Assembly (NCBI GenBank): GCA_023053545.1
Contig: JAKZAN010000005.1
Span: forward strand, 10,292,001-10,356,000
Direction of reading: 5' to 3'
Source of the DNA: Lepidurus packardi
Lineage: Eukaryota; Arthropoda; Branchiopoda; Notostraca; Triopsidae
Length of the DNA: 64,000 bases
Shown: positions 1 to 64,000 of the stretch, one piece after another
Layout: each line of letters begins with the position of its first letter
Numbering within the stretch: position 1 is the first letter of the stretch
The notes under the pieces: generated by a model
Seen by the model: the letters and a program-made list of their open reading frames with translations, nothing else
Told to the model about the DNA's origin: nothing
The model's database searches: none
Position numbers and translations under genes: made by a program

Positions 1-180
1 CAGAGAGGGTATACAACCGTGTAATCTTCGGGAGCGTTGATAATTCCAAATAAATATCCAACTTTCTTTGGTAATACAGTGCAGGAAGAGGTTGCGGCAA
101 CAAGTTAAAATGACTGAAATGATTGATTTGGTGGCAAAAGCGCGCAACAGTTGATTCATTGCCAAGTGATCAAGTTTAGG

Positions 181-2287
181 TTAGTTTCGTGAGGGTGCGT
201 TTAAATCCCCGAAGTGTTGTAGACTGTCGTGAACTTTCGCTGCTAAAATGAGCTCCGCTGGTGAGAGGGACCACCAATTTGGGTATTGACTGTTGGGAGC
301 CATGGGGTCGTATGGGTCCGAGCGATGGAAGGGAATGTCAGGGTTCCCGTACCGTAGATAAGGCTGCGAGTACCCTTTGAACGAGGTAGCGGCAGTGGGT
401 ATTGTCACTATAAAAACGCGGGACACAAATAAGCAAAAATTAGTGCCCTTCTGAACAATAGAACCAATCAAGCTTGGGCAAAAGACTTACCAAGAAGGAC
501 ACCCCATATGAGCAGAATCAAGATCCCTGCGATGACCAAACAACCGACGCCAGTAGAAATCGGATTGATGATTAGAGTACTCCCTGTAGTCCCTACACTG
601 CCGTCGTTGACAGCAGTGATGTCACTGACATCAGTGACTCCATAAGTAAACTTTCGGGCGCTGTCCACTAGATGCTCGCCGTAGCCATAAAGTCGCGTAA
701 GGGAATTCCAGTCGAATAGATTCTATTTGAAAACTTAGAATCTTAGTTTTTTAAATCTCCCATTCTGTTTATCAAGAATCCTTTCTGCTCATCAATAATT
801 AATTAAATGACACGTAGAGCATGATACTATAGATATAATATCCTATACTATAGATATAACGTAAGTCATTATCAGGCTAAGATAATCTGATGATTTACGT
901 TTTTGGCTTTCTCAACAATAACAGAACGCATTTGACATGACCTTGTTCCGTCTTTTGCACACACACCACACCTTATAGACTTTACGTTCAACAAACATAG
1001 CTAAACCCCTCTAGAGCTGGATGGGGAAGCCCCCTTCAGATGGATGCTTTGATCATTATGCGATTTCAAACTGCGAAAGTAATTAGTGCTTTGCAGCTTC
1101 TTGCAAGGTGTAAGCTCGTTACAAAGCTTGATATATCCAATTAGAATTTATTTGCCAAATAACGGAACTAATTGACTGTCACGAGAAGAAAGAACTTTCG
1201 CATTATTCCAATTTGTAAAGGCAAATTAGCTACTGAAAGTGTCACGGGTAAACAAATCACCAAACCTTCTTTACAAAATTTGGCATCCCAAATTTAACCA
1301 TGGATGAAATAGACTAATGAAGAATCCTTTCAAATTGGGCCAATACAAATTTAATCAGGCTAGTTGAGCTGTTTCGGTAAATTAGGTAATTTACATTGAA
1401 TGACGGATTAATTCAAACTAAATTTCTCTTGAACATTTGTTTTAGAATCTAAAATTTGAACCTAAGTGCATTTCATCAGGTTGCTCTCAGCAAATCCTGC
1501 TAAAATCGAGTTTATTTATACATGCGTAATCCTGGCCCATATGATGCTTTCTTGCCAGTCTTTTTTTCCATAATAGTGCATGGCGTAAGTTTTGGGAAGC
1601 TTTCTGTCGTTTTTTTTTATTCTTACTATTGCATTTGCGTGAGGGAAACGCTTTAGTTCCGGTTATTTTGACAGTTTGCAAAGCATCTAGAGGATTAGCC
1701 CAAAAATAAGGTTATATAATAGGGTGAGGTTCCATAGAATATATACAGATATTTAGTTTAGTGATATAGGGTCAGTATAGGACGTTTTCTTTACTAACTC
1801 CTGCAGACCTATTACTTTTGAATTAAATTCTAAAGTATACGAGACGTTTTTATTTGCTTCCTGTCTTTTATTCGCTCTTCAGATTATATTTAGTTAAATT
1901 AGAAGTTCATAAACACCTATTAAGTGTCTTTGAAGAAGTCTCTTTGGATTTTTACCGATGTATGATGTTTCCTAGTTATAAGTAGCAAATAAATTCAAGA
2001 ATAAGCGTCTAATTCACAATATAACTGAAATACAAATAAGAATAAACGGGTTCAGGGTGCTCGAAACGATTCCATTTAATGTTTACTTTCATGATGAACT
2101 TGATCTATAAATCTGGATCAAATTCACAGTGTAAAGTAAAATATTAAAATAACATCGTAACAACAGATAAAGAAGATAAAAAAGCGAGGAAGCTTACATT
2201 CTCATTTTTTTCCGAAGACACTTGAGCGGTCGCGGTAGTCAGTGCTATGGACGCGACTAACGACGCTAGGGTTACGCTGAACGTCAT
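181..2287 (-). CDS. Small signal-peptide, single-pass membrane protein, family not recognised
   Basis: Three exons join in phase: 2198-2287, 491-722 and 181-407 (549 nt, 182 residues). Exon 1 supplies a typical signal peptide (MTFSVTLASLVASIALTTATA, then QVSSEKNEN). Exon 2 gives an extracellular stretch of about 60 residues containing LFDWNSLTRLYGYGEHL, followed by one hydrophobic helix at about residues 89-108 (CLVIAGILILLIWGVLLG). Exon 3 encodes a 75-residue, proline- and tyrosine-rich tail ending SPAELILAAKVHDSLQHF. Splice sites are good: GTAAGC and GTAAGT donors, and acceptors after T-rich tracts. The start is fixed by the signal peptide and a TATA box about 95 bp upstream. Intron 1 is about 1.5 kb, long for this window. 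I recognise no domain, so the function is unknown. A type I topology (N-terminus outside) is inferred from the signal peptide and the single helix. Confidence 0.7.
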
Positions 2288-2380
2288 TTTCTTCGAAGGT
2301 TTGCAAGTTAATATTCAAACACCAACCCAACACGGAACAAATGCCGACAAAGACTGCCATAAGGAGCAATCGCTAGAGAA

Positions 2381-2386
2381 TATATA
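2381..2386 (-). promoter_or_regulatory. TATA box of the small membrane protein gene
   Basis: TATATA on the minus strand, in a CCCTATATATTCTC context, lies about 95 bp upstream of the signal-peptide ATG at 2287. A start of transcription near 2352 is inferred from the usual 30-bp spacing. Confidence 0.5.
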
Positions 2387-2390
2387 GGGG

Positions 2391-4382
2391 TCATGGTAAC
2401 ATAACCGACTGATGGCTGGCCTCTTCGGTCCACGTAAGCCGTGTCACGGGGAAGGTTAGCGCTACGGAATGCCGCCTCTAATCTAGTGGGTTGGTCGTTT
2501 TTTTTTCCTTCTATTGTGACGGAACTTGTTCTACTGGTTTTTACAGTATTACTCCAGGGTACAGGTCACTGTAAAAGAATATTAACGAAGCCCTATTTGC
2601 CGTCCAAACTAGCGGTTATTACAATGCATTGAAAAAGAGGTGTATTAATAGTTTTTTTTCTCCGAAGGATCTGTTAGCTGTAATTTATTAGCTTTAATTA
2701 CAAGTTCCGCACGAAATGCAAGACTTTAATACAGCTCAAATTAGACGTACAGGTACAGACGATTTCTAGATTGTTGAGATCGCTTTTGTTTAGCAAAACA
2801 AATCACTGCGGGGCCATAACCACCATGACTGGGTTAATAAAGTAGAGTGGTTGGAAGAAAGTCAATGGTTCAAGTTCACTTTCGCTGATTTAGCAAACTC
2901 GTTCAAGTGAATCTAATGAAAACCGGTTAGAGGTATTATGCATTTAGGGTTATGCAACAGGTTCTATGCAGTCTAGGAAACGGGACTTGACTTCCTTTTC
3001 CCGTTTCTGGCGAACTGCAGATGGGGAAGATAAGGTTAAAAAGGGATTTCCCATAGTTGAAGGAGCAAAGATCAAATGTGTTGTCTTATCCAGAAAGGCC
3101 CAAGTGTACGAAATATCAACCCTAAAAGGTCACAGCACGGGTCCAATCACAGTATATATAGGTAACCCATATACTGTACTATGAAAGAATAATCCTGAAA
3201 GAAGTTTCACAACTTCTAGCGATCTTTAAAGGTTTTATATGTAAATTTGCCATTCCTGGAATTTTGCTTATTTTTTTTTTTCACCGTATTTACAACACTT
3301 AAAAAGTCAAATTTCGTTCCTTGTTTTGGTAAAGGTCGGGTGATTGTATAACTGTTTTTCTTATTTCCTTCTTCCAGATTAACTATGCAAGATCCATCAG
3401 ATAAATGGGGCGTTGTAGGTTCTTTTAGAGGGAGAGCCCTTCTGAGCTTCTCTTTCCGTAACAAAATCCGAGACTGGCTCTAGAACGCCAAGCAGATTTA
3501 AAATAAAGGAGAAAAAAAAGAAATTGGAAGAACTTTTGGGAGTTATATAACCCTGCCACGGGAGCGCTCTGCATCCCACGTGTTCGCGCCCAAGACAGAA
3601 AAGTTGGTTGCTGCCAAGCTTGCCACCATAGCTCCCGGAACTTTGAAAGTACACGTACTCTGTAACCCATTTAGCCCCCAAGTGCTTTCATCTTGTCAGC
3701 TAGCCACCTTCAGGCAATATCTTATTTCTTTTCATTTCCATACAGGATTTGGCAGTCTCCCCGTTTTCTTCTCCATGTTTTAGACAAGAAATGCGTCTTA
3801 AAACCTTCTCCAAACAACAATTCTATACAGATTTTTTGGAATTTTTCAAGCGTCGATTCGGGGTAAGTTGTACGCTGTTAAGCCTCCCCAAGCCAATGAT
3901 GAGGCTTTACTTTGGACGGAAAAGCCCCGTAAATTCGTATATTTTAGGGTTCTCATCTCACCCATTGATCGACTGTAAGATCAAGCCACCCAAGAGCCTT
4001 TAAGGGTGGATGCAAGAGAGTTAGATTGCTTGCTCTGGCGTTAATTTGTCTCCCTCAAATCTGTTCAAACACGACTGGATTGAACTTCTCGCTTTTGAAG
4101 ACGGTATTTACCGAACACCCCAACAAAGAGACACCCTTGGAAGGTCTGCCACCCGTTTTAATTAGCGTTCTAACGGGGGACGGTAGAGGGCTCTATTGTA
4201 TTCTCTCTTTTCAATTCAACAACCGGGTGTGTGATATGGTTTGACATCCCAGATAACAACCATTTGAGGAGTTGATTAAACCCTCTAAAGGAGGGGTAGA
4301 ATAACGGTGGGAGGATGAGGGACACCAACAGGGTCTGTTTTCAAAGGAGCACGTTCACCTCCTTGTTTGAAAGTCTTCTCTC
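2391..4382. other. Intergenic stretch, no supported gene
   Basis: Between the membrane protein promoter and the 3' end of the dopamine receptor I see only short unsupported open frames and homopolymer runs. None has recognisable content or a coherent splice pattern. Confidence 0.5.
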
Positions 4383-6796
4383 TTACAGTGTTCGCTCAAT
4401 GATTAGCTGGTGTCCAGATCCTTGGCGCGCAGGCACACTGTGGGAAAGTATGGGACTCGCTGAATAGTCACTCGATTCCCGGTGTTCCCCATTTTTGATC
4501 TGCAAGGGCATAGAACTGTTCCTAAACGTTCTTAGAGCATGATTACCACCCCAGGCTGTCCCCACCCCGGCCGCCGCGGGTCCGGGGAAGTTGTCGTAGA
4601 AGCGACAGCCTTTACAGGGCCCCAGTTGGCAACAGCAAAAGGCCGGGAACTTGTTGGTTAAGATTTTGCGGAACGAGTCCCGGAACTCTACATTGAAAAT
4701 GGAATAGATAATTGGATTGAACGCACTATTGGACCAGCCCAGCCAAGTGAGAACTTTAAAGGCAATGGGAGGAATGCAAGTCTTGCAGTAGGCGGCCACA
4801 ATGTTGATGCAAAAGAAGGGCACCCAACATATCAAGAAGACGCCCATGATGATGCCCAGTGTCAGGGCGGCTTTGTGGTCCGAGACATGACACGGGGTGG
4901 CGGTGGTGACGCAGGGCCGCGGATCGCCCTCGAGCACCCCGAGGGTTAGGGGTCGCGTCATGGCCCGGATGTGCTTCACGTGTTTCTTGGCGTAGAAAAA
5001 GAGACGGGAATAAATGGCGAGCATCACTAGGCAGGGCAAGTAGAAGCTAATGGATGAGGAAACAATGGCGTACAGAGGCGTCAAGTCCAGGGCGCAGTGT
5101 TCGACTCCAGGGTCCGCTTCTTCACTGTCCGGATCGGTGGGTTGCTCAGGCTTATGGAGGCCTAGGGAAATGGGGAAGAAGGATATAAAGCCGGCCAGCA
5201 ACCAAATCCCCGCGATGGACGTGTAAATGATTCTTTTCGTCATCCAACGGCCGTACCTCAAAGGATCTTTAATATGGATGTACCTATGATAGTAAAATAG
5301 AAATTCAAGTGAGAAAGAGGATCAAGCTTCGGGGGGATTTTTATGCCCCAACAGGTTTCAATGGGATTTTCGAAGGTTGGTCACAGTTTGCCTTGGCGAT
5401 TTCGAAGGAATATCTTATATTCTGTTTGAAAATTTTAAATTATTTTGTATAATTTTGTTTGAAAGGTTATTTTGTATGAAAGGTTACAGGTGATAGTAAA
5501 TAACAGGCGATTGGGTTTTGCTACCGAGGTGATACGTTTGGACGCTTTCTTTCGTTAAAAGATGAGAAAAATACATGTGCGCTTGGATGGCATTGGGCAA
5601 GCTCTTCGAAGGGTAGCAATATTTCTGTTCTGCCGCTAATTGCTTCAAGGAAATTGCACGAAAAGCAAATTAGTGATTCCAGACAAGGTCTTGCTAGCAA
5701 GCAGAGCATGGGTTTGCTCAGAAATGTGTACATTCCTGAAAACATTGCGAACACGGCTCAGAAATATGAACATTCGCCAGTAATTAAACATCGTAGTTTC
5801 CTGGTAGCTCCAATTTCTTTACTTCTAATTTTTGAAGACTGCAAAACAAATTTCTGCTTGGCGTACAGTAAGTATAGCAAGAATGTCTGCGAGAAAAGGT
5901 AACATTTCTGCCATTTTTTGCGGGAAATGAATCCGACTTACCTTGTCTGGCTTAACTTTTAAAGCGATGGCAACAGAAATAGTTAATAAAATACCATCTT
6001 GGCGAAGATAAAACTCGCGATTTTTGTTACAGATAACATTTTTGGGAAATTCTGCGACCGGCAGCCAAATTTCTAGCCCAATTTCTTTGCAGGAAATTGC
6101 ATGACAATCAGATTACCGATTCTCGAGTGATTGCCACGCAATTCCGTTCAATTTGCGCAGAATGTAGGCCGCACCAGGTCTAGGATATTTCTGACATATG
6201 ATTTCCTCGGATGGAGCGTAAATAGAATCTCCTCTAACCTGTCAAGCGAGATGGCACATAGGTTGAGGATCGACGCGCTGCAACACATGACGTCACAAGC
6301 TACCCAAGCGTCGCACATTTGCTGCCCAAAAGCCCAGCTCCCCGTCAAATCATTGGCCACCGCAAAGACCATCACCAAACATCCCACAAGCAGATCCGAA
6401 ATGGCAAGGGACACAATAAACAGGTTGCCGATTTTCCTTAGACTCCGGTCGGTATAAATCGCTACGCAGACCAGGAGGTTGCCAGCGACCGATAAGAATA
6501 TGATGGCTGCCAGGAATAATCCTTGGACAATGAGGCGGCGACACACAAAAAGGAGAAAGAAATATAGGGAATCCCGACGTTAAGCGCAAGAAAGCAAAGG
6601 AAGAAAGAGAAGAAAAAAAGACAAAAAAGGGTCAGAGGATCAGACAGCAGAAATTGGATGTATTGATTTGACTTGTGAAGGGTTTACCTATGAAGCATAG
6701 CGCAATGTCGGATAAAGTGGTCGAGTTGATGTAGGAATCAGTACGGTTGAAAGGCTCGACGTGCCATGGATCGTCTCCTTCCTGCAATACAAACAT
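4383..6796 (-). CDS. Dop1R1: D1-like dopamine receptor (Dop1R1 type), class A GPCR
   Basis: This is a rhodopsin-family receptor for dopamine, expected in the plasma membrane and coupled to Gs/cAMP (family knowledge). Exons in phase are 6688-6796 (or from acceptor 6781), 6239-6521 and 4383-5283, about 430 residues. The N-terminal tail carries glycosylation sites NRT and NST. TM1-TM3 lie in exon 2, with the amine-binding Asp in WVACDVMCC and the end of DRY, which is completed across the splice ([17 protein letters not shown]). TM5 has the catechol serines (SSSISFYLP), TM6 has CWVPFFC, and TM7 has NPIIY. A Cys cluster (FCCC) after TM7 suggests palmitoylation. The match to insect Dop1R1 is very close ([34 protein letters not shown]). 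The start is uncertain: an in-frame ATG at 6796 gives a short N-terminus, but a TTGCAG acceptor just inside it would allow an upstream exon that I could not fix. Confidence 0.9.
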
Positions 6797-7023
6797 TCAT
6801 TTCGCTCACTTCTCTCTCTCTCTCCGTATATACTGGACATATATTTCTATTGGCTATAGCGGCATAAATATTAGGTGAAAAGATAATATTGAATGTTAGT
6901 TTTTTTCTTTTCATACACATTCACTGGAAGATGTCTACATTTCGAGCATGCAAAGCACACACAACCGGTGCACGACAAGTACGTGCTTTTGTTGGCAGGG
7001 TCAATAGGTCATGTTATTAGGAC

Positions 7024-7262
7024 TATTGTTGAGCTTTTATTCCGCTTCCAGAGCTTCTCCCTTATCTTCTCTATGTATTCGGGCGAATATTAAGGCTCAA
7101 AGTACGTGCATATGTACATATAGTACATGCGGTACGTGTATATTGTTGAGCACGTTTCTTCTTCCAGAGCTTATTTCCATATTACGTGGATTTTTCTTAA
7201 AGTACATGCAAATGTACATAGAGTACATGCAAATGTACGTATAGTACATGCGGTACGTGTGC
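7024..7262. repeat. Two ~118-bp tandem copies rich in GTACATGCAAATGTAC palindromes
   Basis: Copy 1 (7024-7141) and copy 2 (7142-7262) both start ATTGTTGAGC, share CTTCCAGAGCTT, and end in short units of the type GTACATGCAAATGTACATA followed by AGTACATGCGGTACGTGT. Two octamers ATGCAAAT sit at about 7206 and 7227. The repeat lies about 230-470 bp upstream of the first recognised Dop1R1 exon. Confidence 0.75.
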
Positions 7263-9383
7263 GTCAAGGACGGCTTCTGGGTGTCAGAGGCAGGTACAAT
7301 TGGCTGCAAATTGGGGTGATTGTTAAGGACCGGCTTGGGAGTCCAAGAATTGTCCGTGAACGACTTGAAATTTTCCGAACCTTCCTTTACAGAGATGTTG
7401 GTTCTTTTGAACCTGAAAACACAAAGGGAACAGGAACGTGAGCGAAGAGTTAGGTGACTTGTGCCATTTAATCTCTTTGTCGTAGAGTATAAACAGAGCT
7501 TTTTTGTACATTTCTTAAACTAATCGCTTAAAGTGTGACACCTGATAATTTTTTTTATACTGTTTTTTTTGTTTTGTTTTTTAAACTTCCAAGTCTGCTG
7601 TTTTGGTAGAAATGTCAAGAGTCTGGTCCGTCTTTTTTTGTTTTTAAGGACGAAAAGTTCCCGCCAACCCTTGTTTTATTAGTTCCTGACATGCAACACC
7701 GTGTTAGGAAAGTTTCAACACAGTACTCTCGCGTGTCATTCAGTTATATTGCTTTCTCGCTTCGCTTGATTTATTGCCCAATCTAAGGCTTCGGACGACT
7801 TACTACAGGCAGTTCTTTCCTATCGTGGCTATAAATCCAGGTGATCGCTGAATTCAGTCAAGATCTCCGCAAATTCTAGAGATCCGCTAAACTTAGTTGA
7901 CCTTGAAACAATTCATCTGAATCTCCTAACTCAAAGTAAGTTTTAGGATCGCAGTTCAGAACTTGACCACCATACAAATTTCACTGATTAACAGCAATCA
8001 GCTCGTGCCCGTACAAGGCAGTACAACAATAATTTATGAAATTTATATGAGCTTAAACTCCCATCCAATATCAATATAAAAATTAAAAAGTTCAGAATTT
8101 CTCTGGAATTTCGTGATTCTGAAATTCAGCCCAATTAGAAATTTGCAGAAACGTGGTTACATGTAGCAATACACAGAGATTTAGCTGTATTTGCTTAGTA
8201 ATGAATGTAGCAATGTACATTACATTAACAAGTTTTCAGTGCAGTAATATAATTCCATGATTTTGCAAATTCAGGATTGACTGATTTGGTCATTAGAATA
8301 ATGTAATACTGCCCTTCAGTTGAGTTGCTCTATACAGCATTTCACTTTCAACAGCATTATAAACTTCCTACAGTTAACTGGTATAGTTACGCTTAACTCG
8401 GTAATTCTGTTTGAGCTTGGTCAGTCGCTATAATGTACCCAAATGTACTAATGCAGTTATGCAGTAATGCATTTGGCGAATGCAGTCAATTTGGAGTCTG
8501 TTCAGGGAGGACGGTCAAGGGTTTTCGTCCCCTGGCGAATTCATCTGGGCATTTAAGGCTCATTTAGCTTAAGTGACACGTATCTTAATCACTCCCCGGC
8601 CACGTGGTTTTGCCCTAGCCGTCTTATCACGTGACGCCAGAGGGCCACTTGTTGTTTCTTTCGCTTCCGGAAGCTTAAGAATCTTAAATTCTTATTGCTT
8701 TCTCTAATTGGTTTTCTATTTCTATCTCAGATATGGAAAAAGAAAACTGGTATTAGCTTCCCAAGGAGGATTTACCTGGTGTATTTCTATTGCTAGAGCC
8801 TTTTTGCTTCGGGTGTGGGATATGTTTGATCCAGAATAGACGTTGGGAATCAATGTCCAGCCTTATATTCTCTTTTCTTTCTTTTTTTTCGTTATGAACA
8901 TGTTGTCAAGATGAACGCAATTTGTTGTGATCCTTGTTCCAGCTCTGTTCCGTGTCACGTCGTTAGGGTTCATTCTTCTTCCTTTCCGTCTTTCTTGTTG
9001 GGAGGTACGAAGGCGATCCTGGTGTCGTGCTTGGCTCCCAACAAAAGCGGACAGGCGAGTAGCTGCTCAAAATTTCCGAAGGGAACGGGGGGGACGACGA
9101 CGTGGGATGGGATCCATATGCAGACATATACATATACAATGTACTCCACTAAACAAAGAAGGCGGGGAAAAAATCTTACTAACCTCTATGCCAAGGGCGG
9201 CAGTGACAGATGACGTCATCGCCTCTCGAGCATGCTATTCTAGAAGAAGATATTACACATAGAAAAGGTGGGATTAGGCCTGAGCTCGCATTCAGCATCT
9301 TAAAAAAATCAAATACAATTTATTGTCTTTTGTCCCAAAAACAAAAAAAAACTCTTCCAATACTGGTGTTGGTTCATTAGAAC

Positions 9384-9435
9384 GATGCATCTTCATTACA
9401 GACAACATCTGAATGTTGTGTGTAATGAAGATGTA
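9384..9435. repeat. Isolated 24-bp-stem hairpin
   Basis: The left arm ATGCATCTTCATTACAGACA plus ACAT pairs with the right arm across the 4-nt loop CTGA, with one G-T pair and one mismatch. No longer inverted arms or target-site duplications are evident around it. Confidence 0.6.
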
Positions 9436-9927
9436 TATGGATATAATTTATACGAATTAAATGTGCTTCAAAGATATCAAATTGCTTTTAGAACTTATTG
9501 ATTATTTAAATTGCAAAAAATAAAAACATCCATGGCCAAGGAGAAGGAAATCCTATTTTTGTCTAATCTCTAATGGAATAGATGTCTTGTTCAATTGAAG
9601 AGGAGAAAAAAAATCAATTGAAAATAATTACTTCAAAAACGGGAAACGATTTAACATTCAATTGAAAAATTAATGGATTGAATTGAGACAGTTTCATTGT
9701 TGTGAAAAAAGACGCAGTATCCAGCTTAATCGTTAGAAGGAGGCGTAAATTGAAATTCATTGTCCAATTTGGAAAGAGGCATGCTTCCAAGCCAAGCTAA
9801 GTTTAGAGTACACCAGTTGTATCCTCAAATATAACTTCCTAACAGAAAAATTCAATTTTGAAAATTCTTTAAATTGCTTCTCTGGAATTTGTTTGAGTTA
9901 GAATAGAGGACATAATTGTCAGTGAAC

Positions 9928-10095
9928 TCTATATAACCTGCGAAGATTGTCTTTCTTCACTCAAATTTACTGTGAACTATTCTGACAAGCCGAAACTTGT
10001 AACAAAGAACTTGAAGATTGAGGCGAAACGTTTAAAAGCGACGTCTCAAGAGCTAAGAGAGGAGTAAGCCGAACGGTTGAAGAAGATCACCTAGG
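9928..10095 (+). promoter_or_regulatory. Possible TATA promoter with a non-coding first exon
   Basis: CTATATAACC at about 9930 is followed by about 130 bp of unannotated sequence ending in a donor-like CCTAG/GTACGTG near 10094. No downstream coding exon could be linked, so this is only a weak candidate. Confidence 0.15.
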
Positions 10096-13000
10096 TACGT
10101 GCATTGGAGTGAATTGCCATTGCACAATAACTCTAAACACACCGATTAGCGTTTATCTTCCTCTTCTGACTTTAGCCCGGCTTTGCGAAGTGTATGCACT
10201 CCTGTGTCTTCTTCCTAAGCTTTAGTTTCGAGAATAGTAAAATCTGTCGCACGAGTCTATCCTAATGTAGAAAGTACGTAAAGGAAAGTACGTAGAAGAA
10301 ATTTTGTACACAAGTAGAGCAGGACTATATTAAATTAGCAAACGTTAGATAAGCTTGGTGTACTCACCTTCTTTACAATAACTTTGTCAGCATTATCGAG
10401 TTTACGCGTTTCCCTTTCCTCCTGTGTGACAATATATGTCACGGAATAAAAGAAGTTGCCAAAGCTTCACAAAAGTTGAACATGTACTTCAGTTCTGCAT
10501 ATGGATCACACTTTTTTCTCAGTTTTCCTTTCAGGCATGTTGTCAAAGCTTTCTAGGCTAACATGTAGGCCCTTTGACGCTCCATTTTTAGTTCACTGTC
10601 TATAAAAACTAATGACATGAAAAAGTTGTCCATGATAACTGTTCAAGTAATTATGTAATTACGTCCTAAAAAATGCATTAAAAAATGTTGCCATAGTTTG
10701 TAATTGGCAAGAGGGGTAGTGCTGACAAGTGGCGTTGCATGCGAGTCTCCCTATCTATCGATTACTCTTTCATAAAGGTCTTTTGTTTGACCCTGTCTGA
10801 AGCGTGAATATTTAATGGCCCACGGGTATGTACTGACACTCAAAACATATTCGCCTAACCTCGTCAATTCGGCTTTTTTTTCCCCCTACCATCGTAACGA
10901 TGTCCAAGGCAAGGAAAGAAGAAAAAATCTCTTTTGAAGAAGTACCACCCCACCCCCGTGGCCTCGGGGGAAATGAGAAATACGTTGCAGATCTTTTGGG
11001 TTGAAGTCGCAGTAATGGTGAAGCTCTACATTCAACTTCACTTTCTGAAGGCTCAGACAGCGAGTTACTTTTGTAAGTGGGTTCATTAGCTTAGCCAAGA
11101 TCTGTTTAGCTCGAAGGTTATACAGCGTCCGTATAGAAAACAAGATTTTACCACAAGCAGAATTTTTTACCCTATTAAAAGGGGCTTCTTTTCCCTCCAA
11201 GACATTCGTAACAATAGGAAAAAAGTTCAAAAGCTCTGCCGGAAAGCATTAGCTATATGGGACTACGATTTGACTTCTGTTGGCGTCTAACAGAATGAAA
11301 GTTGCAGGAGTTTGTGTGGGTACAACATGCTGAAGAAGAGGGGGGTCTTTTGTTCGTTTTTTTGGCACTCGGATGGGACTTGTTAACCTTCCTTCTCAAA
11401 ATTAGGGCAAAAGAAGAAGTATGTAGACAAATGATGGTGGCAATTCATCTCGCCACCAAGACAAAACTGAGGCGATATATCATCTCCGGGAATGTGCTAC
11501 TTGCTTGCCCAACCCATCTGCTGATCCTGCGATTTCTCCAGCAATTTCAATGCTGCGAAGAGGAAGCGATTATTCGGTTGGCTTTAGGGATGTTGGTGTA
11601 TATATGGCGAGGACGTGAATATGTAAGTACACATCTCCGTGGGCATTGTTCCAGCGGAAATCTGTTTTTCATACCCAGCATCCACATACACTCGTAAAGT
11701 CGTACCCCTTAACCCAGCTGTACCCGGGAATTCATTTGGAGAAGAAGCCTAATCAAGCTATAACTGTTTCCTTTCAATACCAAGTTGACGAAGCAGACTT
11801 TGATTCTAAAAGGGGTTCGAAGAAGACTCAAGAAGAAGACAAACAAGAACTCTGGCGGGTGCTGTGGTGGTACCGAAAAGGTTTCGCGCCCTCTGCCTGA
11901 CGTCCAAAGTCCTAATAACGTTAAAGATTTTGGGGATGGATCGAGGGGGAAAGGTAAGAAGCCTTCTATCCAATCAAATGCTAATCTATCCTTATTTCTT
12001 ACTCTTTTGCGGTGTGTTGGTGGGAGAAGACGTAGGACACTGACGTTGTTGAAGATGAATTCTTGTGGAACATTTTTTTCTCCACTTTTAGGTCTTAACA
12101 CCTTCAGGATAAAAAAAGGCTTACGGCAGAGTAAAAGGAAGATAAATGGATTGAAAAGGGAGGAAAAAGTACAGAAATCTATCTCTTGGATTATGGAGCT
12201 TTGCCTGGGAGGTATTTTCAGCTTTAATAGCATATTTACAGCGGTTTAATTTACATTTTTATATTTTTTTTTAAATACAAGATTGAGCTAGATTGGACAG
12301 TATCCTAACGCGAGATGAAAACCTAACGGCTTCGTTGACTTTTACCGTATTTGTGTAAGTTCCAATTAGCGAAATCCTCGGGTAAGTTGTAGTAGGGACA
12401 ATATTTAACTACAGATGGCGGAATCACGTTCTCTTTAGGGTAGTTGCGTGGCACAAGTGTCACCATTACTCATGTTACTATGGGTTTAAAGTCAGTCATA
12501 TTTTCACCTCTTTTTTTAAGAAAAAAGGGTGGAAGGAAGAAATGCGGTGGAACCACACAAGTGTCCACGACTATTCCGTCGCCGACGTGGTTCGCGTACT
12601 GAGCCATATGCAGAGCTGTGAGCACGTTTTAAGGCCTCTCTCTGTCGCCACTACTGCGCACTAAAAAGAGGGGCAGAAATACAGTAATCCTACGATACTA
12701 CCTATAACTTAGTTATCGAAGGCTCTTTAAACAAAATGAGTGAGAACTGCTTAGGAGCTTCGCATAAAGCAGGAAGCATGTGCATTTTTACTTTAATGAG
12801 CTAATCAAGGGAAAATTTGAGTCGAAATTTCTTAAATCTTAGAGATGCGATCTTGCATCCCGGAGATTGCTTTCAGAAACCTAAAACTAAGGAAATCAGA
12901 AGCTGACTTCTTGAAAAAATAATTCCTTTCCGAGTGGGTGTTGTAATTGTGACGTATAATATGATATGAAATTCGCGTTATAAATAGGCAGTTATTGAAT

Positions 13001-15120
13001 TTGTGCAGTAATCAAACTTTGAATGGCAGGAATACGTTTCTGGGTATAATTTTGAAACAGGAACCGACTAGTATGAAATCGTAAGAGGCTTAACCAACTA
13101 TAATCGCTTTAAAATAGTCAAATCCAGCTGAGGAATTATTTTCTGAAATTCTAGGCTTATCTATGCTTCAGCGAAGCAGAGAAAAGAAATCAAGTGACGG
13201 AAGTCTGCTTTGCGCTTTTCTTCCCACGTTCTAAACTTTTAAAAGCCAATCTTTGAACTGTTTGGCGAGCAATCAGCCAACGACGAGAGTTCGTACAGCG
13301 TGAAAAGTGTGCTGTTCTACCGTATATACTCCACACTAGAAAAGTTCCCTAATGGGAAGAATCCGCTCTCCGGTGCGAATCTCCCCCGAGAATGTCTTGT
13401 GTTTGCCCATTTGCCGACTTTTCCCACCTAACTTTAGTTCGTTTTCCAACTTACTGACAGCAACTGAAGAGCACCAGCACTTAAAAACTAAGGAAAGAAA
13501 CTACTACACCTCTTAATCAGTTCTTTTAGCTTGCCGTTACTGTCAATACTTGTCCTGGTTGTACAGTATAAAAATAGGTGTAGTAAACAGGACAAAAGTA
13601 GGGGTAGGGTTGCCATGGAAGATTCCAAGATTCAGAAAAAGAAAGATGTGTACTATATGTCAAGATATTGTTTCTCGGAGATGGGGCAACATCTCTTCAG
13701 AACGATTAAATGTCACTTGGGGGCTGTTTCCAGACTGTAGGCAGTAATCTTGAATGAAGGGGGCTAAGGTTTATGCTCGAAAGAAGGTTTGTGCCTAAGG
13801 GCTAAAAGATATTATTGATGGCTTTGTTTTCAAGGCCTTGTTGGAGAAAATGTACCAGGGAGAGAGGGTTTTAAGGATTTATTCATCATGCTGACAGTTT
13901 CCATCGACCCCATCGATGCCCACCCCAACCCCCTAATTCACCCTCTGGTGTCTGTATTAAAGTTGAAGCAAAAGCCAAGCCCAGTTTCACGCTTGACAAA
14001 TGAGCAGTCTTTCATTAAGTCTGAAAAGAAGGGGGACTAATGGGAGGAAGGAGAGTAAAATAAACCTCCCGTTTTACTACGCTGTCTTTATTTGGTTCCC
14101 TAAAGCAAGATACAAATTTGACATTTCTAATAGCGTCTTTTGACGTTCAGCTTTTCTTTGCTCGCCCTGAGATCATTCCGGGGTTCATCTGCTTTGAGTT
14201 TAGCGTCAAGAGAAGATAATTTTTGGATTTTTCTTACGCCTGTTGTGTAGAGTCTCAAACTTGTTTTTGATCTCGGGAAGTTTTTTTTGTATCTGTGAGC
14301 GGAATCAGCAGGTTTCGGCAATACTCCGTGCATGTACCTAAATTTACGCAAATGCGTAGCAATTATGGCTAAGTTAGAAAATCTGAGTGACGCATCACAC
14401 CCAGAAAACTAGGACCGGAAGTCTTTACATATATTACTGCGGTAAAGGTCATCACGTCGGTTAGTATTTGTGCATCCGCGAAGAAAATGATGATTGAAAA
14501 CATGTAAAACACGCCGTTTGTTTAGTAATTTGATTGTAAAACCCAGACACAAAAGGTCAAAAATTCCACGTCCCTTGCTGTTCATTTCGGGGATTTTTGT
14601 CTGGTTGTTCGAAGAAATAATTCATTACAACCTGTCGATTCAGGATTGGCTTGTTTGCGTATTATGTCGCAGCTGGATCAAAGCTATAAATTACTGGGTT
14701 AAATTACTGGTAAGGTTCTAATTAGGTAGCTTAGATTAAAGGCAAGGGCAATGCCTTTTGCTGGGCAAGTAATCCGTACGGAAAGGTAACATACAGGCGA
14801 TCCGCATATAGGAGTTACATGGAGTCACCAAATTGTCAGCTAACGCAGATTTTTGCACGTACTTGTAATTTAGTATTACACGTTACGTAATGAAATGCAG
14901 CAGTAAGGTTTAAGGCCAAATATGCTTATTCATAAATACAAAAACTTTTCTGTTGCATTCTTTTTTTAAAAGAGTTACACATAGGCAATGTTAAATTAAA
15001 CAAACTATGAGTTTTGCTAGGTTGACATAATATGCTATGAAACTAAAGGTAGATATTTTCAAAGTGAATCGTCAAAGATAGCATCATCTTTCTAAGGCAA
15101 CCGTCCCCTGAATGTTGAGT

Positions 15121-15290
15121 CTTGAATACCGCGATCTTGAGGTCTGCCACCTATTGATTCAAGACGGCAGAATTCAAGAAATCGAATCTCGAGTTCTTGA
15201 ATTTTGACATCTTGAATCTTGAAGATCTTCAGATCTGCCACCTGTTGATTCAAGACCATAGAATTCAAGAATTCAAGAAATTCGGAATTC
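15121..15290. repeat. ~90-bp tandem repeat rich in TTCAAG/CTTGAA
   Basis: Two copies (about 15121-15210 and 15211-15290) share CTTGAAT, then TCTGCCACCT, then TTGATTCAAGAC, then AGAATTCAAGAA. CTTGAA and TTCAAG are dense in both orientations, so single strands can fold. It lies just upstream of huntingtin. Confidence 0.7.
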
Positions 15291-15388
15291 AAGAAAAATT
15301 GAGTTCAAAGTCAGGATTCGGTTTTCGATGCAGTTCACGTGAGCAACCGACGCTATTCGAGAAATTGGTACTTTCTTAATATTTCATA

Positions 15389-15475
15389 AGAGCGCCTCTG
15401 CTGGCCGAAGCAGGGAACGTGTAGTTCCTAAAGAGCATCTCCAGTGGCCAAAGCACGAAACGTGTGGAACGTCTC
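15389..15475. repeat. 43-bp direct duplication in the huntingtin 5' flank
   Basis: AGAGCGCCTCTGCTGGCCGA at 15389 and AGAGCATCTCCAGTGGCCAA at 15432 are diverged copies, each running on to a G/C A(C/A) GAAACGTGT-type end. They lie 80-160 bp before the huntingtin ATG and may be within its promoter or 5' UTR. Confidence 0.6.
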
Positions 15476-15552
15476 CGCAGCAAAGGCATCGTTTAGTCGT
15501 TTCATAAATTTGTTTGTTATTAAGTGTTATTGTTGCGTGATAATTCGCCGAA

Positions 15553-18500
15553 ATGGCGTTATTTGAGAAAGTTACGAAAGCTTTAGACTCCTTAAAGCTA
15601 ACTTTGAGGATTGAAAACGTTTCAAAGTATGAAATTTATTTAGTAACGAAGTTACTCAATTTTCTTCATTCCTGCAATCTCAACTTTAATCTTTACTAAA
15701 TACAGGAAAAGAGACGTTAGTATCCAGTTTAATTATCTGGCCGATACCGTATGTTCGCCTTCGTTAAACGAACATAAACAGATAGCAGATTTGGTGGGCC
15801 CTGCTGTGGAGACTTTTTTGAGGTTTTGCGATGATCCAGACTCAGATATTCGTATGTTGGCTGATGAATGCCTTACGCGAGTCATTAAAGTAAATTTCAC
15901 ACCACCTTTATTTCAAATTCTAGTATTATTAATCAATAAATTCTGAAATTGAAGGCTTCCATGCTAAATTACAGCGGCAAAGTCCAAGTGGAACTGTGCA
16001 AACATATCAAACGCAATGGACCAACCAAAAGCTTGCGAATTGCTTTGACCAGATTTGCAGATCTCTGCCATCTCATCAGGTAAGCATTCTACTTGTCTTT
16101 CAGCCTTCTGAACATCAAATCAGTTTTTAAACAATTCTGGAATCTTCCAGAAAGTCATTTAAGCAAATAAATATTCTGGTATTTATTGATTTTAATATTA
16201 TTTTAACCTTTATTAATATCAGTTTACTCTCCACAGGCCCCAAAAGTGTCGAGCTTATTGGCTAAACATGTTGTCATGTATGATTGCAATGTCTCAGCGT
16301 ACTGAAGAGATTTTGTGGGAAACTCTCACGGTATTCGTGCAGAAAACATTTCCTATCTTAGGCCTCTTTGCGTTCGACAATGAAATCAAGGTGGATATCC
16401 CTTTTTAGTATCGGTTATACTCACCTTGAGTGCTTTTCAGAACCTTTTAAGAGCTTGGTTCCCAAACTTGAGCTCCACGTCCCCGACAATTCGTCGCTGC
16501 AACGCCGTTTGTATGGCAACTGCCGCCACTTATGGACGAAAACCTCAGCTCAGCGTCGCGTTGCTCGTCGAGCACTTGACAGGTTCTGACCTAGTAAACG
16601 GTTCCGAAATTATTTGATACTAAACTACGATATAAAACCTAGAACAACTCGCGTCAGCTGAACCCACATTACCCGTGCCACTGATCATGGGCTCGCTTCA
16701 ATGCCTACGACACGTTTTACCCCATATCAGTGTAATTAGCGATGACAATAATGGAGTGCCTCTCGGCAGGCTGCTCCAGGTAACCTATCTTCATCAGTTT
16801 TATGCTCCACATCGTCAAAGAACTTCCGGCTTTAGATGTATGAGCTGTGTATACACTTCTCGACGCATGCTGATCACAATGTGGTGACGTCGGCCTTGGA
16901 ATTACTGCTCCATTTACTCAAACTACCTTTGCCACTATGGCAGGAGAGTCTCTTAAGCCCCCAGGGCTTGTGTGGCAAGAGAATCGGGTCCGAACTGCCT
17001 GACAGCAAACCTCAATTGTCGTCGAAGCTCGCGAGTTTGCATATAAACGATTGTAGGGTCCAAATTGGTCTAAAACCGTACCTTTTGGATGTTTTCTTAG
17101 GCCAGTGGACCTTGGTTTCGACCCATAGCGAAGATAATATGCTTCTCCTGGAAGCGGATGTGGCTATTGTCCCTAGAGTCTCCATGGGAGCGAAACCCGA
17201 GGAGAGTGAAGAAGAAATTCAGCACGATTTATCGGAATTGGAGGATTTTATGATCAAATGCGATGAAATACCCAACATTTCATCACGGCAATCTACGTTG
17301 GATGGTAATTCTTATCAAAGTTGATTAAAAGGGTGGGTAATTCATATTTTTCTCTTTAGAAACCTTCATCGTGGAAGTCGAAAAGGAAGAAACAGGAACC
17401 GAGAGTGAGGGAAGGATGGTATATCATGTTGGGAGCTTATATGATCCTGAAGTGCCTCTTTTGTACACTTCACGACATCTTGTGGCGTATTTCTTGCTGG
17501 AAAACGATGGGAGCTTGGTGTCTGACCGTTTTGTGCGAGTCGCCCTCAAATCTTTAGCTTTGCAGGGCCTTTTGGCTGTTGCACAACTTCATCCAGACGT
17601 CTGGGGGTTGAGTTTGAAGCCTGACGAGACCCAAAGTGGCCCTTTCGTCAACCAGGTCTTGGATTACGCTGAACATACCGACCCACAACTCAGAGGACAC
17701 GTGATTCTCTGCGCTAGTCATATGCTGGCCAAATCTGCTTCTCCTGATCAACGAGGAAGGCTTGAGTCCTTAATTTCAGATGTAATTGTTCTATTTACTT
17801 CCAAGAAACCTAAACTATTTAATGATTTTTTTTTTCTTGAATTATGGCAGGGATTGAAGGATGGGGCAGCTTTTGTGGCCCGATCGGCTATACAAGGTCT
17901 AGGCTGCTGTTTAGGCACTTGTCTAGAGAACGGCAGACCAAATATTACTTTTCAGAATTTCCATGAGGTGGCGCAGAATCCATATTGGCTAGTCAGAGTG
18001 CGTATTTCTTAAGGGGGAAGCAAGGTTTCAAAATGAAAAAAATGTATCGTACAGAAGAGACCAAATGAAGGGTTCTGGCCGAAGAACCCCTATGTAACTT
18101 GACCAATGTAAATTAATCTGTGTACATTGTAAATTAACCACTGTGTAAATTAACCAAAGTATCTACAGACTCGTTTGAGCATTCAAGAAAGATAATCGCC
18201 GTCCCTTTGAGACCAGGGATCGAATTTCAAATTTTGAAATTCTGAGAAAAGGACGGAGCTATAGATAAGCTCCGCCCCTTGACTCCGAATTTAATTTTTT
18301 TGTCAAGATTTGAAATTTTGGCGTAAAGGGGCGGAGCTTATTGGCTAAATAATTAATTACTCGGTTAATATGCATAATTGACATTGGGGTTCTTCAGCCA
18401 GAACACTTCATTTGGTCTCTTCTATAACATAAACTTTTTCGTTCGAAATCTTACTTTTGAAACCTCTTGAGGAAACAATTTTATTTTGTTTTTTTAATTT

Positions 18501-21500
18501 TTTTTTTTTAATTTTTTTTTAATTTTTTTATTTTAAAAGGGAAATCTGTACTGAATGTTCTGAACTTAGGTCGAGTATTTGGAAGTGTTGAAGAGTTTAC
18601 TTTGGCCCGATATCCGTTTTTCCGAGCATTCCGGCTTTTATAGTATATCCTTGAAGAATGTGGAAGGATTATTAGGGGATGAGGACCCTCGTGTACGTCA
18701 AGCAGCTTGCGAATGCTTAGCCCAGTAAAGAAAACCGGATTGTGTTCGCCCTTTTTCGTTGATTTTAATGATTATACTCGATACCAGATTGGCATTGAGC
18801 GGCTCCCAAGCGCCCGTAATAGAAAAAACTCAAATTTTAATGAACGGCAAGAAGGAAAGTACTGTTCTACGTCCAGGGTTGCGGAATCTGGCTCAGCCTT
18901 TTACACATTTATATTCCATAGAATCGCCAGTCGTTTCTGATATGTTTAAGATTATGCAAACTACCGCATCAAAGCATTTGCTGGTAAATTTCAACAATTG
19001 TTTTGGATTTTTCGTCGTTTGGATTTTATGTATTTTCGTTGCCTGGCCTTTAGATTGGGTGTGTGCAAGCGTTGGCGCATTTGGCTCCTCTAGGGTTCAA
19101 ACTAGGTTCCGTGAATGAGCTGAAACTCATCTTAAATCTCATGACGAATTCTCCGTTGACGCACGACCTCACTGCGCACCAGTTCCTGCTCAAAACTACC
19201 GTATATTTCTTGGCTAACTTCGCCAGTTCCACAGAAACGGGCGTGAGACTGCCTCCTGATGTACGATCTCTCGTTGAGCCTTTGACTCAGCATACCATCC
19301 ACGTTCTGTACATTGTTCACTGGGTAGTTGAGAACTACCCGCCAGTCACCTCTCTCCCCACGTTAGCGAGTCGCGTTTTGCTTCCTTTGTCGCCCAACCG
19401 GCGCAAGTTGAGCAAAGCAGCCAGCGAAAAGGAAGAAGAGAAGAAACTCAAAGTCGTTCTGCAACCGCATTACATGAAACTCTTTGAAATCGCCAAACGC
19501 ACTTATGGGAGCTCCAAAGTACTAAAACTAAAAAATTTAATTTGAAAAATTTCGAAATTTCGTAAAAATAATCTTAATTTTCGAAATTGTTTCAAAACGG
19601 GAAATATTGGAAAAATTGGAACATTTTTCGAAATTTTCAAAATGTTCGAATGTTCAAATTTTCAGTTATTTTTCAGTTTATTTTCAGTATTATTTTCATT
19701 ATTATTTTCATCATCATTTTCAGTATTATTTTCAATATTATTTTTCAGTATTATTTTCAGTTTATTTTTTAATTTAAAGTCCGTTATCCTTCGTTTGTCT
19801 TTCATTTAGTTGCTCGTGGATGCGGCACAGGACAAATTCGCAGCTTGGGTGGAGAGTATTTTGGAGTTATTGGCTGCTCTCTTGGAATTGGTCGGATTGG
19901 AAGACGTGGGCAAATTAGCCGAGGATTTGCTGCTTTGCCTCAAAAGCTGTGTTGTTTCCCAACCCATGTTGAGCGTCAGCTGCACTCAACAAGTTCGAAA
20001 AGCAATTAATATGGTTTAAGTTGCAATCATTCTGGCTTTCTTTAGTTGTTAAAGAGTATTTTTGGTGCGAATTTGGCGGCTTGTAAGACTCCAAGCAGTT
20101 TGAGCCCGTCTTCACTGGTAATTGAGCCTGAAAGCGTTTATTCAATCCTATTCGAGCAAGTTAGAGCGAGTCAGCTTCTCAAGCCTAAATTGCCTCGAAG
20201 TTTGAGCTTGGTGAGCGACCGGACCGTGATGAGCTCGTATATTCGCATGTTTGAGCCTATGGTCATCAAGTCGTTAAAAGTAAATCCCAATTACTTTCAC
20301 CGGAAAAGTTGTTCAACGTCTGCAATTGCAGTTGTATACCATGAACAGCAGTACGTGCCTCCAAAAGCAAGTTTTGGAACTAGTGAGCCAATTAATCCAA
20401 CTCCACGTCAATTATTGTCTCCTGGACGCGGATTTGACCTTTTTCCATTTTGTTTTGCAGCAATTTGAGTTCCTCGACGAAGGATTCATCCCGTAAAAAA
20501 AGAAAAAAATCTCAAAAAATCGTCTTTCTTTACCATTTCCTCTTGGAACTAGATAGCTAACTCATTTCCCCCCCTTTAGAAAAGTGGAAACGCTCCTCCC
20601 TTCAATCTTCACGTTCTTGATTCTCTTATCTTACGAGAAGTACCATTCCAAAACCATTATTAATGTCCCTCGCATCATTCAACTCTATGGTAGTCTACTA
20701 GCGACTGGCAAGGATCCGATACAATACGGTAAGCTAAAGAAAAAACGAAATCAAATCAGATCGTAACTTCTGGGATCTGGTGCTTTATGAATTGGTGCAG
20801 TAATCCCTGCGCTGGGCCCCATCGTAAAAGACGTATTTGGCCGAACCAGTTATTTGGAAGACAAGAGCGAATTGGAAACGCAGCGCGAAGTACTCGTTTC
20901 GACCATGTTACGACTCATTATTCACCCCCAAGTATGTCATTTGATCCAGAGTTGTACGAAGGGGAGAGAAAAAGGTTTATTTTTTTTTTTTTTTTTTTTT
21001 TGTAATCCACAAAAGGTTTTTCCTTGGCTAAGGGTGGCACTCCAAGAATACCAGACAGAAGGAGGAGCGTGGGTGAGGCTCTCACAAGATTTGGTCAACG
21101 TGTTAATTCCAGCTTTAGTACGCGGCCAAGTTCTTCTGACTGGCGCTAAAGATACGCAGGTACTACTCGATTTGATAGAATCGGTGGCCCATACATGGGA
21201 CGTGGAGAGTCTCGTGCAGGGTGTTTTGGCCCCGCCTTCGACGCTGGTCGTGGACAAAGTAATTCCAAACAGCATTTTATGTAGGCGCAGGGAATTAACT
21301 TTTTGTCGGATTTGTAAAGGCCAATTTGGAGGTTTGGAGGACGTGGTTACTGAATAGGAGCGTTTTGGTGTACTTTTTGGGTCCTAAATTGACGGCGGAT
21401 GTAGGGAGGAAAGTTTGCAACGTGCCGCATTTTTCGTTGTGGAGCTCGGATTCCAAATTGGGTCCTTCGGATCCGCTCAACGCGTCCGAATCGCCTGTTA

Positions 21501-24500
21501 TGGTCCAAAACGCGTTGCTCAGGTAAGCTTGAAGGCAAAATTCAATTTTAAGGACACGGAAAGGCGTCCATTACAGGGCAGCTCGGTAGTTTGGGCTTCA
21601 TGGGTTTCGAAATTGAATTCCAGGAAGTTGGCGTAAAGCTATTTCATAAGAAATTTTTTTCTGAGAATTTCTGGTTAACTGAATTGATTCGTTTTTATTT
21701 ATTTATTTTTTGTTAGTGTGTGGTTGGAATTGATTACACTGAGTTTGGAATGCTTACAATTGGCGCAAGATGCCAATGATGCGTTGGCCCATGTCGTATT
21801 TCTACTCATGTCTGCGCTCAGTTCTGGGCAAAAAGGTAATGTTTGGTTCATGGAAAGTTTTCATGGCAAAGATAATGGGAATGGTGATGTTTGTTTCATG
21901 GGAAATGTTCATGGGAAAGCTAAAGGTAGTGTTTGGTTCATAGTAAAAGTAAATGGTAAGGTAATTGTATAGTAAGGTTAATAGTAAAGATAAAGTTAAT
22001 AGTAAAGGTAAAGTTAATAGTAAAGGTAACGTTTGGTTCATGATAAGGTAATGTTTAGCCCAGTTAGTTCAAAACCGAACGCCAGAAGAAATTCGGTTTG
22101 CTTTGTAAATGTTGAAAGATTGGTATTCCTTGTCGGAGTTGAGTGTTAAAATTGATATTTTTTTTTATTTTTCTGCCGTGAAGGATTTCTCAGTGACGCC
22201 TGGGAATCGGAGAATTCAAAAATTGATACCAATAGCAAATTAGCGATCGACGTCGCGGTTTTCCAGCCTTTAGTTGCAGTTTATTGGAGTCGGGTGATTC
22301 TAACAATGGGCGGCGATTGTTGGGAGTTTTTTGGCAAAGTCAGGCATCTGGGCGTTAGTTTGAACGCGTATATTGCGCAGTGCGGCGTTTTCGCAGTAAT
22401 TTGCAGCACGAAAGATTTTAAAGTAAAAACGTCGCCTATTTTTGCTCATCTTCTGATCCGAATGTACTTACAATGATGAAACAATTTAGGAAGAATTCCT
22501 AGACCGGCTACTGGATCACAAAGAATTTATTTTGGGTTTCATTGAAGAAGGTCCCGTGCAGCAATGCGTAGATTTCTTACACAAACAACCCGCGTCGAGT
22601 GTTCGACTCCTGCAAACATTTGCTCAGCTTAGTTTAACCAAGGTAAGAGTCCCTGGCTTGTGTTCACATGATCCCCAAAAGGAAATTTTCCGCCTTGTCT
22701 TCTTTAAGCGCGAAGATCTGCGTAAACTATGGCTAGCGACGCGAAACTGCCATCCTGGGCCTCAATGTCTCTCCAAATTACTATCTATAGCTATTGAGAA
22801 CATATTTCCACGTCATTTCTCCTGTTTGGGTTCCCAAGTCCACGCAAACTTATGTTGCGCAATTTCCGCGCTATCCGCCCCGTTTCTGCCGCCTGAAACC
22901 CTCAAGGCGACTTTAACCTCTCTCGAAATCTATAGGTAAAGCGTCAAATCTCTTTGCTTTCCTTCATCTGATGTTTGGTTTTGTCAAGTCCGTTATATGA
23001 CGAGCTTGCGCAATTGCTGTACTCATTGCACAAATCGCGCAGAAATTTGAATTTGGCGCCTGTGGATCTTCAGTTGTTTCGCGACTGGCTGGAATCTTCG
23101 TAAGGGAAACAATATTGAATCATGATTGAACAAACAAATGTCTCCTTTTTGTGCGGAGTACAGATTTGCGTATCCGACAGAATCCACAGTCGGCTGCACG
23201 ATATGGCCCGAAGCGATGCGTGGCCAAGAAGACCCTCGCTGGCTGGGATTATCTGTGTCTTGTCGTGATGGGGCAGTAGATTCTCTGCGCCAACGTTGGC
23301 GTGACTGCTTACACGAAGTAAAACGAAATAAAAAGAAAATAAAGATTGGAATGAATGTTTTTATCGTGAAGGCAAAGAGCATCAGCGAACTTAACCTTCG
23401 ACAAGTGGCAAGACTGGCCTATTCCTTGGATGTAGCTCTTGCGGCTAACAACTCTGTTGCCAAATTGATGGGGGTTGATCTGCAGGGGATTGCTGCTCAA
23501 TGTCTGCAAGTAATTCACGAACATCTCAAGGAATTCAACGGAATTAGTTGGAAACTTACCAAAAAAATCCAAGAAAATCATTGATAAATACGCAAAGAGA
23601 TTACTAAAAAAAAAGTATAAGAAATTACCAAAAGTAAAAGAAGAGAATATTCGAGAAAATTTGAAAAATTTCGTTGGATCAAAAAAGTGTAGATTGCATA
23701 AGTTTGTCTCGCTTATTAGTTCTTGCATGTTACGTGTTGGAGAGTGAAAGGGGACTTAGTCAATTCTCTTGGGCGGTGAAATTGATATTTTTTGTTTTCT
23801 TTTAATTCTTTTTGGGGTACAGTTGGCAGGTTTGGTCGTCTCCGAAAACGTGAAGTATGCTTGTCGATTCTTGTCGTGCGCGGAGAGAGCTTTTAAGCAA
23901 ACGCAATTACTGGACGAGCAGAATTGCGGGAAGGCACTCGAAGGCTTGTCACGAGTCGTGAGTTTTTTCAGTCCCATGACGAAGACGTCTTGCCCGACCG
24001 TCGATAAATCAGGTAAAACTCGGTTTAAGATATTTACCTTCCTCTTCTCCGTCTCTTATTTCCGGGAAAAGACAACTTACCTATCCTAACTTCCTTAACG
24101 TCCTTAACATCCTTACGTAAAGTTCCGGGAGAACTTCTAAAGAGCGAGAGAGAAATTATGGACATTGTGCCTTATTCGGTTTGCCAAGGGGTACCGTATT
24201 TCTGCCAAGAAATGGGTCGCGTCTGGTCCTGGGTGTGGCTGGACCATGCGGAGCATGCTGATTGTCCGGATGAACTAGTCTGGCACGTGCGAAGCATTGT
24301 TGTCAGCTTAGGCAAACACCCTCGCTTCAATTCGTACCTGAGAATGCCTCCTAGCGTGTTCACGGCAGAAATAGCCGGCCGACCCACCACAGACGGCGCA
24401 GTACTATTCCCCAGCGTGCATGTCAATCAGCTGTTAAAGAAACCGGCTTTGCAAGAGTTTATCTCGAGGTAAACCCAAGTTTTTTTCGTTCTTTTTCGGG

Positions 24501-27314
24501 GTTTTTCGCGCTAACAAAAAGGTAAGAAAGGATATATTGTTGTGGGTTTTAGAACGGCGCGATTGGGTTGGAGCAGTAGACAGCAATTCGAAGAAACGTG
24601 GATGACATTGCTGGGCGTTTTGTTTGCCGCCACGGAAGAGTCCACAGAAAAAATCGAGGACGACTTGCAACTCAGTTGTTTGGTCGTTAAGGCCCTAACT
24701 GACCTCTTATTACGCGCTGGCAGACAGAAAGAAATTGCGTCGTCCAGCCAGTTCTTCGAGACTAGGTAGAAATTGGACTCGGGGAAGTTTTTTCGACAAC
24801 TTTTCTTTGGCCTCCATATTTCAATAAACGGTGGGTTTTAGGTGGGGTGGGAAGCTAAAGCAAGTATTAGACATTCTACCGCCGTGCGAAGGCGAAGAAA
24901 TGTATTACTGCAGTAACTTGTCCGAGCGGCAGCGGCGATTGGACGATACCGGGTTGGATCTCGAGTCATGTATCCATCTCCTAATCGACCTCTACACTCA
25001 GTGGGTAGTTCCCCAAGTATGGAGCGTTAGCGAAATTTCTTTGGCGGAGGATCATTACTTTGGCGTATTACTTTTAGCCGCTGATCGCGTATCCGCTGCT
25101 ACTGGAAGCAATGAAATCTATGATCGCCCTGTCTGAGTTATTTACGAGTTCTGCACATTATGCTTGGTTACATAACACTTTGATGGCTTTGCCGTACTCG
25201 GTTCCGCCTGAAGATCCCTCGCTATCGATCCCGGTCCTCATCGAAGGGCTATGTAAATCTGGAGCGTTTTGTGACACAGAAACCATTACTCTCGATCGCC
25301 TGCAAGAGATGTGCCACGTCTTCAGTTACCCGGCGGTCCACGTGGCGTTCATCGCACACGTAGGGTACTTGGGGAAACCGGGTTGGGAACACCTCAAATT
25401 GCTGCGTAACTCACCCACAAGGTAATTAAAGTCGTCTTAGACTCTGATTGCGCTTTTGCCATCGATTTCTGGCAAACCTTTTGAAAGTAGCTGTGTCTGC
25501 TCCACCCTAAGGAGCTTAGAAGTTGTAAGTTGAAGTAGTTGGGTCAATGCGTGGTTTTTTAGCTCGACGGAGTTCCAGCGCAACTTATTGCCGGAGATGC
25601 AAATCGCCATTCCCGCGACCCGTACCTCAGAAATGTTGCCGCTGGTACTGGAATTGCTGCCGTGCGTGGCCAGTAAAGCGTTCCTCGTTCGACAGTTGGA
25701 AGATTGGGTGCTGGCAGGGACGTTGGGAGCGCACGCGAGGACGCAATTGCACAAGATCGTCGGCCGATTATTGCGATGCTGTCCGGGGCGTGATTTGAAG
25801 TTATTGCTGCGGCTCACCTTAATTCTCACCTACGTAGACATGAATCCTGCTGAGGAAACGGACGTGGAAGCCATTTTCCGCACGCTGGAATGGCTCGGCG
25901 CCCTTCTGGATCGCTGCAGGGAACCTCATACCGAAACGCTCCAAAGCTTGGAAAAACTACTCCCGTACCTCTTCCGTCATTATTTACCTGCCATGGATGT
26001 CATGAACCGAATTTTAGGGCAGTTTGTCAACACTAAAGACGAGTATGCAACTCGTATTGCTGCATTACTGCCCCCGGTACACATTATTTCTTTGCTTTTT
26101 TTTAGTCTGTACTAAAGCCAAGCTTTGGGAGTTCATTCCGAGTTGGTTCACCTATCACCAGATTCATTTCTTTTCTTTTGTATTTCTTCCACTTTTAAAA
26201 CGGAATTTATGAGACCCGTATTAGTGTATTACTTCCTCCGATAGAACATTTCTTCCCCCATTTATTTTTTTTACATTTTCTGGAATATTCCTAAACCTCA
26301 GGAAGAGAGGATTTCTTCTTTATGCCAAGTTATGGGAAGAAATAAGTTCTGATATTGAACCTATCGCTATTACTGCAGTACTATTTCTACAATACTATTT
26401 CTATTAAATAATACTATTTCTGCAGTACAAAAGTTCGATTTAGCCGGAAGTCATGGAAAGCGGAAATCATGGAAATTATCCATTTTTATCTCATTTAATT
26501 GTCTCAAAGTTTTATTCAGGAAGAGAGTATTCTGTTCGCTAAGTTATGAGAAGACAAGTTCTGCTTTTGAAACTATCTATATTACTGCAGTATAACTTCT
26601 TTGGTAGAAAATGTTTTTATCCAAAAGCGTCTGAGATGAAAGGATAATTTATGTGCTTTTATGCAGTCCATAAGGTTGAATTTCTTCCTCGGATCGAGAA
26701 CTTCGTCATTGCGTTTTCTTTTAACGTTTTTTTTTTTTACAGGAATAACTTGTGAGCTTCTCATGTAATCATGTTTCTGCATTACTGTCTCAGAGAAATC
26801 GTGGCTTCCCATTTTTTTTTCTAACAAACATTTCCGAAGAAGAAATCTTTTCCGAAGACAAATAATGTCAATGCTTGTTAGTTGTTTGATGCCGCGTGCG
26901 AACAGGGCCAGAAGTCGATGGTACTCGAGTGGATACTCCAGAGTTTGGATAACTTCCTCCAACGGTTGCCTATAGCAGAGGCAACCTGGAGCTTGGCAGG
27001 TTTTTTCCTCGCAGCATCGTCAACTGACAGCCTCTTACGACCACTTTTTCCGTGGTGGCAAGAGCGGCGCGGCAAGTTTGACGAGGAAGATCAGCAGATC
27101 TTTATCTGGGCCGCATTGGAATTCGTTCATCAAGTAACGACACGGAAAGAGAAAAAAAAAATTGAGTCTGTTCACAATTTTGACACTGGTCATTTACTTT
27201 TTATTTTCATGTTGCCCGTCCAAGTTGGATCCAGTGAGCCGAGAAAGCTTTCTGAAACTTTTCCACTCGCTTCCGCATCCGTTCTATCAAGTCATCGGTT
27301 CATTACCCGTTTAA
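15553..27314 (+). CDS. Htt: Huntingtin, complete, without a polyglutamine tract
   Basis: Large HEAT-repeat scaffold acting in vesicle transport, autophagy and mitotic spindle orientation (family knowledge). 33 exons join in phase with no stops, 7314 nt, about 2437 residues against about 3140 in human. Exons: 15553-15626, 15706-15889, 15955-16079, 16237-16390, 16441-16582, 16658-16779, 16836-17304, 17360-17997, 18570-18724, 18788-18983, 19054-19518, 19810-20013, 20046-20279, 20332-20492, 20580-20728, 20801-20931, 21016-21258, 21320-21522, 21717-21835, 22184-22422, 22490-22642, 22709-22935, 22989-23099, 23164-23317, 23372-23509, 23823-24012, 24123-24468, 24553-24765, 24842-25016, 25078-25421, 25563-26076, 26882-27133, 27225-27314. 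The N17-like start MALFEKVTKALDSLK runs straight into HEAT sequence (DSDIRMLADECLTRVIK) with no Gln or Pro repeat. Strong family matches include DHNVVTSALELL, LLGDEDPRVRQ, LSYEKYHSK, LGWSSRQQFEETW, YLPAMDVMNRILGQF and the C-terminal PIAEATWSLAGFF. Shortening is mostly in linkers. The exon 25 start (23372 or 23378) is ambiguous. Confidence 0.95.
18013..18470. mobile_element. Foldback/MITE-like element in huntingtin intron 8
   Basis: Inverted arms face each other: AAGAGACCAAATGAAG...GTTCTGG and GAAGAACCCC on the left, and their reverse complements at about 18390-18430. Inner arms contain AGCTCCGCCCCTT and AAGGGGCGGAGCT. Arms match the element at 39164-39589. A TTAA precedes the left end but the right end has none, so this copy is diverged. 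It fills most of an intron of 572 bp. Confidence 0.7.
21841..22060. repeat. Minisatellite-like repeats in huntingtin intron 19
   Basis: Imperfect units of AATAGTAAAGGTAAAGTT recur three to four times, flanked by three copies of GTTTGGTTCATG/A. Locally expanded simple sequence. Confidence 0.65.
26299..26600. repeat. Diverged 218-bp-period duplication in huntingtin intron 31
   Basis: Copies starting CAGGAAGAGAG at 26299 and 26517 share AAGTTATG-GAAGA, AAGTTCTG and end at an ATTACTGCAGTA palindrome (26369, 26581). This ties the intron to the palindrome family that is dense in the next intergenic region. Confidence 0.65.
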
Positions 27315-30300
27315 ATAGCATGTATTCGTTGTACTTTAAAAAAAAAAAAGAGAAAAAATATTATGGAGATGATGAGAGAGAGAGCGAGAGCTCGGTGTTT
27401 GGTGTTTTTTATCCTAAGCGTGCAGAATGTCAATTACTGTGTTAGTTCCAAACTACAGCATCTTGACTCTTAGTCAATATTGGACTTTCTAACGTGACGT
27501 ACGGTATATTTCGTATAACCAAGAACCCAAGAAGCGTGTCAAGTATGTGTGCACTGTCCGGTTTAACCTATAACCCCTCCTGTTTCTCCCCCTTTTCTTG
27601 GACTGGAAGCGTTTGGCAGAGACAACACAACCAGCACGTCATATCGTGTGTGTGTGTGTGTTTGTCTCGTGTGCAGAATAGGTACCCTTGGGACCTCCAT
27701 GAGGTGGGTTTGAGGGCGGGGTTGCGAAGTCGCGTTAGGTGCAGGGAAGTAAGGTCGTCAGTATTGTGACTGCCCCTCAAACGTACTCTCCACGCGAAGA
27801 CTTTCAGTTGGTCACAGACACTGGGCACGAGTAGAAGTATTGCTACGTGAAGAAATTCTGGACGGATTACTGTACTGTAAACAAAAGTCTTGGGAATCTC
27901 TTCACCTTTTTTTCCTGGTAAGTTTGAGTTTCTGTGGCTGTTTAGGTTTGGTGGTACTTTTTCTCCGCGTTATTTCTTTTGAAGAAATAATTTCTTTAAA
28001 GAAAGAAGAGTGGAAACGTTCATTTCCCGTGTTTAACTCTGCTATTTTGGTAGTGTTTATATCGCCACACTCTTTCATTCCGAGCTTGAAGACCAGATTG
28101 TTTGGTTCTTGATTATTTCTGTTGAGAGAAGTTTAACACGTGCTGTAATTGCTGCAGAAAGGGGCTTGGCAGACGTTAGGTTTCCTAAGTGGCTTTACGA
28201 AGACAAGACCAGATGTTATGCTATGTTTGTAAGGTGCGAGTGGGCTCTAAAAATGTTTGCCCTGCTTTCTAGGAGTGAAGAAACTAATTTCTTCAAGGGA
28301 ATTTCTATTCTCTAGGCAGCTTTATGCTGCGTAGAGAATAGAAATACGAAAGAAGTGAAAAGAAAGGAAGTTAGGGAGTCATGCATTATGCAGGGCGATG
28401 TTACATGGCTTTTACAACTAAATCTTTCCGCCAGAGTTGTGTTTCGCCTCGGGAACACACTTCCTCTGCAGAAATATACGAATAAATTCGGAACTCTAGC
28501 TTGAGATTGGAGTTCCTGATTTGCAAGAATATAAATTTTTGTTTCACGTTCTCTTTGTGTGAAGCTCACGTGGCTTTGGTAGTAATCTTCAGGATTATTA
28601 CTTGCAGTAATTGTATTTTCGCACGGAGGGGGGGTACCTTAACACGAAACCCAAGTTTTCGCTTAGCGGTTCAAGAAACGAGTTTAGTTTTCTCTGCAGA
28701 AAAGGATGTCAGAAAAAGGACGATATAATGAACACGGATTAGCCAGATTGAGCTCCGCCCTTTGCGTGTCGTTTGCTTGAAACGGTCTTCGCAAAGGTCA
28801 GGGGTCAGTCCATTTATTTAGCCAAGACAAGAAAAAAAAAAGAGCAAGGGTGCCCCCTTCTTAAACGCCATTTTGGTAGCATCCTTCATGACCATCTGGC
28901 TGCTCGACTTGAAGCTTTTTTTCCCCTCTTTTCTTACGCTCGCAGAAGCTCCCTATTGTTGTGGTCGCTGGTGGGGATAAAATGGCATACAAAAGTTACC
29001 CCACAAACCCACAAAAAGTATCGAGCCGGAGACTTTTTCCGTGTTGCTAAGGTTTTGATTTGGCAACGAGGTTAGAAAAGTCCTTTTGGGGGTGGGCGTG
29101 GTGACAAAAGCAGTTATTTGGGGGGGGAGAAGAAGAATGGGGAACATGTATGGCGAGAAGCAAGGGAGGGGGTGGTGGTGAGAGGGTACAGCGATGATGG
29201 GCCCACTGAGCCAATCTATGATTAAGAGGCGCAATCGATAAGCAAACTAATGCAGGAAACATCGTGTCGCCTTTTTATGGTCTAACCAGCTTTTAATAGC
29301 AGACTCTTATATTACTTCAGTAATTGGACGTTTGTCTTCAGATACCTCTTAAGGATTAACTTTTCTAACACGTTGCAGTTATTCTAAGTTGACTTACAAA
29401 TTAACATTTGTTAGAGAGGTACAGAAGTAAGAAAAGGTTCAATGAGGGATTTGTGCGTTACTGCAGTAATATAGAGTACCCTTCGACTCATGATTAATTT
29501 TGTATATACAACCCTGTGATAGGTGAAGTGCTAAAGCAAAGTACAAGCTATCAACTGGTCTTTTTAAGAATTCTGCTACTGCACAGTAATAGAAAGTTGT
29601 CGATTTAGCGACAATTTCTCTGGTATTATATTTCTGTGAGATGTCTACATACTGTGATGTTAATTGTGTAAATTGTCTATGAAGGTTACCTAAGTACAAT
29701 TCTCAAACGGCGCAAATTTTGTGCGGTAATTTAATCGGTAGTAACAAATCTTCGAAACTCAATTCCTGGAAGAAATTTGCTGATTACTGCAGTAATCAAA
29801 TACATAAACTCTGGAACGAAGGGAGTAGAACTCTCCACATTGTAAGTAATAAAAGTCTGCGATGAAAGTTTCTAATCTTAGTTGTTTTTTTTCAAGTTCT
29901 CGTGGAAGAAATTTGTGGATTGCGGAAGAAATAGTGTACCGATCATGACATTTGACGGATTACTTTATAATTCAATGAGTTATTTTTTCCTTTAATTTCA
30001 AACGGAAAAAGAAAACAAATATGAAGTGTTTGAAAGAGATTTTAATATTACTACAGTAATAAGAGATTTTCCTTAGTAACTTATGGTTACTATGTTATTA
30101 CATTTAATTTATTTTAGAATTTAGTTTGAAATTGAAAAAAAGGAAAATTAGGCAGAAATGTTTGTAAGAAATTTCCCATTAGTGCAGTAATAATAGACTA
30201 ATAGACTTCCCTCTACAACTTATGGTTAGTATGCTGTTATATTTTACTGTTTAGCAGCAATATGTTTGCCATGTTAACTTCATTTCGTGTTGTCACGTAC

Positions 30301-33300
30301 AAGAAAAATTTACTATTACTGCAGTAATATAAAGGTCGTCCACAGTCTTCATGAACACAGTCCACGGAACCACAGTCTTCGTGAAAGAAAAGTAGAGGGG
30401 GGTTTGGTGATTAACATTCTTAGGAAAGTTTGTGGCGGGCTATGAAATTTATCGTCGCCACACAAATCTTGTAAGCTATCAGTAGTTTCTGTTCTGCTGA
30501 CAAGCGATAGACGTACCCTATCCCATTTTGGACAAAAAGGCCTGGAAGGGAGAACAACTCTTCTGAATGGGAAATACGGTTCAAGTCCGACGATAAGCTA
30601 AGCCTGTAGATGAAGCAAAAAAAACATTTTTTTTCTCCCTTAATATTTCACGACGGGGTTGTAGTATCGATTAACTGAAAAGTCTTTAGTTCTCGGTTCT
30701 CGTTTGCCCGTTATTTACTCCCAAACTCGCGGAAAACTTGCTCACTTTTCCTTACTCTGCTCGCTTGCTTGAGCCGTGTGTTTCACTCAATCAAACTTTG
30801 ATGTATGCTCCAGCGAGCAAAGATCAGAGCCCCGTGTTCCGTTAAGCATTTCGCTTCGAACCTGAAATTCCCTTGTCAAACAAGCTCAAATGGGAAATTT
30901 CCGGCAGGCAAATACAATGTATTCTTCCCCGTAATGGAACTTTTTCCCAAGGACTGAACGGTAGACAAGATCCATTCGCAACTCAAGTAGTACATTACAG
31001 TACAGTAGGGTACGTTTCTTGAGCCGTGCGTTCTCCAAACATCGTAATTGCACTGCTAAGATGACCGAAGGAGAAAAAGGAAAAGAAATTGAGTTTCGGA
31101 ACCTCCGGATTCCATCCGTAACTTCGACCTTTCTCTTACCTAGGTTTCTGCGAAGTGATAATATTCGTGCGTACTCGATTATAGTGACGATTATAGTTGC
31201 GAACATTGAGGCTTAGGAAGAGAAAAAAGCGAGTAACTTTAGATACAATTTGTGGGAAAGCGTTTATAGTTGCAATGTTGCAAACAAGAAGTTTTCGGAA
31301 TGCGAAGAAGCTCCGATAACTTCCATCAACAGTCGTCGATGCCTGGCAGGAATTTCGTTCAACATTCTGGCAAGGCTAACTTTCCTATTGCCGGAAATGT
31401 TTTGCCCCGTCAGCCTCAGATGCAGTAATAATAACTTGGAGGAGAACAAAGAGCACTTTGGACTACGGCCACCTTCAATGCTGCCATAATGTCTGCCAAT
31501 AGACAGTCTTTGAGCAGTAACAATCTGCTTACTAGCTGCGAGAATCAGTTCTTAGATTACTAAAACAATAAGGCACCATTAGACGCCAGCATAAAGCCTA
31601 TAACGGTAGTAATAGGATCCCTTTGACCTCTTTCATTTCTGTTACTATCTAATCAAGCCTAGAGGAGGGTATATCCCCTTCTTCCTCTCTCCCCCCCCAA
31701 GTCTACGGTTGTCATAGCAACCTATCCTGTCAACACAAGGTTACTTCTCCCCTTTGTATTGCTGTTCTGAATAACTCAAAAAAGAAACTCTGCAGACATA
31801 TTATGCCTGACACGACTATGCACCACCTACGCAGTAATCTGGGATACCCCCTTCTCTCCGATACCTGTCTTTTACCTCACGTTCCCTATGTCTTACGCTC
31901 TTCATGTTTTTTTTTATTATCATTATTTTTTTTGTCGGTGGGTCACTATTTTTTTTGTTACTGTAGTAGTGGAGCTGTAAGTCTAATTGGCCGAGCTTAA
32001 CGATACAATGGGACATTTTTTTTGTCTGATTAATTCGTGTTAGTAAGGAAAAGCTTTTGGAGCTAAAAAGAGTTCTGGAGATAAAAAGAAGCAGGGAAAA
32101 CGGTAAGCTTCATTAGCTCCATTCCTATAGGAAAAGCCCTGGAAGCACGACAGCTGAAAAACACCCCCGCTGTGGCCTCTTATGATACCCCTGCGACAAG
32201 CTGTAATGGAGCTCAAGCGGAGAAATAGGAGTATTACTTTTTTCTACCCTTGTTGGGACGCGCGTATTATCTTGGCTCTTGTCGTTATACCCCCCTTGGA
32301 CTTCCCTATATGAGACGCAAGAGTGTTGCAGCAGTTCGGGCCAAGTTATATACCCCGTTTCCTTTTAAGATAGGGCAGCAATAATCTACTACACTTTCCT
32401 TTAGTCAATTCAGTATCTATTATACTACGTGTTTCTTACCGTGTGTCTTTTTCTTACGACACTCGGTGATTACTCGATGAAATACTTTAATAGTCGATTA
32501 AATCGATATTACTTCTATTTCTGACAGTGATAACAATAAGAATGCAGTTATGTGAGTCGTAATATGAAATTCATTTGCTTGTATAGCTGTACATTCCTTT
32601 TGATTTCATCCCGTGTTGCCTAGTGTTACTTACGGGGTCCAAGTTTTCAATATTACTGCCATTTATGTACTAAATTGTTAAAGCTTGCAGAAATGGAGAT
32701 AGATTTACATAATCCTTATTTTAACTAATCATACTTTATTAACTAATCATACTTTATTTTTTATTTAATTGTACAATTCCTGTACTTTCCTGTACGTTTT
32801 CTTGTACTTTCTGCAGTAATAACAGGAATAGTGCTTTACTTAGCTCAAAGAGTTTTTTCCTATGCCATTTACCTATTTTCAACGTTCTTTTACTATTTTC
32901 TTCATTAAATGCGTAAATTTTGCAATTATTTCAGTAGAAATGAATATTGTTACAACGTTAAAGAATTACTCCTGCAACTTCTGCAGTAATAACAGTAATA
33001 ATGCTTTACTTCGTTCAGATAATTGTTGCTTCATGGTGTTTGTCTACATTCAACGTTCTCTTTACTCATTCCATCATAAATTACTTAAGCTCGGAGAAAT
33101 AATGGGAATACCCCAATTTTATGTCTTGTCGTAATTGCATTTTAATTGTGGTGCTAAATTTCGCAATAAATCTCATGACATTTCTATTTCTAGTTCATAT
33201 AGACTCAGAGGAATAGCTAATTACAGTAATATTTCTGCATATTTCTGTCCTCATAGCTAACACAATACCATAATCAGGTTCACATGTCCATTACTTGCAC

Positions 33301-33566
33301 ATAACTTTTTCCGCTGCAGCAATATATTATGACTAAGGTGTTTGCTTAATGTCGGGCTTGCATAGGGTGTGGCTTGATGAGGTTGCTCATTAGGGCTGAA
33401 AGCACGCCTTCGTATCGTGGTAGTCAAGGCTACAAGTTCTTGCTAAGGGCTTTTGTTTCTTTTTTTTTTTTTTACTTCACCTTCACTAACCTTTCGTCAT
33501 AAAACAGCATCATCACTTGCCGTTTCTCGTTCCTAGACATTTCTTTCAACCACAAGGGGGATTGTT
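27315..33566. other. 6.2-kb gene-poor region between huntingtin and the Ly6 gene
   Basis: No gene is supported. Open frames here are short with no recognisable content. The region holds a TG microsatellite at 27644-27664, a GA-rich run near 27375, a 20-bp hairpin at 28301-28345 and many copies of the ATTACTGCAGTAAT palindrome with related flanks. Confidence 0.55.
28301..28345. repeat. Near-perfect 20-bp hairpin
   Basis: ATTTCTATTCTCTAGGCAGC pairs with GCTGCGTAGAGAATAGAAAT across the loop TTTAT with a single mismatch. After a 6-nt internal loop the flanks CTTC/GAAG pair again. No coding context. Confidence 0.65.
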
Positions 33567-34664
33567 ATGGAACCGGGAATGCTCATAGATAAGCGGGTAT
33601 GGGGACTCGTGCTCCTTGGCTTCTTCGGTCTCATAACAGGTTTAAGAATTTTAACGTCATTTTTTACTGTACTTTTTCTTTGCAAGTTGAAAACTCTTTT
33701 TTTAAATATTTTAAAAAAAAGTTTATGAGATACCAGTCAATAGTTTCCATTTATGTCTCCCAGGGGTGGCGTCAATCGATTGTTTCAAATGTGTTTCCGT
33801 GAACGGCGATAACCCTGCCTGTGAAGACCCCTTTCACAACAATTTCACGTCAGATATCCTGGAATCGCCTTGTATGGGCGGGCGCAAGAACCGAAATGGA
33901 TTATTCCCTGCTACTTCCTGTATTAAACTGGCTGGAGTTTACGGTAAGCCATCTGAAATCGAAATTCCTCCTAACAAGCTGAGAATGCTGCAGTAGACGG
34001 CAGAAATACTATTAACACTGTATATTTTCTCCGAGTTCTTTTTTGGATTTCCGTTGAGTTTCATGCACTGCACAGGACAAAATTTCTTTGGAAGTTTTCT
34101 TCGAGATTTTTTTGAAGTACCTCCAGATTTCTGTAAGCAAATTACTTCTAACTTACGCAAATTCTTCAAGAAAATGACTTTTAAACTTCTTTGAGAAAAT
34201 AATATCTACATTTCTTTGAAGAAAACACTTTTAGATTTCTCTAAAGAAGATATTCCTAAATTTCTTTGAAAACCTACTTCTAGATTTCTTTAGGAAATTG
34301 GTTCATAATTTCTGTCCTTACATTTGGCACTAATTTGACTAGGCAGGTTTTGCCAATTTATGCCAAGCCGTCGCCTAGCACTAAACTGCGAACATTGCCA
34401 TATGTTTTCCTTTAGGCTAAACGAATTCAAAAAGCATTTGGCTGAGTGGTTACTGCAAGGGACATTCTTGTTTTCTGCTGTGTCCCTTTTGTTGACGCAA
34501 TTACTTTTACGGCTGAGGAGAGTTGGGGGGGGGGTTGAGGTGGTCAAAAGGGCTCGGTTGGGATAATAGCCAGTCGATCTGCTCAATGCACTTCCCTAAA
34601 GAGTCGAAAATAGTCCGTGACCAAGGCAAACAGGCCCCTAGGCAGCACTATTACTGGCAGTAAT
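28597..34664. repeat. Dispersed palindromic repeat with core ATTACTGCAGTAAT
   Basis: Exact or near-exact cores are at 28597-28611 (one extra T), 29311-29324, 29457-29470, 29783-29796, 30047-30060, 30315-30328, 32811-32820 (right half), 32981-32990 (right half) and 34650-34664 (one extra G), with more at 26369 and 26581. Flanks are related between some copies. The copies at 32811 and 32981 share AATAACAG, TGCTTTACTT and TTCAACGTTCT over about 170 bp. The copies at 30047 and about 30180 share AACTTATGGTTA-TATG. This looks like an old, decayed tandem or dispersed repeat family. Confidence 0.65.
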
Positions 34665-37589
34665 CATATTTCCAGCGAGAAAAAAGTCCTGCCAGTTTTT
34701 TTTTCTTGAGATCCTTTTCCCCTTTGCTTCAGAAAAGGCCAGGTGCAAAACGTCTAGGAAGATCTCACGTTTGTCGCGTTCTTAATGAAATTCTGCAGCA
34801 ATCACGCTACCATATTTCTGCCTTCACCAAAGTAGTATTTAAACAAAAAAAAGGCTTTTCTTCCTCCGGAAATATCTCAGCCCTAAGAGAGATATCGATC
34901 AGCAGAATTTGGGATCAAAGTAAGACATGAAACAAGCACTTGACCTCTTCTATTCCAAGCAAGTTTTAAGGATGCCAAAAAGGAAGTATAGGAGACTGAA
35001 CCCTCCCTTACCCCCCATCGCTTTCGGGGTCCTCCCACTTTATCGCTCTTCCTTCTAGGAAGATCCGGCCTAACGCGCTCCCGAGAAGGGGTCGGGGGTA
35101 AGGAGGGTGGTTAGAAGCTTTCAGTGTTGCTGACGTGATCTCAATTTCTCCCAGTCGTAAAGTAGCGTTTCCTTGAAAGGTTTTCTGTCATTTTGCCTCC
35201 TTGATCAGAAGGAAAGTTGCAGTCCTCAATGCCTTTTAACTTTCAACAAGATGTGTTCTAACAATTTCTTTATACGATTTTTTGTTGGCCTTGTTTGCGA
35301 GGAAAGGTAGTTTTTGTACAGATTTCTTTAGAAATCGCCTGTGGGACTTACTTCTGGGACTGTCAGGACCAGCAGAACGAGATCTGTGAGGAGACAGAGA
35401 CGAAAGTTATAATACCCAGTGTGTTTGGGTGGGTGGGAGGGGGATATTTGTCATGGTTAATGATCATGTTGGACGTGTGTTGGGAACTTGGGGGAGGAGA
35501 TAAATTGAGTTTTTGGGGAGACAACTTGACTAACAAATGTTTATTTGAAGCCGATACACGCCAACGTATGATCGTTCGAAGTTGCGCGCTGGATAGTGGG
35601 ACTTTGACTATGGATACGGAGTTAGTCCGAATGTCTCATTGCGGAAGTTTCGTTTTTGACGGAAGGTTAGCCTTCGAGTTTTTTTGCATCTCTGGCCCCA
35701 AAAGCTAATGTTTTGCATTTGCGAATTTTTTTTTTGCGAATTATTTTTGGGGGGGAGATGAATTTTTGATGGAATTAGAGTAGTCAGTAGGCATGGGGGA
35801 AACGTTACGTGATTGTCTTTTGTGCTTTTTGAATCGTTTTGGTTTTTCTCTACTGTTAGCGAGATTGCGGATTTTTTGTAAGGGAAACATTTTACACAAT
35901 CTTCAGACTCCATAGAACCCAATCCTTTCACTGAAATTAGGTCTCTTTGAAGATGAAATTTTCGGCCTTCTTTGTTGTGTTTAAGTTATGAGAAAAGCGT
36001 TGTTGATATCGGGAAAGGGGAATTCCAATTTGTGACAACAATCAATATGTTGCTTCGGTTGTTGTCCTAGATTTGATTTTCTCTTGGTTGGGAAATATTC
36101 CAGAAACATCTCTGAAATGAAGCTTTTAGAAATGATGTTGAAGTTTAGACAGGAATGTAATCTAAGAACGTAGAAACCATATCTGTTTTTGACATATTGT
36201 TATCGAGAAAACTCTAGATGTTGCAGAAATAACTGTGTCGTAGAAATGCCATCATATTGTAAAGAAGTTCAATTTCTGTTCTGGAGAAACGATTACTAAA
36301 CATAGAAATTGACTTCTATTGATGCGAGTGTTTTGCAGGTTACTTTTGTTAGAAATGTTACTTCATTTAATAATGCTTCCTTAGAAATACTGTGTCCGGT
36401 AAAGTAATATGTCATATTGCTTTCGCGTTGTAGGCTATATTACAGTAGAAGGAACTAACTGCACAGTGAAAGTAGTCGTATACGGGAAAGGGGAATATGT
36501 ACATATAGTGTTAGGTATAGTATTTCTGTATTGCTGCACTTCCATTGTGACGGGTATCAGTATATAGGTTTAGAAAGTTGTGCTAGGCAGAATTGGAAGG
36601 GCACCAGTGTCGCTGCGGGTTGACACTTCGTGAATGATGAGCTATGGATGTAAAGATGGATGAAAGGACACACCCAAAATTTGACGTATTTGCAGATGAC
36701 ACTGGTCAAACGGTGGTAGTCCGTGGCTGTGCCTTGGATTCTGGCACCGTGACGGCAGATACGGAAATCATACGTATGTCCCATTGCGGGGGGCTTTACT
36801 TCGATGACAGGTGTCTTACATACAAAAACCCGACTCCAACTTTATCACCTCGACCTTCTCACTGCTCTCTGCTCCAGCACATCTCCTTCCTTTTCCGAAC
36901 ATATGTCTTTCATAAACCGTCTTCACCATCGTGTTTTCATTCTTCTCTCCCTTTTGGCTGTTGACACCTCCACCATAGCTTCTTCCTCTTCTTCTTGTAG
37001 TCTTTTCGTCGTGTCTTTCTATATATAAATATGGTATGTGGCCTTTTGCTCCACTCCAGGATTATCTCCAATCTCTCTTTTATGTGAAGAGATAGCTTTC
37101 CCAAAGCTTCTTTCGGCTTTTGGCCATTGATATGAACATGCAAATGACGTTTACGCTCATAGCATGTCAAAGCCAAAGCCTATTTTGCTGAAACATGGAT
37201 ATACCCCCAAACCAGGGCTCACCTCAAGAAATAACCCCTTCTCTTGCTACTCTTTTGATAACCCATCAACTTTGATGTTTTTGTTTTTTCTCGCCTTTTG
37301 GGGTTAATGTCTACGAAAAAGAAAGCTGGCGCATGATTATCGCATGGAAATGAGCACGTTCTAAGCTTTATGACACGCTTACATTTGAGTAGGCTATTAA
37401 ATATCAATTCTAGCTCCTGTGCTCAAGTTTTTCATTCTACTCTTTAGGTACATCAACGGATGTTTGCAGAGTTGTGATGACGGCGATGGCTGCAACTCCG
37501 TTGAGCAGCTGGTGGCCCAACCCAAGCTGATCTCCGTGCTGGGAACCTTTTGCTGGCTCTTTCATAGCCTTTTTTTCTCGAACAGATGA
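33567..37589 (+). CDS. Ly6/uPAR-domain, GPI-anchored-type protein with mutually exclusive exons
   Basis: Secreted three-finger-fold protein, predicted to be GPI-anchored at the cell surface. Exons: 33567-33639 (signal peptide MEPGMLIDKRV then WGLVLLGFFGLITG), 33764-33943, then either 35551-35665 or 36696-36810, then 37448-37589. The product is 169 residues. Ten cysteines fit a Ly6 domain (CFKC at the start, GCLQSC-GCN at the end). The C-terminus is hydrophobic (LISVLGTFCWLFHSLFF), as expected for a GPI signal. The two alternative exons are each 115 nt, enter in phase 1 and leave in phase 2, and encode 24 of 38 identical residues (both have CALDSGT and RMSHCG). Using both or neither breaks the frame. 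Arthropod relatives in this family act in septate junctions or as channel/receptor partners, but I cannot assign this one to a specific member. Confidence 0.85.
34075..34310. repeat. Degenerate ~30-bp repeats in Ly6 intron 2
   Basis: Units of the type AGATTTCTTTGAAGAAAA-ACTTCTA recur about seven times, e.g. ATTTCTTTGAAGAAAACACT then TTTAGATTTCTCTAAAGAAG. No open frame is kept across them. Confidence 0.6.
35551..35665 (+). other. Alternative Ly6 exon 3a
   Basis: Acceptor TTATTTGAAG before 35551 and donor GGAAG/GTTAGC at 35665. It encodes ADTRQRMIVRSCALDSG onward to CGSFVFDG. Phase 1 in, phase 2 out. Confidence 0.8.
36696..36810 (+). other. Alternative Ly6 exon 3b
   Basis: Acceptor TATTTGCAG before 36696 and donor GACAG/GTGTCT at 36810. 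It encodes DDTGQTVVVRGCALDSG onward to CGGLYFDD. It has the same length and phases as exon 3a, so it is a tandem exon duplicate. Confidence 0.8.
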
Positions 37590-39163
37590 CGTGTTGATGT
37601 GCATGATTGAACCTCGAGAGTGTTAATCCAAAGAAAATGAAGAAGAACAAACGACCCGTATGACCACTTTTTTATAAGCAAAAGTTTTACAAATTCTCTT
37701 CTGTGTTTTCTACTTTTGGGAGTTCATTTCCTTCCCTTTACGTTGCATAATTTCTGTGATTTTCAGACACTTTGAACACTAACATGCTCTAAATGAGACA
37801 AAGGGAAGAAGACAAAATGTAACTGATGAACGCTTGTCACCCAGCACATTATGTATAACGGAGGGTTTCTTGAATCCCGGGAACCTTAAATACTCATTAC
37901 CATTTTTGGCTCATTAATAAACTGAAAGTATAGATGAAACGAGGAAAAAAGTCCTTTCTTCATCACAAGATGGCGTCAAAAGCTAATTTCTTGCTTTTTC
38001 TGGGTTAGTTTTCTAGAACCCGTGTAATTATGCAGAAGAAGAGCCCCCGCTTAATTAGTGCTACGGTGTCTGCTCAACGGAAGACAAATTGATCTTGCTG
38101 GAGAGATTCTCTTTTCCCGTAACTACAAGTTCAAAAAGAAAAGGAAATTCCATTACCTGGGTAGTCTTATTTATTTCATTTTTAACTCTTTTTAGGTAAG
38201 GATGTATTACAGCGTGTATTCTAATATTGTGATCAAGCTAATGAAGTTGTAAGCATGCACGTAATACTTTAGGAACTCTGTGTACAAATTTCACGTGTTC
38301 CTCCGTTGTAGTTATCTTCCCTTGTATCGTCAATGGATTCAACCGAGCCTTGTACAATTCGCATGACACTTTACGAGTAAGCCTTAGCCTCAGTCGCAAT
38401 CTGGAAATAGTTTCTTCCTGTGGACTTTCTTCGACAGGGTTCGCAAAAATAAGCGCAAACAAATACTGGTAGGATTGACAACAAAAACCGGAACAATTTA
38501 GTCACTTGTTATTAATTTATACCCTTGCGGGTATTTGAACGAATTTTGTGCTATTTCAAAGAAATTCTGTTCTTCAGGTTGAAGCTATAACTTTACACTG
38601 CCCCGTCATGTCATGGCGGACATGCCACTCGATTGATTTACATTGGAATTTCGGAAAGAACATGGGGCCATTGCTTTGCGAAAGCTGTTGTTATTTATGT
38701 ATAATGGGTACATAAGATTATCTATAATTAATTATCCAACTACTATCTAATTAAATATTCATAATAATTCGTAATTAGCTATAAAAAACACACTTGTAGA
38801 ACTTCGAAAATGAATAACTAGGTATGCAAACCACAGATTGTTACCTACTTTTCTCAAAAATATTTCCATTTATTACAAAATCGTTATACTTTTTCTTTTG
38901 TGTGTTATTGACGCGTGTGTTTCCGTGACAAGTAACGTTTCATTCAAATTAAATAAAATTCAAGGTTTACAAACACGTGGCCCTGCCCACCTCTTTTGTG
39001 ATTGGTGGAAGCAGACCTGGCAGCCAGAAAAGTTGAGCGCTGTTCAATTCGGAGACAATTGCTTTCCTGACAGGAGTTCTAGCCATGTCAACGGTATTGC
39101 TTGTGCGCGATCGCCGCCAAACAGACAGCTGACAGCTGGCAGGGCAGTGTAAAGCTAGCTTAA
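37590..39163. other. Intergenic stretch, no supported gene
   Basis: No coding exon or RNA gene recognised between the Ly6 stop and the foldback element. Confidence 0.5.
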
Positions 39164-39589
39164 AGGGGGAGTATGGTTTCAAAATGAAAAAGTGTACGTC
39201 ATAGAAGAGACCAAAGTACATGTTTTGGCTGAAGAACCCCTATGTCAATTATGCATATTAACCGAGTAATGAATTATTTAACGGTTTAAGCTCCGCCCCT
39301 TTCCTCCAAAATTCAAATTTTCCTATCCCTATAACATTGTGGGACATGAATCGAACGTCCGATTTTGAATGCGCATATAGGTAAAGGCGCTAGCTCTCCG
39401 GCCAACTGTCCCACAATGTTATAAGGATAGGAAAATTTGAATTTTGGAGGAAAGGGGCGGAGCTTAAACCGTTAAATAATTAACTCGGTCAATATGCATA
39501 ATTGACACAGGGGTTCTTCAGCCAGAACATGTAGTTTGGTCTCTCTTATAACATATATTTTTTTTTCGTTTTGAAGCCTTACTCCCCAT
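39164..39589. mobile_element. 426-bp foldback element with long inverted arms and flanking TTAA
   Basis: Arms of about 180 bp are nearly perfect reverse complements, from AGGGGGAGTATGGTTTC on the left to its partner ending CTTACTCCCCAT on the right. Both ends abut TTAA (39160-39163, 39590-39593), consistent with a TTAA target duplication (piggyBac-type) or a TTA one (Harbinger-type). No transposase is present, so it is a non-autonomous element. The arms run directly into the acceptor-like stem of a tRNA-like sequence at the apex. A diverged relative lies in huntingtin intron 8. Confidence 0.8.
39339..39414 (-). ncRNA. tRNA-like sequence at the apex of the foldback element
   Basis: On the minus strand 76 nt begin GTGGGAC and end GTCCCAC, a perfect 7-bp acceptor-like stem. 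An A-box-like TTGGCCGGAGAGCTAGCG follows, and a B-box-like GACGTTCGATTC occurs at the expected place. T-stem pairing is poor and no clear anticodon loop forms, so it looks like a decayed tRNA or a tRNA-derived promoter rather than a working tRNA gene. Confidence 0.4.
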
Positions 39590-40158
39590 TTAACAGACGA
39601 GACGAAACTGGTCTGTATTTAAAGCGAAGCATTATCTACACCCTATTTATATCGAAAGGTCGGATTCATAACCTTCCGAAGGCAAACATGACGAATACCG
39701 GTCTTCTTGGAACTTCTTGGAATATCTTTTTATTTAGACGCGTTGTACTAACGGCCGCCAAGATTTTGAGTGTCGCGGTATTTAAGTCCCGCCTCCAGTG
39801 TTTTCATATGGTACGATTAGGCGGCATATTTTATTGTAAACATAGATGTTTAGGAGCTCAAGGTGAATAATCCGTGGGTAAATACGCGTTCTTTCAAAAA
39901 GCGATGCATTCAACTAAAGCAATCCGCTTCGTGTGCCCGAGTCTTTGAGCTTCCTTCAGCTGGTAAAGTAAGTTTTGTATTTCTAAAAAGCTTAATATAA
40001 ATTGCTAATTAACTCCCAACTTCGTCCTAGCTTTTAGGATGATTATACAATCCTGGGATTTTCTGCAGGTAAGCTGCTTTTAACTGGTGCAAAAATCGCC
40101 CATGTCTGCACATGAAGACACAAGTTAAGACACTCCCAAGGTATGATTTCTATTGTTG

Positions 40159-40164
40159 TTTATT
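40159..40164 (-). terminator. Polyadenylation signal of the small secreted peptide gene
   Basis: AATAAA on the minus strand, about 20 bp after the stop codon at 40184. Confidence 0.5.
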
Positions 40165-40183
40165 CGTTCTAGAATTGCTAATG

Positions 40184-40524
40184 TTATATTTCAATAAGTT
40201 CCTCCAATGCAAAGAAGCTTTTCGGACGCGTTTCGGAATATTTCGGGGGTTTTAAGAAGTGTTTCATAGGTAGACTAAGGCTGGCTTGCGGTATTTCGCG
40301 AATTATCCTCGGAAACGACCCCCTGGCTCTTGGTCGATGCATCGTGAAGGGAACCATCATAATCCGGTCTTTTTTGCCTCCGTTTTTCATTTTGGGACGG
40401 TATGCCAGAGCTGTGGTGGCGAGCAATGCGATTACGAAAACGACCAACTTCAAACATAATATTCAAATGAAAATTAGCCGCATTAATCTTTACTTTCAAT
40501 CTTAAAACTTACGCTAGGTTTCAT
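40184..40524 (-). CDS. Small secreted basic peptide precursor, unknown family
   Basis: Two exons: 40513-40524 (ATG AAA CCT AGC) and 40184-40447, phase 0 junction, 91 residues. The joined start MKPSLVVFVIALLATTALA is a clear signal peptide. The mature part begins YRPKMKNGGKKDRIMM and is rich in Lys, Arg and Pro (MHRPRARGSFPRIIR, FLKPPKYSETRPK). It has no cysteines. A consensus TATA box lies about 70 bp upstream and a poly(A) signal just downstream, so the gene is well delimited. The content would fit a peptide hormone precursor, an antimicrobial peptide or a cuticle/secretory product, but no family motif or clear amidated cleavage pattern (GKR) is present, so I assign no function. Confidence 0.7.
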
Positions 40525-40594
40525 TGCTGCGATTTCGTCCCGTACTCCTACGATCCAGAAAGTATAATCAACTTGAACTTGGTTTGAATGACCC

Positions 40595-40601
40595 TTTTAT
40601 A
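40595..40601 (-). promoter_or_regulatory. Consensus TATA box of the small secreted peptide gene
   Basis: CTATAAAAGGG on the minus strand, about 70 bp upstream of the ATG at 40524, giving an expected start of transcription near 40570. Confidence 0.65.
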
Positions 40602-41877
40602 GCTCAGGTTAGAGCATACGTCAGACTGTGCTAAGTGTCGACTCGGGTTATTTACAGTTAGGTCATGTTCTAGTGCGTCATTTGACCTTTTCTACCCATT
40701 CCGGTCAAGTTTGTCGCAATTCCCGTAGGCTAGTTGGGGAACAATATGTTGGGTAATATAGGGATAACGTAAGTTTCCAAGAATGTTGTTCTTTAGCGAG
40801 GAGAGAATGGGAGGCAACTGAAAGTCAATCGATGGCAATTGCGTTTTACGAAGAACAGTGACGGCGTTGGAGCCGACGAACGTCAGCCTTGGGTTTTCAA
40901 GTGCAATCTAGAACGTTGCTACGGGTAACCCAGTCCCCCAGAAAATTGCGTGTCCAAGTACCACAAGTTGCCTCTCGTTTTCAAAAGTCCGTGCCATTTG
41001 TCTGGTTTCATTTCAGCTGTAAGCTTTACCACTGTTTCGGTAGTGCAAAACTAGTGTGTTGTGGACTGCAGGAAGTTACTTTTATTGTAATTTTTTTGCC
41101 TTTTGCATGACTATGCAAATCTTCAAGCTTGGATGTCAAAAAACCGTTGAGTGATGTTATGTATGTGCATAGAGCCTTTTCCTTCTGACGTCATGTGTGT
41201 AAGGCCAAAAAGCAAGTGGATTGAGCCCAAGTCCGGTTGTTGTCAAAACTTGATTAGCCGGTGGCTTTTGGAGAGTTTTCCCGGATTTAGGTCAGCATTT
41301 GGTGTTCCAAGCTTGTCAAATGCGTTTGCGTTTTAAATGCCCTAAGTTGGTGGAACTTAAGTTCATATGATTCTGGGGAACCTTGTAATTAGTGTGAATT
41401 GTTATTGTCCGTCATTAGAGCTGAGTCTCTAAAGGAAGTTTTGTGCGATTGTCACGCGGCGACTGCTGGAGATCAATAAAAGTAGGCTGGACAATAAAAT
41501 CTGCTTCAGTTAGGTGAGAAAAATTCATTAAAAGCTCCAGAAAGAAGAATTCTTGGACCTAATTTTCTTTGGTGTTTACAGTGTTTTAATTTTTTTGTTT
41601 ACGTTTTGTGACGGTTGGGCTTGAAAAAGGAAAAGTAGTGCATTGGAATTGGAAAGTTGAATTTCTAATGCGTTTATCGTTGTCCCATTCGTTTTTCTAT
41701 TTGTTACCTTTCTGTCTTTCTCATAGAAAAATTCATTAATGATCCTTCGTTGGGTTCCGTTACTACCTCCGCGCGCGGTGCAAATAAAATCCAAACCCAT
41801 GAGCTACTTCCTTCCGTTGATCCATTCGATTGCCCCTTCCAGTGCCAGGGCATCCGTTTGTGATCATTTCAGCCGCC

Positions 41878-44800
41878 ATGATTCGACAAGCTAGTCTAAA
41901 AGGATTAGGGAATATGCTCAATACTGCGGTGGGCAGCTGTAAAAAATCGGGTAAGCCTTTACTGCTTATTTTTAGCCTTCATTTTGGGGCGTCTGCTAAT
42001 CAATACTCCGCGTAATGGTGGCTCCCACTTTCCTTTAATTGGCAAGAGTAATCATAGATAGATGGGGTTACAAAAGGAAAGCAGAATTTAACATAAAAAG
42101 GTTTATAGTTGACGTAGAATAGTGCGATGGCCCAATGCTGAATTTTGAATTTTGCGCGCACCGGGAGGTGGCGGTAGGGTTTGTTTACAGTCGCCATTGA
42201 TGATAGTTGATGAATCCTTTGCAACCTGACAGATTTTTCAAGTTATCGGCTGGCATCGGCTTTATTTTCATGTGACGTTGACTTTTAGTAACGTTTCTGT
42301 GTGCTTGTGATCTTTCTGCGTAATTTGGACTATCAGTAACCACGGAAGGAATGGCAGGTAAACTTTTTCCGTCTGTTTATAAACACCAGACCGGTATCCC
42401 TGGCATATTTAGCTTGAGCAATGTTTAGACTATACCACAGTTCTCTTCCTTCTTACTCAGCAATGCCGTTTCATCTAAATTTAGGTAATGCGGAGATTCA
42501 ATGGTGCTTTTCACAAGTAAAGGGAACCTTGGACGACGACATCACAGAAGGTTAGCTTGCCCTACTTTTGTCTACAGTTCTTTGTTTAATACTTCTCTTT
42601 GTTAATTCTTCCAGCTGATATTATTTCCTGTGTGGAATTTAACCATGATGGAGAATTACTAGCTACTGGAGATAAAGGTGGCAGGGTAGTGATTTTCCAA
42701 CGCGACCCAGCTGTAAGTATAAGAATGAGATATTCGTAACTGTAAGCCATTCATGCATTATATCAATCTCGGCATTGTAGTCTAAAGCAGCGGTGCCTCG
42801 ACGAGGAGAGTACAATGTTTATAGTACCTTTCAAAGTCACGAGCCAGAGTTTGACTACCTAAAATCCTTAGAAATTGAAGAAAAAATCAACAAAATACGG
42901 TGGCTAAGAAGAAAGAATCCTGCTCACTTTCTTCTGTCCACAAACGGTAATAAAAAAAAAAAAATCCTTAAAAGAAGCTTATATTCTTAACCTCAGCCTG
43001 TTTGTTGTTCTTTGTGTAGACAAAACCATCAAGCTATGGAAGGTTTCCGAGCGAGATAAGAGGGCTGAAGGCTATAACTTGAAGGAAGAAACAGGGTTAC
43101 AGAAAGATCCGTCAAGCTTGACCTCATTAAGGGTAAACAATATTTTTTACATCAAAGCGTGCCGTCTGCATTTTATCATGTTTAGTCTTCAAATGAGATA
43201 AAATGGAAAAGGAAGACGCATTAATTTATTAATATTATTTATTTATTGTTATTTTTTTATTTTATTTATTTATTTAGGTACCAGTATTAAAACCCATGGA
43301 GCTTATGGTCGAGGCTTCTCCACGACGTGTCTATGCCAATGCACATACCTACCATATAAACAGCATTTCTGTCAACTCGGACCAAGAGACGTATTTGTCT
43401 GCAGACGACTTAAGGATCAACCTATGGCACTTGGATATAACCGACCAAAGTTTCAGTACGTTTTCGTTTTCCCACGCGTGCTGTCAAAGAGCCAATAATG
43501 TATTTATAGTTCCTCCCCAACTAATGAGCTTCTTTTTGTTTTCCCTCTCGTCCCATTCACCACAGACATTGTGGATATCAAACCAGCCAACATGGAAGAA
43601 CTCACGGAGGTTATAACCGCCGCCGAGTTTCATCCCACGAATTGCAGTTACTTCGTGTACAGTTCCAGCAAAGGCTTAATACGGTTATGCGATATGAGGG
43701 ACTCTGCCCTTTGCGATAAGCATGCGAAAAGTATACCGTACTTTGTTTATATTGTATGAGAAAGTTTCTCTAGTGTTGTTCCTTATGGGAAATAGTGTTT
43801 GAAGAACCTGAGGACCCAGCCAACCGCAGCTTCTTCTCGGAAATCATTTCTAGTATTTCAGATGTCAAATTTTCGCGATCTGGTCGTTATATGCTCTCCC
43901 GAGATTACTTATCGGTGAAAGTATGGGATTTGCATATGGAAAACCGGCCGGTGGAGTCTTATCCAGTCAGTTCTATCCTTTGTTAAAGACTATCTATTTT
44001 CGGATTTTTTTTTTTATGTAGTCTTTTATTTTATTTTCATTTTTTTTTTTGTCTGGGGAGAGCGTTAACTTCATTTTTTAATTAGGTGCATGAATATCTG
44101 CGATCGAAGCTATGCTCCTTGTATGAAAACGATTGCATATTTGACAAGTTCGAGTGCTGCTGGGGTCAAGGAGATCAAAGTATTTTGACGGGCTCCTACC
44201 ACAACTTTTTCCGTACGTTCGATCGGACCTCCAAACGTGACGTCACCTTAGAAGCGGCGCGAGATATTGCCCGACCTCGAACAGTGCTCAAACCTAAAAA
44301 AGTAAACGTTAATTTAGCTGTGATAACTAGTTTGGAACAGGATCAGATATTTCTGTCTTGGATATTTCATTTGATTTATTATATTATTATTATATATTAT
44401 ATTATTACCATATCCAAAGTTTTCGCCAAAATTGAATTTTAGAAAAATTTCGAGTTTTCCAAAAAAATAATATTAAAGTTTTGGGGAAAAATTGTAAACT
44501 TTTGGATTTTTTTTTTTTTTTTTTTTAGAAAATCGTAAAATTTTCGAATTTGAACATTTTCCAATGAACTCGGGAATATAACACATTTATATTTAATTTT
44601 GGATTTTTTTTTTTTTTAATGCGGAAATTTTTCAATTTTTCCGTATTTTCTTAAGAATTTTTGTATGGATATTTAATTCGATTTGGGTTTGTTTTTCGTG
44701 CGTGTGACATATCTTTCAGATATGGCTAATCTTGGTGATATTAACGTTATTTAATTTTATTAGGTGTGTACGGGTGGGAAACGCAAGAAGGATGAAATCA

Positions 44801-44916
44801 GTGTAGATTGTCTCGATTTCAATAAGAAAATCTTACATACAGCTTGGCATCCTCAAGAAAACATCATCGCTGTGGCAGCCACCAATAACTTGTACCTCTT
44901 CCAAGACAAGTTTTGA
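41878..44916 (+). CDS. PPP2R2: PP2A 55-kDa regulatory B subunit (PPP2R2/twins), two alternative first exons
   Basis: WD40-propeller subunit that targets the PP2A core to substrates in the cytoplasm and nucleus (family knowledge). Common exons: 42485-42550, 42615-42712, 42781-42946, 43020-43132, 43278-43455, 43566-43730, 43796-43965, 44086-44301, 44764-44916. Two first exons both end in phase 1: 42351-42357 (MAG, as in vertebrate homologues, 443 residues total) and 41878-41950 ([23 protein letters not shown] in a GCCGCCATGA context, 465 residues). Near-invariant family sequences include [60 protein letters not shown] and [19 protein letters not shown]. It ends in the family's usual C-terminal region ([15 protein letters not shown]). 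The short introns (60-460 nt) show normal donors and acceptors. It is a complete gene. Confidence 0.96.
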
Positions 44917-47482
44917 AAGCAAATTGTGACCGTACGAGGGAGAGACGTACGCTTATTCTTTAAAGACATTTCGAAAAACCACCACAACAATCCAGCCAGG
45001 TTCTTTTTTTCTTTCTTTTTTTGCTCATTTAGCGCAGAATTAAAATCTATTTCGAAAAAAGGGCGGGCGACGATTTTGTAAGGGGGTTAGGGGGATTATT
45101 ATGCCAGCGAACTTAATGGAAAGTGATTCAATTCAGGGCCGGATCTGAATGACGAGATATGAAAGCGAAGTGGGGAAAAAAGGTATCATTGATTTGGAAA
45201 AAAAAAATTAGTTTCTTTTTCCTGTTCTTGCTTTTTTTCTTTCATATCGCCGTACTTATCTTGGCGTGTCTTTTCCGTTCTCCCTTACGACAAACAGGAA
45301 AATGTCACCGCCTCTCACTCTTCTCTCTCTCTTGTCAACAGAAAATTTTGCATTGGCTGGATTTTTCAGCTGTGAAAAAATTGTGCTCTGCAAGAAAAGA
45401 TAATACGGGAGTCGCCTTTAGGCTAAAGTGCATGATTCATTGATTATTATGACTTACGATGTTCGATTTGTTGTTTTTTTCTGGCTCTTTTTTGTTCCTC
45501 AAGCAAAAACAAAATATTGGAATTTTCTTTTCTCATTTTTTTTTAGTTCAATTTACTGCCCTGACGCCTGTGTATAAATAGTTTTTAAAATACTCGTCCT
45601 CGTGTCTCGGTTCTAACTTTGCACACAAAACTTTCTGCTCTCGGCCCTGCTTTGCAAGAGAAAAGGTCCCAATATCGCAAGGAAAGGGATGAGGATCGAA
45701 CAAAATAGGAAATACAAGTCACGTGTTCCTAGCAAGTTTACTTTCATAAACTACAAATTCGAACGGTTTTTTGGACCTCAGAACCGCCGAAGAACACCTC
45801 AAAGCGGTTCGTCTGTGTCAGTTATATAAGCGTATCGATTCCGAGATTGTTTTTTTGTTTTTCTCAGGGTTTACGACCCAGACGTGAATGTTTTTCCATG
45901 GAAAAGCCCAAGGGAAACTGAATAGTGCCGTTCGTTGTATGTGCAGTTTTTAATGTACCCTGAATATTCCATGACCGGACCACTGCAGGCACCTACATCT
46001 ATATGCGCTTCTTTTTATTGTATTTACGCAAATGGTGGATTTTTTTCTTGACAAGTACGGCGCGTTGTGCCAATTTTACAGGAAGGCAACGCGCAACGGT
46101 AGCTCGTTATTGCATCAGCTTTCAGGGTAGCAAGGTTAGAATTTGGCATCAGCCGGTGGACACGTGGACAGCAACAGGTTCCTCGCGTTTTCACGTGCCC
46201 GTTGCACACACGATTTCCCTTCAAAAGGTGCTTCCCATGCTAGAAACCTGCTTGCTTTTCTAACATTGTTTCCAAGAATCCTCATGTTAACCTAAAACTT
46301 TCAAAAAATGAGGGTTAACCGCTGCTGTTCGTCATTCTATTAATTGTATGGAAGACTCTGTGACTATACAGCCATCCTAAAAACAGAAACTAGATTCAAA
46401 AACGAGGAAGTGCGCGTTTTAGGCAGTCAAGATTTAAGCAGGTTTTTCAGGAAGTTGCGTGGAGGTCAACCGGAAAGCAACCTATATTTAAACGCAGGGG
46501 ACGCCGGATTGAGATACTTTTGTTTTCCAAGCCTTCGAAACTGGTTCTTTTTTTATTTTGGGCTTTTACCTTCACCCAGTATCCTTCAGTCGGGGATAGC
46601 TGCCTTTCACATTCCATTAGATCGAGAAGAAGAATCCGTAGGACTAGTTTCAAAGGGCAATTGCACGTTTGTGTGTAAGGGTATGAGGGAAAGCAGGGTG
46701 ACTCAGGTGAAAATATGTAATATATTAAGGGTGTTCACCTCCTACCACTTCAGGCTGTTGTTTTTAGGTTTTCTAGACGATCGCCTAGACCGGTTCAGAC
46801 GTTTGGCTAGGGTTAAGACCAACTTCCAAGGAAAACGTGCCTCAAGGATTTTCCCGTCCTCTTATAAAAGGCCATCGGGCCCAGCAGGATTTTACCATTG
46901 TCTTGTTCAGCAACGTCTTGGGAAGGTAGTGCATTTCCAACAAAAAAACTCTCAGTTGAAGCCGTTTGAGATTTTGTGTAGAATTTGGTTATGTTGTGTC
47001 AAACAGTTACGTGTTAATGAAGACCGCGGTAGTTTCTTGCTTGGCGCGATTACTGCTCAATTTAAAGTAAGTCTTCACACTTTGAGATTAAACTAATTTT
47101 AATCGGCTTATTTTCCTGGACATATAGGTTGGATAAACATTTGTCGAGCGTTCTGGGAAGCCGGTTAGGAAATTCCGGAAACGTTTTAGAACTCCACGTC
47201 TTGACTTTGCTCCATCACGTCCCCTGAGGTAGTTACTCTTTTTGACTTTTAATTCTGGGAACAGCGGTCTAGTAACCTTGGCATAGTTTTTTAGTACGCT
47301 AGCAAATCCTGTATTGAATCTCAAGTTAATTGAAAACGAACGTGTCGTGGCCAGATTGACAAAAAAAAACTTTGAAACCAAGGCTTTTCCTGTTGTGCCG
47401 CTACCTACAAATATCGCTAGCTCGGGAACAGAAGTTCACTAGTCCCATAACTTGTTGCCACATTCGACTACACTTGTAGAAA
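44917..47482. other. Intergenic stretch, no supported gene
   Basis: Holds one long open frame without an ATG (46344-47096, plus). I do not support it because it has no recognisable domain and no splice context. Long T-rich runs near 45000-45240. Confidence 0.5.
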
Positions 47483-47748
47483 ATGGTGCAAGGATCGAGC
47501 ACGTATATGAACCCGGCTAAAGACAACTTGCTGCTACATGACAGCTCGAGGTTAGTTTCGGATTTATTGCTTATTTTTGCGTGTGCTAACGGATCAGTTT
47601 TTTTGGCAGCAAACGAGCTGGGTTTGAAGCCATGAAGAAAGCTACCACTTCTACCAGTAATGGACCCAAGACGGATGCCCAGGAATATGGAGCATGGGGA
47701 TCCACCTTTAAGAACAAGGATAATTTCGTGAATATGCATTCGTGTTAG
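47483..47748 (+). CDS. Possible two-exon gene for a 68-residue peptide, or the 3' end of a longer gene
   Basis: Exons 47483-47550 and 47610-47748 join in phase 2 across a 59-nt intron with good sites (CTCGAG/GTTAGT and a T-rich tract before GGCAG). The product starts MVQGSSTYMNPAKDNLLLHD and ends FKNKDNFVNMHSC. It is polar, with a Lys/Thr/Ser-rich middle and no signal peptide. An acceptor-like CACTTGTAG just before the ATG suggests an upstream exon, coding or 5' UTR, that I could not find. AATAAA occurs near 48010. No family recognised. Confidence 0.35.
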
Positions 47749-48691
47749 AAACCGACAAATTATTAAACAACGTCTATAAAGCATACTATAATATTTAGAT
47801 CTTGTTTAACTTGACCATTACCAGTGTTAAATGCTCGTATATCTTCTTATAGAAAGGGTTTCTTAGGAACAAACATGTATTAACCCTGATTTCAGTCTGA
47901 ATATACTTTTAGAACAGACGGCTTTTCTGATTGCTCCAATGTGATTTTGTTCGAAATTTCATTTTAGCCACCTTGTTTAGTGCTGTGTTTTTCAAAGCTT
48001 TTCGTCGCTTTTGTAGATGGGAATAAACTAAACCCAAAACATCACGTAGAAGAAAAAAGGCAATAGGTTGTAGTTCGCCAAGAATAAATAGCTGCCCTAT
48101 TCATTAATGCAAGGTCACACTGGAAGAGTCAAAATGTTCAGCACAGGAACTTTTGGGTTCGACTGGGTGTATTATTGTAGTATATTTGAGAATTGTAGAA
48201 TAGCAACGATTGTTTTCCATTGTTTTTGTCCTCTCAAGCATTGCTCTAGCGCTCAGTTTTCCAATCTGTCCGAATTTTTGTTCCGTGGCTATTTTTAGCT
48301 CTAATATTGAAATCTAAAATTACGCAAATGAGATTTGGCTCTCACCCGGAATTCCCTATTAGCTTATTGTTGTACCCAAATGTTCCCCGTAAAACTTTTG
48401 GTTTCAAAAATGTGTGCTTTTTGTTTTTTTTTCAAAAACGTCCTTTTCTGTACGGTTAGTAATTTTATAAATGCAATAAAAAATTTAGGAAATTTTGCGA
48501 GGTTTTTCAAAAATGTTGCTACAAAAGGTGTGGCCTATGAAAAAAGGACGAATTCTATTGGTGGATTGGATCAAAAAGGGGGCGTGGCTCCTTTTCGAGC
48601 TGGGAAAGCGTTTTCAGGGCTTTTCTCCATAAGGAATAATGCTGTATCAAGGGGGTCCCCTTCAAAAATCGTCAAAAATTGAAGGCCTCGC
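47749..48691. other. Intergenic stretch, no supported gene
   Basis: Only short, unsupported open frames and AT-rich sequence are seen here. Confidence 0.45.
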
Positions 48692-48821
48692 CCCTTTCCC
48701 TGTTCCCAACTCCCCTGCTCGGCTCCCTATCCCCATATTCGAGCTCGTGACGCCGAAGCTTCACAATATCGAAAATGGGGATAGGAACCTTGCCGGGAAG
48801 GCATGTGGTACAGGGAAAGGG
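48692..48821. repeat. Foldback next to a tRNA-like sequence
   Basis: Two nested inverted pairs: CCCTTTCCCTGT (48692) with ACAGGGAAAGGG (48810), and TCCCTATCCCCAT (48724) with ATGGGGATAGGA (48775). Confidence 0.6.
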
Positions 48822-48857
48822 AGCCATTTAATATTTCGCTTTTTCGTCGAAATAAAG

Positions 48858-48928
48858 TGCCTCGGCCGGGAATCGAACCGAGGACCTTTGGGTCACCAGT
48901 CGTGCGTGATATCCACGCGGTCATGGGC
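48858..48928 (-). ncRNA. tRNA-like sequence, probably a tRNA pseudogene or SINE head
   Basis: On the minus strand 71 nt run from GCCCATGACCGCGTGG to GGCCGAGGCA. The B box GGTTCGATTCC matches the polymerase III consensus exactly. The A-box region TGACCGCGTGG is close to consensus, and GCGTG-GATAT-CACGC forms a D-arm-like hairpin. The acceptor stem pairs at only about four of seven positions and there is no convincing anticodon loop, so a functional tRNA is unlikely. Confidence 0.4.
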
Positions 48929-49273
48929 TTATATTGAGTAGGGGTTGAAACATTTATAAATACTAAGCTGATGTACAATGTATATATATACTAGATAGTG
49001 ATCTATTATTTGTTCGATTTCTAAAAATACGACGGTCCACCTATAGCAATACCTTGTATTCTCTAGACGTTCACATTATTCTATATTCCTGAAAAAATCG
49101 TGAAAAAACCAGAGCCTGAAAACCAAGAAGAAAGGAGAGCCTGAAAACTTTCGTACTAAAAATAAAAAAGCAGCAAATCAACAAAAATCTGTTTGCAAGA
49201 AAATGACATGTATTTTTCTTAGAACTTCACACATGTACCACATTCCAAAAACCCGCTGCTCTAGTACAAAATT
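48929..49273. other. 3' flank of BTAF1
   Basis: Nothing recognisable apart from AT-rich sequence. The 3' UTR of BTAF1 is expected here. Confidence 0.4.
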
Positions 49274-52200
49274 TCACTTCTTCAGCGTATGCAAAAAGGC
49301 CTCCAGATCATATTCCTGTTCGTACTGTTCCCCAGTCCATAACTCGGGCAAATCCTGCAAAGCAGCTTGGTAAGGGCCTTGCATTCCACTCAAGGAAACG
49401 TCTGCCACCTTCATCGAGGGCTCTTTCGTCTTCACTTCTCCAAAGGTAAACAAATCCAGCAACTAAACCACAAAAGTTACTTACCATACACCCTTTTCCA
49501 AAGACAAGTTAATCCAAGTTACCTGGTCAGTAGCCATGGACTGCAAATTCGCGTTTTCACTTGTGATGACCGTATTAGCCGTCTGCAACTTAAACTTCTG
49601 CAAACTCATAATCTTCTCTTCCAAAGTTCCGCGCGTAATGAGACGATAAACATTCACCACTTTCTTTTGCCCAATTCGATGAGCCCGGTCCATAGCTTGT
49701 ACGTCTTTCATGGGATTCCAATCGTGTTCCAAAAATATAACCTAGCAAATCCCAACTACTATTAGCTAGATCCTCGAAAAGTAATTCAATTACCGTATCA
49801 GCGCCCGTCAAGTTCAATCCTAAACCACCCACTTGGGTCGTTAACAGCAAAACATCAATGGAAGGATCATCATTAAATCGCGTGACAACCGAATGTCTTT
49901 GTCCGGCTGGAACACTTCCATCCAACCGCAAAAACGTGACGGCCGGCATCTGAGCCCTTGTAATTCATAAAAGAAAAAGTGAATAAAAATAAAATATGTT
50001 AAATTTGAACGCATCCTACTTAAATAAATCGTTTTCCAAGATATCCAGCATGGACTTTAACTGGCAAAAAATAAGGGCTCGGTGTGGTGACACAATGAGG
50101 TCCTGCGTCCCAGTTTGTGTCCCAATTCCACAATCCAGGAGCAATTGTCTAAAAACACGTTGCTTTTAGGATCAGCAATTTGTTTTTAATAGAACTACCG
50201 TAGGGCAGGTAATTTGGCAGCGTGATGAATATCATTAAGGTTCGACTTCTGCGTAGCTAACTGAGCTGTAATGTTGCCATACTGTGGATGCTGGTGAGTC
50301 AAAACCAACTTGGGATGATTACAAACCTTACGCAGGTATTGCAAAGCCTAAAAAAACACATACATAATCCTCGCAAAGTAAGTAAATGAGTAAATTACTT
50401 GGAAAATATGCGTTTGGGGTGTTCCATTATCTTGTAACGACGCGCTGACTGATTGACCAGCTTGGGTTTTGGCAAAGTCTTCGTACAGCTGCTCTTGCAG
50501 AGGACTCAAATCACAGTAATAATCCTAAATAATCAAAATTTGTTAGAAATACATTTTAAATGCAATTTATATGAATGGGAAGTAGTCACAAGGACGACTC
50601 GACAAAAGGACTCCGTGTACCCGACAGAAGGACGCCGGGCCCGGACAGAAGGACGCAAGGTCCATAACCTTTTAAGGGATCAATAGAATTTCGAGTTCAA
50701 AATGTTCTGTTCATTGGTTAAGCGCCAACGAGATTAGAAAGTACTTAAGCCGTATTGAAAAAAATACGTCACAAGGACTCCGGACCCAGACAGAAGGACG
50801 TCTAACCTAACCTAACTTAGCCTTGTGACGTATTTTTTGTCGAGTCGTCCTTGTGTCGCGTTGCCATTTGAATACCTGGGTAATTTTCGGAGGGAGATCT
50901 TTCAAAACATCCTCTTTCATTCTACGCAATAAGAACGGCAAGGTTTGACGATGTAAAGCTTCCATGGCCAACGCCCCTAATTGGAAAAAAATAAATAAAA
51001 TTAGGAATAGATGGAAAAATGAGTATCAAATAAACTAAAAAAATCTGAAATTTATATTTCTTAGGAAGATTCGTGCAAAAAGTTTAGGTTACCTGCTTCC
51101 TGTTCCTTGGAAGAAGCTTTCGCATCCCGACTAGCCAAAATCGGTTTACTATATCGCACGTTAAACTGTTTCTCAGTGCCCAAGAACCCAGGCATCAAGA
51201 AATCAAACAAGTTCCACAGCTCTAGCACATTATTTTGAATAGGTGTGCCAGATAATATCAATCGGTGATTGGCCATGATAAGTTTAATGGCTCTCGAAGA
51301 CTTCTCAACCAAGAAAACACATGAAAAAGTCGTCCTTTCCACAATTTAGACAGACTTACCTTTGTCTTGTGATTCTTGATCACGTGGCCTTCATCCAAGA
51401 TGCAGTAATTCCACTGGAAGGAAGAAAAAACGTCAATATCGTTTCGGACAATATCATACGAAGCCACAATTAAGTTATGATGCGGAAAACGCGATCTTAG
51501 CCTGAAAAAATGAATAAACAAATTCTACCATTTCCCTTACACTTTCATCACAATTTAAGTTACTTCATTCTTTCTGTGGGGGATCCCGTATAGTGCAACG
51601 GATTCAAGTATTCAGAAGATACAAATTTCTCGATTTCGTACACCCAATGACCCGTCAAAGTAGGCGGACACACCACAATCGAATGCAATGGCGCGCAATC
51701 CTTGTGTCCAGTTTTCTATCGGAAGAATAATTTAAAAAAAAAAAAAAAAAAAAAACCCAGTTATCTTCCAAAAATGGAACATCATTTCCACAACGAATTA
51801 CTTCAAATTCCTGCTGGCGAAGATAGTGATCCGCAGCTAGGATACAAATGGACTGCAAAGTTTTGCCCAAACCCATGTCGTCGCACAAAACGCCATGTAA
51901 CTTGTACTGATTCAAAAACCAGAGCCAATTCAATCCATCCTGAAATTTCAATCCATCACTTAAGTTAACTTCCGCAACTTAAAAGTGATAAACAATGTTC
52001 TACCTGCTGATAGGAGCGCAATTGGGCATTGACAGGTATGGGCAGCTCGAAATTTTCCAGGTTTTTGGGGTCGAATAACTGCTCCAAGAACTTCCTGTCA
52101 TGCGCTCGTTTGCTGACCAAACTCTCATCCAATCCTGGAGGATCAGGTACTCCTCCTTCCAATGGCATCAAGCGTACCAATGTCGCAAAGCTCTGGCTCG

Positions 52201-55200
52201 CCACCAAACGAGTGTGTTGATCAGGATCACTCATTCGCCCTATGTAACCATACATTGAAATAATAACAGTTTTTTAATCTAGTAATTGCAAGAGATTAAC
52301 TTAGTTTCTTCTTTTACCTAATACTGGAACGATCAAAAGAGCAATATAAGGCACAATCTTGATCTGTAGCTTTTCCAAAAGACATGCAATAGCTTCCATG
52401 GCGCCTTGTCGGGCGTATAGCAGTTCCACGGCTCCCAGCAATGGCAACGCGGTTTGCAAAAAAGCTTGCAAAACGGCACATGTGTCGATCTTGGCCATGG
52501 CACACAAACAGCGGGCAGAAATATGGCGAATACTGCGGTAAGGATGCTCCAATAATCGACATAGAGTCGGCACGTAATTCAGCAACTAATTAAAACAAGA
52601 AAAAATAATTCATTAACATTTATTTTCTTTAATCTTGAATTTCTTTCCCTTCTCGCAGGTTCCGAAATATACATATTTAAGACTCGAAGCTTACGTTCTT
52701 GGCCAAAACCGATCAGAAAAGTAAATCATTTAAATGACTTTTTTTTTAATTCAGAGTATTTTTTTTTATTTTTTTATTGAAAAATGGATTTTTTTTTTGA
52801 TTTTTTTTACAAATAATATTAAAAAAACTCATAAATTTAAATTCCTTGTTATATTTATTATTTTGTGAAATTTTTTTTACTCCGAATAATTTTTTATGTT
52901 TTTTTAATTCGGAATAATTTTAAAATCCGAACTGAATTTTGATTTTAGAATTACGTAACAGTTAAGCACTTACTTGCGAGAACGGTTCAGGTGCCAAAGA
53001 TTCACAAGTAACTTCCCATACTTGTAGAGACGCTATTAATTCTTCAGCAGCAGCATCCTGTTCCTTGAGACTGCCAGGATCTAAAATGAAAACACAATAA
53101 TTAATGAGATTATTAAGTAAATTACTATAAAAAAACAAGTTAACTTAGATCTATTAGAAAACATACTAAAAAATATTTACCAAATTTCTGGGGCACAATT
53201 GCCGCAACTTGGGCAGTGATAACTTCCCAAAACGACGGAATTTTTTCTGGCAGTTGTGAACCATAGAAGCGTGCCAATGATTGTAAAGCCATGGTGGCTC
53301 CTCGTCGTTGGATTTTTAGCATTTTTGAACTGCTCTCGCTTTCTTCTGTGGTCTCATTTGAGGTTGCTCCATTCTTTTCTTTCTTATGAGCCCCAGCACC
53401 TGCTTTGCGACTCGCTGACGCCTTTTCAGCCTGTTCAATGGAGCGCAGTAAGGTTACAATACCCGCATACTTCTCGGATTCAATTTTAGGGGCAAAATCA
53501 GAGTCGGCGCACACGAATGAGCTCAGGTTCTTGATAATCTTGGGGGTTGGGCACGGTGTACGACTCTGAACACGTTCCAATAACGTGGACAGACATTGCG
53601 CGGACAGCCATTGCATTTGTTCATTTTCCTCGAGTTTAATGGACTCCATAATAGGCTTAATTACCGGGTTTAGCTTATCAGGCAGCTGACCAATCAAGAT
53701 CACTGCCCTTGCCAATGCAGCCAATGTCCTAGAAACACAATTGCAATAAACGAAACATCACATTGTTTAAATGAACTGAAACAAATCACACATTGACGCG
53801 CAAATTAAAAAAAATTAATGGAATCTGAAGGAATCATTGGTCAAAATAAGGCTTACTTACCAAATATTAAGAATGCTTTGATCACTAACGATTTGCTGAG
53901 CCGAAGAATTTAAAGTTTTGCGCCGCTCGCCTAAGGTTTCCAGAATTTTGGGTTTCACTTTGGTCGCTTTGGTGAGTTCATCAAAAACCGTACTGGTTAA
54001 CTGCAAAATCTGCTCGAGACTTAAGAAATTGCCCACCTTTTTGAGACAAAAAACAGCACAAGTTAATTTCATATAATACAAATAACAAATAATATAATAC
54101 AAAATTAGAACTTACAGGAAACACTTGATCCACAGGTAACTTGTAATGTTTCAAAGTTGCAATGTAATCTTTGGCTTCGTGGACTACTCGGGTAAACGCA
54201 ACGCCCATTTCGTCGTAATAAACCGTTTCGCTTAACGACGAGTGCAAACGGGACAGCAAGTTATCAGGACACTCGACTTTCTCTGTTTGCGCCGCCCATT
54301 CTGCGATCACTAAGGCCACTACGCTTCTCTGTGTAGAGGATAATGAGCTAAGAATAAACCGAAAAAATCACAATTTCGTTATATTATCTCAAAACATAGT
54401 AATAAAAGTATTCATTATGCATACTTTAGATGAACTAAAAGCAATTTTGAATAACAATCCACCGGTTTCTCCATATCCTCTGTATACTCGAGCCCTGGCA
54501 TGGGTTTCACTAGAAATTGCGACAATAACCCCAACATGCTCGCTCCCATGATCCTTGCCCTCGCTACGCCCACTTCACGTGCTTGGGGCGTGTCGTAGTT
54601 AACATCCCCTCCAGCCAAATATAACCTAGGATCACCTATAGTCATAGCATTGGAATTGACCACATCAGCTCCAGTTTGGCCATCAGATACCAACTCTTGG
54701 TGGGAAATATTGCGCTTATGCGAGCGATCTTTCGCCTGAAAAAGACCCAAATTATTTTCTCCAAAAATACAGGCAATTGCCTTACTTTGACCTTAGGGGG
54801 GAAGATAAGAACGTTAGGATCAAAGGGCACGCGACTAGGTTGCATAAGTAAGCACAGCCATGAAGCTACGAAGGGACAACTGGTCGGTAGCAATACTTCC
54901 AGGGGAAGTGACGTCACCATAGCCTTCCACACCTAAAATTGCACAAGAAATCATAAATATTGTATTCCAACGCACTTCACTTGTAATCAAAACAGAAAAA
55001 GGACAACCCTAACACAAACAGAAAAGGAGAAAAATCGAGCTTGTCAAGAATAGTTACGCTTTGGTTGAGTGTGAGAACATCATGGGCGTGTTCGAGCAAT
55101 ATACGTTGGAAAACATGCCTTAAGGCATCTTGGGCGATGGGTGCGAGCCAATAGCCGCCATTTTTGTGCTGAATGAGGGTTAACAGTGTATTGAGCACAG

Positions 55201-57962
55201 ATTTGCGAACAGCGGAAGACGCGTGAGTTAGAAATGGCCATAATCTGGGTATATAATCCGCCCAATTGACAGTTCTAAAGCAAAAAAAAACAGAAAATGT
55301 CGTTTGTAGTATAGGGAAGTTATAGCAACTGATAGTTACTCTTGTTCCACAGCTGTGGGATGGGCTAATAAGGCCGCCAAGAGGGCTAGCATGGAAGAAG
55401 TAGAGGCTGTGAGGTCATCGAGGTCAAGTAGCGCGTCCCATAACGTGCCCAAGAGCAAAACCAACTGAGTTTTGGATAAGAAATCCGTCAAAGTGGAAGC
55501 TAATGGTACTAAAGCAGAAGCTGCTACTGCCGTGACGTCATCAACGCTATCTTGCAATCCAGTGTACAACGAGGGATACACAGCTGGCAGTAAACTTGAT
55601 TGCAAATCCTTTGAACAACAAGAAAAAGAAACATTGCACGGCAATTACGATTAGGTATAAATTTGTTTATTACTTGGCGAATAGCCATTAGGTATTTTAA
55701 GCCCAAGAAGCCTCCATGGCGAGCTTCCCATTCGTGCTGCTGCAGAAGTTGGGTAAGTATGCCGCATAAACCTTCTACGCCCTTCCCACTCATTAACTGG
55801 ACCACCGATCCTACGTAATGCGTACACTAAAATTAGTTTTCCGGGTTTTATTACACTCAGTCAGTTCCGTTCTTTAACGATCAGTTCCGATCAAAAGTTC
55901 AGTTCCGTTCAAAGATCATCGAATGGAAAACACGAACTTTAACAAGAAAAAAATTCGAAAAATAATAAACTCAGGAATAGTTTTTTTTGTTAAATCGAAC
56001 TGTCACTAGAGGGCCTGACTAGATCGATAAATTTCCCGAAAAAATCGATCCGATCCATGCCCCTTTACGGATCAAATGTTCTGATCGGACTTTTTTTTTT
56101 AAAGATCCAGAACATGAACTATGAAACAATGAAAACAGAACATGAACAATGAAAGATCCAGAACACTGACTAAAATACATTAATGCTATCAAGTATTCGA
56201 ATAATTAAACCAAACAAACGAGAAATAATACAATACAAAACAATACCAATAAAAAAACACTACAACGGAAACTAAAGACAATAAAAGTAATAATAAAAGA
56301 ATTAAAAACAATGAAAACAAAATTACGGACTCACATAAACGTTTGTAAAGACAGTCATAAAAAAGGAGGGAAAAACATACCTAAAGTTTGGGCGCACGTT
56401 TCCCGTACGGGAGCCACAACTTGGTCGGAAACAAAATCCCCGAATCGATCCAATGCCAAAACACACACCACCCTCAAGGCCACGTCTTCCAAACAACATT
56501 GGTGCGCTGCTTCCATCTTAAAAAAAAAATAGAAAGCACGAGAACAATAACATTAAAAGTCAGTTTAGTTCTTATTCTGTTCAAGCAACTTTTACCTCGT
56601 GTAAGGTCATGTCAGTGCTTTTACCCATTCCCGTTCCGTGCAACTTGATGAGCTCACGCAAGGCCGTGGCTGCTCCATGCCGTACTTCCCACTCGGGATG
56701 GAAAAGATCGCCAATCAATAAATCGCAAAATTGCTCTAAAGGCCACGATGTGGCCTCTCCCCACGTTCCCATTGCATCAGGGACGTGTTCCATTACCACC
56801 AAAGGTCCTTCATGAGCGCCATTTTTGGGCGAAGATGGTCTCGAGCTGGATGCTGAGGTAGACCCACTTTTCAGCTTCTTCCTCAATGGCATCTCATCCC
56901 CAGCCGTTGGGTTAGGTGAACTATCGCCTAAACCAGAGTCGAACGTGTCTGAGGTGGAGGTCGAGGAGGTGACGTCACGCGACTTTTGTTTGGCCACCAA
57001 GCGTGCTTTGCGTTTAGCACGGTTCACCTCACGCGAGCTCAGATTGTTCAACGCTTGCTCTAAACTTGCCTAACAACGCAAAATTTCCGTTTAAAAAATG
57101 CAAAAGATTAACACCCCCCGCAAAAAGTAACCCTTTTCCTTCTATTTTTCTCTTATCTCTTTCGCTTTTATCTCGGTTGGAAAAATGGATGTGGTTGACA
57201 AAAAGGGAAGGGCATCTGACCTTTTTGATAGATTGAATCCCCGAATTCTTGTTAGTGTTATCCAAGTCGTCTGCTTCGACCAAATCCTCGCAACCTAATT
57301 GAATGCCCAACTTGGCTGCCACATCCAGACCCAAACGCTGATTCAACGCTTGTCTTTGCATAACCAATCGATCTTTAGCATCCATACCCACTAGAAGTGC
57401 GACAACATAGTAGCGAATTCGCACTTGGCTGTTATAATAGATTACCAGGATATTCATCGTCGAATTCTTTGCCTTCCGAAGCCATAAGGTATTGGCGTCT
57501 TGCTAGAATTGAGCTGATGTCAAACTCATCAAAACGTAACCTCCCAGCGTACAGGTCACGGTCATTTTTCTCTTCTAAAAAAGTAATGAAAATCTTTTAG
57601 AGCGTTGGGTCAAGTGTTTCTTTGTCTGTAAACCTTTTTTAACAGAAGGCACGCACGTCCAGTGAGGAACATGAGACAATATGGCTTCTACGGCTTGTGC
57701 AGCTGCGATACGAGTTTCCCAGACTGGGCTCCGTAAATAAGTAGACACTTTAGACAAGAGAAGTGGTAATTCATGCGGGTGCAAACGTTGAACTTCGCCA
57801 AGTTGCTGAGCAGCAGCTTTGCGGGTGAGAGGGGAAGTTCCCGTATCCAATAAAAGGAACAGACGGTCCAATCTAGAGATAAATTCATAAAACAAATATA
57901 TGTTGCAGACCTTATTTATCTCAAAACAGGCTGAAAATGCTAAATATTTACCTTGTAGCCAT
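49274..57962 (-). CDS. BTAF1: BTAF1/Mot1 (TAF-172), Snf2-family ATPase that removes TBP from DNA
   Basis: Nuclear HEAT-repeat/Snf2 ATPase that dissociates TATA-binding protein from DNA (family knowledge). 28 exons join in phase, 1841 residues against 1849 in human: 57952-57962, 57634-57872, 57446-57574, 57221-57390, 56596-57069, 56381-56516, 55674-55810, 55340-55608, 55058-55274, 54786-54932, 54425-54735, 54116-54347, 53861-54036, 53181-53728, 52974-53080, 52318-52585, 52004-52239, 51802-51939, 51564-51715, 51360-51501, 51093-51303, 50876-50976, 50399-50524, 50199-50347, 50020-50148, 49794-49956, 49523-49741, 49274-49462. It starts [15 protein letters not shown], as in animals. ATPase motifs are intact: I DMGLGKT (about residue 1290), II DEGH (about 1401), [58 protein letters not shown] repeats fill the N-terminal 1200 residues. 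Confidence 0.96.
50587..50855. mobile_element. Foldback element in a BTAF1 intron
   Basis: A perfect 21-bp inverted pair (CACAAGGACGACTCGACAAA plus A at 50587, partner ending at 50855) encloses a second inverted pair, ATACGTCACAAG and CTTGTGACGTAT. GACAGAAGGACG occurs three times inside. No transposase. Confidence 0.65.
52586..52973. other. AT-rich BTAF1 intron
   Basis: 388 bp, strongly AT-rich with many T8-T10 runs. No other feature seen. Confidence 0.6.
55811..56380. repeat. BTAF1 intron 6 with GATCAGTTCCG-type repeats
   Basis: CAGTTCCGTTC/CAGTTCCGATC is repeated three times around 55861-55915, with partly inverse GATCGGAC/GATCCAGAAC copies around 56090-56165. The latter half is A-rich with ACAATGAAA repeats. 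Probably a decayed mobile element. Confidence 0.4.
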
Positions 57963-58325
57963 GATTTTTACAGGATTTGTTTTCCAAAACTTTCCTCAGA
58001 AAGTGTATTTTCCCAGTCCAAAATACACCAATCACTGTCATAACCTCCGGACGCAGCACGTAATCTAATATGTAGACTGTATTAGTAAGAGCAGATGGTT
58101 TGAGAATAACGCCAACTGAAACTAAGCTTGTGTGAGGATGAATCATCGCTAAATTGAGGCATTTAAAACGAACAGAGTACTTTTTTAATATTAGGAGTTA
58201 CCTAAGGGATCGCCATGACGTTTAAATTGTGTAACCCGAAACAACCAGGCTAAATAGGGTCCAAAATCATAAAAATCCAAAACACACTTTTGTTTACATA
58301 CGACCGAAACCTCCTCGGTATACAT
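57940..58325 (-). other. Unidentified spliced open frame overlapping the BTAF1 start codon
   Basis: Starting at ATG 58325, an exon to 58202 (donor CCTTAG/GTAACT) joins an exon from 58148 (acceptor CAATTTAG). It gives a 110-residue frame (MYTEEVSVVCKQKCVLDFYD to GYKVNI) that reads through the BTAF1 ATG in another frame and stops inside BTAF1 intron 1. The splice sites are good and the frame stays open on both sides of the junction. It may simply be the spliced 5' UTR of BTAF1 with a long chance frame. I recognise no domain. Confidence 0.3.
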
Positions 58326-58381
58326 GGCTTGGGCGTCAAATTTATACTGACAGCCATTCTGCCACCGGACGCGACTTAGAC

Positions 58382-58462
58382 CCAATCCGACCGTCCTGAT
58401 TGGCTGACAGTCGTAAGCAACATCCCAAGCACCCGTTTCAAATCGATTTTACACTAACCAAT
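58382..58462. promoter_or_regulatory. CCAAT-box cluster between BTAF1 and PDAP1
   Basis: CCAAT occurs at 58382-58386 and 58458-58462, and its reverse ATTGG at 58399-58403. Each is in a good NF-Y context (GATTGGCTGA, AACCAATAGC). The site lies between the divergent genes BTAF1 (ATG 57962) and PDAP1 (ATG 58759), so a shared bidirectional promoter is inferred. Confidence 0.45.
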
Positions 58463-58758
58463 AGCAATATTCATTCCTTAAACATATTTTCTAATATATT
58501 AACAAAGCTTAATTTTTTTAAATAAGTGAAGCATTTTATATTATTTTATAATTGCAATTCTAATCATATAAAAAAAACGAAATTAAACTTTTGATCTTGA
58601 ACAATTCCATCAGTACATTCTGAACTATTATAGAATTGATGTCATGCTCATATATATCGATACCAAGCGTTTCCATGCTTGTTTTCACTGTTAAAAAATC
58701 ACAATTTGTGAAATTCCCAGGGAGGTTTTCTGAGTACTTTCGTAACTACTAAACGACA

Positions 58759-59623
58759 ATGCGCCGAGGTAAATTAACTACTAACAGGATTAAATTCTAA
58801 AGGTTTTTCCTTTTATTTGTCATTAGGAAAGATTAACCATAAAGGGCGAGCCCGTAAATTCACGAGCCCTGAAGAACTCGAGCAGGAAAGAAGAGCAGAA
58901 CAAGCTAAGCAATGGCGGGTATGAAAATTTATTAAATTCCAGCCAATTCTTCACTAATTCGTAATTACATTTACATAGGAGAAAAATAAGCCCGAAGGCG
59001 AAGATGCAGAAGGATCTTCCGATGAAGCCAAGAGTGGCTCAGGTTCGGATTCAGATTCGGAATCTGGCTCGGATGCAGACAAAGTATAATCCATCAACTT
59101 TTTTTATTTTCACATTCAATTTGTCTGACATCGTGGCTACTTTTTGTTTAGAGCAAGAAAGGTGCGCAAGGAACTTCCATGATCGATGTAGAAAACCCTA
59201 ACCGAATCGTCCAGAAAACCAAGAAGGTCGCTGAATTGGAAATCGTACCAGAAGCAACTGGCAAACCTCAGCTTTCTCGTCGTGAAAGGTGCGAAATTGA
59301 ATCTTCTTAGAACTCTTGTCTTTTACGATCTTCTCTTATAGGGAGGAGGTTGACAAACAAAGAGCCAAAGAACATTACCAGAAATTGCACGCAGCTGGCA
59401 AAACAGACGAAGCTAGAGCAGATTTAGCGCGTTTGGCCATAATTAAAAAACAGCGCGAAGACGCTGCCAAAAAACGGGAAGACGATCGATTGCGTAAGAA
59501 CTTAACTTTGATAAATATCTTATAAATAATGTTCTTATAAATATCTTCAAATGTGCAGAGAAAGAAGCTGACAAAGCCGCGAAAAGCGCGTCAATTTCCA
59601 AAGCGTTGGGTAAAAAAACATAG
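58759..59623 (+). CDS. PDAP1: PDAP1, 28-kDa heat- and acid-stable phosphoprotein
   Basis: Conserved small acidic/basic phosphoprotein of uncertain biochemical role, named for binding PDGF (family knowledge). Six exons: 58759-58768, 58827-58918, 58979-59083, 59152-59288, 59342-59493, 59559-59623, 186 residues. The N-terminus [17 protein letters not shown] matches the family. An acidic Ser/Asp region ([15 protein letters not shown]) is a likely casein kinase 2 target. The core [16 protein letters not shown], then [20 protein letters not shown] and LAGKTDEA-like sequence, runs into [20 protein letters not shown]. All are family hallmarks. It is divergent from BTAF1 and convergent with the death-domain gene. 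Confidence 0.95.
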
Positions 59624-59638
59624 GTGTGAATAACGGCC

Positions 59639-59658
59639 TTTATTTTGCTAAAAATAAA
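59639..59658. terminator. Overlapping convergent polyadenylation signals
   Basis: AATAAA on the plus strand (59653-59658) is 30 bp after the PDAP1 stop. TTTATT (59639-59644, AATAAA on the minus strand) would serve the convergent death-domain gene. If both are used, the two 3' UTRs overlap. Confidence 0.45.
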
Positions 59659-59842
59659 CACATTTTTGTTCGCTATGGATGCGCACTTTCAACTGTTAAA
59701 ATTTGTTCTCTTGGACCTGGTACTTTTTGTTCTCTTCCCCCAAAATATTGCCGCGGCATGCTAATACATTTTTCGGCATTTAATATATGTACATTGGTTC
59801 AAGTAAAAATGATTTTTTTCCCAGTTATAAGAACTCCTGAAC

Positions 59843-62800
59843 TCATTCTGGGTCGATTGTCGTAGCTCCCAATTTTTTGGCCACTTCGTTCATATTTTCT
59901 TTTGTTAAAGCAGAATAGAGACTTCCTACTGTACATTGCTTCGGTTTCTGTCCCTTCCACTCCAGTAACATCTGATATACACACTCCCGGCAACCTGCAG
60001 ACCTGTGGGAAGTTTCAATGTTAACCAAAGCAGATTCTTGCAAGCCCAAGGTCCGGCCCAAAGCGCGCCAATTAATATTGTTCATGAAGGACGAGATTTG
60101 CCACAAGTTTTTGTCCGTCAGTATCCGCGGATCCCGCCTAGAAAGAAAATAAACAAGAAAAATTCAACATACTTAAACCAACTTCAAGACACGAAACTTT
60201 TTACGAAAAAATAGCCAAAGGACAAGAAAATTTTTAAACCATTTTCATTCGGCATTTTTACTTACTTGCATTTTTCGGTCGATCGCTCATCTTCGCTCCC
60301 CTCTTCGGCAGGAGGGGGCAGGGCTATAGCTACCGCTTTCCCTCCCCTTTTGCGTTTGATGCCCTTTTTCCTCGCCGGCGTCCTACTCGTCATACTCGCA
60401 GCCACCTTTGATCCCTCTTCGTCATCCTCATCGTCTTCTTCGTCTGCCAAAGGCTCAAGGTCGGAGGAAGAGCTGGAAGTAATTGTCTCAGAAATATCCG
60501 AGTATTGCCTTCGAGGACGTTTGGCAGCACTGCCACCGCTGGTTCTGGTTTTGCTTCCACTCGAGGGGTTGGATTTCTTCGGGAGCGGCGGCTGGGACTT
60601 AAGGGAAGTGGACTGATCCGAGTCTTCATCTTTGGTTCGCCACCGTGCCAAACTCATAAGTCCCATTAATCCGCCACGTTTTCGAAACGAAGAATTCTGA
60701 GAATTCGAAGAGCCTTGCGAGTGGGAGGGGCTTGGAGTAGCACTACTAACGGTAGGGGTGGAGCCACCGCCGCCTTGGGCGGTTAACTGTAACTCGCGAC
60801 TGACCGCGTACAACGCTTGCAGAAATTCCTCAGGACTGCCTTGCCGAGCTTGATACATATTCATCATGGCCAAAAATGGATCCGCGGAGTACTACAACCA
60901 TATATATGTATGTATGAAAAAATCCTTCGAAATATTGAAATTATGATTTTTTTATATTATAATCCTAACATACGTGGAGTTTCGCTTTAATTTCGTTGTG
61001 AGTGAAACCAATATGCTTTGCTAAGCGTTTCCAATTACTGCCTTCCAAAATATGCAAAGTATCCGCCAATTCCTTGATGGCTACTACCGACCAGCGGTCG
61101 CTGCTTTCTGGGGGCGTGACTTCGCCTTCATTTCCTGTCTTTAAACCCGGAAAACAGAAATTATTCAAAATTCTGCAAGAACGGCTAACTTCTTCAAAAC
61201 TTCTCAAAAATCGTTACAGAAAGAATTAGAATAGAAAAAGAAATCGTAGAAAAAAATTCACGTCGGAGACGCTTACTTTGTGTAGATTAAACTCGAAGAT
61301 GGTATCTTTGCGTTCTCCAGGAACCGCCCTTTCCACGACGACTTTACCGAAAGTTCCTCTATCAACTGTGGCTCCCGGTTTAAATCTACACTCGCAAAAA
61401 CCAATTAATTTCATCTTAAATTAAAACATTCCTCAAACATTTCGGCAGTTGTACAGTTTCCGCCCCACATTCTAAATACTAAACCACGAATTAAGAGTGT
61501 GACTGCCATTCGTAGTGCAGAGGCTTTTGTAGGTAACTTTTTAGAATTCACACTGTAGAGGGTTAGGTTAGAACCCAACCTAGCCTGGCTTCTAATAGTG
61601 TTCCACTGGCTGCACTGGTGCAATCTTTTTGGCACTCAGTGTGTCAAACTTGTATACCTTTACACACCGTGTGTACACAGAGTGCCAAAATTGGTGAAGC
61701 AAGCTTAACCTAGTACAGTCTTTACCAAATTCGCTTCCTAGAGGCAAGAATGGGCGAAATTTTTCGCCCATTTTTGCCGCTAAGCAGCGAATTTGGTAAA
61801 GACTCATACCCTAACCCTCTAATGTGTGCATTCTAAAGAGTCACCCACGAAAGCCTCTGCACTAGGAATGGCACATTCGTAAGTTACTGTCTAGAATGTG
61901 GGACGGAAAGTATACAAGTGCCAACATTACTCACCTGCATGCATACTGCTTCTCAAAATCTCTCCCCCGGAAATCGTATTCCTCTTTCACCATCTCCGCG
62001 TCCTCCCCCGCGTCTACGTCTGCTTGAAACAGCTGCGATTTCAGTCTAACTAAAATCCGTCCCGGTCGGACCAATTTGGGTTTCAAACTCGCGCCGACGC
62101 GATGTTTGTAATTCGTCATTTCGGGTAACCGTCTATCACTGCGATGGCAAATAACTTCCAACCCGAAGCGACTGGTATCGGTATTTTCTTCCATAAACGC
62201 TTGGCACATCATGGAGAAGGAGACATAGGGGTAAAAATGGGACATCCCCATCTTTGCTTCGTATAAAGAAGCGCATAAAACATCCCATAAAACTTTGAAA
62301 AAGCTGAAATGATACACGGTAAAAGACACCGTGTACAAGCGCGTGTGAGGGATCCTTTGCACCGCCGGTTCGATTTCCAAACGCTCCCAATTGGGCGGTT
62401 CATTATCCGCGGTCGCCGACTGCCAAACAGATAATCTGGCGCCAAACCGATTGACTATGGTTTGGTAGTCGGGTACGGGTAAAGTGATTCGCACAGGCGA
62501 GTGACTGCTGTCAAACTGGTAACCGTGCGGCTCCACCATGATGACGGGCGAAGCTAACGCTCGTTCGTCTGGGTGTGGCTGCGGATCAGCGCCAGGCTCG
62601 CCGTCGAACAAAATCCGCACGCTGGCAGTTATATCTTCGGTTAAACTGCCCTTAGGGAACGTGATTTCTAAGCCAGGAACGGCTGGGTGTCTCAGATAGC
62701 CGCCAATTCTCCGCCTGACTTTACGGCTAGTCTCTGGGTACGGTTCTTGAACTATACACGTGAAGAGCGAAAAGTGCTGTGCGGTGATAATAACTCTTCC

Positions 62801-64000
62801 ATCGCTGTACCTGCAGAATACAGATAACAAACCAGTTAAGAAATTATGACCATAATGTACAATATTTTTCACGATTAAACGAAATAAACCGTTAAAATGT
62901 TTCAAAATTTGAAATCGATTTAAAGCAGAATTGCTTTAGAGATCGATTTTTTTAAAAAAAACTATTTTAAAGATAGATTTATCCTTGAATTAAAAGCAAT
63001 TCCGCAAATTAATCACAAAATCTTACTAGTCAAATCGAGTTAAAAAAAAAGATACGAAACAATGTAGCTTACAAACTCTAACGATGTATCTATCTTTTTA
63101 ACAGAATTCAAAGTTAAGGGAATTCTATTAATTAAGTTTGAAGTTTTCTTACATATTTGTGCAAAAAAAGCTTAAAACAGCAGTAAGTGCTTGAAATAAG
63201 AAGAAATAATAATCTGAAGAAATAAATACTTGAAATCGGAGGGTGGTAAACGCTCCCATTTGGGCGTGGCGTGACTGGGAGTGTTACTGCACAAGCAAAC
63301 GATGCGTTCATCAGCTTTGGGCTCCAGATTTAACGGCAGAAAGATGAGGGCGGGGCACGTGCCAAAGAACTCGGTACCGTGAGGTTCTACCGATATCACG
63401 TGGCTCGCGTGATGCATACGGAGTGTGCAAGCAGGTACGTAGGTTGGGTTCTTGATGATCTGCAAGGAAAACTCGCTGTGCCCCGAGACGTTATTCCGGG
63501 GTACAATCACATACACATCTTCTTTTCTTAAGACACGAATGTTGTCCTTGTGGCGAAACTCGACCAAGAAATCCCGCTCAGAAGTATTGGTTTCCCAAAA
63601 GTCACAAGTGGGAAGATCGCTGTCCGAATCCCAGCCGGTATTGGATAAATGGCAATCAGAATCTCGATCGCTCTCAGGATCGAGCAGCGAGGAAAAGGTT
63701 GAGCGGATGCTACTGACGCCGCTTTGCTCGCTGCAGCGACAGAGATCACTGACGGTAGAAGGCGAAGGATAAGTAGACACGCCCAGTGAGTTTCGGGAGC
63801 ATTCTGAGGCGGTGCCGTAATCACTCGTATTGCAATCATTGTTCCATGATAAGGAGGTGGAGCCTGCGAGGATTTTCTCCGTCGAGGATGAACCCTTGAG
63901 CTGTATTCGCTGTCTTAACCGACCTTTCCATGAGTTTAGTACGGGGTGCTTAAAAGATCGTTCGTAAATGCAAGTTTGGCAACTTTTTTGTACTAATGCC
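59843..64000 (-). CDS. PIDD1-like protein: two ZU5-type domains, UPA and two death domains (5' end outside window)
   Basis: Exons in phase: 63230 to beyond 64000, 61935-62810, 61277-61385, 60974-61138, 60266-60891, 59843-60137. In order: a Ser/Asp-rich stretch (SDRDSDCHLS), a first ZU5-like domain (VYVIVPRNNVSGHSEFS, then HVISVEPHGTEFFG), HFS at 62768-62776 (ITAQHFSLFTC), a second ZU5 (GLEITFPKGSLTEDI, then VIMVEPHGYQFD), HFS at 62303-62311 (VYHFSFFKVLW), a UPA domain ending IFEFNLHK, death domain 1 (ELADTLHILEGSNWKRLAKH), a Ser-rich then acidic and Lys/Arg-rich linker, and death domain 2 (WRALGRTLGLQESAL to ECVYQMLLEWKGQK). In PIDD1 the protein cuts itself at HFS motifs after each ZU5 to make apoptosis or NF-kB signalling fragments. 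The same arrangement here suggests autoprocessing (inference). Known relatives have one death domain. UNC5 or an ankyrin is less likely because of the two HFS sites. The start is not in the window. Confidence 0.8.
61444..61922. mobile_element. 479-bp foldback element inside the death-domain gene intron
   Basis: Diverged long inverted arms run from GGCAGTTGTACAGTTTCCG on the left to CGGAAAGTATACAAGTGCC on the right, sharing CCCACATTCTA, AGTGCAGAGGCTTT and AGAGGGTTAGG. Inside are two more palindromes: TTTTGGCACTCAG/AGAGTGCCAAAA (61628-61690), and AGTCTTTACCAAATTCGC to its partner (61717-61804). It makes up almost the whole 549-bp intron. Confidence 0.75.

Follow-up and report, generated by a model that had tools for sequence, protein, structure and literature searches.

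A PIDD1-like gene with two HFS motifs and two death domains in Lepidurus packardi

PIDD1 and RAIDD form a platform that is reported to activate caspase-2 (PMC11637483) and to act, for example, at extra centrosomes (PMC11524169). Self-cleavage of PIDD1 is described at two serines: S446, located between the two ZU5 domains, and S588, between the second of these and UPA (PMC11637483). The conserved cut site is given as HF/S in PIDD and as SF/S in the FIIND (ZU5-UPA) of NLRP1 and CARD8, which is likewise described as cleaving itself at the end of ZU5, between F and S (PMC3210808). MACC1, whose closest homolog is SH3BP4, is described as comprising a disordered N-terminus, a ZU5 domain, an SH3 domain and two partially overlapping death domains (PMC11585957).

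Components of this pathway have been reported outside vertebrates. A 2010 annelid cDNA study assigned CRADD homologs to the bilaterian ancestor and described them as lost or diverged in ecdysozoan model species (PMC3018142). An oyster genome annotation includes PIDD1, CRADD, caspase-2 and RIPK1 (PMC8917759), and for cnidarians CRADD CARDs have been compared in work on a coral (PMC7586219), so, judging from these reports, invertebrate PIDDosome parts are not new as such. Among the top-ranked matches for broad queries of open-licence papers, no record of a PIDD-like protein with two death domains was found, and relatives may already be annotated. The gene described here appears to be a variant of the PIDD1 kind, for which the proposed mechanism is plausible and testable. 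With a PIDD1-like gene and a gene of RAIDD layout together in an arthropod, the age of the pathway would become testable, as would the need for the leucine-rich repeat (LRR) part and the contribution of a second death domain.

Gene model and domain layout

The PIDD1-like gene is found on the minus strand of a 64,000-nucleotide stretch of L. packardi DNA (the window), at positions 59843-64000 plus 194 nt past the window end. Its six exons (64194-63230, 62810-61935, 61385-61277, 61138-60974, 60891-60266 and 60137-59843, in coordinates extended beyond the window) splice into a single frame of 1011 aa, and all introns are GT-AG. The frame opens with an ATG at the far end of those 194 nt, and an in-frame TGA comes just before it. 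One soft spot of the model is the exon 4 acceptor (tttaaag), which was selected to preserve the frame; splicing at another AG a few nucleotides on would disrupt it. On sequence grounds the gene model is real and complete, if unusual. Its features, all on the minus strand, are as follows.

63230..64000, minus strand: in-window part of exon 1, with the N-terminus and most of ZU5-1; it runs on to 64194 (ATG)
62732..63573, minus strand: ZU5-1 (about aa 208-348), interrupted by intron 1; second Pfam ZU5 stretch
62768..62776, minus strand: HFS-1 (aa 334-336), predicted cut F335|S336
61935..62810, minus strand: exon 2, with the end of ZU5-1 and HFS-1, ZU5-2 and HFS-2, and most of the presumed UPA
62303..62731, minus strand: ZU5-2 (about aa 349-491); best Pfam ZU5 stretch, aa 358-433
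62303..62311, minus strand: HFS-2 (aa 489-491), predicted cut F490|S491
61277..62302, minus strand: presumed UPA (about aa 492-650), in exons 2 and 3 with intron 2 between, assigned by position only
60784..61099, minus strand: death domain 1, DD1 (about aa 664-741), interrupted by intron 4; Pfam Death 3.5e-8 with 33.9 bits against a cut-off of 22.6
60271..60774, minus strand: linker joining DD1 to DD2 (aa 745-912)
59843..60137, minus strand: exon 6, with death domain 2, DD2 (aa 923-1005; Pfam Death 4.4e-14 for the segment alone), and the stop codon

In a Pfam scan of the 1011-aa protein, only ZU5 and Death exceed the curated cut-off, each matching twice (whole-protein E-values 3.3e-9 and 4.3e-21, respectively). 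The approximately 207 N-terminal residues match no Pfam family and include a basic RPRKRK stretch encoded outside the window. A preliminary description of this DNA had raised the question of LRRs at the 5' end. With the ATG located, this end appears to carry none, unless a further non-coding exon exists: no Pfam LRR is present in the protein, and a simple LRR pattern has no match in minus-strand frames of at least 25 aa in three loci reaching 28 kb beyond the window. The same scan contains no Ig or TSP domain, so the UNC5-type 5' end that the description had weighed against its own reading is not found; UNC5 has a single ZU5 domain and an Ig/TSP ectodomain, in contrast to the two ZU5 units here. 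Ankyrin repeats are also missing from the scan, and the start codon in exon 1 follows a stop.

Upstream, some 600 nt from the ATG, begins an opposite-strand gene that we take to be UBC9-like, and beyond it lies what is presumably a guanylate-cyclase-like gene. Downstream are a short, presumably PDAP1-like gene on the plus strand and then, on the minus strand, one that we take to be BTAF1-like. Intron 2 contains a nested inverted-repeat element (61439-61927) with arms of 67 nt at 87% and 43 nt at 91%, separated by 2 nt. The element has at least 101 matches in the genome, its own copy included, and is therefore MITE-like.

ZU5 units and HFS motifs

The preliminary description had proposed two ZU5 domains, each followed by an HFS motif, and this arrangement is borne out. 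The two units align with each other (z 12.2) with both HFS motifs in one column, and the motifs lie at the positions reported earlier, 62768 and 62303. ZU5-1 as a separate segment scores 18.3 bits (E 0.0028), which is below the Pfam ZU5 cut-off of 21. In composition shuffles of the protein, two or more HFS motifs occurred in 75 of 20,000 cases and at least one in 2,107 of 20,000; by this measure the presence of two is beyond chance.

The 108.6-Mb assembly (344 contigs) has seven ZU5 places, which can be assigned to four genes: the PIDD1-like gene and three others that we take to be Unc5-like (contig C3, 11651137-11653427, separate from the PIDD1-like gene), ankyrin-like and ZO-1-like. At E<=1, a ZU5-ZU5-UPA-DD1 query of the genome returned nothing beyond its own exons. 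Pairwise, ZU5-2 scores higher with the C-terminal ZU5 of the ankyrin-like gene (z 18.6) and with the Unc5-like ZU5 (z 14.7) than with ZU5-1 (z 12.2), and in a PDB search its matches are ankyrins (ankyrin-2, E 8.5e-6). The ends of four other ZU5 domains of the genome were compared by eye, since automatic alignment left those of the N-terminal ankyrin-like and the Unc5-like domains unaligned, and in this reading none of the four has serine at the matching place. They end in PQYFAV (ankyrin-like, N-terminal), SARFWL (ankyrin-like, C-terminal) and LTQFAL (Unc5-like), and the ZO-1-like domain stops after DHF. The phenylalanine at the cut site is common to the ankyrin-like and Unc5-like domains. The ZO-1-like frame (locus L015, about 1924-2205) ends in VSVFVDHF followed by a stop codon, and this stop falls at the place of the predicted HF|S cut of the PIDD1-like protein.

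Neither the genome nor the 1011-aa protein yields a hit to the Peptidase_S68 profile (PF10461) at E<=1. Given a serine comparison made by eye, a ZU5-2 that scores higher with the ankyrin-like and Unc5-like domains than with ZU5-1, and the unmatched Peptidase_S68 profile, self-cleavage at HFS is put forward as a prediction, and a probable one.

The PIDD1 layout claimed in the preliminary description holds in part. The order ZU5-HFS-ZU5-HFS, then the UPA position and a death domain, matches that of PIDD1; neither sequence nor model confirms the UPA label itself. The region fits UPA in position and length. However, Pfam UPA does not match the 1011-aa protein; in the genome the profile (PF17217) finds only the Unc5-like gene and misses the ankyrin-like gene too. 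Pairwise scores are near noise, also among the other UPAs tried (best z 2.0, for a presumed human PIDD1 sequence against ankyrin-like), and a structure model of exon 2 is unusable (pLDDT 32).

Death domains, a candidate adaptor and a proposed mechanism

A second death domain on the same gene had been claimed earlier, and the present analysis agrees: each of the two segments passes the Pfam Death cut-off by itself, and exons 5 and 6 join in phase, so that DD2 is read as part of the same gene model as DD1. The two domains are about 180 aa apart. Between them, the Ser-rich and basic linker of the preliminary description is recovered, with 34 Ser in 168 residues, an acidic run and the basic clusters RKR, KRPR, RKK and KRKR.

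DD2 most closely matches the RIPK1 death domain (E 4.6e-6). Its structure model has six helices (pLDDT 66), and the structural matches are mostly death domains. Pairwise, it scores z 17.9 against the death domain of a CARD-DD gene in the same genome and z 16.8 against human RIPK1; the human PIDD1 and RIPK1 death domains score z 17.9 against each other. DD1 is best classed as a divergent death domain. Queried with the human PIDD1 death domain, the genome yields the ankyrin-like gene alone (E 0.06) and not the PIDD1-like gene; the pairwise z scores of that domain are 12.0 for ankyrin-like, 9.2 for the CARD-DD gene, 7.8 for DD2 and 4.7 for DD1.

The likeness to PIDD1 thus consists of tandem ZU5 units with HF|S after each, then the UPA position and a death domain, and a gene of RAIDD layout in the same genome. 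Unlike PIDD1, the protein has an N-terminal region of about 207 aa in place of LRRs, and it carries one more death domain along with a Ser-rich linker. Because LRRs are absent and the death-domain comparison with PIDD1 is ambiguous, the protein would be a PIDD1 member in the wide sense only. It differs from the FIIND proteins in ending in death domains rather than CARD and in having two ZU5 units.

The gene of RAIDD layout is located on the same contig as the PIDD1-like gene, about 0.97 Mb away (C4, 11329143-11330081). Like RAIDD/CRADD, it encodes a CARD followed by a death domain (Pfam CARD 3.8e-12, Death 1.2e-5), in two exons whose splice join is our reading. In a PDB search its CARD matches a designed protein first (0.0013), and RAIDD (3crd, E 0.03) is tied with CARD11.

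These features suggest that the PIDD1-like protein is probably a self-cleaving scaffold of a PIDDosome-like pathway. By analogy with PIDD1, each ZU5 would cleave the chain it belongs to at HF|S through an acyl shift, which would yield an N-terminal piece of 335 aa, a C piece of 676 aa and a CC piece of 521 aa (UPA-DD1-linker-DD2). The CC piece would be the signalling form. Its DD2 may bind the death domain of the CARD-DD adaptor, whose CARD may in turn recruit an initiator caspase in the way that RAIDD does within the PIDDosome. As a divergent extra death domain, DD1 might serve in self-assembly or bind another partner, and the N-terminal 207 or so residues, presumably disordered, might form the regulatory end in place of LRRs. 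We give this reading, a PIDD1-type scaffold without LRRs for which cleavage, signalling by the CC piece and binding of DD2 to the adaptor are proposed, a probability of about 0.6. Weighing against it are the match of the human PIDD1 death domain to the ankyrin-like gene alone, the higher scores of ZU5-2 with ankyrin-like and Unc5-like domains, the unmatched Peptidase_S68 profile, the lack of LRRs, the assignment of UPA by position, and an exon-wise CARD search that yielded no CARD-bearing caspase; the p53 domain in the genome speaks for it. A more speculative extension, which we hold only tentatively and consider rather doubtful, is an invertebrate and probably arthropod PIDDosome built on a scaffold with a second death domain and no LRR sensor. 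Because cleavage would free a fragment with both death domains, one CC piece could use DD2 to bind a RAIDD-like adaptor and DD1 to nucleate a different assembly or a self-assembly.

The strongest competitor, though an unlikely one, is that the protein is an ankyrin-derived ZU5-ZU5-UPA-DD scaffold that has no ankyrin repeats and does not cut itself, with HFS as a neutral change in an F-rich strand. The domain order is the same as in the ankyrin module, and the closeness of ZU5-2 to ankyrins in both the genome and the PDB, the shared F at the cut site, the unmatched Peptidase_S68 profile and the preference of the human PIDD1 death domain for its ankyrin-like counterpart are all consistent with such an origin. 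However, HFS occurs at both ZU5 ends, twice at the same place and at a frequency rarely reached in shuffles, and a second death domain is present. Moreover, the PIDD1 chains in the comparison were death domains without PIDD1 ZU5, so ankyrin as the best match is not decisive.

It is improbable that the gene encodes instead an adaptor of the MACC1/SH3BP4 type that acts in endocytosis or transcription and in which the HFS motifs are incidental. MACC1, as described, also combines ZU5 with two death domains and has a disordered N-terminus (PMC11585957), where the PIDD1-like protein has a long one that matches no Pfam family, and by overlooking it the preliminary description overstated the uniqueness of two death domains. 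Compared by description, though, the PIDD1-like protein has two ZU5 units with HFS at both, no SH3 at E<=1 in the Pfam scan, and death domains far apart rather than partially overlapping (PMC11585957). Similarly low odds apply to the two death domains occurring mostly in different isoforms. An in-frame TAA lies within a few bases of the exon 5 donor (60266-60262), so retention of intron 5 would give a protein with one death domain. Against this, intron 5 has consensus ends (gtaagt and ttctttctag) that join the exons in phase, and the open frame of exon 6 has no ATG ahead of a Met inside the first predicted helix of DD2. The preferred reading remains that of a PIDD1-type scaffold carrying both domains.

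Other death-domain, CARD and caspase loci in the assembly

The genome search found eight Death places, seven of them over the cut-off and DD2 among these; DD1 was missed because an intron splits it. An exon-wise CARD search found two places, one in the CARD-DD gene and one in a gene that is Apaf-1-like, and thus no CARD-bearing caspase. The genome also holds a p53 domain and 36 caspase-fold matches.

Two caspase-fold loci have unusual surroundings. At contig C5, 2859000-2868900 (about 8165-9900 within the locus), caspase-fold exons are closely followed by a frame with motifs (LLLLDGYEEAGE) that we take to be NACHT-like, and a caspase-NACHT fusion is possible. At contig C3, 10383000-10392900 (about 7550-9700), Ig-like frames precede a caspase-fold exon, an arrangement that to us resembles a MALT1-type paracaspase. 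Finally, the COX1 frames of contigs C52, C214 and C43 have no stops, in contrast to the mitochondrial copies elsewhere in the assembly, which contain TGA; these three contigs are probably bacterial.
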